64,000 nucleotides of DNA from Bryoerythrophyllum caledonicum (lineage: Eukaryota; Streptophyta; Bryopsida; Pottiales; Pottiaceae). Made by a program: the position numbers and the translations under genes. A model generated the notes under the pieces. That model saw only the letters and a list, made by a program, of their open reading frames with translations, was not told where the DNA came from and made no database searches. Shown here piece after piece: positions 1-64,000 of the stretch. The DNA lies in assembly GCA_963971425.1 (NCBI GenBank), contig OZ020526.1:4739976-4803975 (forward strand), written 5' to 3'. Positions within the stretch are counted from its first letter, which is position 1; each line of letters starts with the position of its first letter.

Positions 1-436
1 AACATGACTCTACCGGTAACATGGACGCTTTCCAAGATTGACTCGAACAAGTGGGAAGGAAATTGCGAAAGGAGAATACTTTGAGGAAGGTGGTTGAGTT
101 TTTAAACTCAATCTTCCAGTCAATCCTTCCATGGATCTACCGGGAGATAATTCCACTCTTCCGGATGGATCTTCCGGTTGAGCCTTTGGTAAATGTTATG
201 TTGATTTTTTTATGTATAATGTTGATTTATCCCACCGATTGGTGGAATGTTGTTAAAAGTTGCTAGAGTTAAACATTAGGGTGAGAATAGTGATGTGGAT
301 AGGGCCCCATTGCGCACCCGATCACTACCACGTGAGTGGTTTCTCTGGCTACTTACTTTTGTTAGGAAAAAGTTCACCGGTCCCGGGACCGGGAGTCTTT
401 TGATTTGCCGATCTACCGGTAATTTGCCGGTGACTA

Positions 437-636
437 GGCTACCCTTGATTTTAGGATCTAGATGCCGTTTTGTCCATTTATGGATCTACTTTTGATGAAA
501 AACTATTGATTTTAGTGCACTCTCTAGATGTCATTTCCACCTTTTGGGGATCTAATTTGGAGGGTAGCTATTGACTTTAGTGCACTCTCTAGATGCCATT
601 TCCACCTTTTGGAGATCTAGTTTTGGAGGGTAGCTA
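437..636. repeat. Three-copy tandem repeat, about 65 bp
   Basis: Two close copies start at 505 and 570 (period 65). Both contain tttagtgcactctctagatg and a ccaccttttgg block and end in ggagggtagcta. A third, more diverged copy precedes them from about 437 and keeps the ttgatttta and ctagatgcc words. Confidence 0.8.
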
Positions 637-1703
637 ATAGCTTTTGTACACTTAAAAAGCCTTGGGCTCTTGTGTTTAGTACTCTTCTCTTTGTCGATTT
701 GTGTCGTAGTATGCGTTGGCAAGTATTCACATCTTAACACAAAAGATACCCTAAGGTATTCGTTCCCACAGAGAATACTCGTGAACTACGACGACTAACA
801 ACAAGCCTAATTCTATACAATACTATACATACCACCGTAATTACATAACAAGACAGAGAAAGAAAGATAAACTACAAGGGTTAGGCTTAGTTACACCAGA
901 TCTTCATTCCCCGTTGCCAAAAGGAAGGGAGGTATCCTCACTGCGGTCCTCACTGGGGTTCCTCACTACGGTCCTCACTGGGTTGGGACGGGCATGATTT
1001 TACACTATGTACACTATAGACATCCGGGTACTTTTTATATCCGGATAATGTTTATCACCATGAACGATGGTTTATGGACTCCAAGAGATTTTAGTGTTTG
1101 CATGGATAACGACAATTCTTCCTCACGGTCTCTCCCATCACTACTACTCACTAACTTGGGATGGTTGTGGTTTCACTGGGTTTCCCCCGTAAGGGAGAAT
1201 AAGGCTTAGGCCTTAAGGACTGACACTACTTCTGAGGCAAGTACGTGGTTTACCTACTACCCTCGGAGCTGTTAGTCCTTCCTTTACCTCAGAATCGGCT
1301 AAAGGAGTATCGTCCGGTGAATATCACAAAGCTATCCCCTCAAGGGACAACCAGCTCTACTCCTTTTCTTCAGTGAACGAAGTCCTCCTATTATTCCGAT
1401 GGGGAACCGCACAAAGGGGTTATTTGGATCTCCTTCCTTCTCTCAAGATAATCCGAGTTATTAGAATAGTTTTGGACTTACTGCCTCTTAGGGTCAAACC
1501 AGTCTATTCCATCCTTAACACAAACGCTAGGGTAATGTCACACTTCTATGGATCAACCTATCCGACCAAAGGCTGATGCATCCGGGATCTAGAGTACATC
1601 CTCACAACCGGTGACATCCTGCCGCCGATAGGTCACACAAGACATATCAAGACTCCTTCCTCACCCGTCACTCCCCCCTCGTCCTCCCCTAAACACTTGT
1701 GAT

Positions 1704-1862
1704 CTCACCTGTTATTTCCATCCACCCAAACTATTCTACTTGATGGAACAAGAAAACAATCACAAGGGTTAGAGTTAGAGTCACGCCCGGCTAACCATCG
1801 ACCCGTCTCACCTGTTATTCCCATCCACTCGAACTAATCTACTTGATGGAACAAGGAAACAA
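1704..1862. repeat. Direct repeat, period about 102 bp
   Basis: The segment beginning tctcacctgttatt at 1704 recurs at 1806. Both copies continue through a ccatccac block to a cttgatggaacaag block, with a few substitutions. It is a local duplication in non-coding DNA. Confidence 0.75.
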
Positions 1863-2262
1863 CGACTTAGACGGTAAGTACGGACTTGAGGAGTGGACTA
1901 CTTGGGATGGTACTCACAGTCATATAGAATCCGAGCTCTCCAACTATAGAAGGTTTTCTGAGAGCGTAGGTTTAGAATTAAACTGAAAGCAAATACACAC
2001 AACAAGCAGTGAAGAGAAGTGCCCCGAGGCTCCTCACTTATACTGCAGCAAACACCCACAAGCGTCCAAACGCAAAGGATGCCTTCTACTAAACCTCGCA
2101 GCATTAACTACCCTTGACGGCGCAGCCACCGTCCCACCAACTCTACGTGCAAAGTCAAAGGCATCTAAACACAAATCCCAAGGCAAAAGCCAAGTCAAAT
2201 CCACGTTCAACCCGGGGCCAAGTCCGAGAATGAACACTAACCTACAAACTAAGATTCTGACC

Positions 2263-4264
2263 CTACTTCCGGGTCAACTCCTCAAGTCTTCTCTTCTCTT
2301 CCCTCCTCTTCCGCTTCTTCATGCTCTTGCTCGAAGTCGGATGGGCTGCGGCCTTCGCGAGCGTCCCAAGAGGGGATAACAAATCTGCAGATGAAGAGGG
2401 TGCCGATCCGGCCATGGATGACCGAGGCAAGCCCTCCATCGAAGTCAACGAGGCATCCGGGCCACCCGGAGTGAGTAGCATGGAAGTAGTGCCCTGGTGG
2501 GGCTCAGACCAGGCTGGAAGGACCGGTACCACGCTAGGAATCCCAATGAAGATCTCATGAACGGAGGTGTGTCCCAGCTTGCCCTCAGTCCGTACTGGAA
2601 GGTGCAAGTAAGCTGAATTCTCACTAGTGGTATTCCCGAAAGGAGACATGCCCTGTAAAGGAGCAACGGTCGATGTAGTGCGACCGGGGTCTCCAAGGAA
2701 AAATTAGCGAGGAAGAGCCGTGCGCGGAGGCTCCATCATGGCACCCGTGCACTCCTTCCTCACGCTCTGTACCTGTGTGGTGATATCTGAAGGGGAATGG
2801 CAGGCAGTGACTCCCACAAGTGGAGTCCGTGAGAGCAGAACCGGGCTATCCAGATCAATCACACCTTTTCCCGTTGGAAGGCCTTGGTCACCCAAGTCTT
2901 GCCTCTCCGAATCAGCCTCTGAACCAGAATCGTCATCCTTGCCCGCGCCATCAGCTTCCTCCACAATCTTAGGCAGGATGTGGATGAGGTTACTCACCAA
3001 CATCCTCATGTTAGCATAAGCTGTCTCCAGCTTCACCATCTGCTCCACCATAAAAGCGATTACCCTCTTGCTGGAGATATGGCCATCTCTCTCCAACTTG
3101 GCATCGAACATCTTGGCCTTCAACACTGCATCCGGTGGAAAGTGCAAGGCCTCCTCCACCTGTTGTAACGCTGATGCTGAGGCATTGGCTTGGAGACATG
3201 CCTCCTTCCAACCCTTCTCTGCCTCCAATGCCCGACTCCTCACCTTGGCCATGTCGAGGTTGAGCCGGTCCACCTTTTGCTCCATGATGCGGAGGTCATT
3301 AGCACCTCCCATTTTCTCCTTGACTGCTGCCATCAATCCATGGCTAGGTGGATTGCCCACCAAGCCACTCACCTGCCCCAACGTCCTCTCCACGTCGTCC
3401 ACATACACCCGGAGAGCCTCTACCAACTCGGAGGCCTTGTAAGTCTTACCTCCAAGTAGAGTTGAACCGGTGGTTGCTGCTCGAATAGTTGCGCGGGTCC
3501 GTCTGGAAGGAGCTCCACCTTGGTGCTACCTCTGTCGCTTGGAAGGGGGTGGTGCCTCCTCCTCTGATTGGGATGCACTGCTCCCTCCCTCCGATCCTGG
3601 CTCGTGCTCTGACTCCGTTCCCTCGAACTTCCTCAACATGAGCTAGGTTCCATACACCACATCCTCATCCAACGTGGTCTCTTTGAAGTGGAGATAGAGA
3701 TGGATCAGGAATGGACAGATGGGAGAACGCCTGGTGCTCCCCACACACTTGGCCAACCTTAGTACTACCTCCTTCACGATGATGGCCCAATTCACCGTCC
3801 TTTTCCCCAGGTAGGCTCCATACAACGTGTTAGCCAAAGTGACGGTGACCCGGGTGGGTCTCTCAGGATACAAGATGGGTACAAGGAATGATCACCCGTT
3901 TGGCACGGGGGTCCAAGCAGTCTTGCAACGCGTAGCCGTTCTTGGCGTCCTTGGCCCCGAACCTCCCCTTGGCATACTCCTCCTTCTTCAAACTCGTCCA
4001 TCCCGCGCCCTAGCGTGGAAATCCGTACACCTCCTGCCACTTCCCCATGGTCCACCGTTTGAGGCAAGCGCGGATACTATCTCCCTCCGGCTCTGGCAAG
4101 GGGTCCTGACGCAGCTCCTGCACCGTGGACTCGATACAAAACCTCCAACAAAACTCAAGGAGAGAGAGATATCCCATGCGGAGAAGGTCCTCTTTGAGCT
4201 CCGTGAGCTCAAGAGGATCCTTCCGGACAAGAGGGCAGATATCCCTTACCACTGAAAGAGCCAT
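2263..4264 (-). pseudogene. Broken retroelement-like ORF chain with coiled-coil region
   Basis: Reverse-strand coding sequence interrupted by stops and frame changes. The first part (4264-4010) is in one frame. From about 3873 down to 2263 a second frame runs on, broken only by stops near 3640, near 3526 and at 2706-2704. The middle (about 3426-2707) is charged and helical, with Glu/Lys/Gln-rich heptad-like stretches, an acidic Asp/Ser/Glu patch, then a Pro/Ser-rich stretch and a basic tail (KKRKRREEKRR). The segment around 3870-3640 reads like the plant-mobile or putative plant transposon proteins found in LTR elements. That resemblance is from memory and uncertain. No protease, reverse transcriptase or integrase motif is visible. 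Most likely it is a non-autonomous retroelement protein. The forward-strand ORFs across this interval are shadows. Confidence 0.5.
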
Positions 4265-4341
4265 GCTTAAGCAAAACCCCGAAGAGTTTTGCCTCTATTC
4301 CTTGGCCTCTTCTTGCTCTATTGAGGTCTGTACCCTTCAGT

Positions 4342-4475
4342 TGGTGAGGGCAGTGGGTGAGGTCCGCGCTCTTCCGGTGAGGTCCTCTCGCAAGCTGCCG
4401 GTGAGGTCCTCTTTACACGTAGCTGGTGAGGTCTGCTCTCAAGGCAGTTGGTGAGGTCTGCGCCCTCTCACTGGT
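4342..4475. repeat. Minisatellite, ggtgaggtc units
   Basis: Five copies of a unit centred on ggtgaggtc, spaced roughly 25-30 bp, upstream (on the reverse strand) of the retroelement ORF chain. Confidence 0.7.
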
Positions 4476-4481
4476 TTCGAT

Positions 4482-4719
4482 CTTCGTGGTGATCCTGCTG
4501 GTCTGGTCTTGCTCGTCGTGGTGGTCCTGCTAGTCTAGTCTTACTCGTCGTGGTGGTCCTGCTAGTCTTGCTCGTCGTGGTGGTCATGCTAGTCTTGCTC
4601 ATCGTGGTGATCCTGCTGGTCTTGCTCGTTGTGGTGATCCTGCTGGTCTGGTCTTGCTCGTCGTGGTGGTCCTGTTGGTCTTGCTTGTTGTGGTGATCCT
4701 ACTAGGTCTTGCCCAAGAT
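4482..4719. repeat. Minisatellite, about 30-bp unit
   Basis: About eight units of the form cttgctcgtcgtggtggtcc followed by tgctagt or tgctggt. Some units carry a 5-bp extension (ctggt), giving 30- and 35-bp variants. On the reverse strand it reads as Asp/Gln/His/Arg-rich low-complexity peptide, but no real coding role can be supported. Confidence 0.85.
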
Positions 4720-4792
4720 TTCCGCACAAGGTCCACACATGATTTCCGCACAAGGTCCGCACAGGGTTTCCGCACAAGGGTTCCGCACCAGC
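4715..4792. repeat. Short tandem repeat, tttccgcacaagg units
   Basis: Four units of about 24 bp carrying ttccgcacaagg and ccacac/ccgcac words. They abut the preceding minisatellite, so three different short arrays lie back to back. Confidence 0.7.
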
Positions 4793-5640
4793 TCACCTTG
4801 GGGCGGTTTGTGCTCCTCGTTTGCTGATGTCTCCTCGTGTGCTGCCGTCTCCTCGCTCTCGCCTTCCGCTCCCAGTTGATGCTGCCCCGAGCCTCTGCTC
4901 CAGGTTTCGCACCGCCTTCCTCCGCTCGGGTCTCCGCGTAGAGGTCTCCTCGCCTTGCCTTCCTTGCTCAGCCCTTAGTCGTTGTTACCGAGGCCCTCCT
5001 CTCACCTCTTCTGATGAGACCCTCCGCGCTCACCCCGCTTGCCTCCGTCGTGTGCGTCTCCGCTCTAGCAGTAGTTCCGCGCTCTTTGTCATTACTGCGG
5101 ACAAGTGGAGTTTTCTCACCCGACTTTGGGGTTCTCGTGCACGGTCTTGGAATATCCGTCCACGGTCTTAGGGTATCCGGGCGCGGCTTTAGCTCCAACA
5201 TCCCGGTCGTCTTGGCTATGGGCGTTCCTCGTCTTCGTCTTGGCCGTGTGGAGTTCCTCGTCGAGTCTTCCTCACACGGTTCCGCTCCAGCAATCACTCC
5301 GTCCTCCTCTTCGTTACGGAGGACAGTGGGATTTCCGTGCACGGCCTTAGGTTTTCCTCCTATGGCCTTAGGCCTTCCGTTCCAAGGTTCTACTCCGGGG
5401 TTCCGCTCCGAGCTGTTGACTTCCTGCTTGACTGATCTTTGTGGAGCCTTTTACCCTGAGCTGGGATACCCGGTTGCCTCCGGTTGAGGTTGATCGGTTG
5501 CCTCCAGCTTGGAAATCGAGGGTGAGGCTCTAAGTTAGATTCGGGCCCTAGGGTCTACTTTATCCTTCTTAAGGATCCTAGAGTAGCCCTTTATTCCTCC
5601 AACCCTAATTCTATCTAACGGCTAATTCTGGCATAACTAA
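4793..5640. other. GC-rich repetitive leader-like sequence
   Basis: GC-rich DNA with repeated words such as gtgcacggtctt, ccacggtctta and atggccttagg between about 5130 and 5400. Several overlapping ORFs exist in different frames (5014-5487 forward, 5342-4968 reverse), but none has a recognisable domain and their composition follows the repeats. Treated as the non-coding leader of the reverse-strand retroelement. Confidence 0.4.
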
Positions 5641-5649
5641 TTCGCCAAA

Positions 5650-6660
5650 CTAAACTACTTGGTCCATTTTAATCATCCCTATCTATCTAACTAAAAAATT
5701 TAAAAATTCGTGGTACGACAATTTGCTTGTGTCTTACCTTCATTGCTTGTGTCTAGACTCTTTGTTGAGCTTGTGCGAGTAGACCGGGAGAGAGTTGAGT
5801 CCTCCTAGTGTGTTTTTGCTAGGTGTACAAGGTTGTGACTTGTTGTGTGTTATGTGATTGAGTGTGATTAGAGACATCCTAAGGGTGTAGGATATCCATG
5901 TTAGATAGGTGGAATGAGATCCGGATCTATCCTCCAGACCCTTCACCGGTAGGACCGGGAAGAGTTGCTTTATCGGATGGGATCCGGGAAGCCCACGGCT
6001 ATTTAAGATAGCCTCCTTTAAGTGGGAAGTGTTTGGATTGGTGGGGAGGAGGGGTGATATCCCCCCTCTCGGTACACCGGGAGAGATCCAAACTTAGCCT
6101 AAGTCCGGAGAATTTCGGGGTTGTTACCCTTGCAGTGGACGAGTTCCGACGATCCCCGTAGAAGGTTGTCTTGCTCATATGATTTGCTTAGTACTAACTT
6201 GTTGTGAATCTTATATCTTCTTGGTTTGATTCATTGGATGTGGTTGTAGTTGGAACCCGGGCTTGCGTGACCAGTTTACCGAGACAAGTTCCCCGTAGAT
6301 TGTGAAGACCGGTAAACCGGCTGCGACATTTTTAACTTTTTCAAGGTGTAGGGTTAGATTGTGGATATTGTGGCCTCTGGACTGCGAGAACGGAGGGCAG
6401 TGACATTTCGGGTACTATAAAAACTTACCGGAAAACTACTCTGACGCTCAACAAAGTTTAACTAAAACACTTATGGTTACTTGTTATCGGTTACTAAGGT
6501 CCGGAGAAGCCATCCTCCGGGATGTGCTGAGGTATTAAGTGTGAATTGTTGTTAAGATCGAAAGAGTTTGATGCACGATAAAAATCCCTCAAAACGATCT
6601 GGTAAGGTGGGCTCGCTTAAGGTTAATTTCGGTTAACTTTGAGGATTATGAACCACTAGA
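5650..6660. other. Possible LTR or promoter part of a retroelement
   Basis: No ORF. The sequence has the clustered ccgg-rich words, a ctatttaaga TATA-like motif (about 6000) and long non-coding runs typical of an LTR/leader. A matching second LTR and a convincing primer-binding site were not found, so the assignment is tentative. Confidence 0.25.
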
Positions 6661-7187
6661 CTACGACAAATGTGCTTGTCTGAGTAATCTCATTTTGTAG
6701 GTAATAAAGAATACGGAAGGAAAGTGTAATTTTATAGAAGGTCAGTTTTTTAGAACGATTGAAATGTATTGAAGGGCATTTTTAGGGGAAGAGGCATATG
6801 GCGATTTAAATAGATAAAGTATCCTGGTGGAGTTTGTTTTTAATAGAAGAACAGTTTAGACATTGAAATCATGGTGTTTTTAGGGGGGTGTCAGAGTCAA
6901 ATATAAAATGTTTTTAAATAAGTATAGTTAAGATTGACAAAATTTCAAATTTCTAGAGACGGAGGTGGCAATTTTAGTTGAAATTCAGCTAAGAGTTGAT
7001 GCATTTAGTTTTCCATAGTACTTTGTGGTGGCGAAATAGTTAATTTAACCAATATGGGTTGGTTAGTAAGAAGTCTCTTTCAAGGCATGACAAAAAGTAT
7101 TGGTGAATAGGCAATATAGGCCACGGTTAGGATGCAGATGTGAGTTGTTATGTAGGACTATGGTAGTGGCAATAAAGGCTGAGAGTA
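6660..7187. other. AT-rich intergenic DNA, nothing recognised
   Basis: Composition changes here from GC-mixed to AT-rich. No ORF, inverted repeat or tandem array stood out. Confidence 0.4.
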
Positions 7188-7472
7188 ATGCAAGAGGGGC
7201 CTAAGAGAAAGAAACAGAGGAGAGGTCTAAGATTTTCCACTAGGAAACAACTTAAGAATTCTAGAATGGCCGAGCGTTATCAGACCAGGTTAGAAGAAGT
7301 CAGGGCGACATCTTTGGCTACTATTTTTGAAGGCATGGCTAGTGGAGCCGCAGTGGCGGGTGATTGTGCAGAGAGAAGTAGGCTTAATAACAATGCTAGG
7401 AACAATCTATTAGAATCACAAGCAGACTCTGAAGCATGCGATGTGTGCGGAAATCTAAATCCTGTATCCTAA
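7188..7472 (+). CDS. Small ORF of unknown function, doubtful
   Basis: A 94-codon ORF opening with a strongly basic stretch (KRKKQRRG) that would resemble a nuclear localisation signal, followed by an Ala/Asn-rich region and a CxxC pair near the C terminus. I do not recognise the family. No splice sites, no neighbouring exon in frame and no close relative in the window support it. It may be an exon remnant of the decayed gene downstream or a chance ORF. Confidence 0.2.
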   Translation: MQEGPKRKKQRRGLRFSTRKQLKNSRMAERYQTRLEEVRATSLATIFEGMASGAAVAGDCAERSRLNNNARNNLLESQADSEACDVCGNLNPVS

Positions 7473-8250
7473 AAGCCTAATTCCTCATGGATTTTATGCA
7501 AATTGAGTCTTAGTACCTCCAGAGTCCCATTTCGGGCTTCCTGGGCGGTAAAAGGTTAAAAAGTCTTAGTTGAGATGAGTTAGAATTTGAATCAATAGTG
7601 TATTTTCTCTCTTACTAATTCACTAGAATCAACAGATTTGAAGTGTATTTGATGTGAAATTCTCATGGGAATATAGGGATTAACTAACTGAAATGACATC
7701 CAAATGAAAGATGATAGTTGATCAATCTTAAACCCACAGGTGTTACCGTTGCTAATCTTTCATACATTTCTTGAAAAATACTTTGAGTATAATATGTGCA
7801 TGCATATACGGTTGCCAACTGACGACTGAGTGTTAGGAGGTTGCTAATAGATCAGATGCTTATAGAAAGGACTTGACTCTAATAAATTTGACATGGTTTT
7901 CATGGAATGCTTCTCCATTGTGCAACCGAGAGCAACCGTCAGGGATGATCGAGTTTTGAGATGAATTGCAGTATCATCCAATTGCAAGACAAGGACAAAG
8001 GCCACTTTCTAGTTGAAGTGGTTGTCGGGAATGGAGGTAGGGTTCAATCTTCAAGCCGAACCCTTGTCGGGAAGACTGCCAAAACACGGTGCGCTTTGGA
8101 TTAACCCCACTCATCTGCTCACTTTTGTTTAGAAGAATTCAAAGCGTCTTTGTGTACACATCTTCTGTGATTGATCTGTCTGCAGCATTGACGTCAGGCT
8201 TTGCACATGCTTTTTGATACTGAGGATCCCATCTTAAATTCTATCGTTGG
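7473..8250. other. Intergenic DNA, nothing recognised
   Basis: AT-rich with no supported gene. A short stretch near 7960-8040 reads as a possible open exon in one frame, but neither edge has a convincing splice site. Confidence 0.3.
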
Positions 8251-8499
8251 TTGTGTGTGGACACACTGCAACACCACACCGCAATCAAGTTGTCGATGGG
8301 GGCCTTGGACCACTTCCACATTCTGTTCGATAGCACGCTCTACTTCGTGGTGCACCGGCGCTGCTCCTGCATCGGCGGCATGTGCTACCTCAAGCTGCCC
8401 AAGGTGTTGTCGTCAATCTACAACACGGTCCACTACCAAATGGAGATCCGTGCCGTCGATGACACAACTTTCAAGGTGGACGCCTTGAGTGCTCCATAG
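8251..8499 (+). pseudogene. GC-rich exon-like fragment, unknown product
   Basis: Between about 8281 and 8490 the GC content rises sharply and third codon positions become mostly G or C (for example CTCAAGCTGCCCAAGGTG). This resembles the GC-rich exon 3 of pTAC6/PAP8 in this window and not the local DNA. One frame stays open for 82 codons, contains a Cys-rich stretch (RRCSCIGGMC) and ends in TAG. No family was recognised. The abrupt compositional island and the lack of flanking exons suggest a captured or broken host-gene exon. Confidence 0.35.
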
Positions 8500-9775
8500 A
8501 GGACTGCAAGGACACGCCGTGCGACAGATTCGTGGGTGTGCCGGACGACCTCATTGTAGAAATATCGGTCTTGTTCTTGCCTCGGCACCCTCCACTGTGT
8601 GTGCTTTTTACGGTGCGGGGTAGAGCCTTGGGAGAAAGTGTTTGTAGAATCTTGTTTGTTGAAGTTGATGGAGAGGGCTGGAATCGAGGTCGATGGTTTG
8701 GTCAGTGTGATTGAGTCGAGATCTAAATCCACTTGAATTGAATAGTCGCGATGATTTTGAATTTGAAAGTTTTTCAGCTCCTCGAAAACGAGGTGGCATT
8801 TCTAGCGATCAAGTCTTAGCTGTCAGGGTTGTGGCGGTATCCGAGTATCGTTGCATGCCTTGTTTCTTGGACCTAAATCCTATCAGTTCTCCAGTGGCGA
8901 GCGTCGCATGAGTACGGCGGAGGCACTTGAGATTCTCAAATTGGATTGTTTTGAGTTCCTCGGGAACGAGGAGGCATTCCCCTTGTTGATTTGTAACTTG
9001 TCAAAGTCGTTACGTAGGCTCAATATTGGAGCAACCGCAAATTTAGGGTAATGATTTCTCTGACTTGAGCCCTACAGAGGCTGCCGTATTGAGTTCTTCA
9101 TCCGTTCTATCTTCGCACTCGAATCTAGCTACCATGTTCTTTTGTGGAAGGATTAATTGTGAGCATATTGCTTGAGTCTAAATGACTGTGAGCAAACCTG
9201 ATGAGTCCGAACATTTGTGAGCATGCGTGTTGAGTTTGAATGACGGCGGCAGAGTGTACCAGGGAGAGAGATTAACCTCCTCGGTACCAAGGAAGGCAGT
9301 TTTGAAATGGATATCTATTGTCATGCTTTCAGTGCACTTATAATTGTTGGATTTGCTCCGAGTTTAATCTTCACCTGGTGGATTTTGAGCTTTGGTGTCT
9401 TCATCCTCCTTCAGACCAAGGAGCCACAACAATGGTATTCTTGAGCTTGACACGGTGCATGTGCACCATTTTTTGAGCGACGTGTTGCAAGATTTGGAAC
9501 CCAAGCAAATTAAGTGTATGAATTCAAAAGCTGATAAACGATTTCAACTTCTGAACGTATTTGTTATTGAATGGGTATTGTTGTAGGTGAGAGGTGAAGA
9601 AGTTGACTGTTGTGAGTCACTTTTATTCGACGAAGATTTACAAGTGTGATTTATAATTTTCATACCGTATGGAAGTATGGAATGGGAGATGTAACTTCAC
9701 AATGGATTGTCTTTATTGTCTTTGATGTCCATTTGGCTGCTTCGATAATCTTTGCTCGTGGGCGAGCTTGGAGCC
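8500..9775. other. Intergenic DNA with diverged duplicated words
   Basis: No supportable gene. Related segments around 8770-8810 and 8930-8985 share agttcctcg(a/g)aacgagg-like and ggcattt/ggcattc words, suggesting an old local duplication. The ORFs here are under 70 codons in low-complexity DNA. Confidence 0.3.
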
Positions 9776-12700
9776 ATGGACCAAGGTTTTGAGGCATTAA
9801 AGAATGTTGGGGATAAAGATGCTCCAGAGAGTGGGTCGGTTAATGTTGCCAATTATGAAGGAATTGCGGGGTAGAAGGAAATGTTTGTTGAGGACATTGC
9901 AGTCCAAGATCCCTCGACAACAGTCAATGTCAAGGATGATACTGCACTACAAACCGAGGTATTGAAGAATGTTGGAGATGAAGTAACTGTCGTGATTGAT
10001 GAATCCTTGGTGGACGATGGGATGGGTGGACTCAGCATCGACGAGGCCGAGAACGCCTTCTTAGTGAAGGAGAAGCTTGATTCCATCTCAATAATATAAG
10101 AATTGTGGTTCAAGCCAATCACTTCATTTTGCTTGAAAATCCTTCTTTGTAGAATGATTCCATTGCCTTTAGTCTGTCCACACTTGCACTCTGATGTAAG
10201 ACGTTTGGAGGCCGAGTTCGTGCATGGCTATCGTGAAGGGGACCGGGTCTTCTATGTGTCCATTTTTTATGACATATGGAAGCCTTAGTTGGCTACAAAA
10301 GAAGAATGGGCACCTCGGACTGGCACTGGCTTCAAGAACACAAAGCCTTTGAGTGACAACTAATTCTTGACGACCATTGGTCTTGCCTCTCCGGTCATAT
10401 GTTTTTTATTTGGGATGGGAACCATAGGTTTCAAGCATGGAGTAAGTACATCTCCCGTTTGCATTGAGACGAAGCCAAATGGCATAATGAAGTTGACTCC
10501 ATAATCCTTACTTTGAAGGGCAATACTGGCATTCTTTTAAATGCAATGACTGACATAAACATATAAGTTTGTGAAAAATATATATGTTATGAAAGTAAAT
10601 TGATCTAAATTGTGTCTGAACTTCTAATTGGATTAGTTTATTTTTCAGGTCCACGGAGCATGCGCATGTCAAAACAAACCTCGTTCATAAACTGCATCGC
10701 ATAAATACATATGGGGTTTTGAAATTGCCGGATTTCAAAGACTTACTCAATGAGGATGAGTACAAGGCCTCTGAGACTAGACCAAAATCTTATCCACGGT
10801 ATCCAGTAACATCGGATGTCTTCATCAAATTTTTGAATCGAGTAAAAAACTCTTTTGACACAGGAACTTCATGTTGAAGTGTTTGCTAAAATTTGTTTAA
10901 AACCTGATCCATGACTTGCTCTATGTAGCAAGAGGTGTTGGCCGCTGGGGATGAAGCGGCTAGGTTGTACTTGGAGAAGACAAAGAAGACAATATGTTTT
11001 GCTCATGGCATACACAATGCAATGAATAGTGCGTCCAAAGAAAAAATCAAGTCCTTCCGCACGGAATAACCGTTGTCAATTCTAAGCACGGCCCAAAGTT
11101 TCTTGAAGTGGTAAATGAACTTCTCTAGAGTGGTTTGAATAAATTTTGAGTGCGGTGAATGAGTCTTTTTTCCATAAAATGCAGGTTAATTTCCATTGGA
11201 ATCACTTTGAAAAGCCGGAGATATCTTTGGAAAAGCTGCAGAAGATTTCATCAACAAACGCCATATCCATTTAATTGAGACATTTCAGAGTCTCAAATGA
11301 GTGACTTTGAACTTGAGAGTAGTATGGATGGAAGTCTCAAACTTCGTGAAATGTCTCAATTTAACGAATATGACCATAACAGTTGTGGAACCCAAGTTTA
11401 AAGAGAAGTGGTTGAATTGGTGGAATTCAGGAGATTTGAATCGTATGGCCCTTCAATTTCGAGCAGTTGGTGTCACGGACGAGAAACTTGAAGCATGGCT
11501 GACTAAGGCTGCTTTCTGGGTTGAGGTGAAGTACCTTCTTAGTCTCACCCTCGAACTGTTACGTTCAAGAATTCCCGGATGTTGAATTAGCGACCCCGCC
11601 ATCACCTTACGGGTTTCGGACAGAGTCTTGCTGCTAGGATGTAACTTACAATATTTAAAGCCTCCTTCTTTATTCATCGAAGTGCTCATGGACACTCTAG
11701 TGGCGTGGGAGTCCTTGGTAATGAGAACTGTCCAAGTTGTCTCCAATCCACTTGATATACCCACTAATGGTGTGGTGCAATTTGTCTTATTTCCCTAAAC
11801 TTTCAATTTCTCTTTATCTTAGATATTTCAAAAGAGAGTTCCTTCATAAAAAAACAATCGACAAGAAATCATTTCCAAAATTGTTTGGAGCTTGGTTGGA
11901 GAAGAGTCTAAAGGATACCTATATGTTTACATTTGGCCAAGGACATGCTTACAATTCAACCAAGCACTGCACTTGTCCATGGTACTTGGAATGCTTGAGG
12001 AAATTTGCCCCTAGCAAGGGGCAAGATGAGAAGGTTGGCCAAACTCCTCAAATCCAAGTGCATGAGGGAGACTCTGATGATGATGTCAATGGAGACGCCC
12101 TTCCCGAGGTAGAGACAAAGAAGACTTCCAAGAAGGGCAAAGAGACTAAAAGCGCCAAGGAAACCAAGGAGCCCAAGAAACAAAGGAGGCAAAAGAGACC
12201 AAGAAATCGAAGGAGCCTAAGGAGACCAAGGGAAATAGTTCAAAAGAGAAGGATAAAGATGAAACAATTGTTGTGGTTGGTGCTGCGGAGAATATTTCTG
12301 TGGCAACCCTACATCCTGGCACGTTGAGTAATCCAACACATTGTCCTACGGATTTACTTTCTGTGCCAGCTAAAATCTTTGTTTCATGACATCTTTATGC
12401 ACAGACTGCTAAACGCATAGATATACATGGCATTGATAGCAAGGTCCTTGTCTTGAAGACTTCTATTAACACCATCACAGAGTACATGGTAAAATGCATC
12501 AACCGTCCCCTGAGTTCTTACAATTGCTAGTGTTTGCAAAAAAGGTATGCCTCAAAGACTCCATTTAGTTTTATCTATCTCCATGCAATCATTATTGTTA
12601 CATGTGCCATTACATGTTCTAATGTTCTATCTTTCTTGTTGCTCTTTGCCTTAGGTGGGTCTTTCTCACCAACGACAGCTTGGTGGTGTGTCCAAATAGG

Positions 12701-13798
12701 AAGCTTGCCTTGATCTTATTATGGCTCATATGGCCGATGGACTTCCAATCCCAGGTATAGAATCATTTGTCTCCACATGGAATTTGTTACACGATGAATG
12801 GCCAGAGCCCATTTTGAAGTAGCCCCTGACACGCTATAAGACGACGGGGTAATTGAGCTATTCCACCCTGATATTCTAGAGGTCCGGCTTACTACGAATG
12901 TCATTGCAGAAGCTTACGGGTTTACAGCGTTGTATGATTGGTGGGGCTTGAACGAGATGCTCCTCACATCGTCCAAAGGCAACTATTGCACCGTACTAAT
13001 TGCTACCCTTTCAATCTTCCAAATCTTTCCCTTCTACAACATATTCTCTATGTCTCTAACCGGTTATGAATTGTGGTGCCCTGTCAAATCTTAGAGTTAG
13101 CAACTCTTTCTTTAGTTTTATCTTGAACTAGGCTTTCTGCATGTGGTCATTTTTATGTGGTCATCTTCATGTCATCCTCAGTGATTTCTCTAATGTTTAT
13201 TGACTTTTGACTTTCAGACTAAGCGCTTTTGGATTGTCCTCTATGTCAAAGAGTCCTACCACAATGAGATTCTTCTGAGCAACTTTTCCATTGAAAAAAT
13301 CGACACATTAGTAATCTGGGCACTGACATTGTCAAGGAGGGGTCCTTCACAACTACACTACCCCAATCACTGCCTTGAAGAATGGTGAGAAATTGTGGAG
13401 AAGAGCTCGTGAGAAGAGTCTTGTCTTTGTACAAGTGCTTCTTGAGAGTTTTTCCAAACCCGGGGATGTAGTGCTCAGCTGCAATGCTTCAATTGTTACT
13501 ACCTTTACTGTGTTTTTTTCCATTGTTGTTTGAATTTTAACTTCTTCAACTTGCATTGGTTCTCAAGCGTCGTTATTTTGTATTTCAAGGAGCCAGCATT
13601 CATGCTTGCCATCAAAGTGGGCGCCATCTCATAGCTTTGGAGTTCGATGCCGAAATCTTTGAGGTCGTCCTAGTTTGACTCTGCGCTTTTGTTTCCCCAG
13701 AGGACTACACTCTAAAAAAGCAAAAGGAACTTGCATTCAAAGCCAAATTGCATGTGGATAGACCTCTGAAGAGAATCTTGCAGAACCGCATGTGTATG
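9776..13798 (+). pseudogene. Decayed multi-exon gene: ParB-like domain plus DNA-methylase-like domain
   Basis: Coding pieces in order on one strand. (1) An acidic N-terminal exon, ATG at 9776, broken by TAG at 9872 and ending at 10099. (2) 10100-10560, with frame changes, holding a GYREGDRVFYVS stretch and the motif WDGNHRFQAW (DGNHR at 10414-10428), as in ParB/Srx-type nuclease folds. (3) Exon-like pieces behind acceptor-like sites at about 10650, 10930 and 11183. (4) A Lys/Glu/Thr-rich linker (about 12060-12280) crossing a frameshift near 12180. (5) Pieces at about 12394, 12658 and 13218. (6) 13459-13491 PGDVVLSCNAS, continued at 13589 by GASIHACHQSGRHLIALEFD, which together resemble motif I and the following acidic strand of class I DNA methyltransferases. 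(7) A last exon after tttccccag at 13701. ParB-like plus N4/N6-methylase is a bacterial/phage-type architecture. The stops and frameshifts make it a pseudogene. Domain calls are from motifs only. Confidence 0.5.
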
Positions 13799-13799
13799 T

Positions 13800-15975
13800 A
13801 GGTCTATGCCCTTTTTTATTTGCCTTTGTTTTTGTTTGAGTTTCTTCATTAATATGACATCAAGATTTGAACATTACTCTCCGTCTTTGCAGGTTGGTAG
13901 ACCTTTTTCTAGTCCTCCAAGTGCATTGCCCTTGCCATATTACATCAAGGCAAATGGCCATCAATCTTGGGTGAAAGCCAACTACGCTTGTACTGTACAA
14001 ATTTCTGTCCCACGCACAATTCAGGGCAGGGTGCAAGTTTGGACTCAATTTTAGACTAGATTATTTTATATTTTGGAGGAAAAATTAGTAGGTATAGCCC
14101 TACATCTTGCATAAATTAAAGATTAAGAATCAAAATATTTATTGCATTAAAAAAAACCTTATAACAAATACAGATATAAAATATTTGTACTGTCCCAATG
14201 CAGAATTCACATGTTTGTACTCATAATGTGAACTTATTGATAGCAATTTTAAGTTTTAAAGAGCTATATATGATCTTGTACTCTTTGGCTACTATATTCC
14301 ACTATTTAAATATGTCAATTGATAGCCAATTGACCAAAAACGTAACAAATGTGATTTTTTTGAAAAGTCCCAAAATATGAGTGTAAAGTTATTTTTTTCT
14401 AATTTTTTTTTGGAACTAGATACAAGGACTATTGGTGCAGATGGGCCATTAATTGAATTTTGAAAAAAACAAATTTTTTCTCCTCATTTCTTGCATTGAA
14501 GATTATTCTCCCTATTTTGCCATAGTTTTTTTTAAATTCTCAATGTGTGAATTGTAATTGGATGTCAATAGGTACGACAAATCCACCATGTGCACGACAG
14601 GAAAGATACCCAAAAATCCGCCGGGAATTTGGAGACTCCAAATATTGTACAATTTGTACCTGTTGTACAATTTGTACAACGGCCAGGGGGGCGACCGTAG
14701 TGTGCGATCACCCTCTTGCAGAGTAAGATATTTTTGTGCCAGTCCCTCATTCTCCTCCGTACGACCCAAAAGTCTGTAGACACATTGACTATGAGGCAGA
14801 GGAGGCTATTGATGTTACTAACAGTGGCAACACTGAAAGCGGTCTTTCTACTAGTTCTACGTGTGCATCACCAGTGTGTATCACCAGCTCAAATTGTCTT
14901 TTAAAGCCTTGAATTTATTCAATTTATGCATTTATTTCTTCCATGTAGTGAGACTAAAAGGGCCACTACTCATAAATTTCTGACCTTGTCTACTCTGATT
15001 GTCCCACATTTATTTCATGACTTTGGAATTTGATTCATACAGGACTCTAAGTGTGTCTTACAGACCATCCCGCCACTTGTTCCATTTTCCGTCGTCACTT
15101 TTACTATTTCAGTGTTTATATAAAGGAAAACCTAGTTCATTAAGTCGGATCTCCTTGTCTTCTTTATTGTTCCATGTGATAGCTGTTGTTTGTCCCATAT
15201 TGTTTACCTCAAACCCATTTCGCTGCACATTTATTGAAACTAATTTAACAATTGTATTAAGTACTATTCTAGCACTTGTAAGGGGGGGACCTCTTTGTTG
15301 CCTTCACATTCAAAAGACGAAGGCAGCAAAGGGGCCCTCCCTTTGAAAGTATTCGATTAATAGTTTTAAATGTTCTTCCCTTTTCAACCTAGGTACTTTG
15401 ATTTTTCCGTCTATTGTTTTTTAAATGAAGATCTTCTAAATCAAAAACTTTAAAATGTAGCTTAACTACTTCTTGACAAATGATGAAAAAGTTTCTCTTT
15501 TATTCATTTCTTCAATACCCCAATCCGCAAAATATACTTCAGTTAGGTTCTACAAGCTCCTTTGGTACCGAGGAGCCCTTATATCCGTGCTGCTTGTTTT
15601 ATTGCATTGAAGGTTAGAAATGTTATTTTCTTAATGCTCATCACAATTCATAAATTGTTTGCGTGAATGGCTCAAGGGCAAGTTCCTGACTAAACCAAGC
15701 AATGAAGATCCACTTAAGGCATATAAGTTTTTTGATTCTTTCCTACAAGGTTATAACCTTCTACTTGACTTCTTCCATCAAAGTCATTCATCCACTTCAT
15801 CCATCTGCATTCACTCATCTCATTATTCTATCCATCCACATTCATCTGGGTCCCTTTAAACATTGATTTCCAAGGTTCTGAATCCCCTTTTTTGCTATTA
15901 ATATATTTTTGATCGACCATGGATATAGGCGTCACAGACAATTAATACACCCTAAATCATCCGAATTTCGATCTT
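13800..15975. other. AT-rich intergenic DNA
   Basis: No supported gene. A piece after tctttgcag at about 13893 stays open in one frame to 14051 and may be a further exon of the upstream pseudogene. Around 14646-14682 there is a short palindromic stretch (ttgtacaatttgtacaa words). The rest is AT-rich with no pattern seen. Confidence 0.3.
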
Positions 15976-16614
15976 TTGGAGTGCGAAATTCAAATATATA
16001 ATCCCTCATTGCTCACTACTCACTGCTCACATTCTAGCATTCTTGGAGTTGGAGATGTCTCTAGATGTGAGAATACTCCAAAAACGAGAGAAGATGTAGG
16101 TAGAGAGTTTCCAACAAGATCGGGTGGAGTGAAGGTTGCAAAGGCAGAGCAATTGCGCTTGAAGGGAAAAGAGAAAGCAATTCATTGCCACGCGGATGCA
16201 TCGGAGAAGACAGCTACCTCGTACATGATCAAGGCAGAAGGACTTAAGGAGCAGAATGATATGTTTTGTTTTCAGATGGATCTAACAATTGAGACTACTA
16301 AGGAATACATCCGGTTGAAACAAGAGGATGCCTTGCAAAGATTCAAGGAGAAGTTGGTGGCTGAATTTAAGCCGAAGAGAGAACTACAGGCCCTATTGGA
16401 GCATCAATAGAAGGCCAAGGCTGTTGCACCCACCGTGGATGAAGAGGAGGACTATGAAGTTGAAGTTCATAGTGATGATGTGCCGGATACCCGTGGTAGT
16501 GAGTTTGATGTGGATAACTTTAATGCACAAGAAAATCCTGTATATTATAGTCCCACGTCTACTTATAGAGAAGTATATCCTGGTAATATGGGGAGGTCAT
16601 TTCCACCGATGTAG
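15976..16614 (+). pseudogene. NAM-associated C-terminal-like domain fragment (PIF/Harbinger-related)
   Basis: The ORF to 16410 has, from about codon 40, the layout of the NAM-associated C-terminal domain found in plant Myb/SANT-like proteins encoded beside PIF/Harbinger transposases. It has a basic GGVKVAKAEQ-type opening, an Ala/Glu helix, a KAEGLKEQNDMF-like segment and an EYIRLKQEDALQRFKEKL helix. The frame stops at TAG (16408-16410) but continues open for about 67 more codons with an acidic EEEDYEVEVHSDD region, so that stop looks like decay. No upstream Myb/SANT domain or transposase is visible. Family assignment rests on pattern recall and is moderate. Confidence 0.45.
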
Positions 16615-17082
16615 AAAACTGGACAAGTCCTAAAATTCCCAATAGGGGAGTCTTTCCTTGACCTGAATCTTGTAGAGGGGGGATGGCTTAGAATTTGGAG
16701 AAGTTAGAGGGAGAGACATGAGAGGTTATATTCCAATTTTCCTAGGACATTCGGGTCACTAGAATCCTATTGGAAAAATTAATCCTTCGCAAGCATCGAG
16801 TTCAAGCCAGTTTTGTGGAGGAGAACTAGGGGGATATGGCCAAGGAAGTGAAAAATATTGCACCGGATTGGATGGGACACAACGCAAAGATTAGGCACAG
16901 ACGTTAGGGGCTTTGCACCACCTTTCACCTACTTGATGAAACTACATTATTTCACTTAACAATAAAACTCCAAAACATTGTGGAAACTAGAGGAGTTAAC
17001 AATAATCCACCTCCCTATGTGTAACCACAACTCCATAAAACATAAAGGCATTGACGGTTGGAGAGGTAGGCAAGTGCTAACA
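16615..17082. other. Intergenic DNA, nothing recognised
   Basis: No ORF or repeat that can be supported, apart from the tail of the fragment upstream and a short ggtaggcaagtgc word that foreshadows the tandem repeat downstream. Confidence 0.3.
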
Positions 17083-17255
17083 TACAAAATTTGGAGACAA
17101 AAAATGAGGAGGGCGCCTACCCTCCTTTGCACATACAAAATTTGGAGGCGAAAAATGAAGAGAGGATAGGGAAGCGCCTACCCCCTTTGCAAATACAAAA
17201 TTTGGAGACAAAAATTGAGGAGGGGGTAAGCAAGCACCTACCCTCCTTTGCACAT
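17083..17255. repeat. Three-copy tandem repeat, 51-60 bp
   Basis: Units begin tacaaaatttggag at 17083, 17134 and 17194 and end cctaccctcctttgca or a close variant. The first unit is shorter (51 versus 60 bp) because it lacks the taggcaagc-like middle. Confidence 0.8.
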
Positions 17256-18632
17256 AAAAAAAAATTAGAATTATGTTTCAATGTGCACTTTTACTATGGC
17301 ATGTGCACTTTTATTGAATATGGTGATAAGGGATGTTTTTATTTGTTGCCAGAGTTGCAATGTTTAAAAGTGTATTGTGTTTGACTTCCCCATTCATAGT
17401 GTATGTTGTATGCAACATTGCGAATTTGTCATATTTGTTTAGAATTGAAATAACATTGATGCCTTCCATACTTGTTGCACTATAGTCAAGAGTTTTGAAG
17501 ACCTCGTGATGCCTGCAGAAGAAGAATAATTGATGAAATAGCTCCAAGTGGCCAAAATCAGGTCCTCGAAATTTCTTTTGAAAAAAGATTACAAGAGAAG
17601 TGACAAACCATCTGCAGGAAGTAAGAAGAGTGTATGTACAACAATGTTGAAGATCTAGAAATTCATGTCTAACAATCAATAACACTCATCAGCATTAGTC
17701 ATCTACAATTATTTGAAACTAGTATACTAACTCGTTGTCCTCAATGAGGCAAGGGCAGTCCTTGCTCTAAAAGTACAAAAAAATGTATTGAAAGTTACCA
17801 AGATATACACCTTTGGATTGAAGACTCTTTAACCAATATCTTTCATTATCTAAACCTTTTCATCTTCAAGTACGACACCATATATGTAGAATACATAACC
17901 ATTTTGCAACTCCTCAAACATATTGTAGATGCAACAATGATTTGAATTTGAAATGCCACGTGTCATTGAATCGGGCTCAACAAAGATACAAACTTTTTGT
18001 AACTATCGTATACATCAATTCACATGCAAAATATACCTTTCAAATACGCAGAGAGATCATCTTGCAACCCAAATGTGGCTTCAACACAAATGCAGAAAAC
18101 TTGGGCCAAAAGTAGGAAACACACATATATATAAACTTCTGCTCTAAAAACTTGTTGAGGTTCTTGTGCATTAGTCCAATGAGATGAATTTGTATTGGTA
18201 CACAATAGTAGATGCTCACAAAAACCTAAGCTGAGATAGGTTAAACGACTATACATAATGAAGCCTATTACATGGAATGTCAGTAGCGATCCAATCCTTG
18301 CTCCATCTTGTCCTCCATAAGCGCTACTCAACGAACTGCTCTTTAACCTTAGCATGTTCTCTACATTTAAACCCTAAATTGCTTCACATAAGTCATGTGC
18401 AGCATCCTCTGCACTGGTATATGATGTAACCAAAAAGGAGCAGTCGGCACAAGATCCACGGTATGGATAAGAGCGGAGTGAATCCACACCAAAACATGAC
18501 ACCAAAATGGTCTTCCATTCAATACAAAAACCTCCACCATGTTACTGCAAAAACCTCCACCACCTCCAACAACATCAAATATTAAAAAAGAAAAGGCGTT
18601 CACACAAAACCATTGGCACTCGCTTTAGCATG
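17256..18632. other. Intergenic DNA left of the Tc1-type insertion
   Basis: No supported gene; reverse-strand ORFs of 78-124 codons here show no recognisable domain. The stretch 17803-17900 shares ttgaagactctt and accatata words with 52748-52850, marking a diverged dispersed repeat. Confidence 0.3.
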
Positions 18633-18634
18633 TA

Positions 18635-18661
18635 CAGTGGTCAGCAGAAGTGTTCGGACAG
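18635..18661 (+). repeat. Left terminal inverted repeat of the Tc1-type element
   Basis: Twenty-seven bases starting CAGTGGTCAGC and ending TCGGACAG, identical in inverted orientation to 20275-20301. The next base differs, so the repeat ends there. Confidence 0.97.
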
Positions 18662-18822
18662 TAATTACAATCTCAATTTAATAGTAACACTTGTCGAGTT
18701 TGGTAGGTAGGTGCTGATTTTTTCAGCTAATTATAACTAAAGAGCCACTTGTAAACTAGAAAGAGTACCATCATTCACATTGAGCCACTTGCATGGGCTG
18801 CAGTTCATGATGTGTCAATCAT

Positions 18823-18843
18823 GGGTGTCCAATTCATTATGCA
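18823..18843 (+). repeat. Left subterminal inverted repeat of the Tc1-type element
   Basis: The gggtgtccaattc core followed by an attatgca-type tail matches, inverted, the sequence at 20094-20113, with about one or two differences. It sits about 160 bp inside the left end and could be an internal transposase-binding site. Confidence 0.7.
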
Positions 18844-18947
18844 CACAAGTTGTGCATCTGAAAAATCTTGAGAATCGACATGTATTTATGGAGACCTCTT
18901 GCATTTCAAGACACATTGTGATTGAATAAGATTGCTCTTGATTAGCT

Positions 18948-19973
18948 ATGGCTCCTAGAAGGACTCTTGCTGAACGTAAGTTAGTTCTTCAGATGCATGA
19001 GAGAGGGAATTCGTACTCCGAAATTTCAGCGGTTCTAGGCATCTCTCGAAGCACTTGCCATGTTATTGTGCGGAGGTTTACAATGAGAGGTCATTTGAGA
19101 GATGCTCCTTCACAAGGGAGACCTCGAATTCTTGATGAACGTGGTGATCGTGAGGTTGTAAGGTTGTTGAATGCACCATCTAATGGTACAGCTGCAGCAG
19201 TGGGTAGAGAAATGCGATCTCAAGGATTGGATTTGAGTGATGATACAATTAGAAGATGTCTTCAGAGGCAAGGATTGAGAGCACGAGTGAAAACTAAGAA
19301 GCCATTCTTGTCAAAGAAACACAAAGCACGTCGATATGCATGGGCAAAGAAGTGTAGGCATGCAAGTTGGATGGACTGGAGTTATGTGGTTTTTTCAGAT
19401 GAGTCAAAATTCAATTTGTTTGGCTCAGATGGGAGGCAGTATTGTTGGAGGAAGAGAGGAGAGCATCTTTTAGATCAGCATGTGCAACCTACTATCAAAT
19501 TTGGAGGTGGAAACATTATGGTTTGGGGATGTATGACTTGGGAGGGAATTGGCAACCTTCGTCTTATAGAAGGAAACATGGATAAGTTTGTGTATCGTGA
19601 AATTTTGGAGATGGAGCTCATGAATACTATACACATGTATGATTTAGGAGAGGAGAATGTTATTTTTCAGCACGACAACGATCCCAAACATACTTCTAAG
19701 TATGTTACAGATTGGTTGTTAGCACAGAAGTTTCAACTAATTTGGCATCCGGCTCAATCTCCTGACTTGAATCCTATAGAACACCTTTGGAATGAAGTAG
19801 ATCGTCGTATGAGAATGTCAAAGAAGAAACCCACTAACAAGAAGGATTTGTGGGAGAAATTGCAAGAAATTTGGTATAGCATTGAGATTGATACCGTGAG
19901 GAAATTGATCATGTCTATGCCTGAGAGAGCTGCAGATGTTTATCAAGCAAAAGGTGGCTATACACGATGGTAG
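18948..19973 (+). CDS. Tc1-type DDE transposase, intact
   Basis: A 341-residue protein, the usual Tc1 transposase length (about 340). Residues 1-50 form a paired-like helix-turn-helix (AVLGISRSTCHVIVRRF). A GRPR AT-hook-like motif is at 57-60 and a second helix-turn-helix region at about 65-115. The catalytic triad is readable: D151 in VVFSDESKFNLFG, D243 in IFQHDNDPKHTS and E278 in SPDLNPIEHLWNE, with 34 residues between the last two (DD34E). The Gly-rich box FGGGNIMVWGCMTWEG is at 185-200. The enzyme would cut and paste the element by binding its inverted repeats and inserting at TA. The ATG at 18948 starts the conserved N-terminal helix; no other ORF lies in the element. No stop or frameshift is present, so it may be active, which is inference. 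Confidence 0.95.
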   Translation: MAPRRTLAERKLVLQMHERGNSYSEISAVLGISRSTCHVIVRRFTMRGHLRDAPSQGRPRILDERGDREVVRLLNAPSNGTAAAVGREMRSQGLDLSDDTIRRCLQRQGLRARVKTKKPFLSKKHKARRYAWAKKCRHASWMDWSYVVFSDESKFNLFGSDGRQYCWRKRGEHLLDQHVQPTIKFGGGNIMVWGCMTWEGIGNLRLIEGNMDKFVYREILEMELMNTIHMYDLGEENVIFQHDNDPKHTSKYVTDWLLAQKFQLIWHPAQSPDLNPIEHLWNEVDRRMRMSKKKPTNKKDLWEKLQEIWYSIEIDTVRKLIMSMPERAADVYQAKGGYTRW

Positions 19974-20093
19974 TCATTATGATTGTACATTCAAGTTTTT
20001 AGGTAGTCCTCATGATTCTACATTCAAGTTTTTAGCTTGATTTTGTAGCTCATGGCTTTGTTTCCAATGTAAATAGATAACCACTTCACTTTT

Positions 20094-20113
20094 TGCATTA
20101 AGAATTGGACACC
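20094..20113 (-). repeat. Right subterminal inverted repeat of the Tc1-type element
   Basis: The gaattggacaccc core is the inverted partner of the left subterminal repeat and lies about 190 bp inside the right end. Confidence 0.7.
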
Positions 20114-20274
20114 CACATCATGTGTTTTATTTTTGATTGATTTCTTGATTGACATTTTTTATTATGAATGTTATGTTACATGTTTTTTGTAACTATGTGA
20201 TTGTATGTTTAAATTTTTACAACTTGAATGTGAGTTACGTAAGAAAACTAGCTCATATTGGAAGTGGAAGCGTC

Positions 20275-20301
20275 CTGTCCGAACACTTCTGCTGACCACT
20301 G
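20275..20301 (-). repeat. Right terminal inverted repeat of the Tc1-type element
   Basis: Exact inverted copy of the left 27-bp terminus, followed at once by the TA target duplication (20302-20303). Confidence 0.97.
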
Positions 20302-20303
20302 TA

Positions 20304-20668
20304 TATGAGAGACGCCTGCCTTACCGCTGTAGACGTGAGACTCCTACCACAGTACTCGAGAGACGCCCTTCTCAACCTTGATCAAACCATCTCACATGCC
20401 CTAAATATGTTCAACTGGCAACTTCGCACATGGATAAATACATTCATCCAGGACCACACATTTCATCCAAGAAGCCTCACTGGATAGGATCTCAAGCATG
20501 TACAGTTTCGAAGGAAGGGCTTTCGCAGGGTTTATCACTCGCACTCTCTCTCTCTGTCTCTCGCTCACTCTCCCCGCAAGAAGAATCCAAACACCAACCT
20601 CGCCACCGAACCGGCACAATCCCCATCTTTTCCACCATGCGCTGACCAGAATCGACTCATCCTCCACA
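20304..20668 (+). promoter_or_regulatory. Proximal promoter and 5' leader of pTAC6/PAP8
   Basis: Only 365 bp separate the transposon target site from the chosen start codon. The interval holds a TATA-like ATAAATA (20434-20440) and a pyrimidine-rich CT tract (20541-20577), typical of plant core promoters and leaders. The transcription start cannot be fixed from sequence. The transposon has displaced whatever promoter elements lay further upstream by 1.67 kb. Confidence 0.5.
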
Positions 20669-23600
20669 ATGCTTCACTCCATTGTGAGGTGCCACAGTGT
20701 TTCCAACATCAACATGAATGCCAATTCCCTCCATTTCAATGCTGCATCAAGGGCCACCTCACTCTCTGGTCTCAGGGATGGCACATGCCGAGGAAGAGCG
20801 TCCGGGATGACGGTAAACAGTTTTATAGCTTGATGCTAGTATTTCTGGGGGATAATTGAAGCTCTGTTGCGACATTAGCTTTTTATTTATGATAAGAAGA
20901 ATTTCTGTGAGTTGGGCAGGTGCATTTCTCCAGGGGCCTCGAGAATGGGAGTCGTCGTCACACGACGAGAGGAAGATTAACGGGCTCCCTTGTTGCCTTT
21001 CGAGAGGTTCGTTGCTCTCTCATTCTGGATTTTACTCTTCATCTTTCTCTAGGAAGTAATTTTCCATTTTACATGAACCCACAACGATGGCGAATCGCGA
21101 GCTACGTTCCGTGCGCGTGCAAAATTTTACAGAATCGGAGCGGTGCATACATGGAAACATTCGTGATTCGTGCGCGAGGGTTTAGGGTTTAGGGTTTTAG
21201 GGTTTGGCAAAATGGGAATGAGCTTCGGCAGTTTCCACATTCTTCTATCACTTGTGTGTGATTCTCGGAGCAGTCACGTGTTGATGAATTGTGAGCTGGT
21301 GTCAATAGGAGAGCTCGAGAACACCGATGAAGAAGACGTTGAGTCCACCGAGGCGCAAGACTTGGCGCATCTGCGGCGCCGAGGACGACTTCGAGGTGGA
21401 GGACGCGGTGGACTACGAGATGGACGGCACGGGCGAGGACGACGAGGACGAGGGCGACCTGCGCGACTACGATACGGAGTACGACATGCCCATGGGCGAC
21501 TACACGGTGCAGGAGAGCGAGACGTTCATGTCCACGGAGGGCGTGGAGGAGGAGCGCGTCGTGGACTACAAGATCGACGAGGACGAGTTTCACAAACTCT
21601 CCCTCTACGACTGCGACTTCTTCATCCGCAAGGTGCCGGACCAGGACGACGACGTCTTCGACTTCCGAGAGGTATCATCGCTTCATTCCTCCTGCTATTT
21701 CTTTCATCAATGTGTATGTATGGCCTCAGTTGTATCCGCTCTTTCGTGTATGCTACCATCAGATCTTGGTGATCCTTGTTAAGTTTGGTAGAGTTCGCTG
21801 GTTTTGATCTCAAGTCTTTGTTGCCTTGGAGAATGAAGGAGAGGTCATGTTGGGCCATGAATCTTAGTTGTCTTTGTTCTCTTTGAGCTGGTTAGAATCC
21901 TTCAATGGAAGAGCTTGATGATCTTCATTTGTAGTTGCATTTGAGACTGAAGGAGAGGTCATGTTGTACTATGAATCATTACCGCCTTTGAGCTGATTAG
22001 AATCCATCAATTAAGTATGGAAGAGCTTGGTGATCTTTGACCTGAAGGTAGAACTAGTTTTGAGAAAGAAAAAGGAAGAGGTCATGTTGTTCCATGAATC
22101 TTAGCCGGCTTTTTCCTCTTTGGGCTGACTATAGAGTATTTGAGAGCTGCTTCTAATCGTTTCAAATGAGAAAGGAGGTCAAAAGTCATGGTTATCTTTT
22201 GCCTCACTTTGCAAATAACTTATTATCTTGTGGGTGATTACGCAGATGTATGTCACTGCTCCGGATACAGACACGTACGCAATTCCGAAGGTTATAGGCG
22301 AGATGCCAAAAAAGGTCAGTGAATCCATTTCAAGGGCTCTTTGGTTTTGCTTCATGCGCTGTTATTTTCTTGTGCCCATGAAGAAAAAAAATATCCGTTG
22401 TCATGCCTCACTAAAATTTTCCTAGAAAGTGACTGAGTGGTAAACAAGAAAGTTTACCGTTTAATAGAGTCATTTTTCAAGTGAACCAAAGCTTGAAGAA
22501 GATACCCTCACTTACAATTGAATTTAACTCAGCTCAAAATAGTTCTCGTCATCTAAAATCCTCTCAAAGGAGAAGGCAGCTAGCATTCATGGTATCTTCT
22601 CTTCCCTCTTAAAGATAGCTAAACTACTTGAGTTTAGAGACCACCAATCCCTTCTATTGATCTAATAGGTAGTTCGAGTGGACAATAATAGTAAAAAGAG
22701 GGGTAATGTCATTGAAACCTGGACTACCGATCTTCTATTGATGTAGTAGAGCAGTATAACAAATCAAAAGAGGGGGTATTGTATTCAAAGTCTGGGCGAC
22801 TTTGGAAAGAACTCCAATATTGGGGTAGTTTGGATACACATAGAAGGTTTCTGTGAGAGACGATTTTTAAAATAATTTTAGCTTGAAAGCCCTGGAAGCT
22901 TATTATAAGAGATAATCTGACACCCTCATCTGATACATGTGTGCACAGCCTCTTCGGTGCATGAAGAGCAATTACGAGTACGTCTCCGTGACAGAACCCC
23001 CAATCGATACTCCGCGTGCACCTCTCTCCAAAACTGAGTATCAAGCCATGAAGGTTGTTGCAACGAATCCTCCCTTTGGTCTCATCTCATCTAAAAGTTG
23101 TTGTTTCTTACAGTAGAACTCCCTTTGGAGAGTTATGTAGAGATATGGTTTTGGCACTGCATTAATGTTTCTCTTTGCAACAGGTTTTCCTGATAAAGCA
23201 CTACCGAAACCTTCGTGATGACCACGAGGACTTCATCTTAGACTTTGAAAACATTTACGTCATCGACTCGACTATGAAATCAATCTCAAAAGCCGATGTC
23301 AAGGTAAAAGAACATCTCACTGATGTAACTCTAGCTGCAGCAACTCCTGTATTAATTCCTAGTTGTATTCAAGGATCAACCTCTGATTGATATAGCAAGT
23401 GTTATTTCAGATCGAGGTTAGAAGAGGCAAATACCGGGACCGAACTGCGGAGACCTTGATTGTCCGAGACGACGGAACAACATTTAAGCTGATCCCAACG
23501 GTAGGTGACATCCTCTTTTGTTTCTCTCAACTCAGGTCATATATCATTCACTCAGTTAGAGCTCAGACTTGGTTGTTGATGTTGATGTTGTTTCAGGAGG

Positions 23601-23713
23601 ATGTGCACACGCCTGACCAAGTGGTCCAGGCTCTGGAGTGGGAGCGCACCAAGGAAAACATGGACAACTACCTGCGAGGGTTCCGTGATTATGAGAAATC
23701 AAAATGGTTTTGA
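20669..23713 (+). CDS. PTAC6: pTAC6/PAP8, plastid-encoded RNA polymerase-associated protein
   Basis: Eight exons: 20669-20812, 20920-21006, 21309-21671, 22246-22314, 22949-23053, 23184-23303, 23411-23500 and 23597-23713. All introns are GT-AG and phase 0, giving 364 residues, near the roughly 330 of Arabidopsis PAP8. Exons 1-2 encode a Ser/Arg-rich, acid-poor N terminus that fits a chloroplast transit peptide. Exon 3 is a GC-rich, Asp/Glu-rich low-complexity region. Exons 4-8 hold the conserved part: APDTDTYAIPKVIGEMPKK, VTEPPIDTPRAPLSKTEY, VFLIKHYRN, IYVIDSTMKSISKA, RKGKYRDRT-like RRGKYRDRTAETLIVRDDGT, and a C terminus ending in KWF. PAP8 belongs to the protein shell around the plastid-encoded RNA polymerase and is needed for chloroplast gene expression in Arabidopsis. 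The frame is open upstream to 20498, so an earlier start is possible; 20669 gives the better transit peptide. The exon 2/3 junctions are the least certain. Confidence 0.82.
21178..21206 (+). repeat. Telomere-like (TTTAGGG) repeat in intron 2
   Basis: About three to four tandem, slightly irregular copies of the plant telomere unit TTTAGGG within intron 2 of pTAC6/PAP8. Short telo-box stretches near the 5' ends of plant genes are a known promoter/leader motif, so this could be regulatory or simply an interstitial telomere-like remnant. Confidence 0.7.
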
Positions 23714-23987
23714 GGTACAATCCGTCTTCGTCTCTTCAATTTTGTACACCACTTGGTATATACTACCCTTTTTACTCCAACTTTCTGAACGCCACTCCCT
23801 CTTGCAGCCTTCACTAGAGCATCCCATAGTTTCTTTAGAGAGATTTAGAGAGGAGGAGGTCTAATTACACGAACGTATCCCCATGCTTCAGAAATTTTAA
23901 CCAGGTATTACAAGTCAGTAATGTGTTTAAAGGGCTTTCCTGGTAATGCACAGGGCATATGTTCAAGAATTCATTTTTTATCTGTTC
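23714..23987. other. 3' flank of pTAC6/PAP8
   Basis: Presumed 3' untranslated region and downstream flank. No canonical AATAAA signal was seen before the MITE that begins at 23992, so the transcript end is unknown. Confidence 0.35.
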
Positions 23988-23991
23988 TTAA

Positions 23992-24254
23992 CCCTTTAAG
24001 GCCTACAAGGCCCTAGGAGGGTTGATTTTGGTGCTTTGGGTGTTGTAACTTTTCCCAGTGGCTGTTGTTGTCGCGGTCTTTAGATAGCACAGAGCTTTCC
24101 TACGCATCTCCTTGATCTCCAATTGATGTAGGCATTGGCAAACTACAGTGATTTTTACAAAGTGGGGTCATGATGAAATGTAAACCATGTTCTCCATAAT
24201 CTATAATGCTCATAGTTTCTCCCATGGCCTCGTGGTCCACTTAGGCGATAAAGG
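23992..24254 (-). mobile_element. Short TTAA-flanked MITE (family T1), copy 1
   Basis: Starts CCCTTTAAGGCC after TTAA (23988-23991) and ends in gcgataaagg before a degenerate TTCA. The interior shares the gcattggcaaactacagtgatt block with other copies. Of the listed family members this is the one closest to a host gene, about 280 bp past the pTAC6/PAP8 stop. Confidence 0.6.
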
Positions 24255-24258
24255 TTCA

Positions 24259-25194
24259 ATGTAAGGAAAAAAGCCTAGTTTTGGTGCTTACAAGGCATTA
24301 AGCTAAGAGATATCCATAAATTGGTTGTGATTTCTAGGTGAAAATCTCTTGTATGCACATCACAAATATGTACATGAGAATTTATGTTGTAAATGAGTCC
24401 ATTGGATGACCTTTGTCACGTTGCATAGGTAGACCCATACCTTTGGTACTACAATTGAGTAAAGTTCATGTGTATGAGAAGATTTGCAAGAAACCAACTC
24501 CTTAGGCCACGAATGTTGTTTATGATGAGCAAACTTTGGACGATGAGAGAATCTATAGGAGAAACAGATTATGTAGAACATCATAAAGGTAGTGGATATA
24601 TTAAATGGTCGCTTGTCTTTGAAGGATTAACAATTGATTAAGCATTGGATTCATAATATCAATTAGAAGTTGTCCCAATTGCTGAAACAAAATAGTAGAA
24701 GGGCAAATTAGAGATTCAAGAGCTCTAATGGAATAAATAAATTGTGGAGTGTGTCAATTTACTTCTTCTCATTCTATGAGATTGCACCACAGACAACTTT
24801 GATATGTAACATTCATTAGCTAACTAAACCTTCCCTTTGTTATAATGATGTTTGTGAAAGATGTTCCATGTATTCAATTTTTACTCCTGAAGTTGAACAC
24901 AAGGTGTGATTTGATGGATTCCACAATCTTTTCATTTCGGTAGGCCCTTGTCCTCCTCTCTTTTTCTCATTTGCTCCTCAACAATTGTGTTTTGGACCTA
25001 TTGTGATGTATCACATTCCACATTGGAATATCGTAACATATTTTTGGAAATGTGGGATGAATCATGACCTCATAAGTCTTGAATAAGGTCAGAGTGGTGC
25101 GTTAATTTGCTTCAGGTGCATGCATGTAGATTGGATGTTATGAGGAAATGAAATCAGTTGTCATGCACCCATGTGGCTTCACAAGTGTTTGTTG
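24259..25194. other. AT-rich intergenic DNA, nothing recognised
   Basis: No ORF above 75 codons and no clear repeat ends between two family T1 copies. Confidence 0.3.
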
Positions 25195-25198
25195 TTAG

Positions 25199-25495
25199 CC
25201 CTTTAAGGCTGATGAGTTTTTTTGGCTTGTGAGCGTCTATGAGTGATCTGGATCATGTAGAATGACATCTATGCAATGGATACATTTCAACACAAAAATC
25301 TACGAACTCAATTCATGGATATCACTTTAGCTCGCCGATGCTTGCACCGATTGCGGTGGCAATGGGCTCAACACATGCCCATCTTCCTCCATTTTTAAGT
25401 CATGGTCTATTTTTTCCTTTGAGGTGGCTTGTAACACATTCTGTGAAGGTTCTTGTGTCAAAACGACCCATATATGGTTGATCGGCCTTAAAGGG
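25199..25495 (+). mobile_element. Short TTAA-flanked MITE (family T1), copy 2
   Basis: Ends CCCTTTAAGGCTGAT and ATCGGCCTTAAAGGG are near-perfect inverted repeats. The flanks have decayed to TTAG and TTTG. The interior (gctcgccgatgcttgcaccg, tcctccatttttaagtcatgg) aligns in inverse orientation with the copy at 55575. Confidence 0.75.
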
Positions 25496-25689
25496 TTTGG
25501 TTGGAGTAGATTTGTTAGGTGGCATGAACTTCAAAAAGTTGAACAAAAGAAGCATCCTAAGAGCCGGTAAATGAATACTTACAAATTGATCCATAGGTGG
25601 TCACTTTTGAAATAATCTACGAAAAGCGTTACCAATAGTTCATTACTACCTAATCCGCAAATTGTGCATGGATCTGTGCGTTTATGATG

Positions 25690-25975
25690 AATGCAGTGAG
25701 ACACTTAGCGCCACTATAACAGATTTGTAGGAAAGAAGATTTGTAGGAAAGAAGATTTGGTGTGGGCGAAGCAGTATTTCCACCGTATTTTTGCGTAGAA
25801 AGCCTCTCCTATTTGTGATTGTTGACTTTTGCAAGTGGGTCATCCGCTTACGATATGGTACATGTGGACAAGTTTTCACAACCCAGCGAAAGGATCCCAC
25901 ATCGGGCCATCGATGCTTTGAGAGAGAGGTGTATATGCCAAAGACCAATCCTCATCGTCCTTAAAGGACTCAAGT
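25690..25975 (+). repeat. Dispersed repeat, partner at 55318-55575
   Basis: Shares, in the same orientation, gatttggtgtgggc, tatttccaccgtattt-like, gttgactttt and gtggacaagt words with 55318-55575 over about 270 bp. It contains a local 20-bp-scale duplication (gatttgtaggaaagaa twice at about 25720-25757). The homology ends at a TTAA (25961-25964); in the partner a family T1 MITE sits at that point. Confidence 0.7.
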
Positions 25976-26011
25976 TAATGGTGAAGTGAGCCTATGTTTA
26001 AAGTTCTTTAA

Positions 26012-26946
26012 CCCCTATAGGCCCAAGGCATTTTCACACAAAAACACTTCAAAATTGCTTGTTCTAGTGCAATGGATAAGGAGGGAAACAAAAATGTTTA
26101 TTTCCAAATCAAACCATAGGGTCTCAATTAAGACTTATTGAGTAACAATTTCACAAAATTTTATAAACTTTGACCACACGGATTGAAAGATTATAGTGTT
26201 TGAAGTAGAGCAAAGGGTTCATTTTCTTCACTGCGTCGAGTAGATCAACAAACTTTGACTTCACTTGGTGTTAATTTTTGCACTACACAAGGTCTAAATT
26301 CATTACCATCATATTAATCTTAAAGGTATTTTCTTATACACCAATTTTTAGAGGTAGAGAAGGGGTGTAGCATATTCAAAACAATTGTGCAAGGAGTGGA
26401 GGTCCAAAAATTGCCAATTCACGTTTTTATTTTTTGTGAACTAAATACGTTTTAGAATGTGAATCCAAATGGTCGGTAAAAAGGTTTACTCTGCATTTTG
26501 TAGTAGAAAAAAATAAAATGTAACAAAATTTAATTTTATGCGGGAAAGAAGAAGTTTTTGTTGGTACTGTGCCAACAATGTGTGACAATGTGTGAAAATG
26601 TTTGACTTGAGTTAATGTGCTATTTTTCACTAAAGACAATTAATGTTTTTTGACAATATGAGAGGAAATAATATTACATATTATTATTGAACATCTCACA
26701 TTTAATAGAGAGTTTTAACAAAAGTTTTTGGAGCTGCTCAACGTGCCCGCTCTTCCCATTTGAAATTCAAAATCCTATAAATTTTTCATTAAATGTCCGA
26801 TTTTGGGGGAAAATTGTACTCACACAAAGCTTTTAGTAATTTCCATTTACGGTAAAAACTTTTTAAAATAATGTTATAAATTGACAACATAGGAACCTGC
26901 CCAAACCTTCAAGAGTGCCCTAAGGGGGATTTTGGGCCTTTTGAGG
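26012..26946 (-). mobile_element. Long TTAA-flanked element (family T2), copy 1, 935 bp
   Basis: TTAA at 26008-26011 and 26947-26950. The left end is CCCCTATAGGCCC and the right end is ccttttgagg preceded by the family's aacctgccc block. It has no transposase and its ORFs are under 80 codons. This orientation reads gacaattt-side first. Confidence 0.75.
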
Positions 26947-26950
26947 TTAA

Positions 26951-27579
26951 CCTAAAATTGTAATGGGGGAGATACAAAGTTTGGCATAAATCGGGCAATA
27001 GGCTTCTTTGTTTGGAAGAACACAAAGCTTAGGAATGGAAGAACATTAAGAGAAGTCACGAATAATGTCTACACTTTGATTAGCATGTACTTGTCACACC
27101 TTTAAAAATATCAATACCATCGCTACACACCATGCTATGTCCATACTACCACACAAAAGACGCTAAGAAAATAATCAATCAATACCAACAACACACCCCA
27201 TCATAGTTACATACATACAGTGACTACGCCAAGACAATAACAATCATAATAAAAATTAATTAAATTCACTTCTCCCTCTTCATTCATCATTGGTTGCTGG
27301 TCACTTTCTACCCTCGCAAGAGAGCAGTAGTTCTCTTCTACATATCTTTCTCCTGTAGACATCAATATAGTGATAGGAACAAGCTGACACTCTATTCACG
27401 TTGCCCTGCTAAGTGGGCCGGAGTTCTTACTACTACTTGGTTAGCATGGATGTGTGCATTGGGTCGTCTAGCACATACGTCTCATACCCGCCCTTTTTTG
27501 CTCTCTTTAATTAGAGGTCTTAGCAAGATTCATGAATAGAGCAATCACGGAAGTAGAAATCAAATAAAATCACGTTGCA
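26951..27579. other. Intergenic DNA between T2 copies
   Basis: No gene supported. An 81-codon forward ORF (27294-27539) has no recognisable domain. Confidence 0.3.
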
Positions 27580-27583
27580 TTAA

Positions 27584-28480
27584 TCCCTAAAGGACCAAGT
27601 GTCCCTTAGAAGGGTGATCTTAATTTTAGGCAAGTTCCTAAAAAATTAATCATTTTTTTTGAAAATTTTCATACTAGATTATCCTTGATAAGAGCTTCGT
27701 GGAGGTATTTCTTATTTTTTCTAGTTCATGGTTTGAAAGTTAGTACCACTCAAAGTTAGAAATGGAGTCTTTGGGCACCTCCAAAAAAATTCTAGAAGTT
27801 TCTATTGACATTGAGATTTTTCATACATAAAGAGAATACTATCTTCTTTGAAGCTATCAAAAAAATTCTTGTCTTCTATGTAAAAAACCATTTTAACTCA
27901 AGTCAAACATTTTTACACATTTCGGACAAGCGGGGAAAAAACTTCATCTTTTCTACATAAAACCTAGAGATCTTCATATTTTTTTCTTTTTTTAAAAAAA
28001 TGTGGTGAGAACCTTTTTATTGACCATTTGGATTATCATTCTAAAACATGTTTAGTTCACAAAAAAATACAAAGTGGATTGACAATTTTTGAACCTCTAC
28101 TCCTTGCACACTTGTTTTGGATATGCTATAGCCCTTTTTACCCCTAAAAATTGGTGTACATAGAACTAACATCATGCTCAACACAATGATAAAAGATTTA
28201 GACCTTGTGTAGTACAAACATTTGATACCAAGTGAAGTCAAAGTCAGCTGATCCACTCAAAGTAGGGAAGAAAATGAACCATTTTCTTGACTTCAAACAC
28301 AATAATCTTTCAATCCCTGCGGTCAAAGTTTTTGAAAATTTGTGAGCATGTTACTTAGTAAGTCTTAATTGAGATCCTACGGTCAAAATTATAAATACAA
28401 GGTTTTGTCTCCTTCCTCACTCATTGCACTAGAATCAACAAATTTTAAGTGTCTTTGGTGCAAAATTTTCACGGTCCTAA
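27584..28480 (+). mobile_element. Family T2 element, copy 2, right end decayed
   Basis: Begins CCCTAAAGGACC after TTAA (27580-27583). The interior carries the family's catttttacacattt, aatctttcaatcc and tcttaattgagatcc blocks. The right terminus is eroded after a cacggtcct word and no TTAA follows. Confidence 0.65.
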
Positions 28481-28555
28481 AAAATCCAACTAAGATTGTG
28501 TAACTAAATTTAGCCACATTCATCCCTCAAACCCCCCCATTTTGTGAATCATTAA

Positions 28556-28906
28556 TCCTTTAACAACGAGCAAGGCCAAAAGTGGTCGTTTTAGGTCACG
28601 CTATTACAGGTGGCCAGGGAGAATTGACCCCCTTGCTCGTCCTTACCTGAGGTGGTCACAAGGTCGTGGGGCCAAACCTGGCCCCTATTTTTTTTTTGGA
28701 TGGGTCCCTATTTATAGTAAAGGATGAACCTCCAGGGTAAACAAAGGATGTAGGTCCCAAATTTATCCAAAAAAAGCCTCTGGACCCCCCCAAAATAAGA
28801 GGTCCAGAAAAATGACCCCATTCAATTAAGACGGGGGCCCACCTCGAGCAAGGACGAGCGAGGGGGTCAATTCTCCCTGGCCGTTACAGTTCTCATTGTT
28901 AGAAGG
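28556..28906. mobile_element. Very short TTAA-flanked element carrying a nested MITE
   Basis: TTAA at 28552-28555 and 28907-28910. Ends are TCCTTTAACAACGAG and a diverged cattgttagaagg. Removing the nested Mutator-like MITE (28612-28882) and its 9-bp duplication leaves only about 70 bp, so this would be a minimal derivative. Confidence 0.5.
28612..28882. mobile_element. Mutator-like MITE (family M), single copy, 271 bp
   Basis: Long terminal inverted repeats open GGCCAGGGAGAATTGACC and continue through a gctcgtccttacc-type stretch. The flanks attacaggt and gttacagtt match at seven of nine positions, consistent with an aged 9-bp target duplication. The interior has the family's ggggccaaacctggcccc and tatttatag words. 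Confidence 0.8.
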
Positions 28907-29027
28907 TTAACACAAGGGGAAAAAAATACGACCTTGTAGCTAGAGAAGCGGTGAAGATTTGGCTCTAAAATGCCAACATGCATTACGCTCAAGTGCCCGG
29001 ATCTCATCTCAAACCTAATTCATTTAA

Positions 29028-29242
29028 CCCCTAAAGGACGAGAGTCTCCTTCGGGGGGATTCCTTGATTTTGGGCAGGTTCCTAAAATTTTTAAAAAAAA
29101 ACAATTTTCTCTGAAATTTTTATTCTAGATTTCCTTTGATAAGAGCTTCATGGACATATTTTTATTTTATTTTTTGGATTTGTGGTTTGAAAGTTAGTAC
29201 CACTTATAGTTTTTGAGGGAAATTGTCTAGGAACATTAGGGG
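29028..29242 (+). mobile_element. Deletion derivative of family T2, 215 bp
   Basis: Both termini (CCCCTAAAGGACGAGAG and attagggg) and both TTAA flanks (29024-29027, 29243-29246) are intact, but most of the interior of the 0.9-kb element is missing. The left part retains the gattttgggcaggttcct block and the right part the gggaaattgtc block. Confidence 0.8.
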
Positions 29243-29246
29243 TTAA

Positions 29247-31473
29247 TGGACGTAACAGTACAAACCTGGATGGGACATAGCATCTGGGCCCATATCATTT
29301 GGCACTACATTCTATACTCGCAACCAATGAATCTTATCAGGGAAGAATTTTTGAAAATCTTACTATTATTTGCAGGTTCCACGGAAAAGTGCAGGTGATG
29401 GAGGCTACCAAATCCAACACAAGGAAAAACCAGTTTTTAAAGGGAAAAAGGAGGAGATTGTAACCAATGGCATGTGACTCTATGAATAATAAAAAGTAAC
29501 GTGGGCCCCATGGAAGGAATCCACTTTCTCCTATCGCTCCACCTCAACATATCCTTTTTACTATCATGGGGGGTATTCAACCTAGGAGAAGTCTCGATGG
29601 CCAATACCATAGTCATCCTTGTGTGCACAATGATCATGAAATCTACTTTTTGGATATTTTATATTATTAGTTTACTTGATGATATGAAATTATCCTTGGG
29701 GTCTTGGATAAGAGCACCTCAGCAGTTTTCTCCTTTTTGTTCAATTTTTGTAAGTGATCATCTTGTTTGCGAGGAATATTTGCTTTTGCGCACACAAAAG
29801 TCCTTTTCCTTTGGACTATGTGGAAAAGTGAGTTTTGGGAACAACCGAGGGCCCAAGGCTCGCGTTATTTGCGTGTCCGTACATTGACACTTGTTTGATC
29901 AATTTGTTTGGCTTTGTAAGACATTGCGTTCTCAGTTTCCCACACGAGATGATGAGATGTAGGAGGCGTATTGTGAAACGTGTGGGTTTAGCAATGGTTA
30001 GAGGAGTGTCTTTCTAGATATTAGTGGATTTTGACTATTCTTTCTAGGATCATCAAACTTATGCATTCAATCAAATTCACATGTCGATCAGAGTTACTTG
30101 TAGAGATTAGAAGTAGAGTTTTGATCAGAAATGCCTTCTAAGGTTACGAGGAACGACGACTATGATTCTCCACTAAATAGTTTGCACTAATCACTACGCT
30201 GAACACTGAATATAGTGTGGATGTATTGGTTAGGTGGGTGAAAAAGATGTGGATCACATCAATTTTGGTCATGGAACATAATTAATATGGACACATTTCA
30301 ACATGTGTCACGCCGTTCACTACCACCTCACCACCACTACAAATATCTTCCACTCCCCAATGCTCGTCGCTCACCACCACCTCTCCATGAATCCACATTA
30401 ATTTTGTGTCAATAATTTGGAAACATCCCACACTATTTTTTGAGGTACATGATTTGATGTGGATTGAGAATTGAGGTGAACCATTGGAATCTGCATATAC
30501 TAGAATTAGTGCATGTATTTTGAGATAGTATGGTCATTTGTATATGCAATGTAGAAGAAACATCTTCATTCGATGTGTTAGTTCATGGAGAAAACACAAT
30601 GCATTCCAAATTCACTTCAAGATTAAAACTTAAGATTTCTTCCCGCTGGCTACATCCCGAAAATTCCCAAAAACGACCAGAATTGGGTCGCTCGGCCAGA
30701 AAGGAGTAAAGCTTTGGTGATAAATTTGAGCAAAACTAAAATTTGTTCATACACTTTTGTGTAAAAGGCTGCACATTGCCATGGCATTTGTTTCGGTCCA
30801 ACCCTACAACTTTGAGCTTGTCACCATGTGTTTGTTTTGGGTTTGGAAAAGCGAAGTGGTCACAGAATTTGGAACAAGATGCATGCTAAGACCCATGCTA
30901 TGGTACTCTCAAAACACAAGACTCTACCACTTGAATACAAGTGTCCAACCATATTCAACGCTATTGGCATTCTTTGGTCCAATGCAATCACAGCCCCTTG
31001 TCCAATGCAAGTACAGTACATTGTTGTACTAAAAAAATGTAGGGTCATTTCTATGTTGGAAATATCCGTGTGATTCCAAAAACTAATCAATTTAAATTAA
31101 AAACCCTAAGGGATGAATGTTTTAGATTCTCATTCTATAACAAAGCAATTTCACAAAAAGATAATATATACCAACTTTTGAATTTCCACTCTTTATACAA
31201 ATTTATTGAATATGCTTAATCCTTGGTCTACCTCTAAAATAGGTGAGTTGATAGCATGTACACCGTGATGGTATAAAATATTGACCTTATTACTGCATAA
31301 ATTTGACACCATGTTAAACCAACAACTTCTAATCTTCTAAATGATGGGAAGAAGGAGAAAAAAAACAACCTTGCTCTTCAGTTCAAACACTGTAACCTTC
31401 AAGTATGTGCAATCAAAGTTTTTTGAAAATTTGTGATTATATTACTCCATTGGTCTTCATTAATATCTTGTAG
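29247..31473. other. Intergenic DNA, no gene recognised
   Basis: About 2.2 kb. Forward ORFs of 128 (29501-29887) and 91 (30757-31032) codons show no recognisable domain or codon bias. A ccaccacctc-rich stretch lies at about 30320-30390. Confidence 0.3.
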
Positions 31474-31477
31474 TTAA

Positions 31478-31544
31478 CCCCTAAAGATCAATTTGTACAT
31501 GCAGGGGTAAAAATCAGATTTCGACAGGTTTCTAAAATCTAATC
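31478..31544 (+). mobile_element. Terminal fragment of a family T2 element
   Basis: A TTAA (31474-31477) followed by CCCCTAAAGATC and the family's first about 65 bp, up to the caggtttctaaaat block. It is then interrupted by a second T2 terminus at TTAA 31545-31548, suggesting one element inserted near the end of another. Confidence 0.6.
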
Positions 31545-31548
31545 TTAA

Positions 31549-32491
31549 CCCCTAAATGGAAAAAGTCATGAGGTGGGGTTTCGCAAATCTCGAGCACGTT
31601 CCCATGGTTGCAATTTATATTTGCAATTCTTGAAATTTTATACAAAGATGCTAGAAGACAAGAGGTACATGGGAATATAAGTTTTATTCATTGGACCTAT
31701 AAAAAAAAAGGTTATTTCATCTTAAAGAAAAAATTGTCGAGTGCGGGCACGTTGGGCAACTCTAGAAACTTTTGCTAAGAAACTCTTTTAAACGTGAGAT
31801 TTTCAATACTAGAAAGTAATACTATTTCCTTTCATATTGTCAAAAACAAATTTTTGTCTTTAGTAAGAAAATAGCATTTTAACCCAAGTCAAACATTTTC
31901 AAACACTGCCACACAATTTCTGGCAAGGTACCCAAAATACTTCTTCTTTTCCACATAAAACATTGAGATCTTCATTAAACAAAATCTAAAATCTAAAAAA
32001 ATATGTGGCGTAAACCTTCTTGTTTACCATTTGGATTATTATTTTGAAACATCAAAATTTCACCAAAAAAAAACGTGTATTGGAAATTTTCAAACCTCTA
32101 CTCTTTGCTTTATTTTTTTGAATATGCTGCACCCATTCTTTACCTCTCAAATCTAGTGTACAAGGAACTAATACCATGTTGTACTGTACGTGAGGTAATG
32201 AATTAAGGCCTTGTGTAGTGCAAACATTTGACACCAAGTGAAGTCAAAGTCTCCTAATCCACTCAACGCATGGATGAAAACAAAGTCTTTTCTTTACCTC
32301 AAACACTATAATCATTCAATCTGTGGGATCAAAGTTTATGAAATTTTGTGACTATGATACTCAATAAGACTTCATTGAGATCTTGCGGTTAAAACTTGAT
32401 ATAGAACTTTTTGTTTCCATCCTTATTTACTGCATTAGAATCAACAGTTTTGAAGTTTTTTCTGTGTGAAATTGTCTAAGAAATTTAGGGG
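31549..32491 (+). mobile_element. Family T2 element, copy 3, 943 bp
   Basis: TTAA on both sides (31545-31548 and 32492-32495); ends are CCCCTAAATGG and aatttagggg. The left 120 bp (aaatctcgagcacgttccc) belongs to the subfamily also seen at 46585 and 50846. Confidence 0.75.
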
Positions 32492-32495
32492 TTAA

Positions 32496-33200
32496 AGATA
32501 AAGTTTTGAAAACTTCATTGAAAATAGGATTATGGGATATCTTTGCCAGGATATTTTTCTTTATTTGGACTTACAGAGAAAAGTTGTAGAGCTTCAAATA
32601 TCAAAAGTTTGAGTCTCGGGCAGCTCAGTAAGGTATCAAAGAGCCGAATAGTACTCTAGAGATGAATAGTGTAATTTTTTGAGGTGGGTAGTAGTGAAGT
32701 TCTTGGCAACCTTCATTGTTTTTGAATTAAAATGCATAGAGTTGAAGGATTTACTTTTTCCAGAAAAACATCTTTTTCTCCGAGTACAAGAAAGCATAGT
32801 GATTCTATCCACTCTTTGACATTAATACTCAAAAAACAATTTTCTAATTAAAAAAATAAAATTGCTTTGTGAAGTGAATGATCATTTTCTATAACCTTGT
32901 AAGTCCATTTTCTTATCCATAGCACCTCTATTACTTGTGATTTTGGCTTGCAATGACCAATTAGATAGATACATCGAATTAATGCATTAAGTAGTGAAGA
33001 AATATGCCACTATCTTGAGTCAAAGTACGTTGACCCCATTCGCCTAAGGAAAAAACAAACCATACTACATTCTTCAAACGCATGTATCTTACAATCCATG
33101 TTTTCAAAATTAGCAACATGTTTTAATGTGTCTTCCTTGAAGATCCTGTTGTTGAAAATAATAAAAACTTGTTTCACCTCTTATCTTAAAGAGGTAGTGC
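32496..33200 (+). repeat. Diverged inverted relative of the 40605-41470 element
   Basis: Reading on the reverse strand, this segment follows the element at 40605-41470. The tagtgaagttcttggc, agagatgaatagtg and tcttgagtcaaagta words have inverted counterparts there. The right end is not clear. Confidence 0.55.
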
Positions 33201-33569
33201 TAGGGTGGTTTTGGTGAAACATAATCTCGGTACTTTAGAGGCAAAACCTGCGGGAAAATAATGGAAAGTTTATAGTACAACATTGGTGAGTTAATCATAA
33301 GGTTCGATCAAATTCCAAAAGAACTCAATAGATTCAATAAATGTACAACCTTTTTTTACAACCATTCAAGATTAAAAGGAATAGGTTTTTTTTGAAAAAG
33401 TAGTTACTATAATGACCAATTTTTGCCACTCCCTTTCATTTTCCTTTTAAATTTGAATATATTCATTTGCAATAGTGTGGGCAGGGGCGTTAAAATTGAA
33501 GAAAGAAAGTATAAGTAGAAAAAAGTGGCCAACAATATTGCAGTAACAGATACCGTAGAGAAGTAGCAG
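33201..33569. other. AT-rich intergenic DNA, nothing recognised
   Basis: No ORF, array or terminal repeat seen. Confidence 0.3.
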
Positions 33570-33848
33570 CACCGACCCGGCCAAGGAGAATTGACCCCCT
33601 CGCTTGCCCTTACCCGTGGGGGCCACGAGGTGGTGGGGCCAAACTTGGCCTCTATTTTGTTTTTGGATGGGGTCCTATTTATAGAAAGTTAGGGTTTTTT
33701 AGAGTAAACAATGACCTTAGGCCCCAAATTTGTAAAAAAAATCCCAAAAAAGCATGTGGACCCTCCAAAATAAGAGGGCCAGAAAAATGACCTCATGCAT
33801 TTGATATGGGGCCCACCTCGGATAAGGACGAGCGAGGGGGTCAATTCT

Positions 33849-34139
33849 TGCCCAGGGCAAACTGACCCCTCGTTGGTACTTACCCGAGGGGGCCACGAGG
33901 TGGTGGAGCCAAACCTGGCCCCTATTTTGTTTTTGGATGGACCCCTATTTATAGCAAGGGAGGGTCTTCGTGGGTACACAATGGCCGTAGGCCCCAAATT
34001 TGTCAAAAAATTTCCAAAAAAAGCCTGTAGATCCCCCAAAATAAGAGGGCCAGAAAATGACTCCATGCAATTAAGACGGGGCCCACCATCCCTTTTTGGA
34101 TGGGGTAAGTACCTACAAGGGGGTTAGTTCGCCCTCGGC
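33849..34139. mobile_element. Mutator-like MITE (family M variant), nested copy, 291 bp
   Basis: Flanked by the exact 9-bp repeat GTCAATTCT (33840-33848 and 34140-34148). The termini TGCCCAGGGCAAACTGACCC and its imperfect inverse differ from the other copies, marking a subfamily. The interior matches them closely. Confidence 0.88.
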
Positions 34140-34148
34140 GTCAATTCT

Positions 34149-34426
34149 GGCCAGGGAGAATTGACCCCCTCGCTTGTCCTTATCCGAGGTGGGCCCTCAT
34201 CTTAATTGCATGGGGTCATTTTTCTGGCCCTCTTATTTTGGGGGTTCCAGATGCTTTTTTTGGAATTTTTTTGACAAATTTGGGGCCTACGGACATTGTT
34301 GACCTCGGAGGCCCCTCTTTTGCTGTAAATAGGTCCACATCCAAAAACAAAATAGGGGCCAGGTTTGGCTCCACCACCTCGTGGCCCTCACGGGTAAGGA
34401 CGAGCGGGGGTCAATTCTCCCTGGCC
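34149..34426. mobile_element. Mutator-like MITE (family M), nested copy in inverse orientation, 278 bp
   Basis: Perfect terminal GGCCAGGGAGAATTGACC and its inverse; flanked by GTCAATTCT at 34140-34148 and 34427-34435. It is in inverse orientation to the outer copy. Confidence 0.9.
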
Positions 34427-34452
34427 GTCAATTCTCCCTGGCCCACCGACCC

Positions 34453-35114
34453 TTGATGCAACTTGTGGCAAGTGAAAGTCCATAGAATTTGAGGCTCCAT
34501 TCGGGCCCTGGTGAAAAGTGTTTATAAAAAGCACAGAAAAATAGAAGATGCCCAAAAGTGACAATCACAGCCAGAAAATTCAGATATAAAATAGAAAATT
34601 AGGTGAATATCATGAGCCTTGGACATGACACATTCTTCAAACTGGTGATTGGCTCCTTTTGTTTCTGCTGATTATTCTCTAGTCCTCCTCATTGGCTTAT
34701 TTGATGCTTGAACTTGGGGCTCAGATTTGAATGAAGGCGTCTGTTCTCCACACTTTGTGGTTTGCAGTGCGGCGGCGTGGAGCTTCATCTGGGTGCCACG
34801 TGGCTCGTCGTGATTGATTGTTGCTTTTCGCCCTATGACCGTGAACCCTCCTTTGGTTTTTGGAAAAATGTGCACTTGGATTTGTATATGATGGGCATTG
34901 GGCGTTGCCACAAGTGGAACCATGAGAAGCTCATTTTGGTAGCTTGACAAACGCGCGGTAGTTGTCGTTCGTGCGATATTTCTTCCATTGGGATTTGAAC
35001 CATGACGATGTGTCCATGTGGGTGGGTGCAGTCAATATATTGTGTGTGGCACGAGACCTATTTGATGGCCTTTATAAGTTGGGCCTTGGGAACTCCACTA
35101 CTCTAAATTTTATA
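34453..35114. other. Intergenic DNA with a moderately GC-rich ORF pair
   Basis: Between 34672 and 34950 both strands stay open (92 codons reverse, 61 forward) in DNA that is richer in GC than its surroundings. The reverse frame is hydrophilic (KGGFTVIGRKATINHDEPRG) and the forward frame is Trp/Cys/His-rich. Neither was recognised. It could be a captured exon. Confidence 0.25.
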
Positions 35115-35282
35115 TGATTTGTGTAGGCACACAATACGATTTATAAAAGCTTTTACTTTTTTTCTTGATGAATGTTTTCATCAACTGACAACAATCCCTA
35201 TCTTTCTTTATTTAATATCTACAGTTGTACTCTTAGTAAAAAATTCATAAAAATAAATAGTTGTTGCATTTAATAATTAAAA
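35115..35282. mobile_element. Diverged foldback MITE (family F) fragment
   Basis: Shares aaaagcttttac, ttgatgaatgtttt and gttgtactcttagtaaaaa words with the foldback copies at 51600-51840 and 57037-57273. Outer termini are lost. Confidence 0.4.
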
Positions 35283-35540
35283 AATTGACACAAATAAAGG
35301 GGACCTTCATAGCCAAAAAAAAATGAAGTACAAGGCAAGCCCCGCCAGGACCGGCGAGGCCAGACAAAACCTGGTCCGACAAGTGATTAATACATGAATG
35401 GGGGTTAGTGTTAGACTTAAGAATACTGAAGCTGGAAAACAACCGCCAACACGACCGTCCATCTGCCAAGGAAGCAAGCACCTCCTTGCAGCACTAGCAG
35501 TCTTTGAATCTTCTAGTGAGTTTTCCACTCTCCTGAACGG
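35283..35540 (-). mobile_element. SINE-like retroposon, copy 2
   Basis: Related to the well-bounded copy at 45618-45898. Shared words on the + strand are ttgacacaaataaag, ccaggaccggcgaggcc, ggggttagtgtta, cttgcagcac and tttgaatctt. It is diverged and lacks a clean duplication. Confidence 0.5.
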
Positions 35541-35659
35541 CCTTCAAACACTTGGCATACGTCTTCAACCAAGCAGCTCTACCATAATCACAGTTATAGC
35601 ACTTTCAAATCATGACGTACCACTACACTATACAGAAAATTCAGTGTACTCTAGCTATG

Positions 35660-35695
35660 AGTTTTTTTTTTTTTTTTTTTTCCTTTTGACGAAAG
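35660..35695 (-). repeat. Poly(T) run, possible 3' end of a SINE-like insert
   Basis: About 19 T residues followed by ccttttgacgaaagtaattc, which resembles the 3' end (on the reverse strand) of the SINE-like copies. Possibly a 5'-truncated member. Confidence 0.35.
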
Positions 35696-35929
35696 TAATT
35701 CTTTTTTTGGTTTACAATATGGAAGTAAGATGTTATCAGGAAAAAAAAGATGGATTTGGAATATCACATCTCTGCACATAAGCCTTTTTTGAGCATGAAG
35801 AGGCAGTTTTTGTGCTCTGAAAAAGTGCGATATTTTTGAAGCATGGATAAGGTATCGAAATTTTTTAGTATTTGAAAAGCATCTGGAAGCTATCATTTAT
35901 TGGCATCTGTTGGTAAAGTGGACATCTAA

Positions 35930-36065
35930 AAGGGAATTTTTTCCCCAAAATTGGGACATGCGGCCTCAAATTACCCACGGTGGCCCTCCCTATGATAAAT
36001 AGGGGCCCCCTCCAACATAAAAATAGGGGCTGGTTTTGTCCCTACCCTCCCCTACCCTTCCAACC
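35930..36065. repeat. Fragment related to family M MITEs
   Basis: Contains gataaataggggccccc, aaaataggggctggtttt and ggtggccct words found inside family M, without termini. Confidence 0.4.
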
Positions 36066-36365
36066 ATGAGGCTTGGTGCAACTCTCGACCGGGATATTTA
36101 GGCAAATCCCAAGGGAAGCATCTGGTATGAAAAGTAACATTTGTAATATGCATACTTGTATCTACTGTTTAGATGTCATGGTGTGACATTGTGCACATCA
36201 CTTGATAAGTTGATTATGTTGATCTTGACATGAAATTGTGATTGTTCCAAGATATAGTATGTATAAAATTGACATATTATTATTTCCAAAAAAAGTTGTT
36301 TGTTTAGAAAAGGATGGACTATTCTATGATAAAAGCAAAAAAACATCATTCACCATCCACATTAA

Positions 36366-37274
36366 CCCCTAAAGGCCCGTGACAATTTCACACCAAAAAC
36401 ACTTCAAAATTGTTGATTCGAGTGCAATGAATGAGGAAGGAAACAAAACCTTATTTTTTCCTTTTGATCATAGGATCTCCATTAAGACTTATTGCGTAAC
36501 ATACTCACAAAATTTCATACACTTTGACTGCACGGATAGAAAGATTATAGTGTTTAAAGTCAAGAAAATGATTCATTTTCTTCCCTGCGTTGAGTGGATC
36601 AACTAACTTTGACTTCACTTGGTATCAAATGTTTGCACTACACAAGGTCTAAATCTTTTATCATTGTATTAAGCATGATGTTAGTTCCCTATACACCAAT
36701 TTTTAAAGATAGACAAGGGGCGTAGCATATTCAAAACAAGTGTGCAAGGAGTGGAGGTTCAAAAATTGTCAATTCCCGGTTTATTTTCTTGTGAACTAAA
36801 TATGTCTTAGAATGATAATCTAAACGATCAACAAGAAGGTTTACAACACATATTGTTGTAAAGAAAATAAAAAGCAAAAAAATGAAGATCTATAGGTTTT
36901 ATGTAGAAAAGATGAAGTTTTTTTCCCCGATTGCCCGAAATGTGTAATTATGTTTGACTTGAGTTAAAATGTTTTTTTACACTAAAGATAAGAATTTTTT
37001 TTGACATCTTCAAAGAAAGTAATATTCTCTACATGTATGAAAAATCTCAGAGACTTCTAGCAAAACTTTTGGTGCTGCCTGGAGTCCTCATTTCTAACTT
37101 TGAGTGGCACTAACTTTCAAACCATGAATCCCCCAAAAAATAAAAAATCTCCATGGAGCTCTTACTAGGGACAATCTATTATAAAAGTTTTTTTTAAAAA
37201 GGATTTTTTTTCAAATTTTAGGAACCTGCCCAAAATCAAAATCATCCTCCCAATGGACACTTGATCCTTTACGG
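36366..37274 (-). mobile_element. Family T2 element, copy 4, 909 bp
   Basis: TTAA at 36362-36365 and 37275-37278; ends are CCCCTAAAGGCCCGTG and gatcctttacggg. One of the best-preserved copies in this orientation. Confidence 0.82.
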
Positions 37275-37278
37275 GTTA

Positions 37279-38830
37279 AGGGAGCTGAATAATGGTTTTT
37301 GAGTTCGTTCCTTAATCCATGTTTTTCTCCAAAGCTTCCTTGGACACACTGGGTGGTTTTTCACTAAGTTTTTACAAGTTTCCATCCCCAAAATGTCAAT
37401 TTGAAAGGCTTGATTTGAAAGCATGTCCCAAATTGATAACTTGAAAATGAGCCCGTCCATGAAAAGGTTCAGGAAAATAGGAAAGAGAAACTTCCAAATT
37501 AAAAAAAATCCCTCCTGTCAATTTATTCAAAATATGATTCTTATGTAAATCTTAGTCCAAAGTTTTATCCCAAAGATGATGAGGAGAGGACTTCAATTAT
37601 TGAGGAGTGGTCGGAAAGGTTGTCGTGAAATTTCTAATACGAAATTAGAGAAATACTGGTGTTTGGAGGTGGTGGAGACAATTCCTACAAAGTCCCCTTT
37701 TTAACCTTAGAATTTGCTTGCACTACTCCTGAGTGGTCAACTAACTGGCCCAGTCTGTATTTGTTGTGGATACAAGTTTTACACTTCCAAAAATTGTCTT
37801 TTTTCTAGAATCCATCCTCAGTCTAACCTTGATAATATCAACCTTGTTAATAGAACACCTTGATATTAAATATTTCCCAATATGGCAACCTAGGATTTGA
37901 TCCTGCATCCTTTGTTTTGTTAGTTGGCCTGAATGTGGCCTCCAAAAATTTAGGGTGCAGAAAGGTTGGATGACTAGATGATGTTCTGGCCGGACTTAGG
38001 GCGAAACCTCATGTAATGCCCGACCCAAATCATCGGTGATGGGGATGGGGATGGTTTTCTTCCAAATTGAGACCAAAGTTCACCCAAGCTTTGATGACTC
38101 ACAAAAAATTCCCAAGAGTATCAGCAATGAGACACTGGATTGTCTTGCACAGACCATTTGTACTTGCAAGTTGTACAGAGGAAACGAGTTTTGCAGGTGA
38201 ATTTTCCATCTCTTGCCTTGCATGAAGTTATGAAGCACCCAAGGATGATGTGTTTTGGCTTCTATCTTTTATTTCATTCTGGATAGGAAGTTTGAAGATT
38301 CCATACGTTTGGTTTCTGTTGGGAAATTAGTGGTAGTTTCGTGCTTATGTCCTTTTAATTTTGGGAAGAGTGGAGATACTTTGAATTTCTCTCATGTGAC
38401 CAATCTTAATAACTAATTTATGTTTCAATCTTTCTTTTTCATTATTTTTACTATGTCATTTTGTTATTTTTATCTGTTTTCCTACTCTTTTTCATAATAT
38501 CACACTATGCATAAATCCTCCAAATGTGATATTATCAAATATGTCACACCTTGTTTATATCACACTTTTTAGTGAAACGGAGGGCGTGTTATTATCGAGG
38601 TTAGAGTGTACAAGAAATTAGAGGAACATATCATGGGGCATATTTGGGACCTTCTGTAAAATTTACCAATTGTGCCATATACATGTAAAACGACGCATTG
38701 TAACCAAAGATAACCCTGACATATGAGTCATATCATTTAAATTACCCTATGCGTTGATTAGTTTCATATCTAACTAATTCACAATGAAGAATGTCTCAAA
38801 AATGTGGAAAATTCAAAAGATTTGTCTAAG
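37279..38830. other. Intergenic DNA with one older repeat
   Basis: No gene supported. The part at 37320-37450 resembles 61690-61800 (tttttcacaaagtttttaca, tcaatttgaaagg, cgtcccaa). Around 38480-38600 there are several tatcacac words and an acggaggg word, reminiscent of a decayed short MITE. Confidence 0.35.
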
Positions 38831-38831
38831 T

Positions 38832-38972
38832 CATACCCATGTAATGCAAGGTGATACTCGTGTAATGCAAGATGATACTTGTGTAATAAAAGGTGATACT
38901 TGTGTAATGCCTAGGTGGTATCCATATATTGCCTTGGTGGTATCCATATAATACCTAGGTAATATCCATTGT
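38832..38972. repeat. Minisatellite, about 21-22-bp unit
   Basis: Six units of the type aatgcaaggtgatacttgtgt, shifting gradually to a cctaggtggtatccatat variant. On the reverse strand it encodes a repeating ITxVSPxI peptide, which reflects the array and not a gene. Confidence 0.8.
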
Positions 38973-39173
38973 GTCCAAACCACTGTGTTTTGGAAAAGTT
39001 TATAATTTGGCAAGGAGTGTCTGAAACTGACAAATGCGTACGGTACTTTATAGATTCCCATATCACTCATGAATTTCACTTTGTTGTATACAAAGTACTT
39101 AAATACTTTTTTCCAAATGGTTAAACTAATTATGATTCTTGCAAAAAATTCCATAACTTGTATAGTATCATAA

Positions 39174-39524
39174 GAGCATCACCAGGAGCTCACTTGAACG
39201 GCTGCTCAAATGCCGAAAACCATTGTAGCGAGCCAGATATCATGTCGACCACTCTCCACTAATGCCCTCAAACACCCTATGCGGTCCATAAGTCCCTAGA
39301 ATTATAGAGGTGCACTCCATAGGGAGGCTTTTGTGAAGTACCCTTGTTCTTGCACTCATTGTCACTATTCACTTCTTCTTGCCACTCATTGGCTCAAAAA
39401 GGATTTGAGGGCAAGATTTTCACGACTGGTGGTGCGAGCACTTGCAACTCCCTCCAGGGCCAAAGAATAGTCCCTCTAAAATTTCCATTGGAGGGCCTAA
39501 AATACACAATTGTTGGGCATGCTC
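39174..39524. mobile_element. Tourist-like MITE, copy 1, 351 bp
   Basis: Opens GAGCATCACCAG and closes with gggcatgctc, flanked by TAA on both sides (39171-39173, 39525-39527). Three-base TAA/TTA duplications and GAGCATC-type ends fit PIF/Harbinger MITEs. Confidence 0.65.
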
Positions 39525-39527
39525 TAA

Positions 39528-40079
39528 CAACATTTGCACCATTCCTCACAATGCAGAGCTCTTTAGAAAATCGGCCCAAGACCATATGCGAGGCCGAGGA
39601 GGATTTTTGTACGTTATTTCACACCACACCATTGACGTCCGCCCTTCATACAAACTTTTCAGGCACTGTAGCATGAATGTCCACAACCAACACATGAGTG
39701 GCTAGAGCACATGAGAGTTCCTCCTTCAACCAACCTACCCTAAAAACCATGGTCCAATTCACTCCAAATTCACACCAAATTGGAGTGAATTTGCTTGAAT
39801 TTGGCATCCTTCGATATTTGGCGTGCTGAAATATGTTTCTCTTAGGGAGCTCCCCCTGAATCATTTGTCTATCGTAATGAAACATGCTTATTTGCACAGT
39901 GAATGCAAGTGCTCTATGGGTATGTTGGCACTTGGTATAATAGTGGCGTTAGCAAAATTGATTTACGTGTTGCTTTAGACTAGATTCATTTGCTAACACC
40001 ACTTCTAGCACCAAGTGCGAACAAACCCTAAGACCATGAAGTAGAGGTGATAAGCCAAGGTGGATCTCTATAATTTGGT
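39528..40079. other. Intergenic DNA
   Basis: No gene. A short inverted pair, ccaattcactccaaattcac and its near complement ttggagtgaatttg, lies around 39750-39795. Confidence 0.35.
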
Positions 40080-40555
40080 GGTATGAGCTTTCGGAGGGGG
40101 AATAAACTTGGCCCCTATTCCATTTTTAGATGGACATCTATTTAAAGGAAATGTAGGCCTCCGAGAGAAATTTGGGGCCCATTGCTCCAAAATTGCCCCA
40201 AAAATTTCTTTACAAAGCCTTTGGACCTTCTAAAACGAGAGGACCAATGGATCTCTTTAACCCATATGGACGGATGGTACGGGAAGGAGGTGAAGACCTA
40301 TTTTTATGTTGGAGGGGGCCCTATTTGGACCAATGTGGGGCCTCCTAGAATAACTTGGGGCCACAGACTCCAAATTTGGCAAAAAGAATCCAAAAAAAAC
40401 TTCTAGACCCCCAAAATTTTAAAAAGCCTGAAAAAAGAGGCCAACCTTGACATATCCTTCCATGACATCCTTCTATATGAATTAAAGAGGTTCCCAAAAA
40501 AATGAGAGGGTGCCATTAAGACAAGGGCCCACAAGCCCAAAGAACCTCCTGCCAC
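40080..40555. repeat. Old double copy of family M-related sequence
   Basis: Two successive diverged runs (about 40080-40260 and 40300-40545) with ttggcccctatt, aatttggggcc, tttggaccttctaaa and gggcccac words in the order seen inside family M. Termini are not recognisable. Confidence 0.5.
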
Positions 40556-40604
40556 CAAAATATAGAGATCGAGCCAAAGTCACTCCATTCCATTTCCACT
40601 TCAT

Positions 40605-41470
40605 CCCTAAAGGATCGGGCCTTGTGCTTCACCAAAACCACACCAAAAATGCCAGTTTGCAATGAGATATTATTAGACTTATTCAAAGTCTTTTTATTAT
40701 TTTCAACTCTTGGATCTTCAAGCTTACTTCTACGGGAAAACACCCAATTTTTTTTGTAAACTCTGACCGTACGGGTCAAAAGATAAATGCATTTAAGGAG
40801 TGAAAATTTGTTTTTTCCTACTGTGCTCGAACTGGTTCAACATACTTTGACTCAAGATAATGGCACATTTTTCCAATACACATTGCATAAACTCAATGGA
40901 TCTATGTTCTACCTTGTGTAAAGTCATTGCAGGCCAAAATCCACAAGTTATGGAGGCGTTTGCAATAAGAAAAATGGACCTACAACGACCACGGGTATAG
41001 AAAGTGGCTCTTTATTTATGAAAGCCATTTTATTTTCAAATAAATAAATAATTGTTGGATCTTATATCCAAACAACTAAAAAAATCATTATGTCATATTC
41101 CAACAATATAAAACAATGTTTTAAAAAAAAGGTAAAATCCTTAATTTCTATGCGTTTTTAAGTGAAAACAATTATGGTAGCCAAGAACTTCCCTTCACTA
41201 CTACCCCTCACAAAGTGCAATTGTCAACTCTACAATAGCACTATTCATCTCTAGAGTACCCTCCCAACTGCCAAAAGAGTCGAGCTTTATATGTTTGAAG
41301 CACCATAATTTTTTTCCTATAGCTCAAAAAAAGAAAGAAAAAATTCCCCTGAAAGTTAACCCGTATTTCTATTAGCAGTAAAATTTCAGGAAGTTGTCTT
41401 TTAAAATGGAATTTTAGGAACCTCCCCAAAATTGATTTGTGCCCAGTAGGGACAAATTGTCCTCTAGAGG
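40605..41470 (-). mobile_element. Family T2-related element, second subfamily, 866 bp
   Basis: Left end CCCTAAAGGATCGGGCC and right end ctctagagg, flanks decayed to TCAT and TTAG. The interior differs from the main subfamily but keeps the same end structure and the aacctccccaaaattg block. Its right third is part of the duplication with 45012-45328. Confidence 0.6.
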
Positions 41471-41803
41471 TTAGAAGTACTATTTTCCCAATTTCTATTC
41501 TCTCGTACAGATCATGCATGGGAGAGATATTGGCTTTATGGGCTGCACGTACTTCTGAGTCCAGTTAAGCAAAATTAGCATCCTTAATCTGTCTTGGCAT
41601 GTCTATTGTACAAGTTGCCATTACACATTTAATGATATGAGGTGGGCCCAGTGCAAATTTTAGCACAGATAGAAATCACCATGTGGAGATCAGGTTGAGC
41701 ACTTTTGTACCAATAATTCAGTATATATATATCCTCATTCCGATTTAAGAATGTTCTGATGTGTAATATGATTCATTTTTCATACAAAAATGCATATGCA
41801 GAA
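41165..41803 (+). repeat. Segmental duplication, copy A (partner 45012-45935)
   Basis: About 640 bp almost collinear with 45012-45935 (shared gtagccaagaacttccctt, tcatgcatgggagagata, gatatgaggtgggcccagtg). It lacks the 281-bp SINE-like insert present in the partner and so gives the empty site aatatgattcattttt. Confidence 0.9.
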
Positions 41804-41844
41804 GGAGAATAACTCCAGTTTCCTAAGGGAGCCGGAGTGAATAT

Positions 41845-42245
41845 AAGGTTGGATGACCTATAACCACCAACTTAAGCTCGCTGACCTATTTATAGCGTTT
41901 GTATACGTGGTAAGATATTTTTTGGGAATTCAAAATAGGATTTCATGAATATTGCAATTGTCGTGACCATTTATTTCTTCATATTGAAATTGCTACAAAT
42001 TTTCAAAGTGGATAGTAAGTCGTGACCCATTCCTCGACATACAAAACTCTCTATTTCCACACTAAGTTGTACCAATAACCACTTCTGCATTGACTAAAAA
42101 CCGGCAGCTTTGAACCAATCATGAACTGACACCCAATCATAAATGACTTCCTAAAATTTCGGAAATGGGGTGGGTCTGTGGTGGTTTTAGTACACTTTAG
42201 CTTGTTGGTTATGGGGTTCGTGGTGGTTATGGGTCATCCAACCTT
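41845..42245. mobile_element. TIR element with AAGGTTGGATGACC ends
   Basis: Inverted termini aaggttggatgacc and ggtcatccaacctt, extending imperfectly through an ataaccacca stretch. The interior is non-coding. Its flanks (aactccagtttcc on the left, tgttccaccactaaatcc on the right) are contiguous at 48707-48800, an unoccupied relative. The target duplication is unclear, possibly TA. Confidence 0.7.
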
Positions 42246-42439
42246 AGTGTTTGTTTGTTCCACCACTAAATCCATGTCCACCAGACATCAGTTTAGTAGT
42301 ATGGAACTACTCCCCCCTCTCAAGGGTAGACACTATGTAACCGGGAATCAGTAGCCAATAACCAGGAACCAGATACCAAGGACCAACTAGAGCCACAAGG
42401 CTCCATTCGGAGAAGTGATAAGTGAAGATTAACTGTGTG

Positions 42440-44538
42440 TTTTGAGAGGTTTTATGGTGTATCATGTAGATCTGGAAGGGGTTGGTTATTTTCTAGTTTA
42501 CATTTATGTATAAGTATGGACATTGCATATAGTATAGCGATGGTGTTAATCTTTGTGAATGTATTTTTAATTGGATTATTGGGGATATTGAATTTTTTTT
42601 CAAGACTTTTCATAGAGGGGATAAAGGTAGTAGCTCTAACGCCTGCGGTAATGAGAAGAAGGGGGTCAACTTTCCATCCAAGGGTTGTAATGTCATTGAT
42701 AAGTCGTTGGTATTTATTAATTTTGTTTTCCATTGCTTTCAGAGAAAATTTGTCATTACAATATTTGAATTTGATAAATTGGATAGTGAGGTTTGAGTTT
42801 ATGTGGTCTGCTAGGGGTCTTTATATGGTAGTCCTTTGATACATAGTATGTCTGGTTTAAATCTAGCACTACATTGACATCTTTGGGTTCTACATATGCA
42901 TGGAAGAGCCATGACATGACCGTATTTTCTTGTGGTTTGTTGTTGAAGGTTTCGGTGTTGATAAGTATAAAGCAACTTGATTTATTGGAGGATATTTTTA
43001 GTTTCCGGATTTCCCATACCGCTTTAGTGTGCCTTTTTACGATTAGGGAGTGTATGTGGTAGTTTTGGCATTTGAAGAGTACGTGTAGCCATGTGTATGG
43101 GTCCATGGATGCCCATATTGGGCATGTTATGGATTGAAATCTTTTGATACCAAAGAAGAGTTGTTTGCGGGCATTTCCCATGTATTGTTTCGTATAAAAT
43201 TTGATAATATAAGTTTTTTGTGAGTCTGTAATTGTGGGACTTTTCCAAAAGTTTGTAGGAAGTTCATTATCAATTTCGTTATTACCGGTCCATTTATCTA
43301 TGTTAGGGAAATTTTCTAAGATTAGCTCAAGGTGGTTAATTAGATCTTGTTTTAGAGGTATTTATCTAAAAATCTAATGGGGCCTTTGTCCGGGGTGTCT
43401 TCCATAGAAAACCAACTTTCTCTTTGGAGGTAGTATGGGGTAGCGTGGACGTGTTCATGTGGGTGTTTGGCCTTTCTATGGGATTTACTTAGTCCTTCTT
43501 TAGCTAGTTTATCCGCTTGTTCATTTCCTTCTATGTTGACATGTGCTCTAACTTTACGGAGGGTTGTGATTTGTGTGCAATTTTATAGCATTTGAACCAT
43601 GGATGTTAGGATGGCTTGGTCGGGGTGGCTATTGTGGAGGGTAGGGTGTGTTATTTGTGTGTTTAATAGATATAAGACATTTATACAATCTGTAAAGATG
43701 TGTGTAGGTTCATTAGCATATTGTGTAGTGATAATTTGGAGGGGTTTATGGAGGGCCATCATTTCTGCTTTGAGGATATTTTGAAATCCATATTTCTATT
43801 TCTTTGGTTGAGTTGTATATGCCATATCTGGTTTTTTCTCTATGCCAATGTCCCGGACTAACTTCTGTTGGTTCTTTGAAGGAACCATATGTGTAGTAAC
43901 TATATGCGGGGGCAAACTTTAAGGGGATAAATTCACAATATGTAGAGAGGGGGGTGGTGTGACGGGGTGGGTTTGTGATGTGTTTGCATATTTAAGATGA
44001 GACCATTTTTTGTTACGATTCCTTGGGATTTAGGGGGGTGTAGGCGGAGTTATTTTTGTATATATTCCGCTTATGTTGAGGTTATTTTTTATGAAGGTAA
44101 GTATAATAAGTTGTTCTAAGGTACCAATATTATTATTTTGATGGTGTATGCATAGTATTTAAATGGTGGATGGTTCAAACCTAGGTTTTTTAATAATTCA
44201 GGTGATAAGGTGGGTTGTTCATATGGTACCGAGTCTGCCTCAAGTAGTATTATGATGTGAGAGTCTACGAATGGGCTTAAGTGAGGGTTAAATTTTTGGT
44301 ACCAATTATTGTCTGGTGTGATAATAAGAGTGGAAGTAGAGTTTGGATCATTTTTGGCTGCAAGTCTTATCCAATGTATTACTTGTTGTGTTTCTTCTAT
44401 ATTGTGGCGGTGCAATACCATTTCAATCCATTTGTGGTGAAAGGCGTTGTCTAGTAAGCAAAAAAAATTGTCTCTCTTGAAAGGTAAATAGAACTTAGTA
44501 AGTTGGGTGGAGCATGTGACGGGGATGAAATCTTTCAT
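42440..44538 (-). pseudogene. 5'-truncated LINE remnant with RNase H domain
   Basis: Reverse-strand remnant with several frameshifts. From its 5' side: 44530-44116 is open (KWIEMVLHRHNIEETQQV) and unassigned. 43930-43490 reads as RNase H, with YTYGSF where TDGS is expected, AEMMAL, FTDCINVLYLL and HVNIEGNEQADKLAKEG. 43181-42756 has a C-terminal zinc-knuckle-like CP..WLHVLFKC region. 42733-42452 is a conserved tail (WKVDPLLLITAGVRATTFIP). The first catalytic Asp of RNase H is replaced by Tyr and the frames are broken, so it is inactive. Reverse transcriptase and endonuclease domains are missing, as expected for 5' truncation. The 5' side joins a T2 element fragment at about 44539. Confidence 0.65.
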
Positions 44539-44539
44539 A

Positions 44540-45001
44540 CAACATATTGTTGTGGGAAAAATAAAAAGTAAAATATATGAAGATCTCAAGCTCTTATGTG
44601 GAAAGAAGAAGTTATTTTGGTACCTTGCTGGACAATGAGTGACAATGTGTGAAAATGTTTGACTTGGGTTAATATGTTATTTTTCACTAAAGGCAAGAAC
44701 TTTTTTTTGACAATATAAAGGAAAACAATATTACTTGCAAGTATTGAAAATCTCACATTCAATAGAGTGTCCTAAGAAAAGTTTTTGGAGGTGCCGGAGG
44801 TGCCCTCTCTTCCCATTTGAAATTCAAAACCCTATAACTTTTTCATGAAATGCCTGATTTAGGAAAAAATTGTTCTCCCACTAAGGTCTTAGTAATGCCC
44901 TTCTACAATAATTTTTTTAAAGAGAAATGTTAGATATTGACACCATTGGAACCTGACCGAACTTTCAAAAAGCCTATTTTTGACATTTGGTCCATTAGGG
45001 A
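44540..45001 (-). mobile_element. Truncated family T2 element
   Basis: The right half only, from the acatattgttgtggg block to tccattaggga before TTAA (45002-45005). The left half is replaced by the LINE remnant. Confidence 0.65.
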
Positions 45002-45011
45002 TTAAATGAAA

Positions 45012-45935
45012 ACAATGAAGGTAGCCAAGAACTTCCCTTCACTAAGACCTGCCTCAAAAAAGTGCAATTGTCAACTCTACAATAGTACTATTCATCTCTA
45101 GGGTATCCTGCCCAATTGCCAAAAGATTCGAGCTTTTTATGTTTGAAGCACCAGAACTTTTTTCCTATACGTCCAATAAAAGAAAAAAAATTCCCCTTAA
45201 AGTTAACCCGTATCTCTATTAGCAATAAAATTTCAAGAAGTTATCTTTTAAAATGGATTTTTAGGAAGCTCGCCAAAATTGATTTGTCCCCCATAGTGAC
45301 AAATTGTCCTCTAGAGGTTAAAACTACTATCTTCCCAATTTCTATTCTCTCATACAGATCATGCATGGGAGAGATATTGGCTTATGGGCTGCACATACTT
45401 CTGAGTCAAGTTAAGCAAAACTAGCATCCTTAATCTGTCTTGGCATGTCTAATGTACAAGTTGCCATTATACATTTAATGATATGAGGTGGGCCCAGTGC
45501 AAATTTTAGCACAGATAGAAATCACCATGTGGAGGTCAGGTTGAGCACTTTTGTACCAATAATTCAGTAAATATATCCTCATTCCGATTTTAGAATGTTA
45601 TGATGTGTAATATGATTTTTTTTTTCTTTCTTTTTTAACACAAGTAAAGATTCCTTCACTGCAAAGGGAAGAGGGAGAGCATGCAAGGGGCCCGAGCAGA
45701 CCTCGCCAGGTCCAGCGAGGCCGGGTAAGCACCCGGACTAGGGTTAGAGGTTAATGGGGGGGTTAGAGCTAGAGATAGTACTAAGATACCTAGCGTACGA
45801 GTGCCAGTGTGGCTGCTTGTCAACCTAAGAGGCAAGAATGTCGTTGCAGCACCAAAGCTCTTTGAACCGCCTCAAAAACTTCCTACTCTCTCAGGGGCAT
45901 ATGATTCATTTTTCATACAAAAATGCATATGCACC
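45012..45935 (+). repeat. Segmental duplication, copy B (partner 41165-41803)
   Basis: Collinear with copy A but interrupted at 45618-45898 by the SINE-like insert. Differences from copy A are scattered substitutions and small indels. Confidence 0.9.
45618..45898 (-). mobile_element. SINE-like retroposon, 281 bp, with empty site known
   Basis: Flanked by the exact 8-bp duplication ATATGATT (45610-45617, 45899-45906). Copy A of the segmental duplication has a single uninterrupted ATATGATT at the same point, which proves insertion. On the reverse strand the insert ends in an A-rich tail. It is GC-rich, with ccaggtccagcgaggcc shared with the copy at 35283. No clear A/B box promoter was identified, so it may be a SINE or another short retroposon. 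Confidence 0.8.
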
Positions 45936-46141
45936 ACTTTTCTGGAGGTGTCACTGTGAAAGGACATTGAAAAATATTTCATTTTTTGGATCATAACCGT
46001 AATCCCTAGTATTCCTTCCAACAAACGATTTATTTTACAAGGGGCCCTTTTAGTTTTTAAAGAAAATTAAAAACTAAAAAATGATATTTTAAATATTCAA
46101 CTTTAAGGTTGTTATCTAGACTCTTACACAAACATGCCTTA

Positions 46142-46580
46142 GAGCACCTCCACCAGGGACGCGCCAGCCCGGTGGAGACTGCCCTAGGTTTTGGCCCTAA
46201 ACCCTGCCCCGTGGTTGGGTTGCAGGGCGCCTAAGGTAGCGCCAACCGGGAGCAAGGTTATCCGCCCTGGAAACCTGGCTCTCATAATAAAAGCCCTGCT
46301 ATGGGTCCATGCAAAAACGCGTTAGTGAATGGACTGTCAGTGGCAGCCACTCCCACAGCCATTGTTGCTCCACCACGTGCTAGAACCAAATTGGTGGCCT
46401 AGCCCCGGTGAAATTTTTAATCCGCCGCCATATTCTCTCCTTTTCCAGGCTTGCTCCCAACTCCCTCCATCCCACTTGACCAGTTTGGCGGCCCCGACCA
46501 GCGCGGTGGGGGAGCACCTTCCTCCAGACCTACCAAACCTGACAGGTCTGCCGGGATGGAAGCCTGCGGTGGAGGTGCTC
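46142..46580. mobile_element. Tourist-like MITE, copy 2, 439 bp
   Basis: Inverted termini GAGCACCTCCACC and its complement, flanked by TTA (46139-46141, 46581-46583). GC-rich interior with no transposase; the overlapping ORFs on both strands follow composition. It sits exactly in the TTAA of the T2 terminus at 46585. Confidence 0.85.
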
Positions 46581-46584
46581 TTAA

Positions 46585-47150
46585 CCCCTAAAGACCAAAA
46601 GTTCCAAGGTGGGCTTTTGCAAATCTTGGGCACGTTCCCATGATTGCATTTTATATTTCCAATTTTTGAGATCCTATGCAACGATGCAAGAAGATGAGCT
46701 ACATGAGATTTTTTTTCTTTATTCTAATTGGACTTATAGATAAAAGGTTATGCCATCTTGACTATAAATTATTGAGGGCATGCATGGTGGGCAACTTCAT
46801 AAGCTTCTACTTCAACCTTTTATTGAATGTGAGATTTTTTTATGTAAATTGGTTAACATGATTCTCTTTGAGATATTTTTAAATTTAAAAAAAAAAAACC
46901 TTCCATAGTGTAAAACTCTCACTCCAAGACAACCAAAGCTTTTTTTTAACCATTTTCAAGCAAGGTGGCAAAAATAAATTTCATCTTATCATAAAAAGTA
47001 GGAAAATGAATTCTTTTATTATTTGATTTCTTTTATTTAAGAAAAAACATGATCTTTGTATTGACCATTTGGATTTTAAATTCACACAAGAATAAGTTTA
47101 TTAAAAACCAATATGTGATTTTGTGATTTTTGAATTTTGTCATTGCTTAA
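46585..47150 (+). mobile_element. Truncated family T2 element, 46.6-kb copy
   Basis: Starts CCCCTAAAGACC after TTAA and follows the aaatcttgggcacgttccc subfamily for about 200 bp. The right end is lost. Confidence 0.55.
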
Positions 47151-47159
47151 TTTTCTTAA

Positions 47160-47444
47160 TCCTTTAAGGCCGATGGAGCTCTCAAGGCCTGGGAGAATTC
47201 ACAAGGGTCACAAATCATGCAAAACATCATCTATATACAGGGTACATTTTATTGTAACCCCACTTCATAAAAATCATTGTAGCTAGCCAATGCTTGCATT
47301 GATTTTGGTGGTGTTGGTATGGATAGATGCTAATCTTGCTCCGCCTCTAAATTTTTGTCAAAATTGTCTCGGTGGCTTGTAGCACTTGCTGTAGGGATAA
47401 ATGTGCCAAAAACAATCCAAAAATGGTCACTTGGCCTTAAAGGG
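47160..47444 (+). mobile_element. Family T1 MITE, copy 3, 285 bp
   Basis: TTAA flanks (47156-47159, 47445-47448). Ends TCCTTTAAGGCCGATGG and ggccttaaaggg. Interior has tagctagccaatgcttgc. Confidence 0.85.
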
Positions 47445-47935
47445 TTAATGATGTTTTGACTTCTCCAATACCTCCAAGTATTAGTATAGAAAGATTTGAC
47501 ATCACACTGATCATAATGGTATAAATTTCAGAACTCTTGTAATGCATAAAATCAACACCAAGTGAAGTCAAAGTTTACCAATCCTTAAAACACATGTACG
47601 AAGAACACTTTCTTCATCACTTCAAACACCAATAATAATCTTTCAATTAGTGTTGTCAATGATTACTAAAGTTTGTGAGCATGCGCGTTTATAGGATCTT
47701 CTGATTGGAGATGGAAATGATGACTTTCCTTTTTCTCTTTCACTCTTTACACTACAATGAGCAACTTTGAAGGGTTTTTGAAGCAAGATAGTCAAGGGGT
47801 TTTAGGAATTTGAAATGATATGAAAATTGATACCATAGAATGATAAATTGTAGTATTTCACTAAAAAAATCAAATACTTTATCCTTTTTCTTTTGCTTTG
47901 TTTAGTGTTAGATCTTTGCACCATACATGGTTTAA

Positions 47936-48200
47936 TCCTTTAAAGGCGACATTTGCGACCAAGCCTAGAAGATCCCACAAGTAGGTACATTTCATGGCAA
48001 CTGGTCACTGTCTCACTACAAACATTACAATACTTTATCTGTGAGACTGCGGTGCACATTCTCACTCCATTTGTTGGAAGCACATGGACCCAAAGAACTT
48101 AAATTATGCCACAAATCAAATAGTGATTAAGTATTGGAGACACTAATTCCCAAATTTCTCCAAAAGTGACCACCTATAGGTCTCTTTTCCTTAAATGGTA
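47936..48200. mobile_element. Diverged family T1-like element
   Basis: Begins TCCTTTAAAGGCGAC after TTAA (47932-47935). A plausible but degraded right end (ccttaaatgg) is near 48198. Interior shares the gtacatttcatggc word only. Confidence 0.35.
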
Positions 48201-48322
48201 AAACTTATTTCCAATAGGCAAACTCTTTTTTAAGTTGTTTTTGGTAGTTTAGGCAAGTTTCCATAATTTGGATTTTGATCAAAATCTATTGAATTTCTAT
48301 TATAAAAATGCAAGAAGACTAA

Positions 48323-49267
48323 CCCCTAAAGGACGAGAGTCCCCTTGAGGAACACTCCAAATTTCAACTGAGTCCCTTAATCTCAAATTTTGGCATGATT
48401 TTTTGAGATTTTTGAATGAATGGGAAAATTTTCAATAGCTTTTTGTTGACATAATTTTTGGAGAAATCCAAACTACGGTTCAATAGTCACAGACATTTTT
48501 CAACAACCTATACAAATAGTGCAGTGTTTTAGTGTGTCATATAACATATAGTGTAGCAAAAATTTTAGTAACTCTAAATTCAATAGAAATTCGAGAATTT
48601 ACCATTTAAAAGAAAATAAAAAAACTCTTCAAGATAGGAATGGAAATCTTTTCATTGACTACACGGATTTTTAAATTTCAAATATATGAGAAGGATAAAA
48701 AGAAGAAGAACTCCGGTTTCCAAAGGGGGGGCGGAGTGAGTAAAGTGCATGTTTGTTCCACCACTGAATCCATGTCCACCGGACATAGGTTTACTAGTAT
48801 ATGAGAAGGATATGATATATGCAAACCTTGTTAGTGTAGTGTTAATTCAACCACATACTAGTTGCATTGCGGGGTTTTCAAAGACATCTTCAACCCCTCT
48901 TCTACTTCTAAGATTTGGTGCGCATGTGCCTACTATGATCCTTTTTAAGTTAAAATTAGAAAATCATGGCCCATAGTGTAAAAATTTGCAATAGAAGGTG
49001 GTCAAAGTTTGTAAAAGGTGTTTGATATGACCTTAAGAAGAGTTAATGTCTCACTTCAAAGGCTAGTATATTTCAATCCGTGTAGTCAAACCAATAAATA
49101 AAACAAAACTATATATATAACCACACACAATTGTACTATACAATTCTTGTACAAGATCCTACTGTTACATATGTAAAAATTGTGTTTAGTTGCATCATGT
49201 GATGAATGCATAGAAACGGGCAATTTTCAGTGAGTTTGAGTGCTAAAATGCCACGGTCCTTTGGAGG
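48323..49267 (+). mobile_element. Family T2-ended element, 945 bp
   Basis: Starts CCCCTAAAGGACGAGAG after CTAA and ends ggtcctttggagg before TTAA (49268-49271). The length fits the family, though the interior is strongly diverged and includes at 48707-48800 the empty-site relative of the TIR element at 41845. Confidence 0.5.
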
Positions 49268-49418
49268 TTAAGCTACTCTACTTGACTTTTAGTCATCTCA
49301 AGGCACCTGCAAGAGATTTTTTACACTTTTCAATTGAAATAATTTGTACAATAGTAACATTTTCACATTGTAATGAAACGATTGAATACAATTTTGACAT
49401 TGTCACAAAACACTTTAA

Positions 49419-50359
49419 CCTCTAAATTACCAAGGAACCCCTTTGGGGGACTCGGAAAATTTGGGCAGCTTCTTCTTGTGTCAATTTACAACATTTATTT
49501 TTGTATTTTTTACTGTAGATGGGCATTACTAAAAACTTTGTGTGAGTCCAATTTTTCCCAAAACCCAATATTTCATGAAAAAGTTATAGGGTTTTGAAGT
49601 TCAAATGGGGAGAGCGGGCACATTGGGCAACTTCAAAGACTTTTGCTAGGACAATCTATGGAATGTTAGATTTTCAATACTAGCAAGTTATATCAATTCC
49701 TTTCACATTGTCAAAAAAACTCTTGTCTTTAGTGAAAAATAGCATATAAATCCAAGTTAGACATTTTCACACATTGTCACACATTTTTGGGCAAAGTACC
49801 AAAAATTCTTCTTCCTTTCCACATAAAACTTAGAGATCTTCATATTTTTTACTTTAAATTTTTCCACGACATTATGTGGTGTAAAACATTTCATTGAATA
49901 TTTGAATTTTCATTCTAAAACATATTAAGTTCACAAAAAAATAAAACTTAAATTGACAATTTTTGAACCTCTAGTCATTGCACAATTGTTTTGAATATGT
50001 TGCACCCTTTCTTCACCTCTAAAATTGGTGTACAAAGAACTAATATCATGCTTAACATGGTGGTAATGAATTTAGACCTTGTGTAGTGCAAAAGTTGGAC
50101 ACCAAGTGACGTCAAAGTCAAATGATTTACTAAATGCAGGGAAGAAAATGAACTCTTTTCTGAACTTCAAACATTATTATCTTTCAATCCATGTGGTCAA
50201 AGTTTATGAAACTTAGTGAGTATGTTATTTAATAAGTCTTAATTGAGATTCTACAATTCTAATTAGAAACAAAAGTTTTGGTTTTCTTCCTTACTCATTG
50301 CATTGAAACGAGCAGTTTTGAAGTGTTCTTGGTTTGAAAATGGCTTGGTAATTTAGAGA
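49419..50359 (+). mobile_element. Family T2 element, 941 bp, TTAA both sides
   Basis: TTAA at 49415-49418 and 50360-50363; ends are CCTCTAAATTACC and ggtaatttagaga, still pairing over about 13 bp although altered from the consensus, which suggests a subfamily terminus and not random decay. Confidence 0.75.
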
Positions 50360-50569
50360 TTAAGAAAAATAGAAAATTCTCTTCCAAGGCAACTCAGAGG
50401 TTTCTACATATTATTTGATAAGATACCACGATAATGATTCAAAGTAATAACTGAAAGGTGCATCAATCTAATGATAAAGTCTTATTGTAGAAGAGTGAAA
50501 TAATCATTGATTTTCAAATAAAAATTACGCTAATATTCTAAATATGATATTTGTGTATCCACACTCATT

Positions 50570-50838
50570 TATTTATAAATGTTGTAATTTTCTACTCTTG
50601 ATGGATATCTTTACCAACTATGTTTACATTGACCCTCCTCCTTGAATGGTTTTGATAGTTGTGCTCTTGGTAAAATATTTTTGTCAAAAATAAAATATTA
50701 CAACACATCCAAATCATATTGTGTAGTACCTAAATGTCATATGTAGTGTATAGTTTCTAGTGACATACAATCTACTACCTATGTTTCTACAATATCCATA
50801 TTTTTATGAAGCTTTATTAATTACTACTATATAACTAG
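50570..50838. mobile_element. Foldback MITE (family F), diverged copy
   Basis: Contains ctcttgatggatatctttac, ccaactatgttta and gttgtgctcttggtaaaa words matching the centre of the copy at 57037-57273. Outer ends are eroded. Confidence 0.45.
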
Positions 50839-50845
50839 TAATTAA

Positions 50846-51240
50846 CCCCTAATGACCAAAAGTCTCGAGGTGGGCTTTTACAAATCTCAAGCATATTCTC
50901 ATGATTGCAAGATATGTTCCCAATTCTTGAACTTTTGGGCAAGTATGCAAGATATGAGTTCCGTGGAAAAAAAAAAGTTATTATTATTGAGCCCTTAGTG
51001 AAAGAATTATGTCACCTCTAAAAAAAGTTGTAAAGGGCGGGCACTTCAAAAACTTCGGCTGCAATCCTTTATTGGATATGAGATTTTCTATTTACACAAA
51101 AATGAGTTTGGTGATTTTTGAACTTTTCTTTGCTCCAAAAAAACCCACTTCAAGAGTGGTTATATATTTCTTTTAAAATGCTAGAAATCAATTTGTATAA
51201 ATAATCTTCAAAAAAAGGTAGATAAAATAAATGTCCATGG
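50846..51240 (+). mobile_element. Truncated family T2 element, 50.8-kb copy
   Basis: TTAA (50842-50845) then CCCCTAATGACCAAAAGTC and the gtgggcttttacaaatctc block of the 46585 subfamily. No right end seen. Confidence 0.5.
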
Positions 51241-51384
51241 ATGAGAAATAAACCTAAGCCTGTACACTAGAAGTGGAAAAGTGTAATTCAAAATTAATAT
51301 AAACCACATATAAGATGCAATACCAAAAAAAAACAAAAAAAATCCAAAAAGAGATGAATAACAAAATTACTTGGGTGCGGATGT

Positions 51385-51600
51385 AGACCTCACTTGAAGG
51401 AAACAACGCGAAAGGCCTCAACCGCAACCGGTTGACCTGAGTATGGACCGAGACCCGTGAAGACTGACCCGCGATTCGCCTCCACGACGTGGCTGATTCT
51501 GCACCTCTCATGTGCTGGCCCCTCATTCGCCCGTTCTCGTTGCCGAGCATTCCCTGACCCTGCTCATATAATGCCACTCCTCTTGTCTGACGTCATATTC
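51385..51600. promoter_or_regulatory. GC-rich island with bZIP-type site
   Basis: An abrupt GC-rich patch in AT-rich DNA, with acgacgtggc and a perfect TGACGTCA palindrome (about 51589-51596) and a catataatg TATA-like word. No coding sequence is recognised; the 107-codon reverse ORF runs into low-complexity DNA. Could be a captured promoter or exon fragment. Confidence 0.3.
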
Positions 51601-51845
51601 CTCTACTCTAAAATTGGGATACAGTGTTAAGCACAATAAATGACTTGTAAATGCTATAAGCTTTTACTCCTGATGAATATTTTTACCTCCTTTTTTTTTA
51701 CAGTGATTCCCCTCTTTATATAGTATTGATAGTTGTGCTCTTAGGAAAAATCCGCATAACAAGTAAAAACTTATAACTGTTGCAAGTGCATAACATTAAT
51801 TCTGAATGTTGTGCACTGGGATGCTCCACACCCCATGTTACGGCA
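51601..51845. mobile_element. Foldback MITE (family F), degraded copy
   Basis: Left arm acagtgttaagcacaataaa through tgacttgtaaatgctataag and right arm with aaaaacttataactgttg and a decayed end; the internal gttgtgctcttaggaaaa word is conserved. Confidence 0.6.
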
Positions 51846-51857
51846 GGAGAACCTTAA

Positions 51858-52674
51858 CCCCTAGACGACTATGTGCCCGTTTGGGGGGGGGGGTGAATTG
51901 AGATTTGGGTAGGTTCCTACTAATCTAATTTTGAAGGATTACAATTTGAAATATTTGTTGGGAATAGGTTTTTTTTTCTTCCTTGCGTATAGTGGATCAA
52001 GAGACTTTCACTTCACTTGGTATCAATTTTATGCACTACACAAGGTCCAAATCCATTACCATCACGTTGAACATGATATTGGTTATTTGTACGCCAATTT
52101 TTAGAGGTATTGAGGGGGTGTAGCATATTCAAAAAAATTGTGCAAGGGATTGAGGTTCAAAAAGTGCAACTTCACGTTCTGTTTTTTGGTGAACTTAATA
52201 TGTTTTAGAATGAGAATATGAATGGTCAATAAGAAGATGTACACTACACATTGTTGTAGGAAGAATAAAAAATAAAAATAAATAAAGATCGCTAAGTTTT
52301 ATGTGGAAAAGAATGTTTTTTTGTACCTTGCCCACCAATGTGTGACAATGTGTAAAAATGTTTGACTTGGGATAATATACTATTTTTCACCAAAGACGAG
52401 ATATTGTTTTGGACAATATGAAAGGAAATATCATTACTTGCTAGTATTGAAAATCTCACATTGATTAGAGTCTCCTAGCAAAAGTTTTTGGAGTTGCCCG
52501 GCATGCCCGCTCTCCCCATTTAAATTGAAAACCCCAACAACTTTTTCATGAAATGTTGAATTGAGGAGAAAATTGTACCACACAAAGCTTATAGTAATGT
52601 TAAAAATCCTTGGAAGAATATTATAAATTGACACCATAGAAACATGCCCAAACCTTCAAGAGTCCTTCAAGGAA
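51858..52674 (-). mobile_element. Family T2 element, 817 bp
   Basis: TTAA at 51854-51857 and 52675-52678; left end CCCCTAGACGAC with a G-run at about 51884-51893, right end ccttcaaggaa. Confidence 0.72.
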
Positions 52675-52747
52675 TTAAACTTCAGTTGAGAATTGTATAA
52701 ATGTTCACCTATTTTACTTTGTAGCCAAACAAAAAATGTATCAAAGT

Positions 52748-52850
52748 TGAACAAGACTTATACCTTTAGATTGAAGACTCTTCAACTAACACCTTTCATT
52801 TGGAGGTCCTTTATGATGTTCAAATACAACACCATACATTGTAGACTACA
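52748..52850 (+). repeat. Dispersed repeat, partner at 17803-17900
   Basis: Shares acctttagattgaagactct, acaacaccatacat and tgtagactaca-type words with the 17.8-kb region, in the same orientation. Confidence 0.55.
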
Positions 52851-52888
52851 TTGGCCACCTACAATAGGGATCAAAAACTAAGGGCTTC

Positions 52889-52916
52889 AAGGATTTTAGG
52901 ATTTAGGATTTAGGAT
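52889..52916 (+). repeat. Degenerate telomere-like repeat (TTTAGGA)
   Basis: Three tandem units of a TTTAGGA variant. They may mark an old telomere-type insertion, for example after double-strand-break repair. Confidence 0.45.
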
Positions 52917-52959
52917 GTGTGAGAGTGCAGGGTGTAAGGTAAACATGCTCAAGCGAATC

Positions 52960-53338
52960 AGCGGGTATCGGACGGGTCCGGGTATCAAGGCCAATCCAAT
53001 CAGATGACGGAGGGGGCGCTGACGTGGCGGGGCTAAGAATAAAAGGAGGGGCACTAATGATTGCCATCGTAGTATCCACGAGCGCGGTGTCCCATGGTGA
53101 CGTGGAACGGACCAATCGCGAGCGTCCGTTGGCGTTGGCATATCTGGAGGATCCGACGGTTGACTCACGCCAGTCAATAAAGGCAAGTGCGAGTGCGGCT
53201 ACGTACGCGTACGGTCGCGCCGCATACGGCGGTTGCTGTTCTACTCTCCGTCATCGTAGGGATATTTGTACTGTACAGCCATCAAATATCCAATTTCCAA
53301 TTAATGGAAGCTTCCTCCCTCACTCCATCAGATATTAG
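52960..53338 (+). promoter_or_regulatory. Orphan promoter-like GC-rich region
   Basis: About 350 bp, strongly GC-rich against its AT-rich surroundings. It contains two tgacgtgg ACGT-core sites (about 53020 and 53098), several CCAAT words (ggccaatccaatc, ggaccaatcg), an aataaaagg TATA-like motif and a later tcaataaagg. No ORF there has a recognisable product. Density and type of motifs resemble a plant promoter detached from its gene, possibly carried by a transposon. Interpretation is inference. Confidence 0.35.
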
Positions 53339-53407
53339 TCTTTTTCATTTATAATTACCATGGTTTTTTCTTTTTCTTTTTCTTAAAATGGAAGAGTTTC
53401 AAGGAGA

Positions 53408-54085
53408 CTACACTAAAATTGAGACTTAGTGTTGAGCACAATAAATGACTTGTAAATTCCATAAGTTTGAACTTTTGATGCAGATTTTTGTTGAGAGGAG
53501 AATTGAGTTTTCTTGAAAGTACTCGGAGTTTAAACCGTGACTGTCACCCCAAAACGCTAACAGTGGTTGTACACCTGAAAGTCCACTTGTTTTTTAGAAA
53601 CATGGTGGTTTGGTTAATTTTGGGGTTTATTCCATAAATTATTGTCCTTTGTCAGCCAACCAACATGCTACAAGGTTAATCATCTAGGCACAGTCACCGT
53701 CCAAACATAGATGCAAGGTGGCATTGGTGACTCCAAATTACTAATTTGGTTACATTAGCTTGTTCCATGCGTGTGGCCCATAAAATATGCAGGGTGAGAA
53801 TTTTCACCCTACAAATATTGCCATATTTAAATCACACCCTGCTTTGGTGAATAGAGAAAGACACAAGGTCCTTAAAGGATGCTGCACCGGGTCTTTTTGG
53901 CTGACACAAGCTAGCCATCCTTTAAAACTCAGACTTTCAGGAAAACTCTAATGTGTGTATTATTTTAAGAGGGAGGTTATTGAAATCATAGCTGGTAAAA
54001 GTATTCATCAAAAGTTGAAAGGTGTTGCAATTTGTAGGTCATTTACTGTGCTTAACACTAAATGTCAATTTTAGTGTAGTTATTG
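53408..54085. mobile_element. Foldback element (family F), long copy with filled centre
   Basis: Left end actacactaaaattgag, with a gagcacaataaatgacttgt stretch just inside; right end its complement caattttagtgtagt. The arms match the compact copy at 57037, but the middle (about 53500-53930) is longer and unrelated, so this is either the ancestral larger form or a copy with inserted DNA. Confidence 0.65.
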
Positions 54086-54328
54086 TGTACAAAAGAGCGT
54101 GGTGGTCTCTAGATTCAAGTTGGAAATAGTTTTTGTTGAGAGCTTATGCTATCTTTGTTTGACTTTGTAATTAAATTTAGTTTTGTTCCTTTCTTGTGAA
54201 ATGTTTGTTTCATGTTCAAAACTTTTGAAGTGTCTATTGTAAGGGTTTCCTTATCTATAAGAGCTTTGTGGGAATACAATTTATGGAACCTTATGCTACA
54301 CTCCAAGATTTATCATAAAATTTATTTA

Positions 54329-55117
54329 CCCCTAAATTTTCAAGAGTTCCCTTTGAGGTTTGGGTAGGTTTCTATGGTGTCGATTTATAACAATCTTCTT
54401 TAATAAAACTTTTTTGAGAGCGAGCATGTCCGGCAGCTTCAAAAACAACAAAATGTGAGATTTTCTACACTAACAAGTAATATTATTTTCTTTCATACTG
54501 TTAAGAACAATTGATTTGGTAGTGAAAAATAGCAAAATTACCCAATGTAAACATTTTAACACATTGTTGGACAAGGTGTGAAAAGCAATTATCCCTTTTC
54601 ACATGAACTTAGCGATCCCGTTATTTTTTTACTTGTTATTTTTCCCACAACACTGTGTGGTGTAAATCTTCTTATTGACCATTCGGATTATCATTCTAAA
54701 ACATATTGAGTTCACCAAAAAAAAAACTTGTGTTGACTATTTTTAAACCTCCACTCTTTGCACAATTGTATTAGATATGCTACATCACTTTTTTTACCTC
54801 TAAAATTGGTGTACAGAGAACCACAATCCTATTCAACATGATGGTAATGCATTTAGACCTTGTGGAGTGCAAAAGTTTGACACAAAGTGAAGTCAAAGTC
54901 TACCAATCCAATAAACGAAGGGAAAAAATAAATTGTATTCTCTACTTCAAAGACTATAATCTTTCAATCTATGCAATCATGTTACCCAATTAGTCTTAAT
55001 TGAGATCCTATGGTTAAAATTTGGAAGTACAAGTTTTTGTTTCCTTACTTCATCATTGCACTAGAATTGAGAGTTCTAAAGTACTTTTGGTGTGAAATTG
55101 TCAAAGAAATTTAGGGA
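54329..55117 (+). mobile_element. Family T2 element, 789 bp
   Basis: Left flank TTTA then CCCCTAAATTTTC; right end aaatttaggga before TTAA (55118-55121). Shorter than full length through small deletions spread along it. Confidence 0.72.
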
Positions 55118-55317
55118 TTAATATGTTTCTCTAAGAAATTGTAAAACTTGTAAGGTCATAAATGGGAAGACTTTACTAAAAGAGGATTTTCAACACTTTA
55201 AGGATGATAGGCCCATAGGTGTCACTGTTGACGTAATCTAGGAATAGTTTTATTAACAGCTTGTTGTTGTATGATTTGCAAACTCTCTAAACTTCTGTAG
55301 ATTTGTGCGCTTCCGTC

Positions 55318-55574
55318 GAATGCACTGAGACATTAAACTGCACTCTGATGGATTCGCTAGGAAGGGGATTTGGTGTGGGCCAAGCCATATTTCCACCATA
55401 TTTCCGCATAGAAAGTGTTATCCTGATTTGTGGTTGTTGACTTTCATAGGTAGGCCATTTGTATGTGGTATGTGTGGACAAGTGTCCGCAACCAATCGAA
55501 GTGATCCCGCATTGGACTATTGACGCTTTCAGAGAAGGTGTACACGCAACGTACATATATGCCATCATCCTTAA
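55318..55574 (+). repeat. Dispersed repeat, partner at 25690-25975
   Basis: Collinear with the 25.7-kb copy up to the tcatccttaa word, where a T1 MITE follows directly. Confidence 0.7.
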
Positions 55575-55839
55575 TCCTTTAAGGCCGATTGACCATATAT
55601 GGACCGTTTTGGGACAAAAACCAATATTGAAAGTGCTAGAGGCCACCTCAAAGGAAAAAAATATACCATGACTTAGAGGTGGAGGAAGATGGGCATCTCT
55701 TGACCCATCGCCACAACAATCAATACAAGCATTGGCGAGCTACAATGATTTCCATAAAACAAGTTTGTAGATTTTTGTGCTAAAATGTAGAACACTCGTA
55801 GATTCTCACGGGCCAAAAAAGCTCATCGGCCTTAAAGGG
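55575..55839 (-). mobile_element. Family T1 MITE, copy 4, 265 bp
   Basis: TTAA at 55571-55574 and 55840-55843; termini TCCTTTAAGGCCGAT and ATCGGCCTTAAAGGG pair over about 15 bp. Best-preserved member and the natural type copy. Confidence 0.88.
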
Positions 55840-55843
55840 TTAA

Positions 55844-56116
55844 AGGTTTTGCAAAGAAAATATTTCCCCTTCCACATTATTGACATGAAAAATCTAAGAT
55901 TTCCCCGGGAGTTTCTTGCAAAGAAATCAATAACCCCGTAGCATTATTTCCTTGCAGTGTTGCCATTTGAAATTGGATTTTGTCAAACAAAAAATATACA
56001 AGTATGTATGGATTGATTTGGTGGACACATACATCATATGGATTGTGATGATGAAGTGTCATAACTTTGCATGGTCCAGAAATATCATTTTACAATGAAT
56101 CATCACAAGGCTTTTG
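55844..56116. other. Intergenic DNA, nothing recognised
   Basis: AT-rich, no gene or repeat seen. Confidence 0.3.
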
Positions 56117-56130
56117 AACATTACGAAAAT

Positions 56131-56232
56131 TCTCTTTGCTTGTGTTAGTCTCTTTGCTTGTGTCTTTCTCTTTGCTTGTGTCTTTCTCTTTGCTTGTGTC
56201 TTTCTCTTTGCTTGTGTAAAAAAAAAAAAAAA
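56131..56232 (+). mobile_element. Tiny poly(A) retroposon made of an 18-bp repeat
   Basis: The insert is 4-5 tandem copies of an 18-bp unit (ctttgcttgtgtctttct) followed by about 15 A residues. It is flanked by an exact 14-bp direct repeat, AACATTACGAAAAT (56117-56130 and 56233-56246). Poly(A) plus a duplication of this length is the signature of LINE-machinery retroposition. No promoter or ORF; the 63-codon reading frame through it is a by-product of the array. Confidence 0.82.
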
Positions 56233-56489
56233 AACATTACGAAAATCACTTCATACGGATAACTCTGATGCAGATACCAGGTCACCATCAATCTTGTATA
56301 AATGAAACACTTCATTACTATGGACTGAGAAGATTCCTCACCAAACTAAACGGTACTTTTGTTTTGTCAATTTATTATGTTATAAACAGAAAACAAATGC
56401 TGGGAAATCCTTGGTTTTATTCAGATTTAATGATGCAGTAACTTTACTCAAAACTCTGGGAATGTTTAAAGGTCCCCTTTACTTGTGAG

Positions 56490-56509
56490 ATATATATATA
56501 TATATATAT
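56490..56509. repeat. (TA)n microsatellite
   Basis: Nine or ten TA units. Confidence 0.9.
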
Positions 56510-56731
56510 GGGAATGTCCGGTTTGGTGTTGTGGAGATATCGAGAAGAAGACTTTGCTGAATATCATACATGAAGTGGAGATATTTGCTACAGCTGTGGA
56601 CTGTGAAGGCTTCTTTTAGAACATGTGCTATAATTTGCATGCAATATAATAGGCTTTTTGTAGGCAAGAATATCTGAATAAATAAGAGAGGCTCCATTTA
56701 AATTTCCAACTGGAGGAGATATGGATTGATT

Positions 56732-58222
56732 CTAGGGCCGGTTTACACTTGGGGCAGGATTGAGGGCCGGCCAGAACTCTCCAAGTTTCAACCAATAGGG
56801 TCTCTCAATCTCTCGAAATCCAACCCAAGAGCTTTAGGGCCAAACCACACGAGAGGAAAGGCAGTGAGTTGGATGACTCACATTGGTTCAAATTAGCAAG
56901 TGGTTGCCACATGAGAGGAAGTAGGGGGAGTGGCAAGAATGACATGGAGCAACTTTGTAGCTTTGGAATTTGCATTGGATGTTGCTTTGGAATCTACATG
57001 GCAATGACTTGGCACAATAATTGCCGTTGAAAACTACCAGGCACTACACTAAACATCACATTTAGTGTTGCGCCCAATAAATGACTTGTAAATGCTATTA
57101 GTTTTTACTCTTGATGCCAATTTTTACCAAGAGCACAACTCTCTGTAGTATTCAAATAAGAGGATCATCATAAACATAGTTGGTAAAAATATTCACTTAA
57201 AGTAAAAACTTATAGCATTTACAAGTCATTTACTGGGCCCAACACTAAATGCAATGTTTAGTGTAGTGCCTGGAAGTCCACAATGTAAGGAGGAAAAGAA
57301 TATTTTTTGTGCCACTAGTGCCATGTTGGAGGAAGTTGTGAAACTTCCTCCCCCTCCCGTGTGGTAAGGCCCTTATACTTGGGGCCGACCGGAACTACAT
57401 TTCATCCTACGTGTCGCCTTAGGTGGCATGGTTTTGGCGCCAAATCTTCCGGCCCCAAGGGAGCAATCGGGATGAGGTTTGGGTTGGCCCAAACTCCCAT
57501 CTAGGGCCGGATTCGGTTCCTCCGTTGGATCCTTCAAGTCCCTACCGTCAATTAATAAACAAATTATTTTTTATTTCGAAATAATAATAATTTTTTTCAA
57601 AAAAATAAAAAGAAATTGATTTTTTTGTTTTGAAAAAGTAGAAATACTCCTTCCTTTTGGATATGCACCCAAAAAAAGGGACTTGGTCAATCAAAGTAAA
57701 GAAAACTCCTTTTTCTAATAGTCAAAATAGGAAGAGGAATTAGAAGTTGCATATTTATGAAAAAAAAACTCTCTTTTAATTTTGACCTTTAAAAAATAAG
57801 ATAAAAGGGGAAAATTTTATGAAAATAGAAAAAATACTCTTATTTTTTTTTTTTTATAAAATTGTAGTAAGGAAAGAAAACACATAAAGTAAATATATGT
57901 AACCTATTTTTCTTTAAACTAGGAAAGAAACAAAGACAAAAGCTTGACACACATGTGCTCCTATGATTTTTAGTTGAGCCTTATGAAAATCTAAGAATTT
58001 TAAAGACACTAAAAAATTGGAAATTTAGCCCTAGAATCCGGCCCGAACACTTTACATTGACTAGGGCCAAGATGATGAATTTGAAATCCGGCCCTAGAAT
58101 CCGGCCTCAATGCTTTACATTATTAGCGGCCAGATGGAAGAATTGGGGCCGGATTGAAGGCCGGATTGAAGGCAAATCCGGCTGGCCTTCCATCCGACTC
58201 CAGGCCTAATGTAAACTGGCCC
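56732..58222. mobile_element. Non-autonomous TIR element with AGGGCCGGTTTACA ends, about 1.5 kb
   Basis: Left end agggccggtttacacttgg and right end, inverted, agggccagtttacattagg. Subterminal zones on both sides are dense in ggccgga/tccggcc words. No transposase; the interior is AT-rich and holds the nested foldback MITE at 57037. YAGGG-type ends suggest hAT, but an 8-bp duplication was not found because the right flank is occupied by the MITE at 58226. Confidence 0.6.
57037..57273. mobile_element. Foldback MITE (family F), best copy, 237 bp
   Basis: Almost the whole element is a palindrome. The left arm starts ccaggcactacactaaac and runs through aataaatgacttgtaaatgc; the right arm is its complement, leaving a central loop of roughly 80 bp. 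Target duplication not resolved. Inserted inside the 56732-58222 element. Confidence 0.85.
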
Positions 58223-58225
58223 TTA

Positions 58226-58603
58226 GAGCATCTCCACCCCGGAGACACCAACCCAAAGTAGTAACGCGGGGACTTGTCAACTGGAGAGACCAACCAACGA
58301 TGATGCCGGATAAAGTTCGCACCGGAGCCCGTGAACTATTTGTTTACTGTGCACACTTTCCAACATTCACTCACTCTCCAAAAAGGTCGCAACTTGCAGC
58401 TGTACGTGGCAGATTTCTATATGCCCCTCTACGCCAGCATAACTTGACTCTTGGACAACAAACAAACTCAAAAATGGCGTCTGGATTGTCCGGCCCCTCC
58501 TTCCCGGGATGCTGCGTCCGTCCATGCGGTGGTGGAGCTATGTGTGAGAGCACACAACGAACCTGCAAATCTCTCGGGGCCCCGTGCTCGAGTGGAGATG
58601 CTC
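58226..58603. mobile_element. Tourist-like MITE, copy 3, 378 bp
   Basis: Inverted termini GAGCATCTCCACC/gtggagatgctc, flanked by TTA (58223-58225, 58604-58606). Interior ORFs (for example 58300-58719, which runs out of the element) are not supported as genes. Directly followed by a CCCCTATACAACC T2-like terminus. Confidence 0.85.
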
Positions 58604-58606
58604 TTA

Positions 58607-59377
58607 ACCCCTATACAACCAAAGGTCTTGAAACATATGTTTTGTACCTTCTTAGGGGGATTTCACACATGGACCATGGTACCAAAGGACTAAACTATGC
58701 CGAGGTGCCGAATCTTTGAGTTGGAAAAATATATTTTAAATATGCAATTCGTGGAGTTTGAGACCGTCCATGTGTGAAGCCCAAGGTACCAAGTTGAGAG
58801 GCCGAGATCCATGCCATTTGGCAAATCCCAAGATAATTTTTAATTCTTAAGGGTGTTACTTTTATGAAATTTTCCTCACATTCCCTGGCCATGGAGTCTA
58901 CATAAGAAACAATTTTTGGTAAATAAATCAAATTCCCTAGCCATGGAATCTAAAAAAGTTGGGTTAAAAAGTTGGATTAAAAAGTTGGATAACAATAGGT
59001 AAAGAATTTGGATAAATATTTCACGGTAAATAAGTTCATGTTATAATCTAATGGTTGATATCTTGTCAAATCTTAATATTTTATTGAAAAAAATGTTTGG
59101 CACCTCAGTAAGAGTTTGGTCCGAATGAGAATAGAAACCCAAACTTCTCTCGAGGGACCAAACTATTACCGCCAAAATCTCCAAAAAGTGTTGCCATGTA
59201 GGCATTTCAGACACCCTTGGTACCTTGGTCTATGTGTGAAACCCCAAGGTTTCGATCAAGGCCAAATTTAAGGCTCTACACCAATCAAGTTGCAAGAAGC
59301 ACTAAGGAGCACTTGTACCTTGGTCCATGTGTGAAACCCCCCTTCTTGACCATTTGGACTATCATTCTAAAACCGTA
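58607..59377. other. Intergenic DNA with T2-like left end
   Basis: Begins with the T2-like terminus (A then CCCCTATACAACC), but the rest is not similar to the family. The phrase taccttggtccatgtgtgaaa occurs three times or in inverse (about 58665, 58770, 59220, 59310), a short dispersed motif. Confidence 0.35.
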
Positions 59378-59381
59378 TTAT

Positions 59382-60298
59382 CCCCTAAAGGCCCATTGAA
59401 CTTTGGGAGGACGTTTCTCATTTTGGACGGGTTCCTAAAATTCCAAAAAATATTTATTTTTTTGGAAATTTTTATACTAGATTGTCCCTAATAAGAGCTT
59501 TGTGAAGGTATTTTTATTTTTGGATTCATGGTTTGAAAGTTATTACCACTCAAAGTTAGAATTGGGGACTCCGGGCAGCTTCAATTTTTTTGCTGGAAGT
59601 TTCTGTTGACATTGAGGTTTTTCATACATATAGATAATACTACCTTCTCTAAAGATGTCAAAAACAAATTCTTGTCTTTAGTGTAAAAAAACATTTTGAC
59701 TCGAGTCAAACATTTTTACATATTTTGGGCACGCCAGGAAAAAACTTCATCTTTTCTACATAAAACCTAGATATCTTCATATTTTTCACTTTTTATTTTT
59801 TCATCAACAATATGTGGTGAGAACCTTCTTGTTGACCGTTTGGATTATCATTCTAAAACATATTTAGTTCACAAAAAAAGAAATTGTGAATTGGCAGTTT
59901 TTAAACCTCCACTCCTTGCACACTTGTTTTGAATATGCTACATCCCTTCTCTACCTCTAAAAATTGGTGTATAAGGAACTAACATCATGCTTAACAAAAT
60001 GGTAAAAGATTTAGACCTTGTGTAGTGTAAACATTTGATACCAAGTGAAGTTAAAGTCTATTGATCCACTTAACGCAAGGAAGAAAATGAACCACTTTCT
60101 TGACTTCAAAAACTATAATCTTTCAATCCGTACACTCATAGTGTATGAAATTTTGCGAGTATGTCACTTAGTAGGTCTTAATTGAGATGCTACGGTCAAA
60201 ACTATAAATTCAAGGTCTTGTTTCATTCTTTACTCATTGCACTAAAATCAACAATTTTGAAGTGTTTTTGGTGTGAAATTGTCACAGTCCTTTTGGGG
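59382..60298 (+). mobile_element. Family T2 element, 917 bp, near full length
   Basis: Left flank TTAT, end CCCCTAAAGGCCC; right end gtccttttgggg before TTAA (60299-60302). The interior agrees closely with the copies at 27584 and, inverted, 36366 and 62210. Confidence 0.82.
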
Positions 60299-60302
60299 TT
60301 AA

Positions 60303-60735
60303 GTTCACAAAATATAATAATGTGAATTGGCAGATTTTGAACCTCCACTCCTTGTACAATTTTTTTGAATTTGCTACATCCCTTCTCCATCTCTAAAACT
60401 TGGTGTTCAAGGAACTAATATCATATTTAACATGATGGTAATGAATTTAGACTTTGTGTAGTGCAAACATTTGACACCAAGTAAAGTCACAATCTGTTGA
60501 TCCACTTAACAAAGGGAAGAGAATGATCCATATTCTTGACTTCAAAAACTTTAATCTTTCAATCCCTGCAGTCAAAGTTTATGTTTTTTTAGTATGTTAC
60601 TCAATAAAGTCTTAATTGAGATTCTACGCTTAAAACATGAAATACAATTTTTTGGGGTTTCCTTCCTTGCTCATTACACTAGAATCAACAGTTTTGAAGT
60701 GTTTTCTACATGAAATTGTCAAAGAAATTTAGGGG
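60303..60735 (+). mobile_element. Right half of a family T2 element, tandem to the previous copy
   Basis: Repeats the right 430 bp of the family (from the ttcacaaaa block to aaatttagggg, then TTAC). It lies head-to-tail after the previous copy, sharing its TTAA. Confidence 0.72.
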
Positions 60736-60739
60736 TTAC

Positions 60740-62205
60740 AAAAAAAATTCAAACTTGGGAGTGGAAATGAAAGTGGTAGAGGTGTTCAGTAACACATGTT
60801 GTCTTCCATTACAAATACTCATGCGAAACATACACCCTCCCTATTTGAATAATAAACAAAGTTATAAATTTTTATTTATTATTATTTTCTGGTTTTTTGG
60901 GTGCAAAACAAAAGAGCTATGCCATTTTCACATAACAAAAGCATCATTGCTCCTTCGTCCGTTTTTTTCTTCCCCTTTTCCCAAATTTGTTAGTTTATCT
61001 GAACAAATTGAATGGATGCATCAATTGAAGCAAGGGAAAAAGGGATCGCATTACTAACTCCTATTTCATTGAAAAATTATGAAATCACTAGGATTGAAAT
61101 TGTTATTCCGTTAGATCTTACTAAAAATAAAGCTTATTATAATTTGTTCTCCATATACGCATGATGCTTAATTTTGGTTGGGGGGTTTGTCTTAACGCAA
61201 GTTAGGATGAGTCTACATTCATGAGGCTATACTATCCATACACTTGGGAGATAATTTTATGTTTGGGATTTGTCTTATGGTATTGCAACACCATACAAGC
61301 ACTAAAGAATTGTGTCATGCTGTTGTAAATCCACCACTGTGCTTTTACTTGTGGAATAGTTCACTTCCTTCGTCACCGCTATTAGTTGTACCAAAATAAA
61401 ATTATATTTTCACCTCATCCGATAAATTCTTAGAGCTTACAAGTGTTCAAATTATGGTGGGGTGCTGATGTGAATGGGCCATCACTGGTCACCTGACCTA
61501 AAGTTCGGACAAAGGGAGGCTGACCTGGAGTGACTTTGTGACATGCTTCATCATGGTTATCATTATTTTGAAGAAAAATGCCAAAGGCCTTTATGTCATG
61601 AAAAAGAAAATAAATAAAATTCATAATGAATTAGAGGAGATAAATATATATTTATTGGATGTTGATATTTATAGAGGTAAAAATTCTATCATCGCTCACC
61701 CAAGGCTAGGTTGATTTTTCACAAAGTTTTTACAAAGTCACGTCCCAAGACCTCAATTTGAAAGGATTTCATACTTTTTTGAAAACACGTCCCAATGTTG
61801 TCACTTACAAAAAATGAATCCCTCGAAATAAAGGTACCATACCCTAGGGCCGGATTCGGCACTCTTGTGCCGAATAATTTTTCTTCTAGAAATAGAAGTT
61901 CAACAAAGTTCTAAAAATAAAATATGCTTCAAAATCGGATTTTTCACCATGTTGAAAAATTGAAGTTTTTGTAAAAGATTTTCCAAAAAAATTGGTAGAT
62001 ATTTTAAGAAATACGTTTAGCCAAATCCAACCCCCGGGTATGGTGTTTAGGGAGGAAAAGAAAAAAGAAAACGTCCTAGAGCAATAATGAAATGAAAACC
62101 TTGTCATGTTCAAATGTTCAGATTATAAATTTTATGAAAATTTAGCTTTGTGGAGAAAGGTTTTGGTGATCTCATAAAATTCTTTCATGCATAAGAGGGT
62201 ACCTT
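60740..62205. other. Intergenic DNA, no gene recognised
   Basis: Forward ORF 60710-61057 overlaps a T2 end and has no domain. The stretch 61690-61800 shares an old repeat with 37320-37450. A ggccggattcggc word near 61850 recalls the 56732-58222 element. Confidence 0.3.
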
Positions 62206-62209
62206 TTAA

Positions 62210-63134
62210 CCCTAAAAAGGACCACGACCACTTTCGCTCTAAAACCAGTCCAAAATTGCCACTGCCAAAAAGAGACATGAAAATCACATTTTAAAGTGAA
62301 TTTCCGATTCTCAAACATAAGATCTTAAAATTGACTTCTATATCAACATGCCTCAAAATTTTGGTTGCAATCCACCGCACGGACTGATAGATTTTAGTGT
62401 TTAAAGTCAAAACAATGGTTCATTTTCTTCCCTGCGTTGAGTAGATCAACAGACTTTGACTTCACTTTGTATCAAATTTTTGCATTGTACAAGGTCTAAA
62501 TCTCTTACCATTGTCTTAAGCATGATGTTATTTCCCAACACACCAATTTTTAGAGGTAAAAAAGGGGTGTAGCATATTCAAAACAAGTGTGCAAGGAGTG
62601 GAAGTTCAAAAATTGCCATTTCTCGTTTTATTTTTTTGTGAACTACGTATGTATTCAAATGATAATCCAAACGGTCAATAAGAAGGTTTTCACCACATAT
62701 TGTTGTAGAAAAAATAAAGAGTGAAAAATATGAAGATCTCTAGGTTTTATGTAGAAAAGATGAATTTTTTTGCCCTCGTTGCCCAAAAATGTGTGAAAAT
62801 GTTTGACTTGGAATAAAATGTCTTTTTACACTAAAGACAAGAGTTTTTTTTGAAAATATCCAGAGAAGGAAATATTCTTTATGTGTGAAAAATCTCAATG
62901 TCAATAGAAACTTTTGTCAAAAAATTTGGAGGTGCCCAGTGTCCCCACTTTTGGCTTTAAGTGGTACTAACTTTCAAACCACAAATCCAAAAAATAAAAT
63001 AAAAATATGTCCACAAAGCTCTTATCAGAGGCAATCTAGAATAAAAATTTCAGAGAAAAAGGATTTTTTTTCGAATTTTAGGAACCTGCCCAGAATCAGA
63101 AATCCCCCCAAAGGAGACTTTGGTCATATAGGGG
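62210..63134 (-). mobile_element. Family T2 element, 925 bp, near full length
   Basis: TTAA at 62206-62209 and 63135-63138; ends are CCCTAAAAAGGACC and tcatatagggg. Inverse orientation to the copy at 59382. Confidence 0.82.
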
Positions 63135-63176
63135 TTAAACAAAACTTAATCAAGAGTCATTTGTAGGCCAACTTAA

Positions 63177-63454
63177 CCCTTTACCACCTTTGTGGACTAG
63201 GAGCTAACGAGAGAATCTACGGTGGTAATAGATTACACATAATATAATTTATACAGCGGTACATTTCACTTCACATAAATAATTGTAGTTTGTCAATGCC
63301 TGCATCATTTGAAGATCCGACAATTGAATTGGAAACCTCTCTCAGACTCCAAGTGCGTTATCAGAAATGGGATGACAACCGGCAATTGCACTGAAAGATA
63401 CAACACCGAAAGCACCAAAAACGACCATGTCAGGGCCTTGTAGGCGTTAAAGGG
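63177..63454 (+). mobile_element. Family T1 MITE, copy 5, 278 bp
   Basis: TTAA at 63173-63176 and 63455-63458; ends CCCTTTACCACC and ggcgttaaaggg. Interior has gtagtttgtcaatgcctgc and the terminal caccaaaaacgaccatg block. Confidence 0.82.
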
Positions 63455-63458
63455 TTAA

Positions 63459-64000
63459 AGCTACCAACTTTGGATGCTTAGATGCGCATTTCATGCACAA
63501 ATATTCCAGTTGAGAGCACTCATTGATATGTGGTAATCAGTGTTAGAAAAATATGAAGAACATGAGAATCCACCTCCTAGTTTGAATGGTTGATACTTCT
63601 TCTAATTTCTTCAAAACAAGAAGGATGCATATGTCTCTTTTGTACAAACGAATTCATGTCGTTTACATCCAATAAAATACATCAAAAAAATATTTCAATA
63701 TTATGTCGTTTTGGGTATGAGTATAACTAACAATCTAACTCCTTTTGATAGTGGAAATGTATGTTACTAGGTGAATCCTGTCACAACAAACTTTTTGGAT
63801 TGTATCTGGTTGCCATGTATTTTATTTTCTTTAATTCTAAAACCCTTCCACGGGAAATTTAATCTTTGGAGGAACATGTCCTGGGACTTTTTTGGGGACC
63901 TTCTGTAAAATCACCACCGACCCAAGCCCTCATTGTTAAGTAAACATGGCTAATGCGCAACAACCCACACATTAAAAACACTCATGCTCACTACACTAAC
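63459..64000. other. Intergenic DNA to the window edge
   Basis: No gene. The tail (ttttggggaccttctgtaaaat at about 63889-63910) resembles gggaccttctgtaaaat at about 38650, a short dispersed repeat. Confidence 0.3.

Follow-up and report, generated by a model that had tools for sequence, protein, structure and literature searches.

A decayed gene for a methylase-like protein, read as the accessory gene of a large and abundant plant DNA transposon

The locus and its decayed accessory gene

The window (a stretch of 64,000 nucleotides from Bryoerythrophyllum caledonicum) carries the remains of a gene that comprises, in order, a domain containing the string DGNHR, a middle part without a known family, a Lys/Glu linker and a methylase-like domain. 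Its sequence identifies it as a dead copy of one of the two genes, the second, of a plant DNA transposon that is large and very abundant. The features of the locus are listed below, where D1 and D2 are two complete elements of subfamily D in the same genome.

6687..16045, + strand: decayed, left-truncated transposon copy, subfamily D-like (blastn to D1/D2)
7176..7472, + strand: remnant of a small basic ORF located between the transposase-like and accessory genes (tblastn with the D1 ORF, 53% identity, E = 1.6e-14)
8957..8972, no strand: palindrome site, two mismatches to TCCTCGGTACCGAGGA
9278..9293, no strand: palindrome site, one mismatch to TCCTCGGTACCGAGGA
9777..14870, + strand: accessory-gene pseudogene (tblastn with the 1119-residue D1 protein)
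9971..10560, + strand: exon 1, aligned part, with the DGNHR-containing domain
10097 TAA, 10286 TAG, 10354 TGA, 10465 TGA, 12387 TGA, 12697 TAG, 12837 TAA: stop codons of the window copy
11823..12547, + strand: exon 6 with the Lys/Glu-rich linker (alignment to the D1 protein)
12655..12992, + strand: exon 7, which encodes the altered motif IV of the methylase-like domain (LDLIMAHMADGLP in the window, LDLIIADMPDGLP in D1)
13218..13491, + strand: exon 8, encoding the methylase-like domain as far as motif I (PGDVVLSCNAS)
13589..13795, + strand: exon 9, the strand after motif I (GRHLIALEFD; alignment to the D1 protein)
13970..14713, no strand: about 0.74 kb of inserted sequence interrupting exon 10 (D1 17801-17805 bridges window 13969 and 14714)
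14715..14870, + strand: exon 10, last part (56% identity to the D1 C-terminus, E = 5e-10)
15559..15574, no strand: palindrome site, three mismatches to TCCTCGGTACCGAGGA
16012..16045, no strand: right end of the element, carrying subterminal GCTCAC repeats and finishing in ..CATTCTAGCATTCTTG (terminus common to D1/D2)

The motifs cited in the initial annotation are present where it placed them. FFIWDGNHRFQAW lies in one frame from 10402 and contains DGNHR at 10414-10428, KPGDVVLSCNAS shares the frame of 13381 with PGD from 13459, and GASIHACHQSGRHLIALEFDAEIFEVVL begins at 13589. These motifs are not chance resemblances, because exons 1-4 and 6-10 of an intact ten-exon copy in the host genome align there in order, with E = 4.4e-130 for the best group of segments; for exon 5, tblastn with the intact copy gave no segment in the window. 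The linker that had been described as Lys/Glu-rich was placed in exon 6. The interval first proposed (9776..13798) captures a real feature but is too short, as the gene extends to about 14870 and the element ends at 16045.

The description of the gene as a pseudogene agrees with seven in-frame stops within the aligned exon segments and with internal frame changes in exons 1, 6 and 7. An altered genetic code was considered and rejected, since the frames are broken by each of TAA, TAG and TGA and also shift. Motif IV of the window copy reads HMAD, and the joined window pieces match the methylase profile PF01555 with E = 0.0016, which is under the curated cut-off. The attribution to a plant genome is consistent with 58 chlorophyll a/b-binding matches.

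Around the gene, D1 8478-9174 corresponds to window 6687-7430 and D1 13601-18638 corresponds in pieces to window 10006-16053, at 65-80% identity (blastn). The transposase gene is almost wholly absent from this copy, no significant transposase match was obtained in the window, and neither a matching left end nor a duplicated target of the element was found there. The small basic ORF may be either a separate gene or a 5' exon.

Complete elements in the host genome

A search of the host genome (437 Mb) recovered complete elements of 14,371 bases (A1), 15,859 bases (D1) and 15,916 bases (D2), each with two divergent genes, one transposase-like and one the ten-exon accessory gene, arranged head-to-head. 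The elements end in imperfect terminal inverted repeats (TIRs; 45 bp at 87% identity in A1, 56 bp at 87.5% in D2 and 28 bp at 89% in D1) that bear GTGAGC repeats, and all four elements read are flanked by a 10 bp target duplication (GGTGACGGCT, CCATACGCAC, ACATTGGATC and CCATCAAGGC). The terminal repeats that the initial annotation proposed to seek around intact paralogues are present in all four, and the same genome has an intact paralogue: the accessory gene of D1 is open over 1119 residues. The suggestion that the family might be mobile is also supported. A1 and A2 are 99.88% identical and lie on different chromosomes (D1 and D2 are 97.6% identical), and a related empty site for A2 lies inside the window itself, at 3399-3553, with 73% identity and a gapless junction after removal of 10 bp. 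The TIRs, the target duplications, the empty site and the near-identical copies point to a TIR DNA transposon of the cut-and-paste type.

Both genes are abundant. At least 150 scored matches were obtained for exon 1 (1455 first-look candidates in the genome) and at least 150 for the transposase (2290 candidates). When one list of 150 exon-1 matches was merged with the first 40 of another, 178 distinct places resulted; one of the 150 listed transposase matches lies within 15 kb of 63 of these, and the two genes are head-to-head in all 63. For the list of 150, such linkage was observed at 45 places, compared with a mean of 1.4 on random placement of its 142 chromosomal places.

These observations bear on the alternative that the accessory gene belongs to a host gene family, domesticated or acquired, that has been multiplied passively together with repeats. 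The window copy by itself does resemble a decaying gene, and L155, a relative from outside the genome, has the gene without a transposase on 4.7 kb. However, the head-to-head partner is found at every one of the 63 co-located distinct places, and TIRs and 10 bp duplications enclose both genes in each of the four elements. We regard this reading, already disfavoured, as very improbable. Of the decaying plant gene family that had been suggested, the decay is real, in that the window copy is dead, but the family is not one of host genes: it is the accessory gene of a high-copy DNA transposon.

In A1, A2 and D2 neither transposase ORF is interrupted. One in-frame TAG breaks the second transposase ORF of D1, so that the element from which the accessory gene was modelled lacks full autonomy. 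The Pfam model for MULE transposases (PF10551) gave no match up to E = 10 with the transposase ORFs of A1 and D1 or with the isolated D1 core, and, by eye, none of the places listed for it in the genome (at least 138, with 150 of 384 candidates scored) falls in the four fully read elements. Pfam and PHROGs returned only weak, unrelated matches for the transposase, and a suspected GCM-type zinc finger was not confirmed by Pfam. Inspection by eye shows conservation between the A and D transposases of YDHVKR/FDHVKR, FMAD.AQANWN, C..HW and C.C..CKH, with a SWIM-like C.C..C.H pattern at the C-terminus; these are candidate traces of a DDE/D RNase-H core and a SWIM zinc finger.

The accessory protein and the palindromes

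The D1 accessory gene was modelled by hand as ten exons joined across nine GT-AG introns, in keeping with the introns suspected initially. The methylase-like C-terminus that had been recognized by its motifs is supported by PF01555, which scores 35.5 bits on the excised domain (E = 1.3e-8) and 30.2 bits on the whole protein (E = 5.4e-7), both above the cut-off of 26.7, and aligns over positions 30-218 of 221. The only other Pfam match on the D1 protein is a weak one to SKA1. The A copy scores 23.8, under the cut-off, and the eight genomic matches over the cut-off all belong to subfamily B. For exon 1, dN/dS is low: seven pairs were compared, of which six gave 0.07-0.53 and one was saturated.

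In the intact copies read, D..AS.G is retained at motif I. The methylase motif IV has the consensus [DNS]PP[YFW], and the open copies depart from it, with DMPD in C and D, DIPE in A, DQPF in B and DVPE in L155. Since all four subfamilies read have an altered motif IV, methyltransferase catalysis by the accessory protein is doubtful. If the protein were nevertheless an active DNA methyltransferase, placing a foreign N6-adenine or N4-cytosine mark on the DNA of the element, this would account for the fold scoring above the cut-off, the retained motif I and the DQPF of subfamily B, which is near the consensus; it would also have eukaryotic precedents that act on host DNA, in the available parts of PMC12344493 and PMC8885841. 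We consider such an enzyme unlikely, as the aromatic residue of motif IV has been lost in four of five lineages despite open reading frames.

The N-terminal part was initially read as ParB-like. The string DGNHR, which is invariant in all 11 aligned family members, does match the G.xxR-type loop of ParB/Srx, and in D1 about 570 residues of other sequence separate this part from the methylase-like domain. Homology to ParB/Srx was not upheld: PF02195 has no match in single pieces, in the intact 1119-residue protein or in 11 diverse homologues, and hhalign against 80 phage ParB-type sequences gave a probability of about 0.1%, with shallow queries of 39 and 15 homologues (Neff of 1.8 and 2.6). The likeness to ParB lies in the DGNHR string and its surroundings as judged by eye alone, and is unsupported by the profile tests. 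No relative of the DGNHR part was matched by tblastn in phages or plasmids at E up to 10, none was found in IMG/VR, where none of 50 pattern matches encodes one, and a search of GTDB with the window pieces also gave none. The family alignment retrieved one GTDB contig, L155, filed under a Synechococcales bin; it is probably plant contamination, because its frames are broken as by introns. PADLOC gave no match that would indicate a defence system.

Clusters of palindromes, 14-16 bp long and particular to each subfamily, were found in four of the five subfamilies examined, mostly in noncoding DNA. The palindrome of the relatives of the window copy, TCCTCGGTACCGAGGA, occurs exactly at 203 places in the genome (0.03 expected; none for the reversed control). 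Against a tie to the family, only 20 of the 50 listed exact places, in four of 24 clusters, lie within 12 kb of family matches, counting part of the listed matches. There are 13 sites in D1 (0.00 expected), ten and nine in C, 15 in B and four in A (0.15-0.20 expected in each), although tandem repeats account for part of the count, so that the sites are not all independent. None of the 13 D1 sites overlaps an exon of the accessory gene, a transposase ORF or the small ORF. Of the ten sites in C, one (L043:7220) lies in the coding end of the gene. A shared palindrome core had been predicted for the fifth subfamily, L156, and this prediction failed: its 1.55 kb, which comprise spacer only, hold no shared-core palindrome and have a different palindrome twice. 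L155 has no palindrome site.

Such sites invite three readings. As palindromes, they recall parS and, with the invariant DGNHR, would suit a ParB and methylase fusion of phage or plasmid origin, as first proposed; given the negative profile, phage and plasmid searches above, we hold this origin to be possible but doubtful. In the second reading, the palindromes are bound by the transposase or by the small basic ORF, and the methylase-like protein is otherwise employed. Transposases usually bind terminal and subterminal repeats; the TIRs here carry GTGAGC repeats and four of the 13 D1 sites are found no more than 2 kb from an end. The methylase-like protein might then help integration, as proposed for mudrB, which is apparently required for integration in the available text of PMC6446971. 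However, eight of the 13 are spacer sites, separated from each end by 5.5 kb or more, and none lies in the TIRs, and this arrangement seems to us rather improbable.

The third reading, which we prefer and consider probable, is that this is a new TIR transposon family whose accessory protein recognizes its own element or marks it, much like VANC of the Arabidopsis VANDAL elements, an anti-silencing protein that induces loss of DNA methylation on its element. The complete elements have a transposase-like gene on one strand and, head-to-head on the other, the ten-exon gene for an accessory protein that is predicted to recognize and bind the palindromes of the element. By analogy with VANC, the bound protein may alter or shield the local chromatin or DNA-methylation state, and the element would thereby be expressed or transposed. 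Given the non-canonical motif IV, ordinary 4mC/6mA methylation is less to be expected than binding or a changed reaction, and a methylation mechanism could be wrong altogether. More speculatively, and with the odds against it, the elements may represent an undescribed superfamily of giant plant DNA transposons in which a methylase-fold protein with a ParB-like DGNHR domain co-evolves with parS-like palindromes, each subfamily marking only its own copies or shielding them against silencing by the host.

On several occasions eukaryotes have gained DNA-modification enzymes of bacterial type as host genes. In the present case a multicopy transposon carries the methylase fold, along with repeated palindromes whose sequence varies between subfamilies. 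Should the protein read the palindromes, sequence-specific self-recognition by a transposon would have been invented independently, outside Arabidopsis, and the family would offer a conflict between transposon and host that can be tested. Its transposase, which is invisible to Pfam, may define a group overlooked by annotation pipelines.

Comparison with known systems

Phage proteins are known in which a ParB-like string lies upstream of a DNA methylase domain. The accessory protein resembles them in having a DGNHR-like string upstream of a PF01555-type domain, and differs in that ParB homology was undetected by profile methods. With the Marchantia 4mC methyltransferase and the N4CMT of bdelloid rotifers (PMC12344493, PMC8885841, in the parts available) it shares a bacterial-type N6_N4_Mtase fold in a eukaryote and, with the bdelloid case, introns (PMC8885841). 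Those enzymes are host genes, present as an allelic pair in Adineta and a recent duplicate in Marchantia according to the same portion of PMC8885841, whereas the present gene is transposon-borne and multicopy and encodes an altered motif IV and a large N-terminal part.

The open-licence literature, covered by titles and the starts of abstracts, yielded no plant DNA transposon with an N6/N4-methylase gene, which is weak evidence of novelty. In the text available of PMC7466625, on Physcomitrium transposons, a term search gave no MULE, MuDR, methyltransferase or ParB, and that of PMC9477723 held nothing pertinent.

The elements resemble the Mutator superfamily, whose members (MULEs) have target-site duplications of 8-11 bp (PMC6446971, in part), in their 10 bp duplications, TIRs, extra ORFs and, by eye, the SWIM-like pattern, but PF10551 does not match their transposases. 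The closest parallel is with VANDAL21/Hiun of Arabidopsis, which encodes VANA, VANB and VANC; as described in the accessible part of PMC5735166, its target motifs have multiplied as tandem repeats within introns and upstream regions, motifs differ between related families, and the domains named for VANC are DUF1985 and DUF287. The present elements are likewise plant DNA transposons with a transposase and an accessory gene, and four subfamilies have family-specific clusters of motifs, partly in tandem repeats and mostly in noncoding DNA, although the 1.55 kb of L156 do not. Unlike VANC, the accessory protein has a methylase fold, and Pfam finds neither DUF1985 nor DUF287 in that of D1; unlike the VANDAL motifs, the motif is a 14-16 bp palindrome; and, unlike in VANDAL21/Hiun, the transposase is not matched by the Pfam MULE model.

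The window copy and its intact relatives

The strings cited by the initial annotation (DGNHR and the methylase-like motifs) are present in the window at its coordinates. They belong to a decayed transposon copy that aligns in pieces, at 65-80% nucleotide identity, with subfamily D, one of the subfamilies (A-D and a fifth) distinguished in this genome. Its accessory gene encodes a DGNHR domain, a middle part, a Lys/Glu linker and a methylase-like domain.

Features of the window element
6687: left truncation, close to where the transposase ORF begins
9777-14870 (approximate), + strand: accessory gene
13970-14713: insert in the accessory gene, about 0.74 kb
16045: right end, at the D terminus

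As proposed, the accessory gene is a pseudogene: seven in-frame stops within the parts of exons that align, shifts of frame in three exons and the insert mark it as dead. Exon 5 has no recognisable counterpart. The C-terminal pieces match PF01555 weakly (E = 0.0016, under the curated cut-off), and in PHROGs they match families of phage methyltransferases (best 6.2e-6). The DGNHR part gave zero matches in Pfam and in phage and plasmid sequences.

An intact relative is carried by D1, a complete D element. Our hand-made model of its accessory gene has ten exons and nine GT-AG introns, in agreement with the introns predicted for the window copy, and is open throughout (1119 residues). PF01555 recognises the C-terminal part of this protein with E = 1.3e-8 (35.5 bits, cut-off 26.7; profile positions 30-218 of 221) and that of the A copy with E = 4.9e-5, under the cut-off. 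The methylase-like half of the original domain assignment therefore stands; the ParB label for the DGNHR part was unsupported in every profile test run, with shallow alignments. The motif-I-like stretch D..AS.G is retained. Canonical methylase motif IV is [DNS]PP[YFW]; the corresponding residues are DMPD (C and D), DIPE (A), DQPF (B) and DVPE (L155, an outside relative). The accessory protein thus appears to have a methylase fold, and its catalysis is doubtful. Exon-1 dN/dS is low in six of seven copy pairs (point estimates of 0.07, 0.08, 0.17, 0.30, 0.47 and 0.53; dS is near 2.4-2.5 in the first two, and the seventh pair is saturated).

The genome searched (437,360,962 bases in 894 contigs, with the window at C15:4739976-4803975) is that of a photosynthetic plant, perhaps a moss, as 58 chlorophyll a/b-binding matches indicate for photosynthesis. 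PF01555 found eight places, every one over the cut-off and all of subfamily B, with mutual identities of 97.8-99.5% where compared. The window DGNHR exon gave at least 150 scored matches (the best 150 of 1455 first-look candidates); among those listed only the window copy is 100% identical, the others being 44-77% identical. Many are open frames without stops, grouped as sets of equal-scoring copies. L155 (CADCWO010000058.1) is a contig of 4.7 kb assigned to a cyanobacterial bin, where it is probably plant contamination; its accessory-gene relative, apparently intron-bearing, suggests that the family exists elsewhere.

Other features of the window
4471-4705: GC-rich tandem array of CTGGTC/CTCGTC-type units
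18629-20307: compact element that we take to be of Tc1/mariner type, with 33-bp inverted ends (32/33 identical) and an open 343-residue transposase-like ORF (18942-19973); it looks recent
41328-41730 and 45175-45576: LTR-like pair 3.85 kb apart, two adjoining direct repeats (90 and 96% identical, jointly spanning about 404 nt)
26000-63000: repeats of one family, each about 300-450 nt long and lying in either orientation, with 64-87% identity among copies; a 93% copy adjoins D1

Transposon structure and gene linkage

We read 10-kb stretches around seven copies, plus four more leftward of four of them. Elements A1 (C1) and A2 (C8) are 99.88% identical across 14,371 bases; D1 (C2, 15,859 bases) and D2 (C12, 15,916 bases) are 97.6% identical. 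Imperfect terminal inverted repeats, which the initial annotation had suggested looking for, flank the complete A and D elements and are accompanied by GTGAGC-type subterminal repeats. All four elements have a 10-bp target duplication. A2 lies inside a repeat that also occurs in the window, in a related and uninterrupted form (3399-3553, 73% identity), and the two align without a gap at the junction once the 10-bp duplication is removed. The larger window repeat containing this empty site (2589-4213) flanks A2 on either side.

Each element carries on one strand a large two-ORF gene (730 + 485 residues in A, 747 + about 470 in D; 45-47% identity), which we name transposase because of its position, the blocks conserved in it (DHVKRVKGWTT, GFMAD.AQANWN, C..HW and C.C..CKH) and its abundance (at least 150 scored genome matches, the best 150 of 2290 candidates). 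Pfam, PHROGs and PADLOC models gave nothing beyond weak, unrelated matches to it. Neither ORF is interrupted in A1, A2 or D2; in D1 the second has one in-frame TAG. In D elements the transposase C-terminus recurs, as an additional incomplete copy, close to the left end (joined D1 3625-3840), and transposase-like sequence from another copy lies to the right of D2 (beyond 18652).

The accessory gene lies head to head with the transposase-like gene, on the opposite strand. Of 178 distinct exon-1 places (a second list of 150 exon-1 matches merged with the first 40 of the window-exon search), 63 have a listed transposase match within 15 kb, all 63 in this divergent arrangement; the other 115 are not evidence of transposase absence, because the transposase matches are the best 150 of 2290. 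In that second list alone 45 of 150 are linked; when its 142 chromosomal places were positioned at random, the mean was 1.4.

Subfamily-specific palindromes

A 16-bp palindrome, TCCTCGGTACCGAGGA, recurs in the D elements. D1 has 13 sites at three or fewer mismatches (0.00 expected). The spacer holds eight of them, three lie to the left of the transposase gene, and an accessory-gene intron and the region near the right end have one each; modelled accessory-gene exons, transposase ORFs and the small basic ORF between the two genes contain none. The palindrome of subfamily C is CTTCGGTGCCGAAG (10 and 9 sites in partial-element stretches, 0.15-0.20 expected; one of the 10 is coding), B has GTTCTGTGCCGAAC (15 sites, 0.20 expected) and A has CTTCGGNNCCGAAG (four sites, 0.20 expected), these counts and that for D1 being non-independent because some sites sit in tandem repeats (about 392 bp in D). 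The core of the D palindrome was not found in any examined stretch of A, B or C. In 1.55 kb of spacer from a fifth subfamily there is no shared core, and another palindrome occurs twice; the 4.7 kb of L155 hold zero sites of this kind.

The exact D palindrome occurs at 203 genome places (0.03 expected; reversed control 0). Among 50 of these listed, 20 are no more than 12 kb from a compared family match and form four clusters at D-like elements, including L030, a further copy whose exon 1 has a dS of about 2.4 from D. The other 30 lie away from compared family members, some in tight groups of two or three (for example C3:6130374 and C2:38755988), and could be non-autonomous relatives or host sites.

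Comparison with known systems

The 10-bp duplications, terminal inverted repeats and a SWIM-like pattern seen by eye resemble those of Mutator elements (PMC6446971, in excerpt). Unlike in Mutator, PF10551 does not match the transposase-like gene, and none of its 138 places (from the best 150 of 384 candidates) falls in the four elements when compared by eye. The eukaryotic PF01555 genes known from Marchantia and rotifers are host genes in the excerpts of PMC12344493 and PMC8885841, whereas the PF01555-type gene here is transposon-borne; we found no report in the open-licence literature of such a gene inside a plant DNA transposon.

According to the excerpt of PMC5735166, VANC, the accessory anti-silencing protein of Arabidopsis VANDAL elements, causes members of its own family to lose DNA methylation. 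As in VANDAL, a transposase is accompanied here by an accessory gene, and family-specific motifs are multiplied in non-coding DNA. From this VANDAL-like anatomy we propose that the accessory protein may recognise the palindromes of its own element and would alter the epigenetic state of that element.
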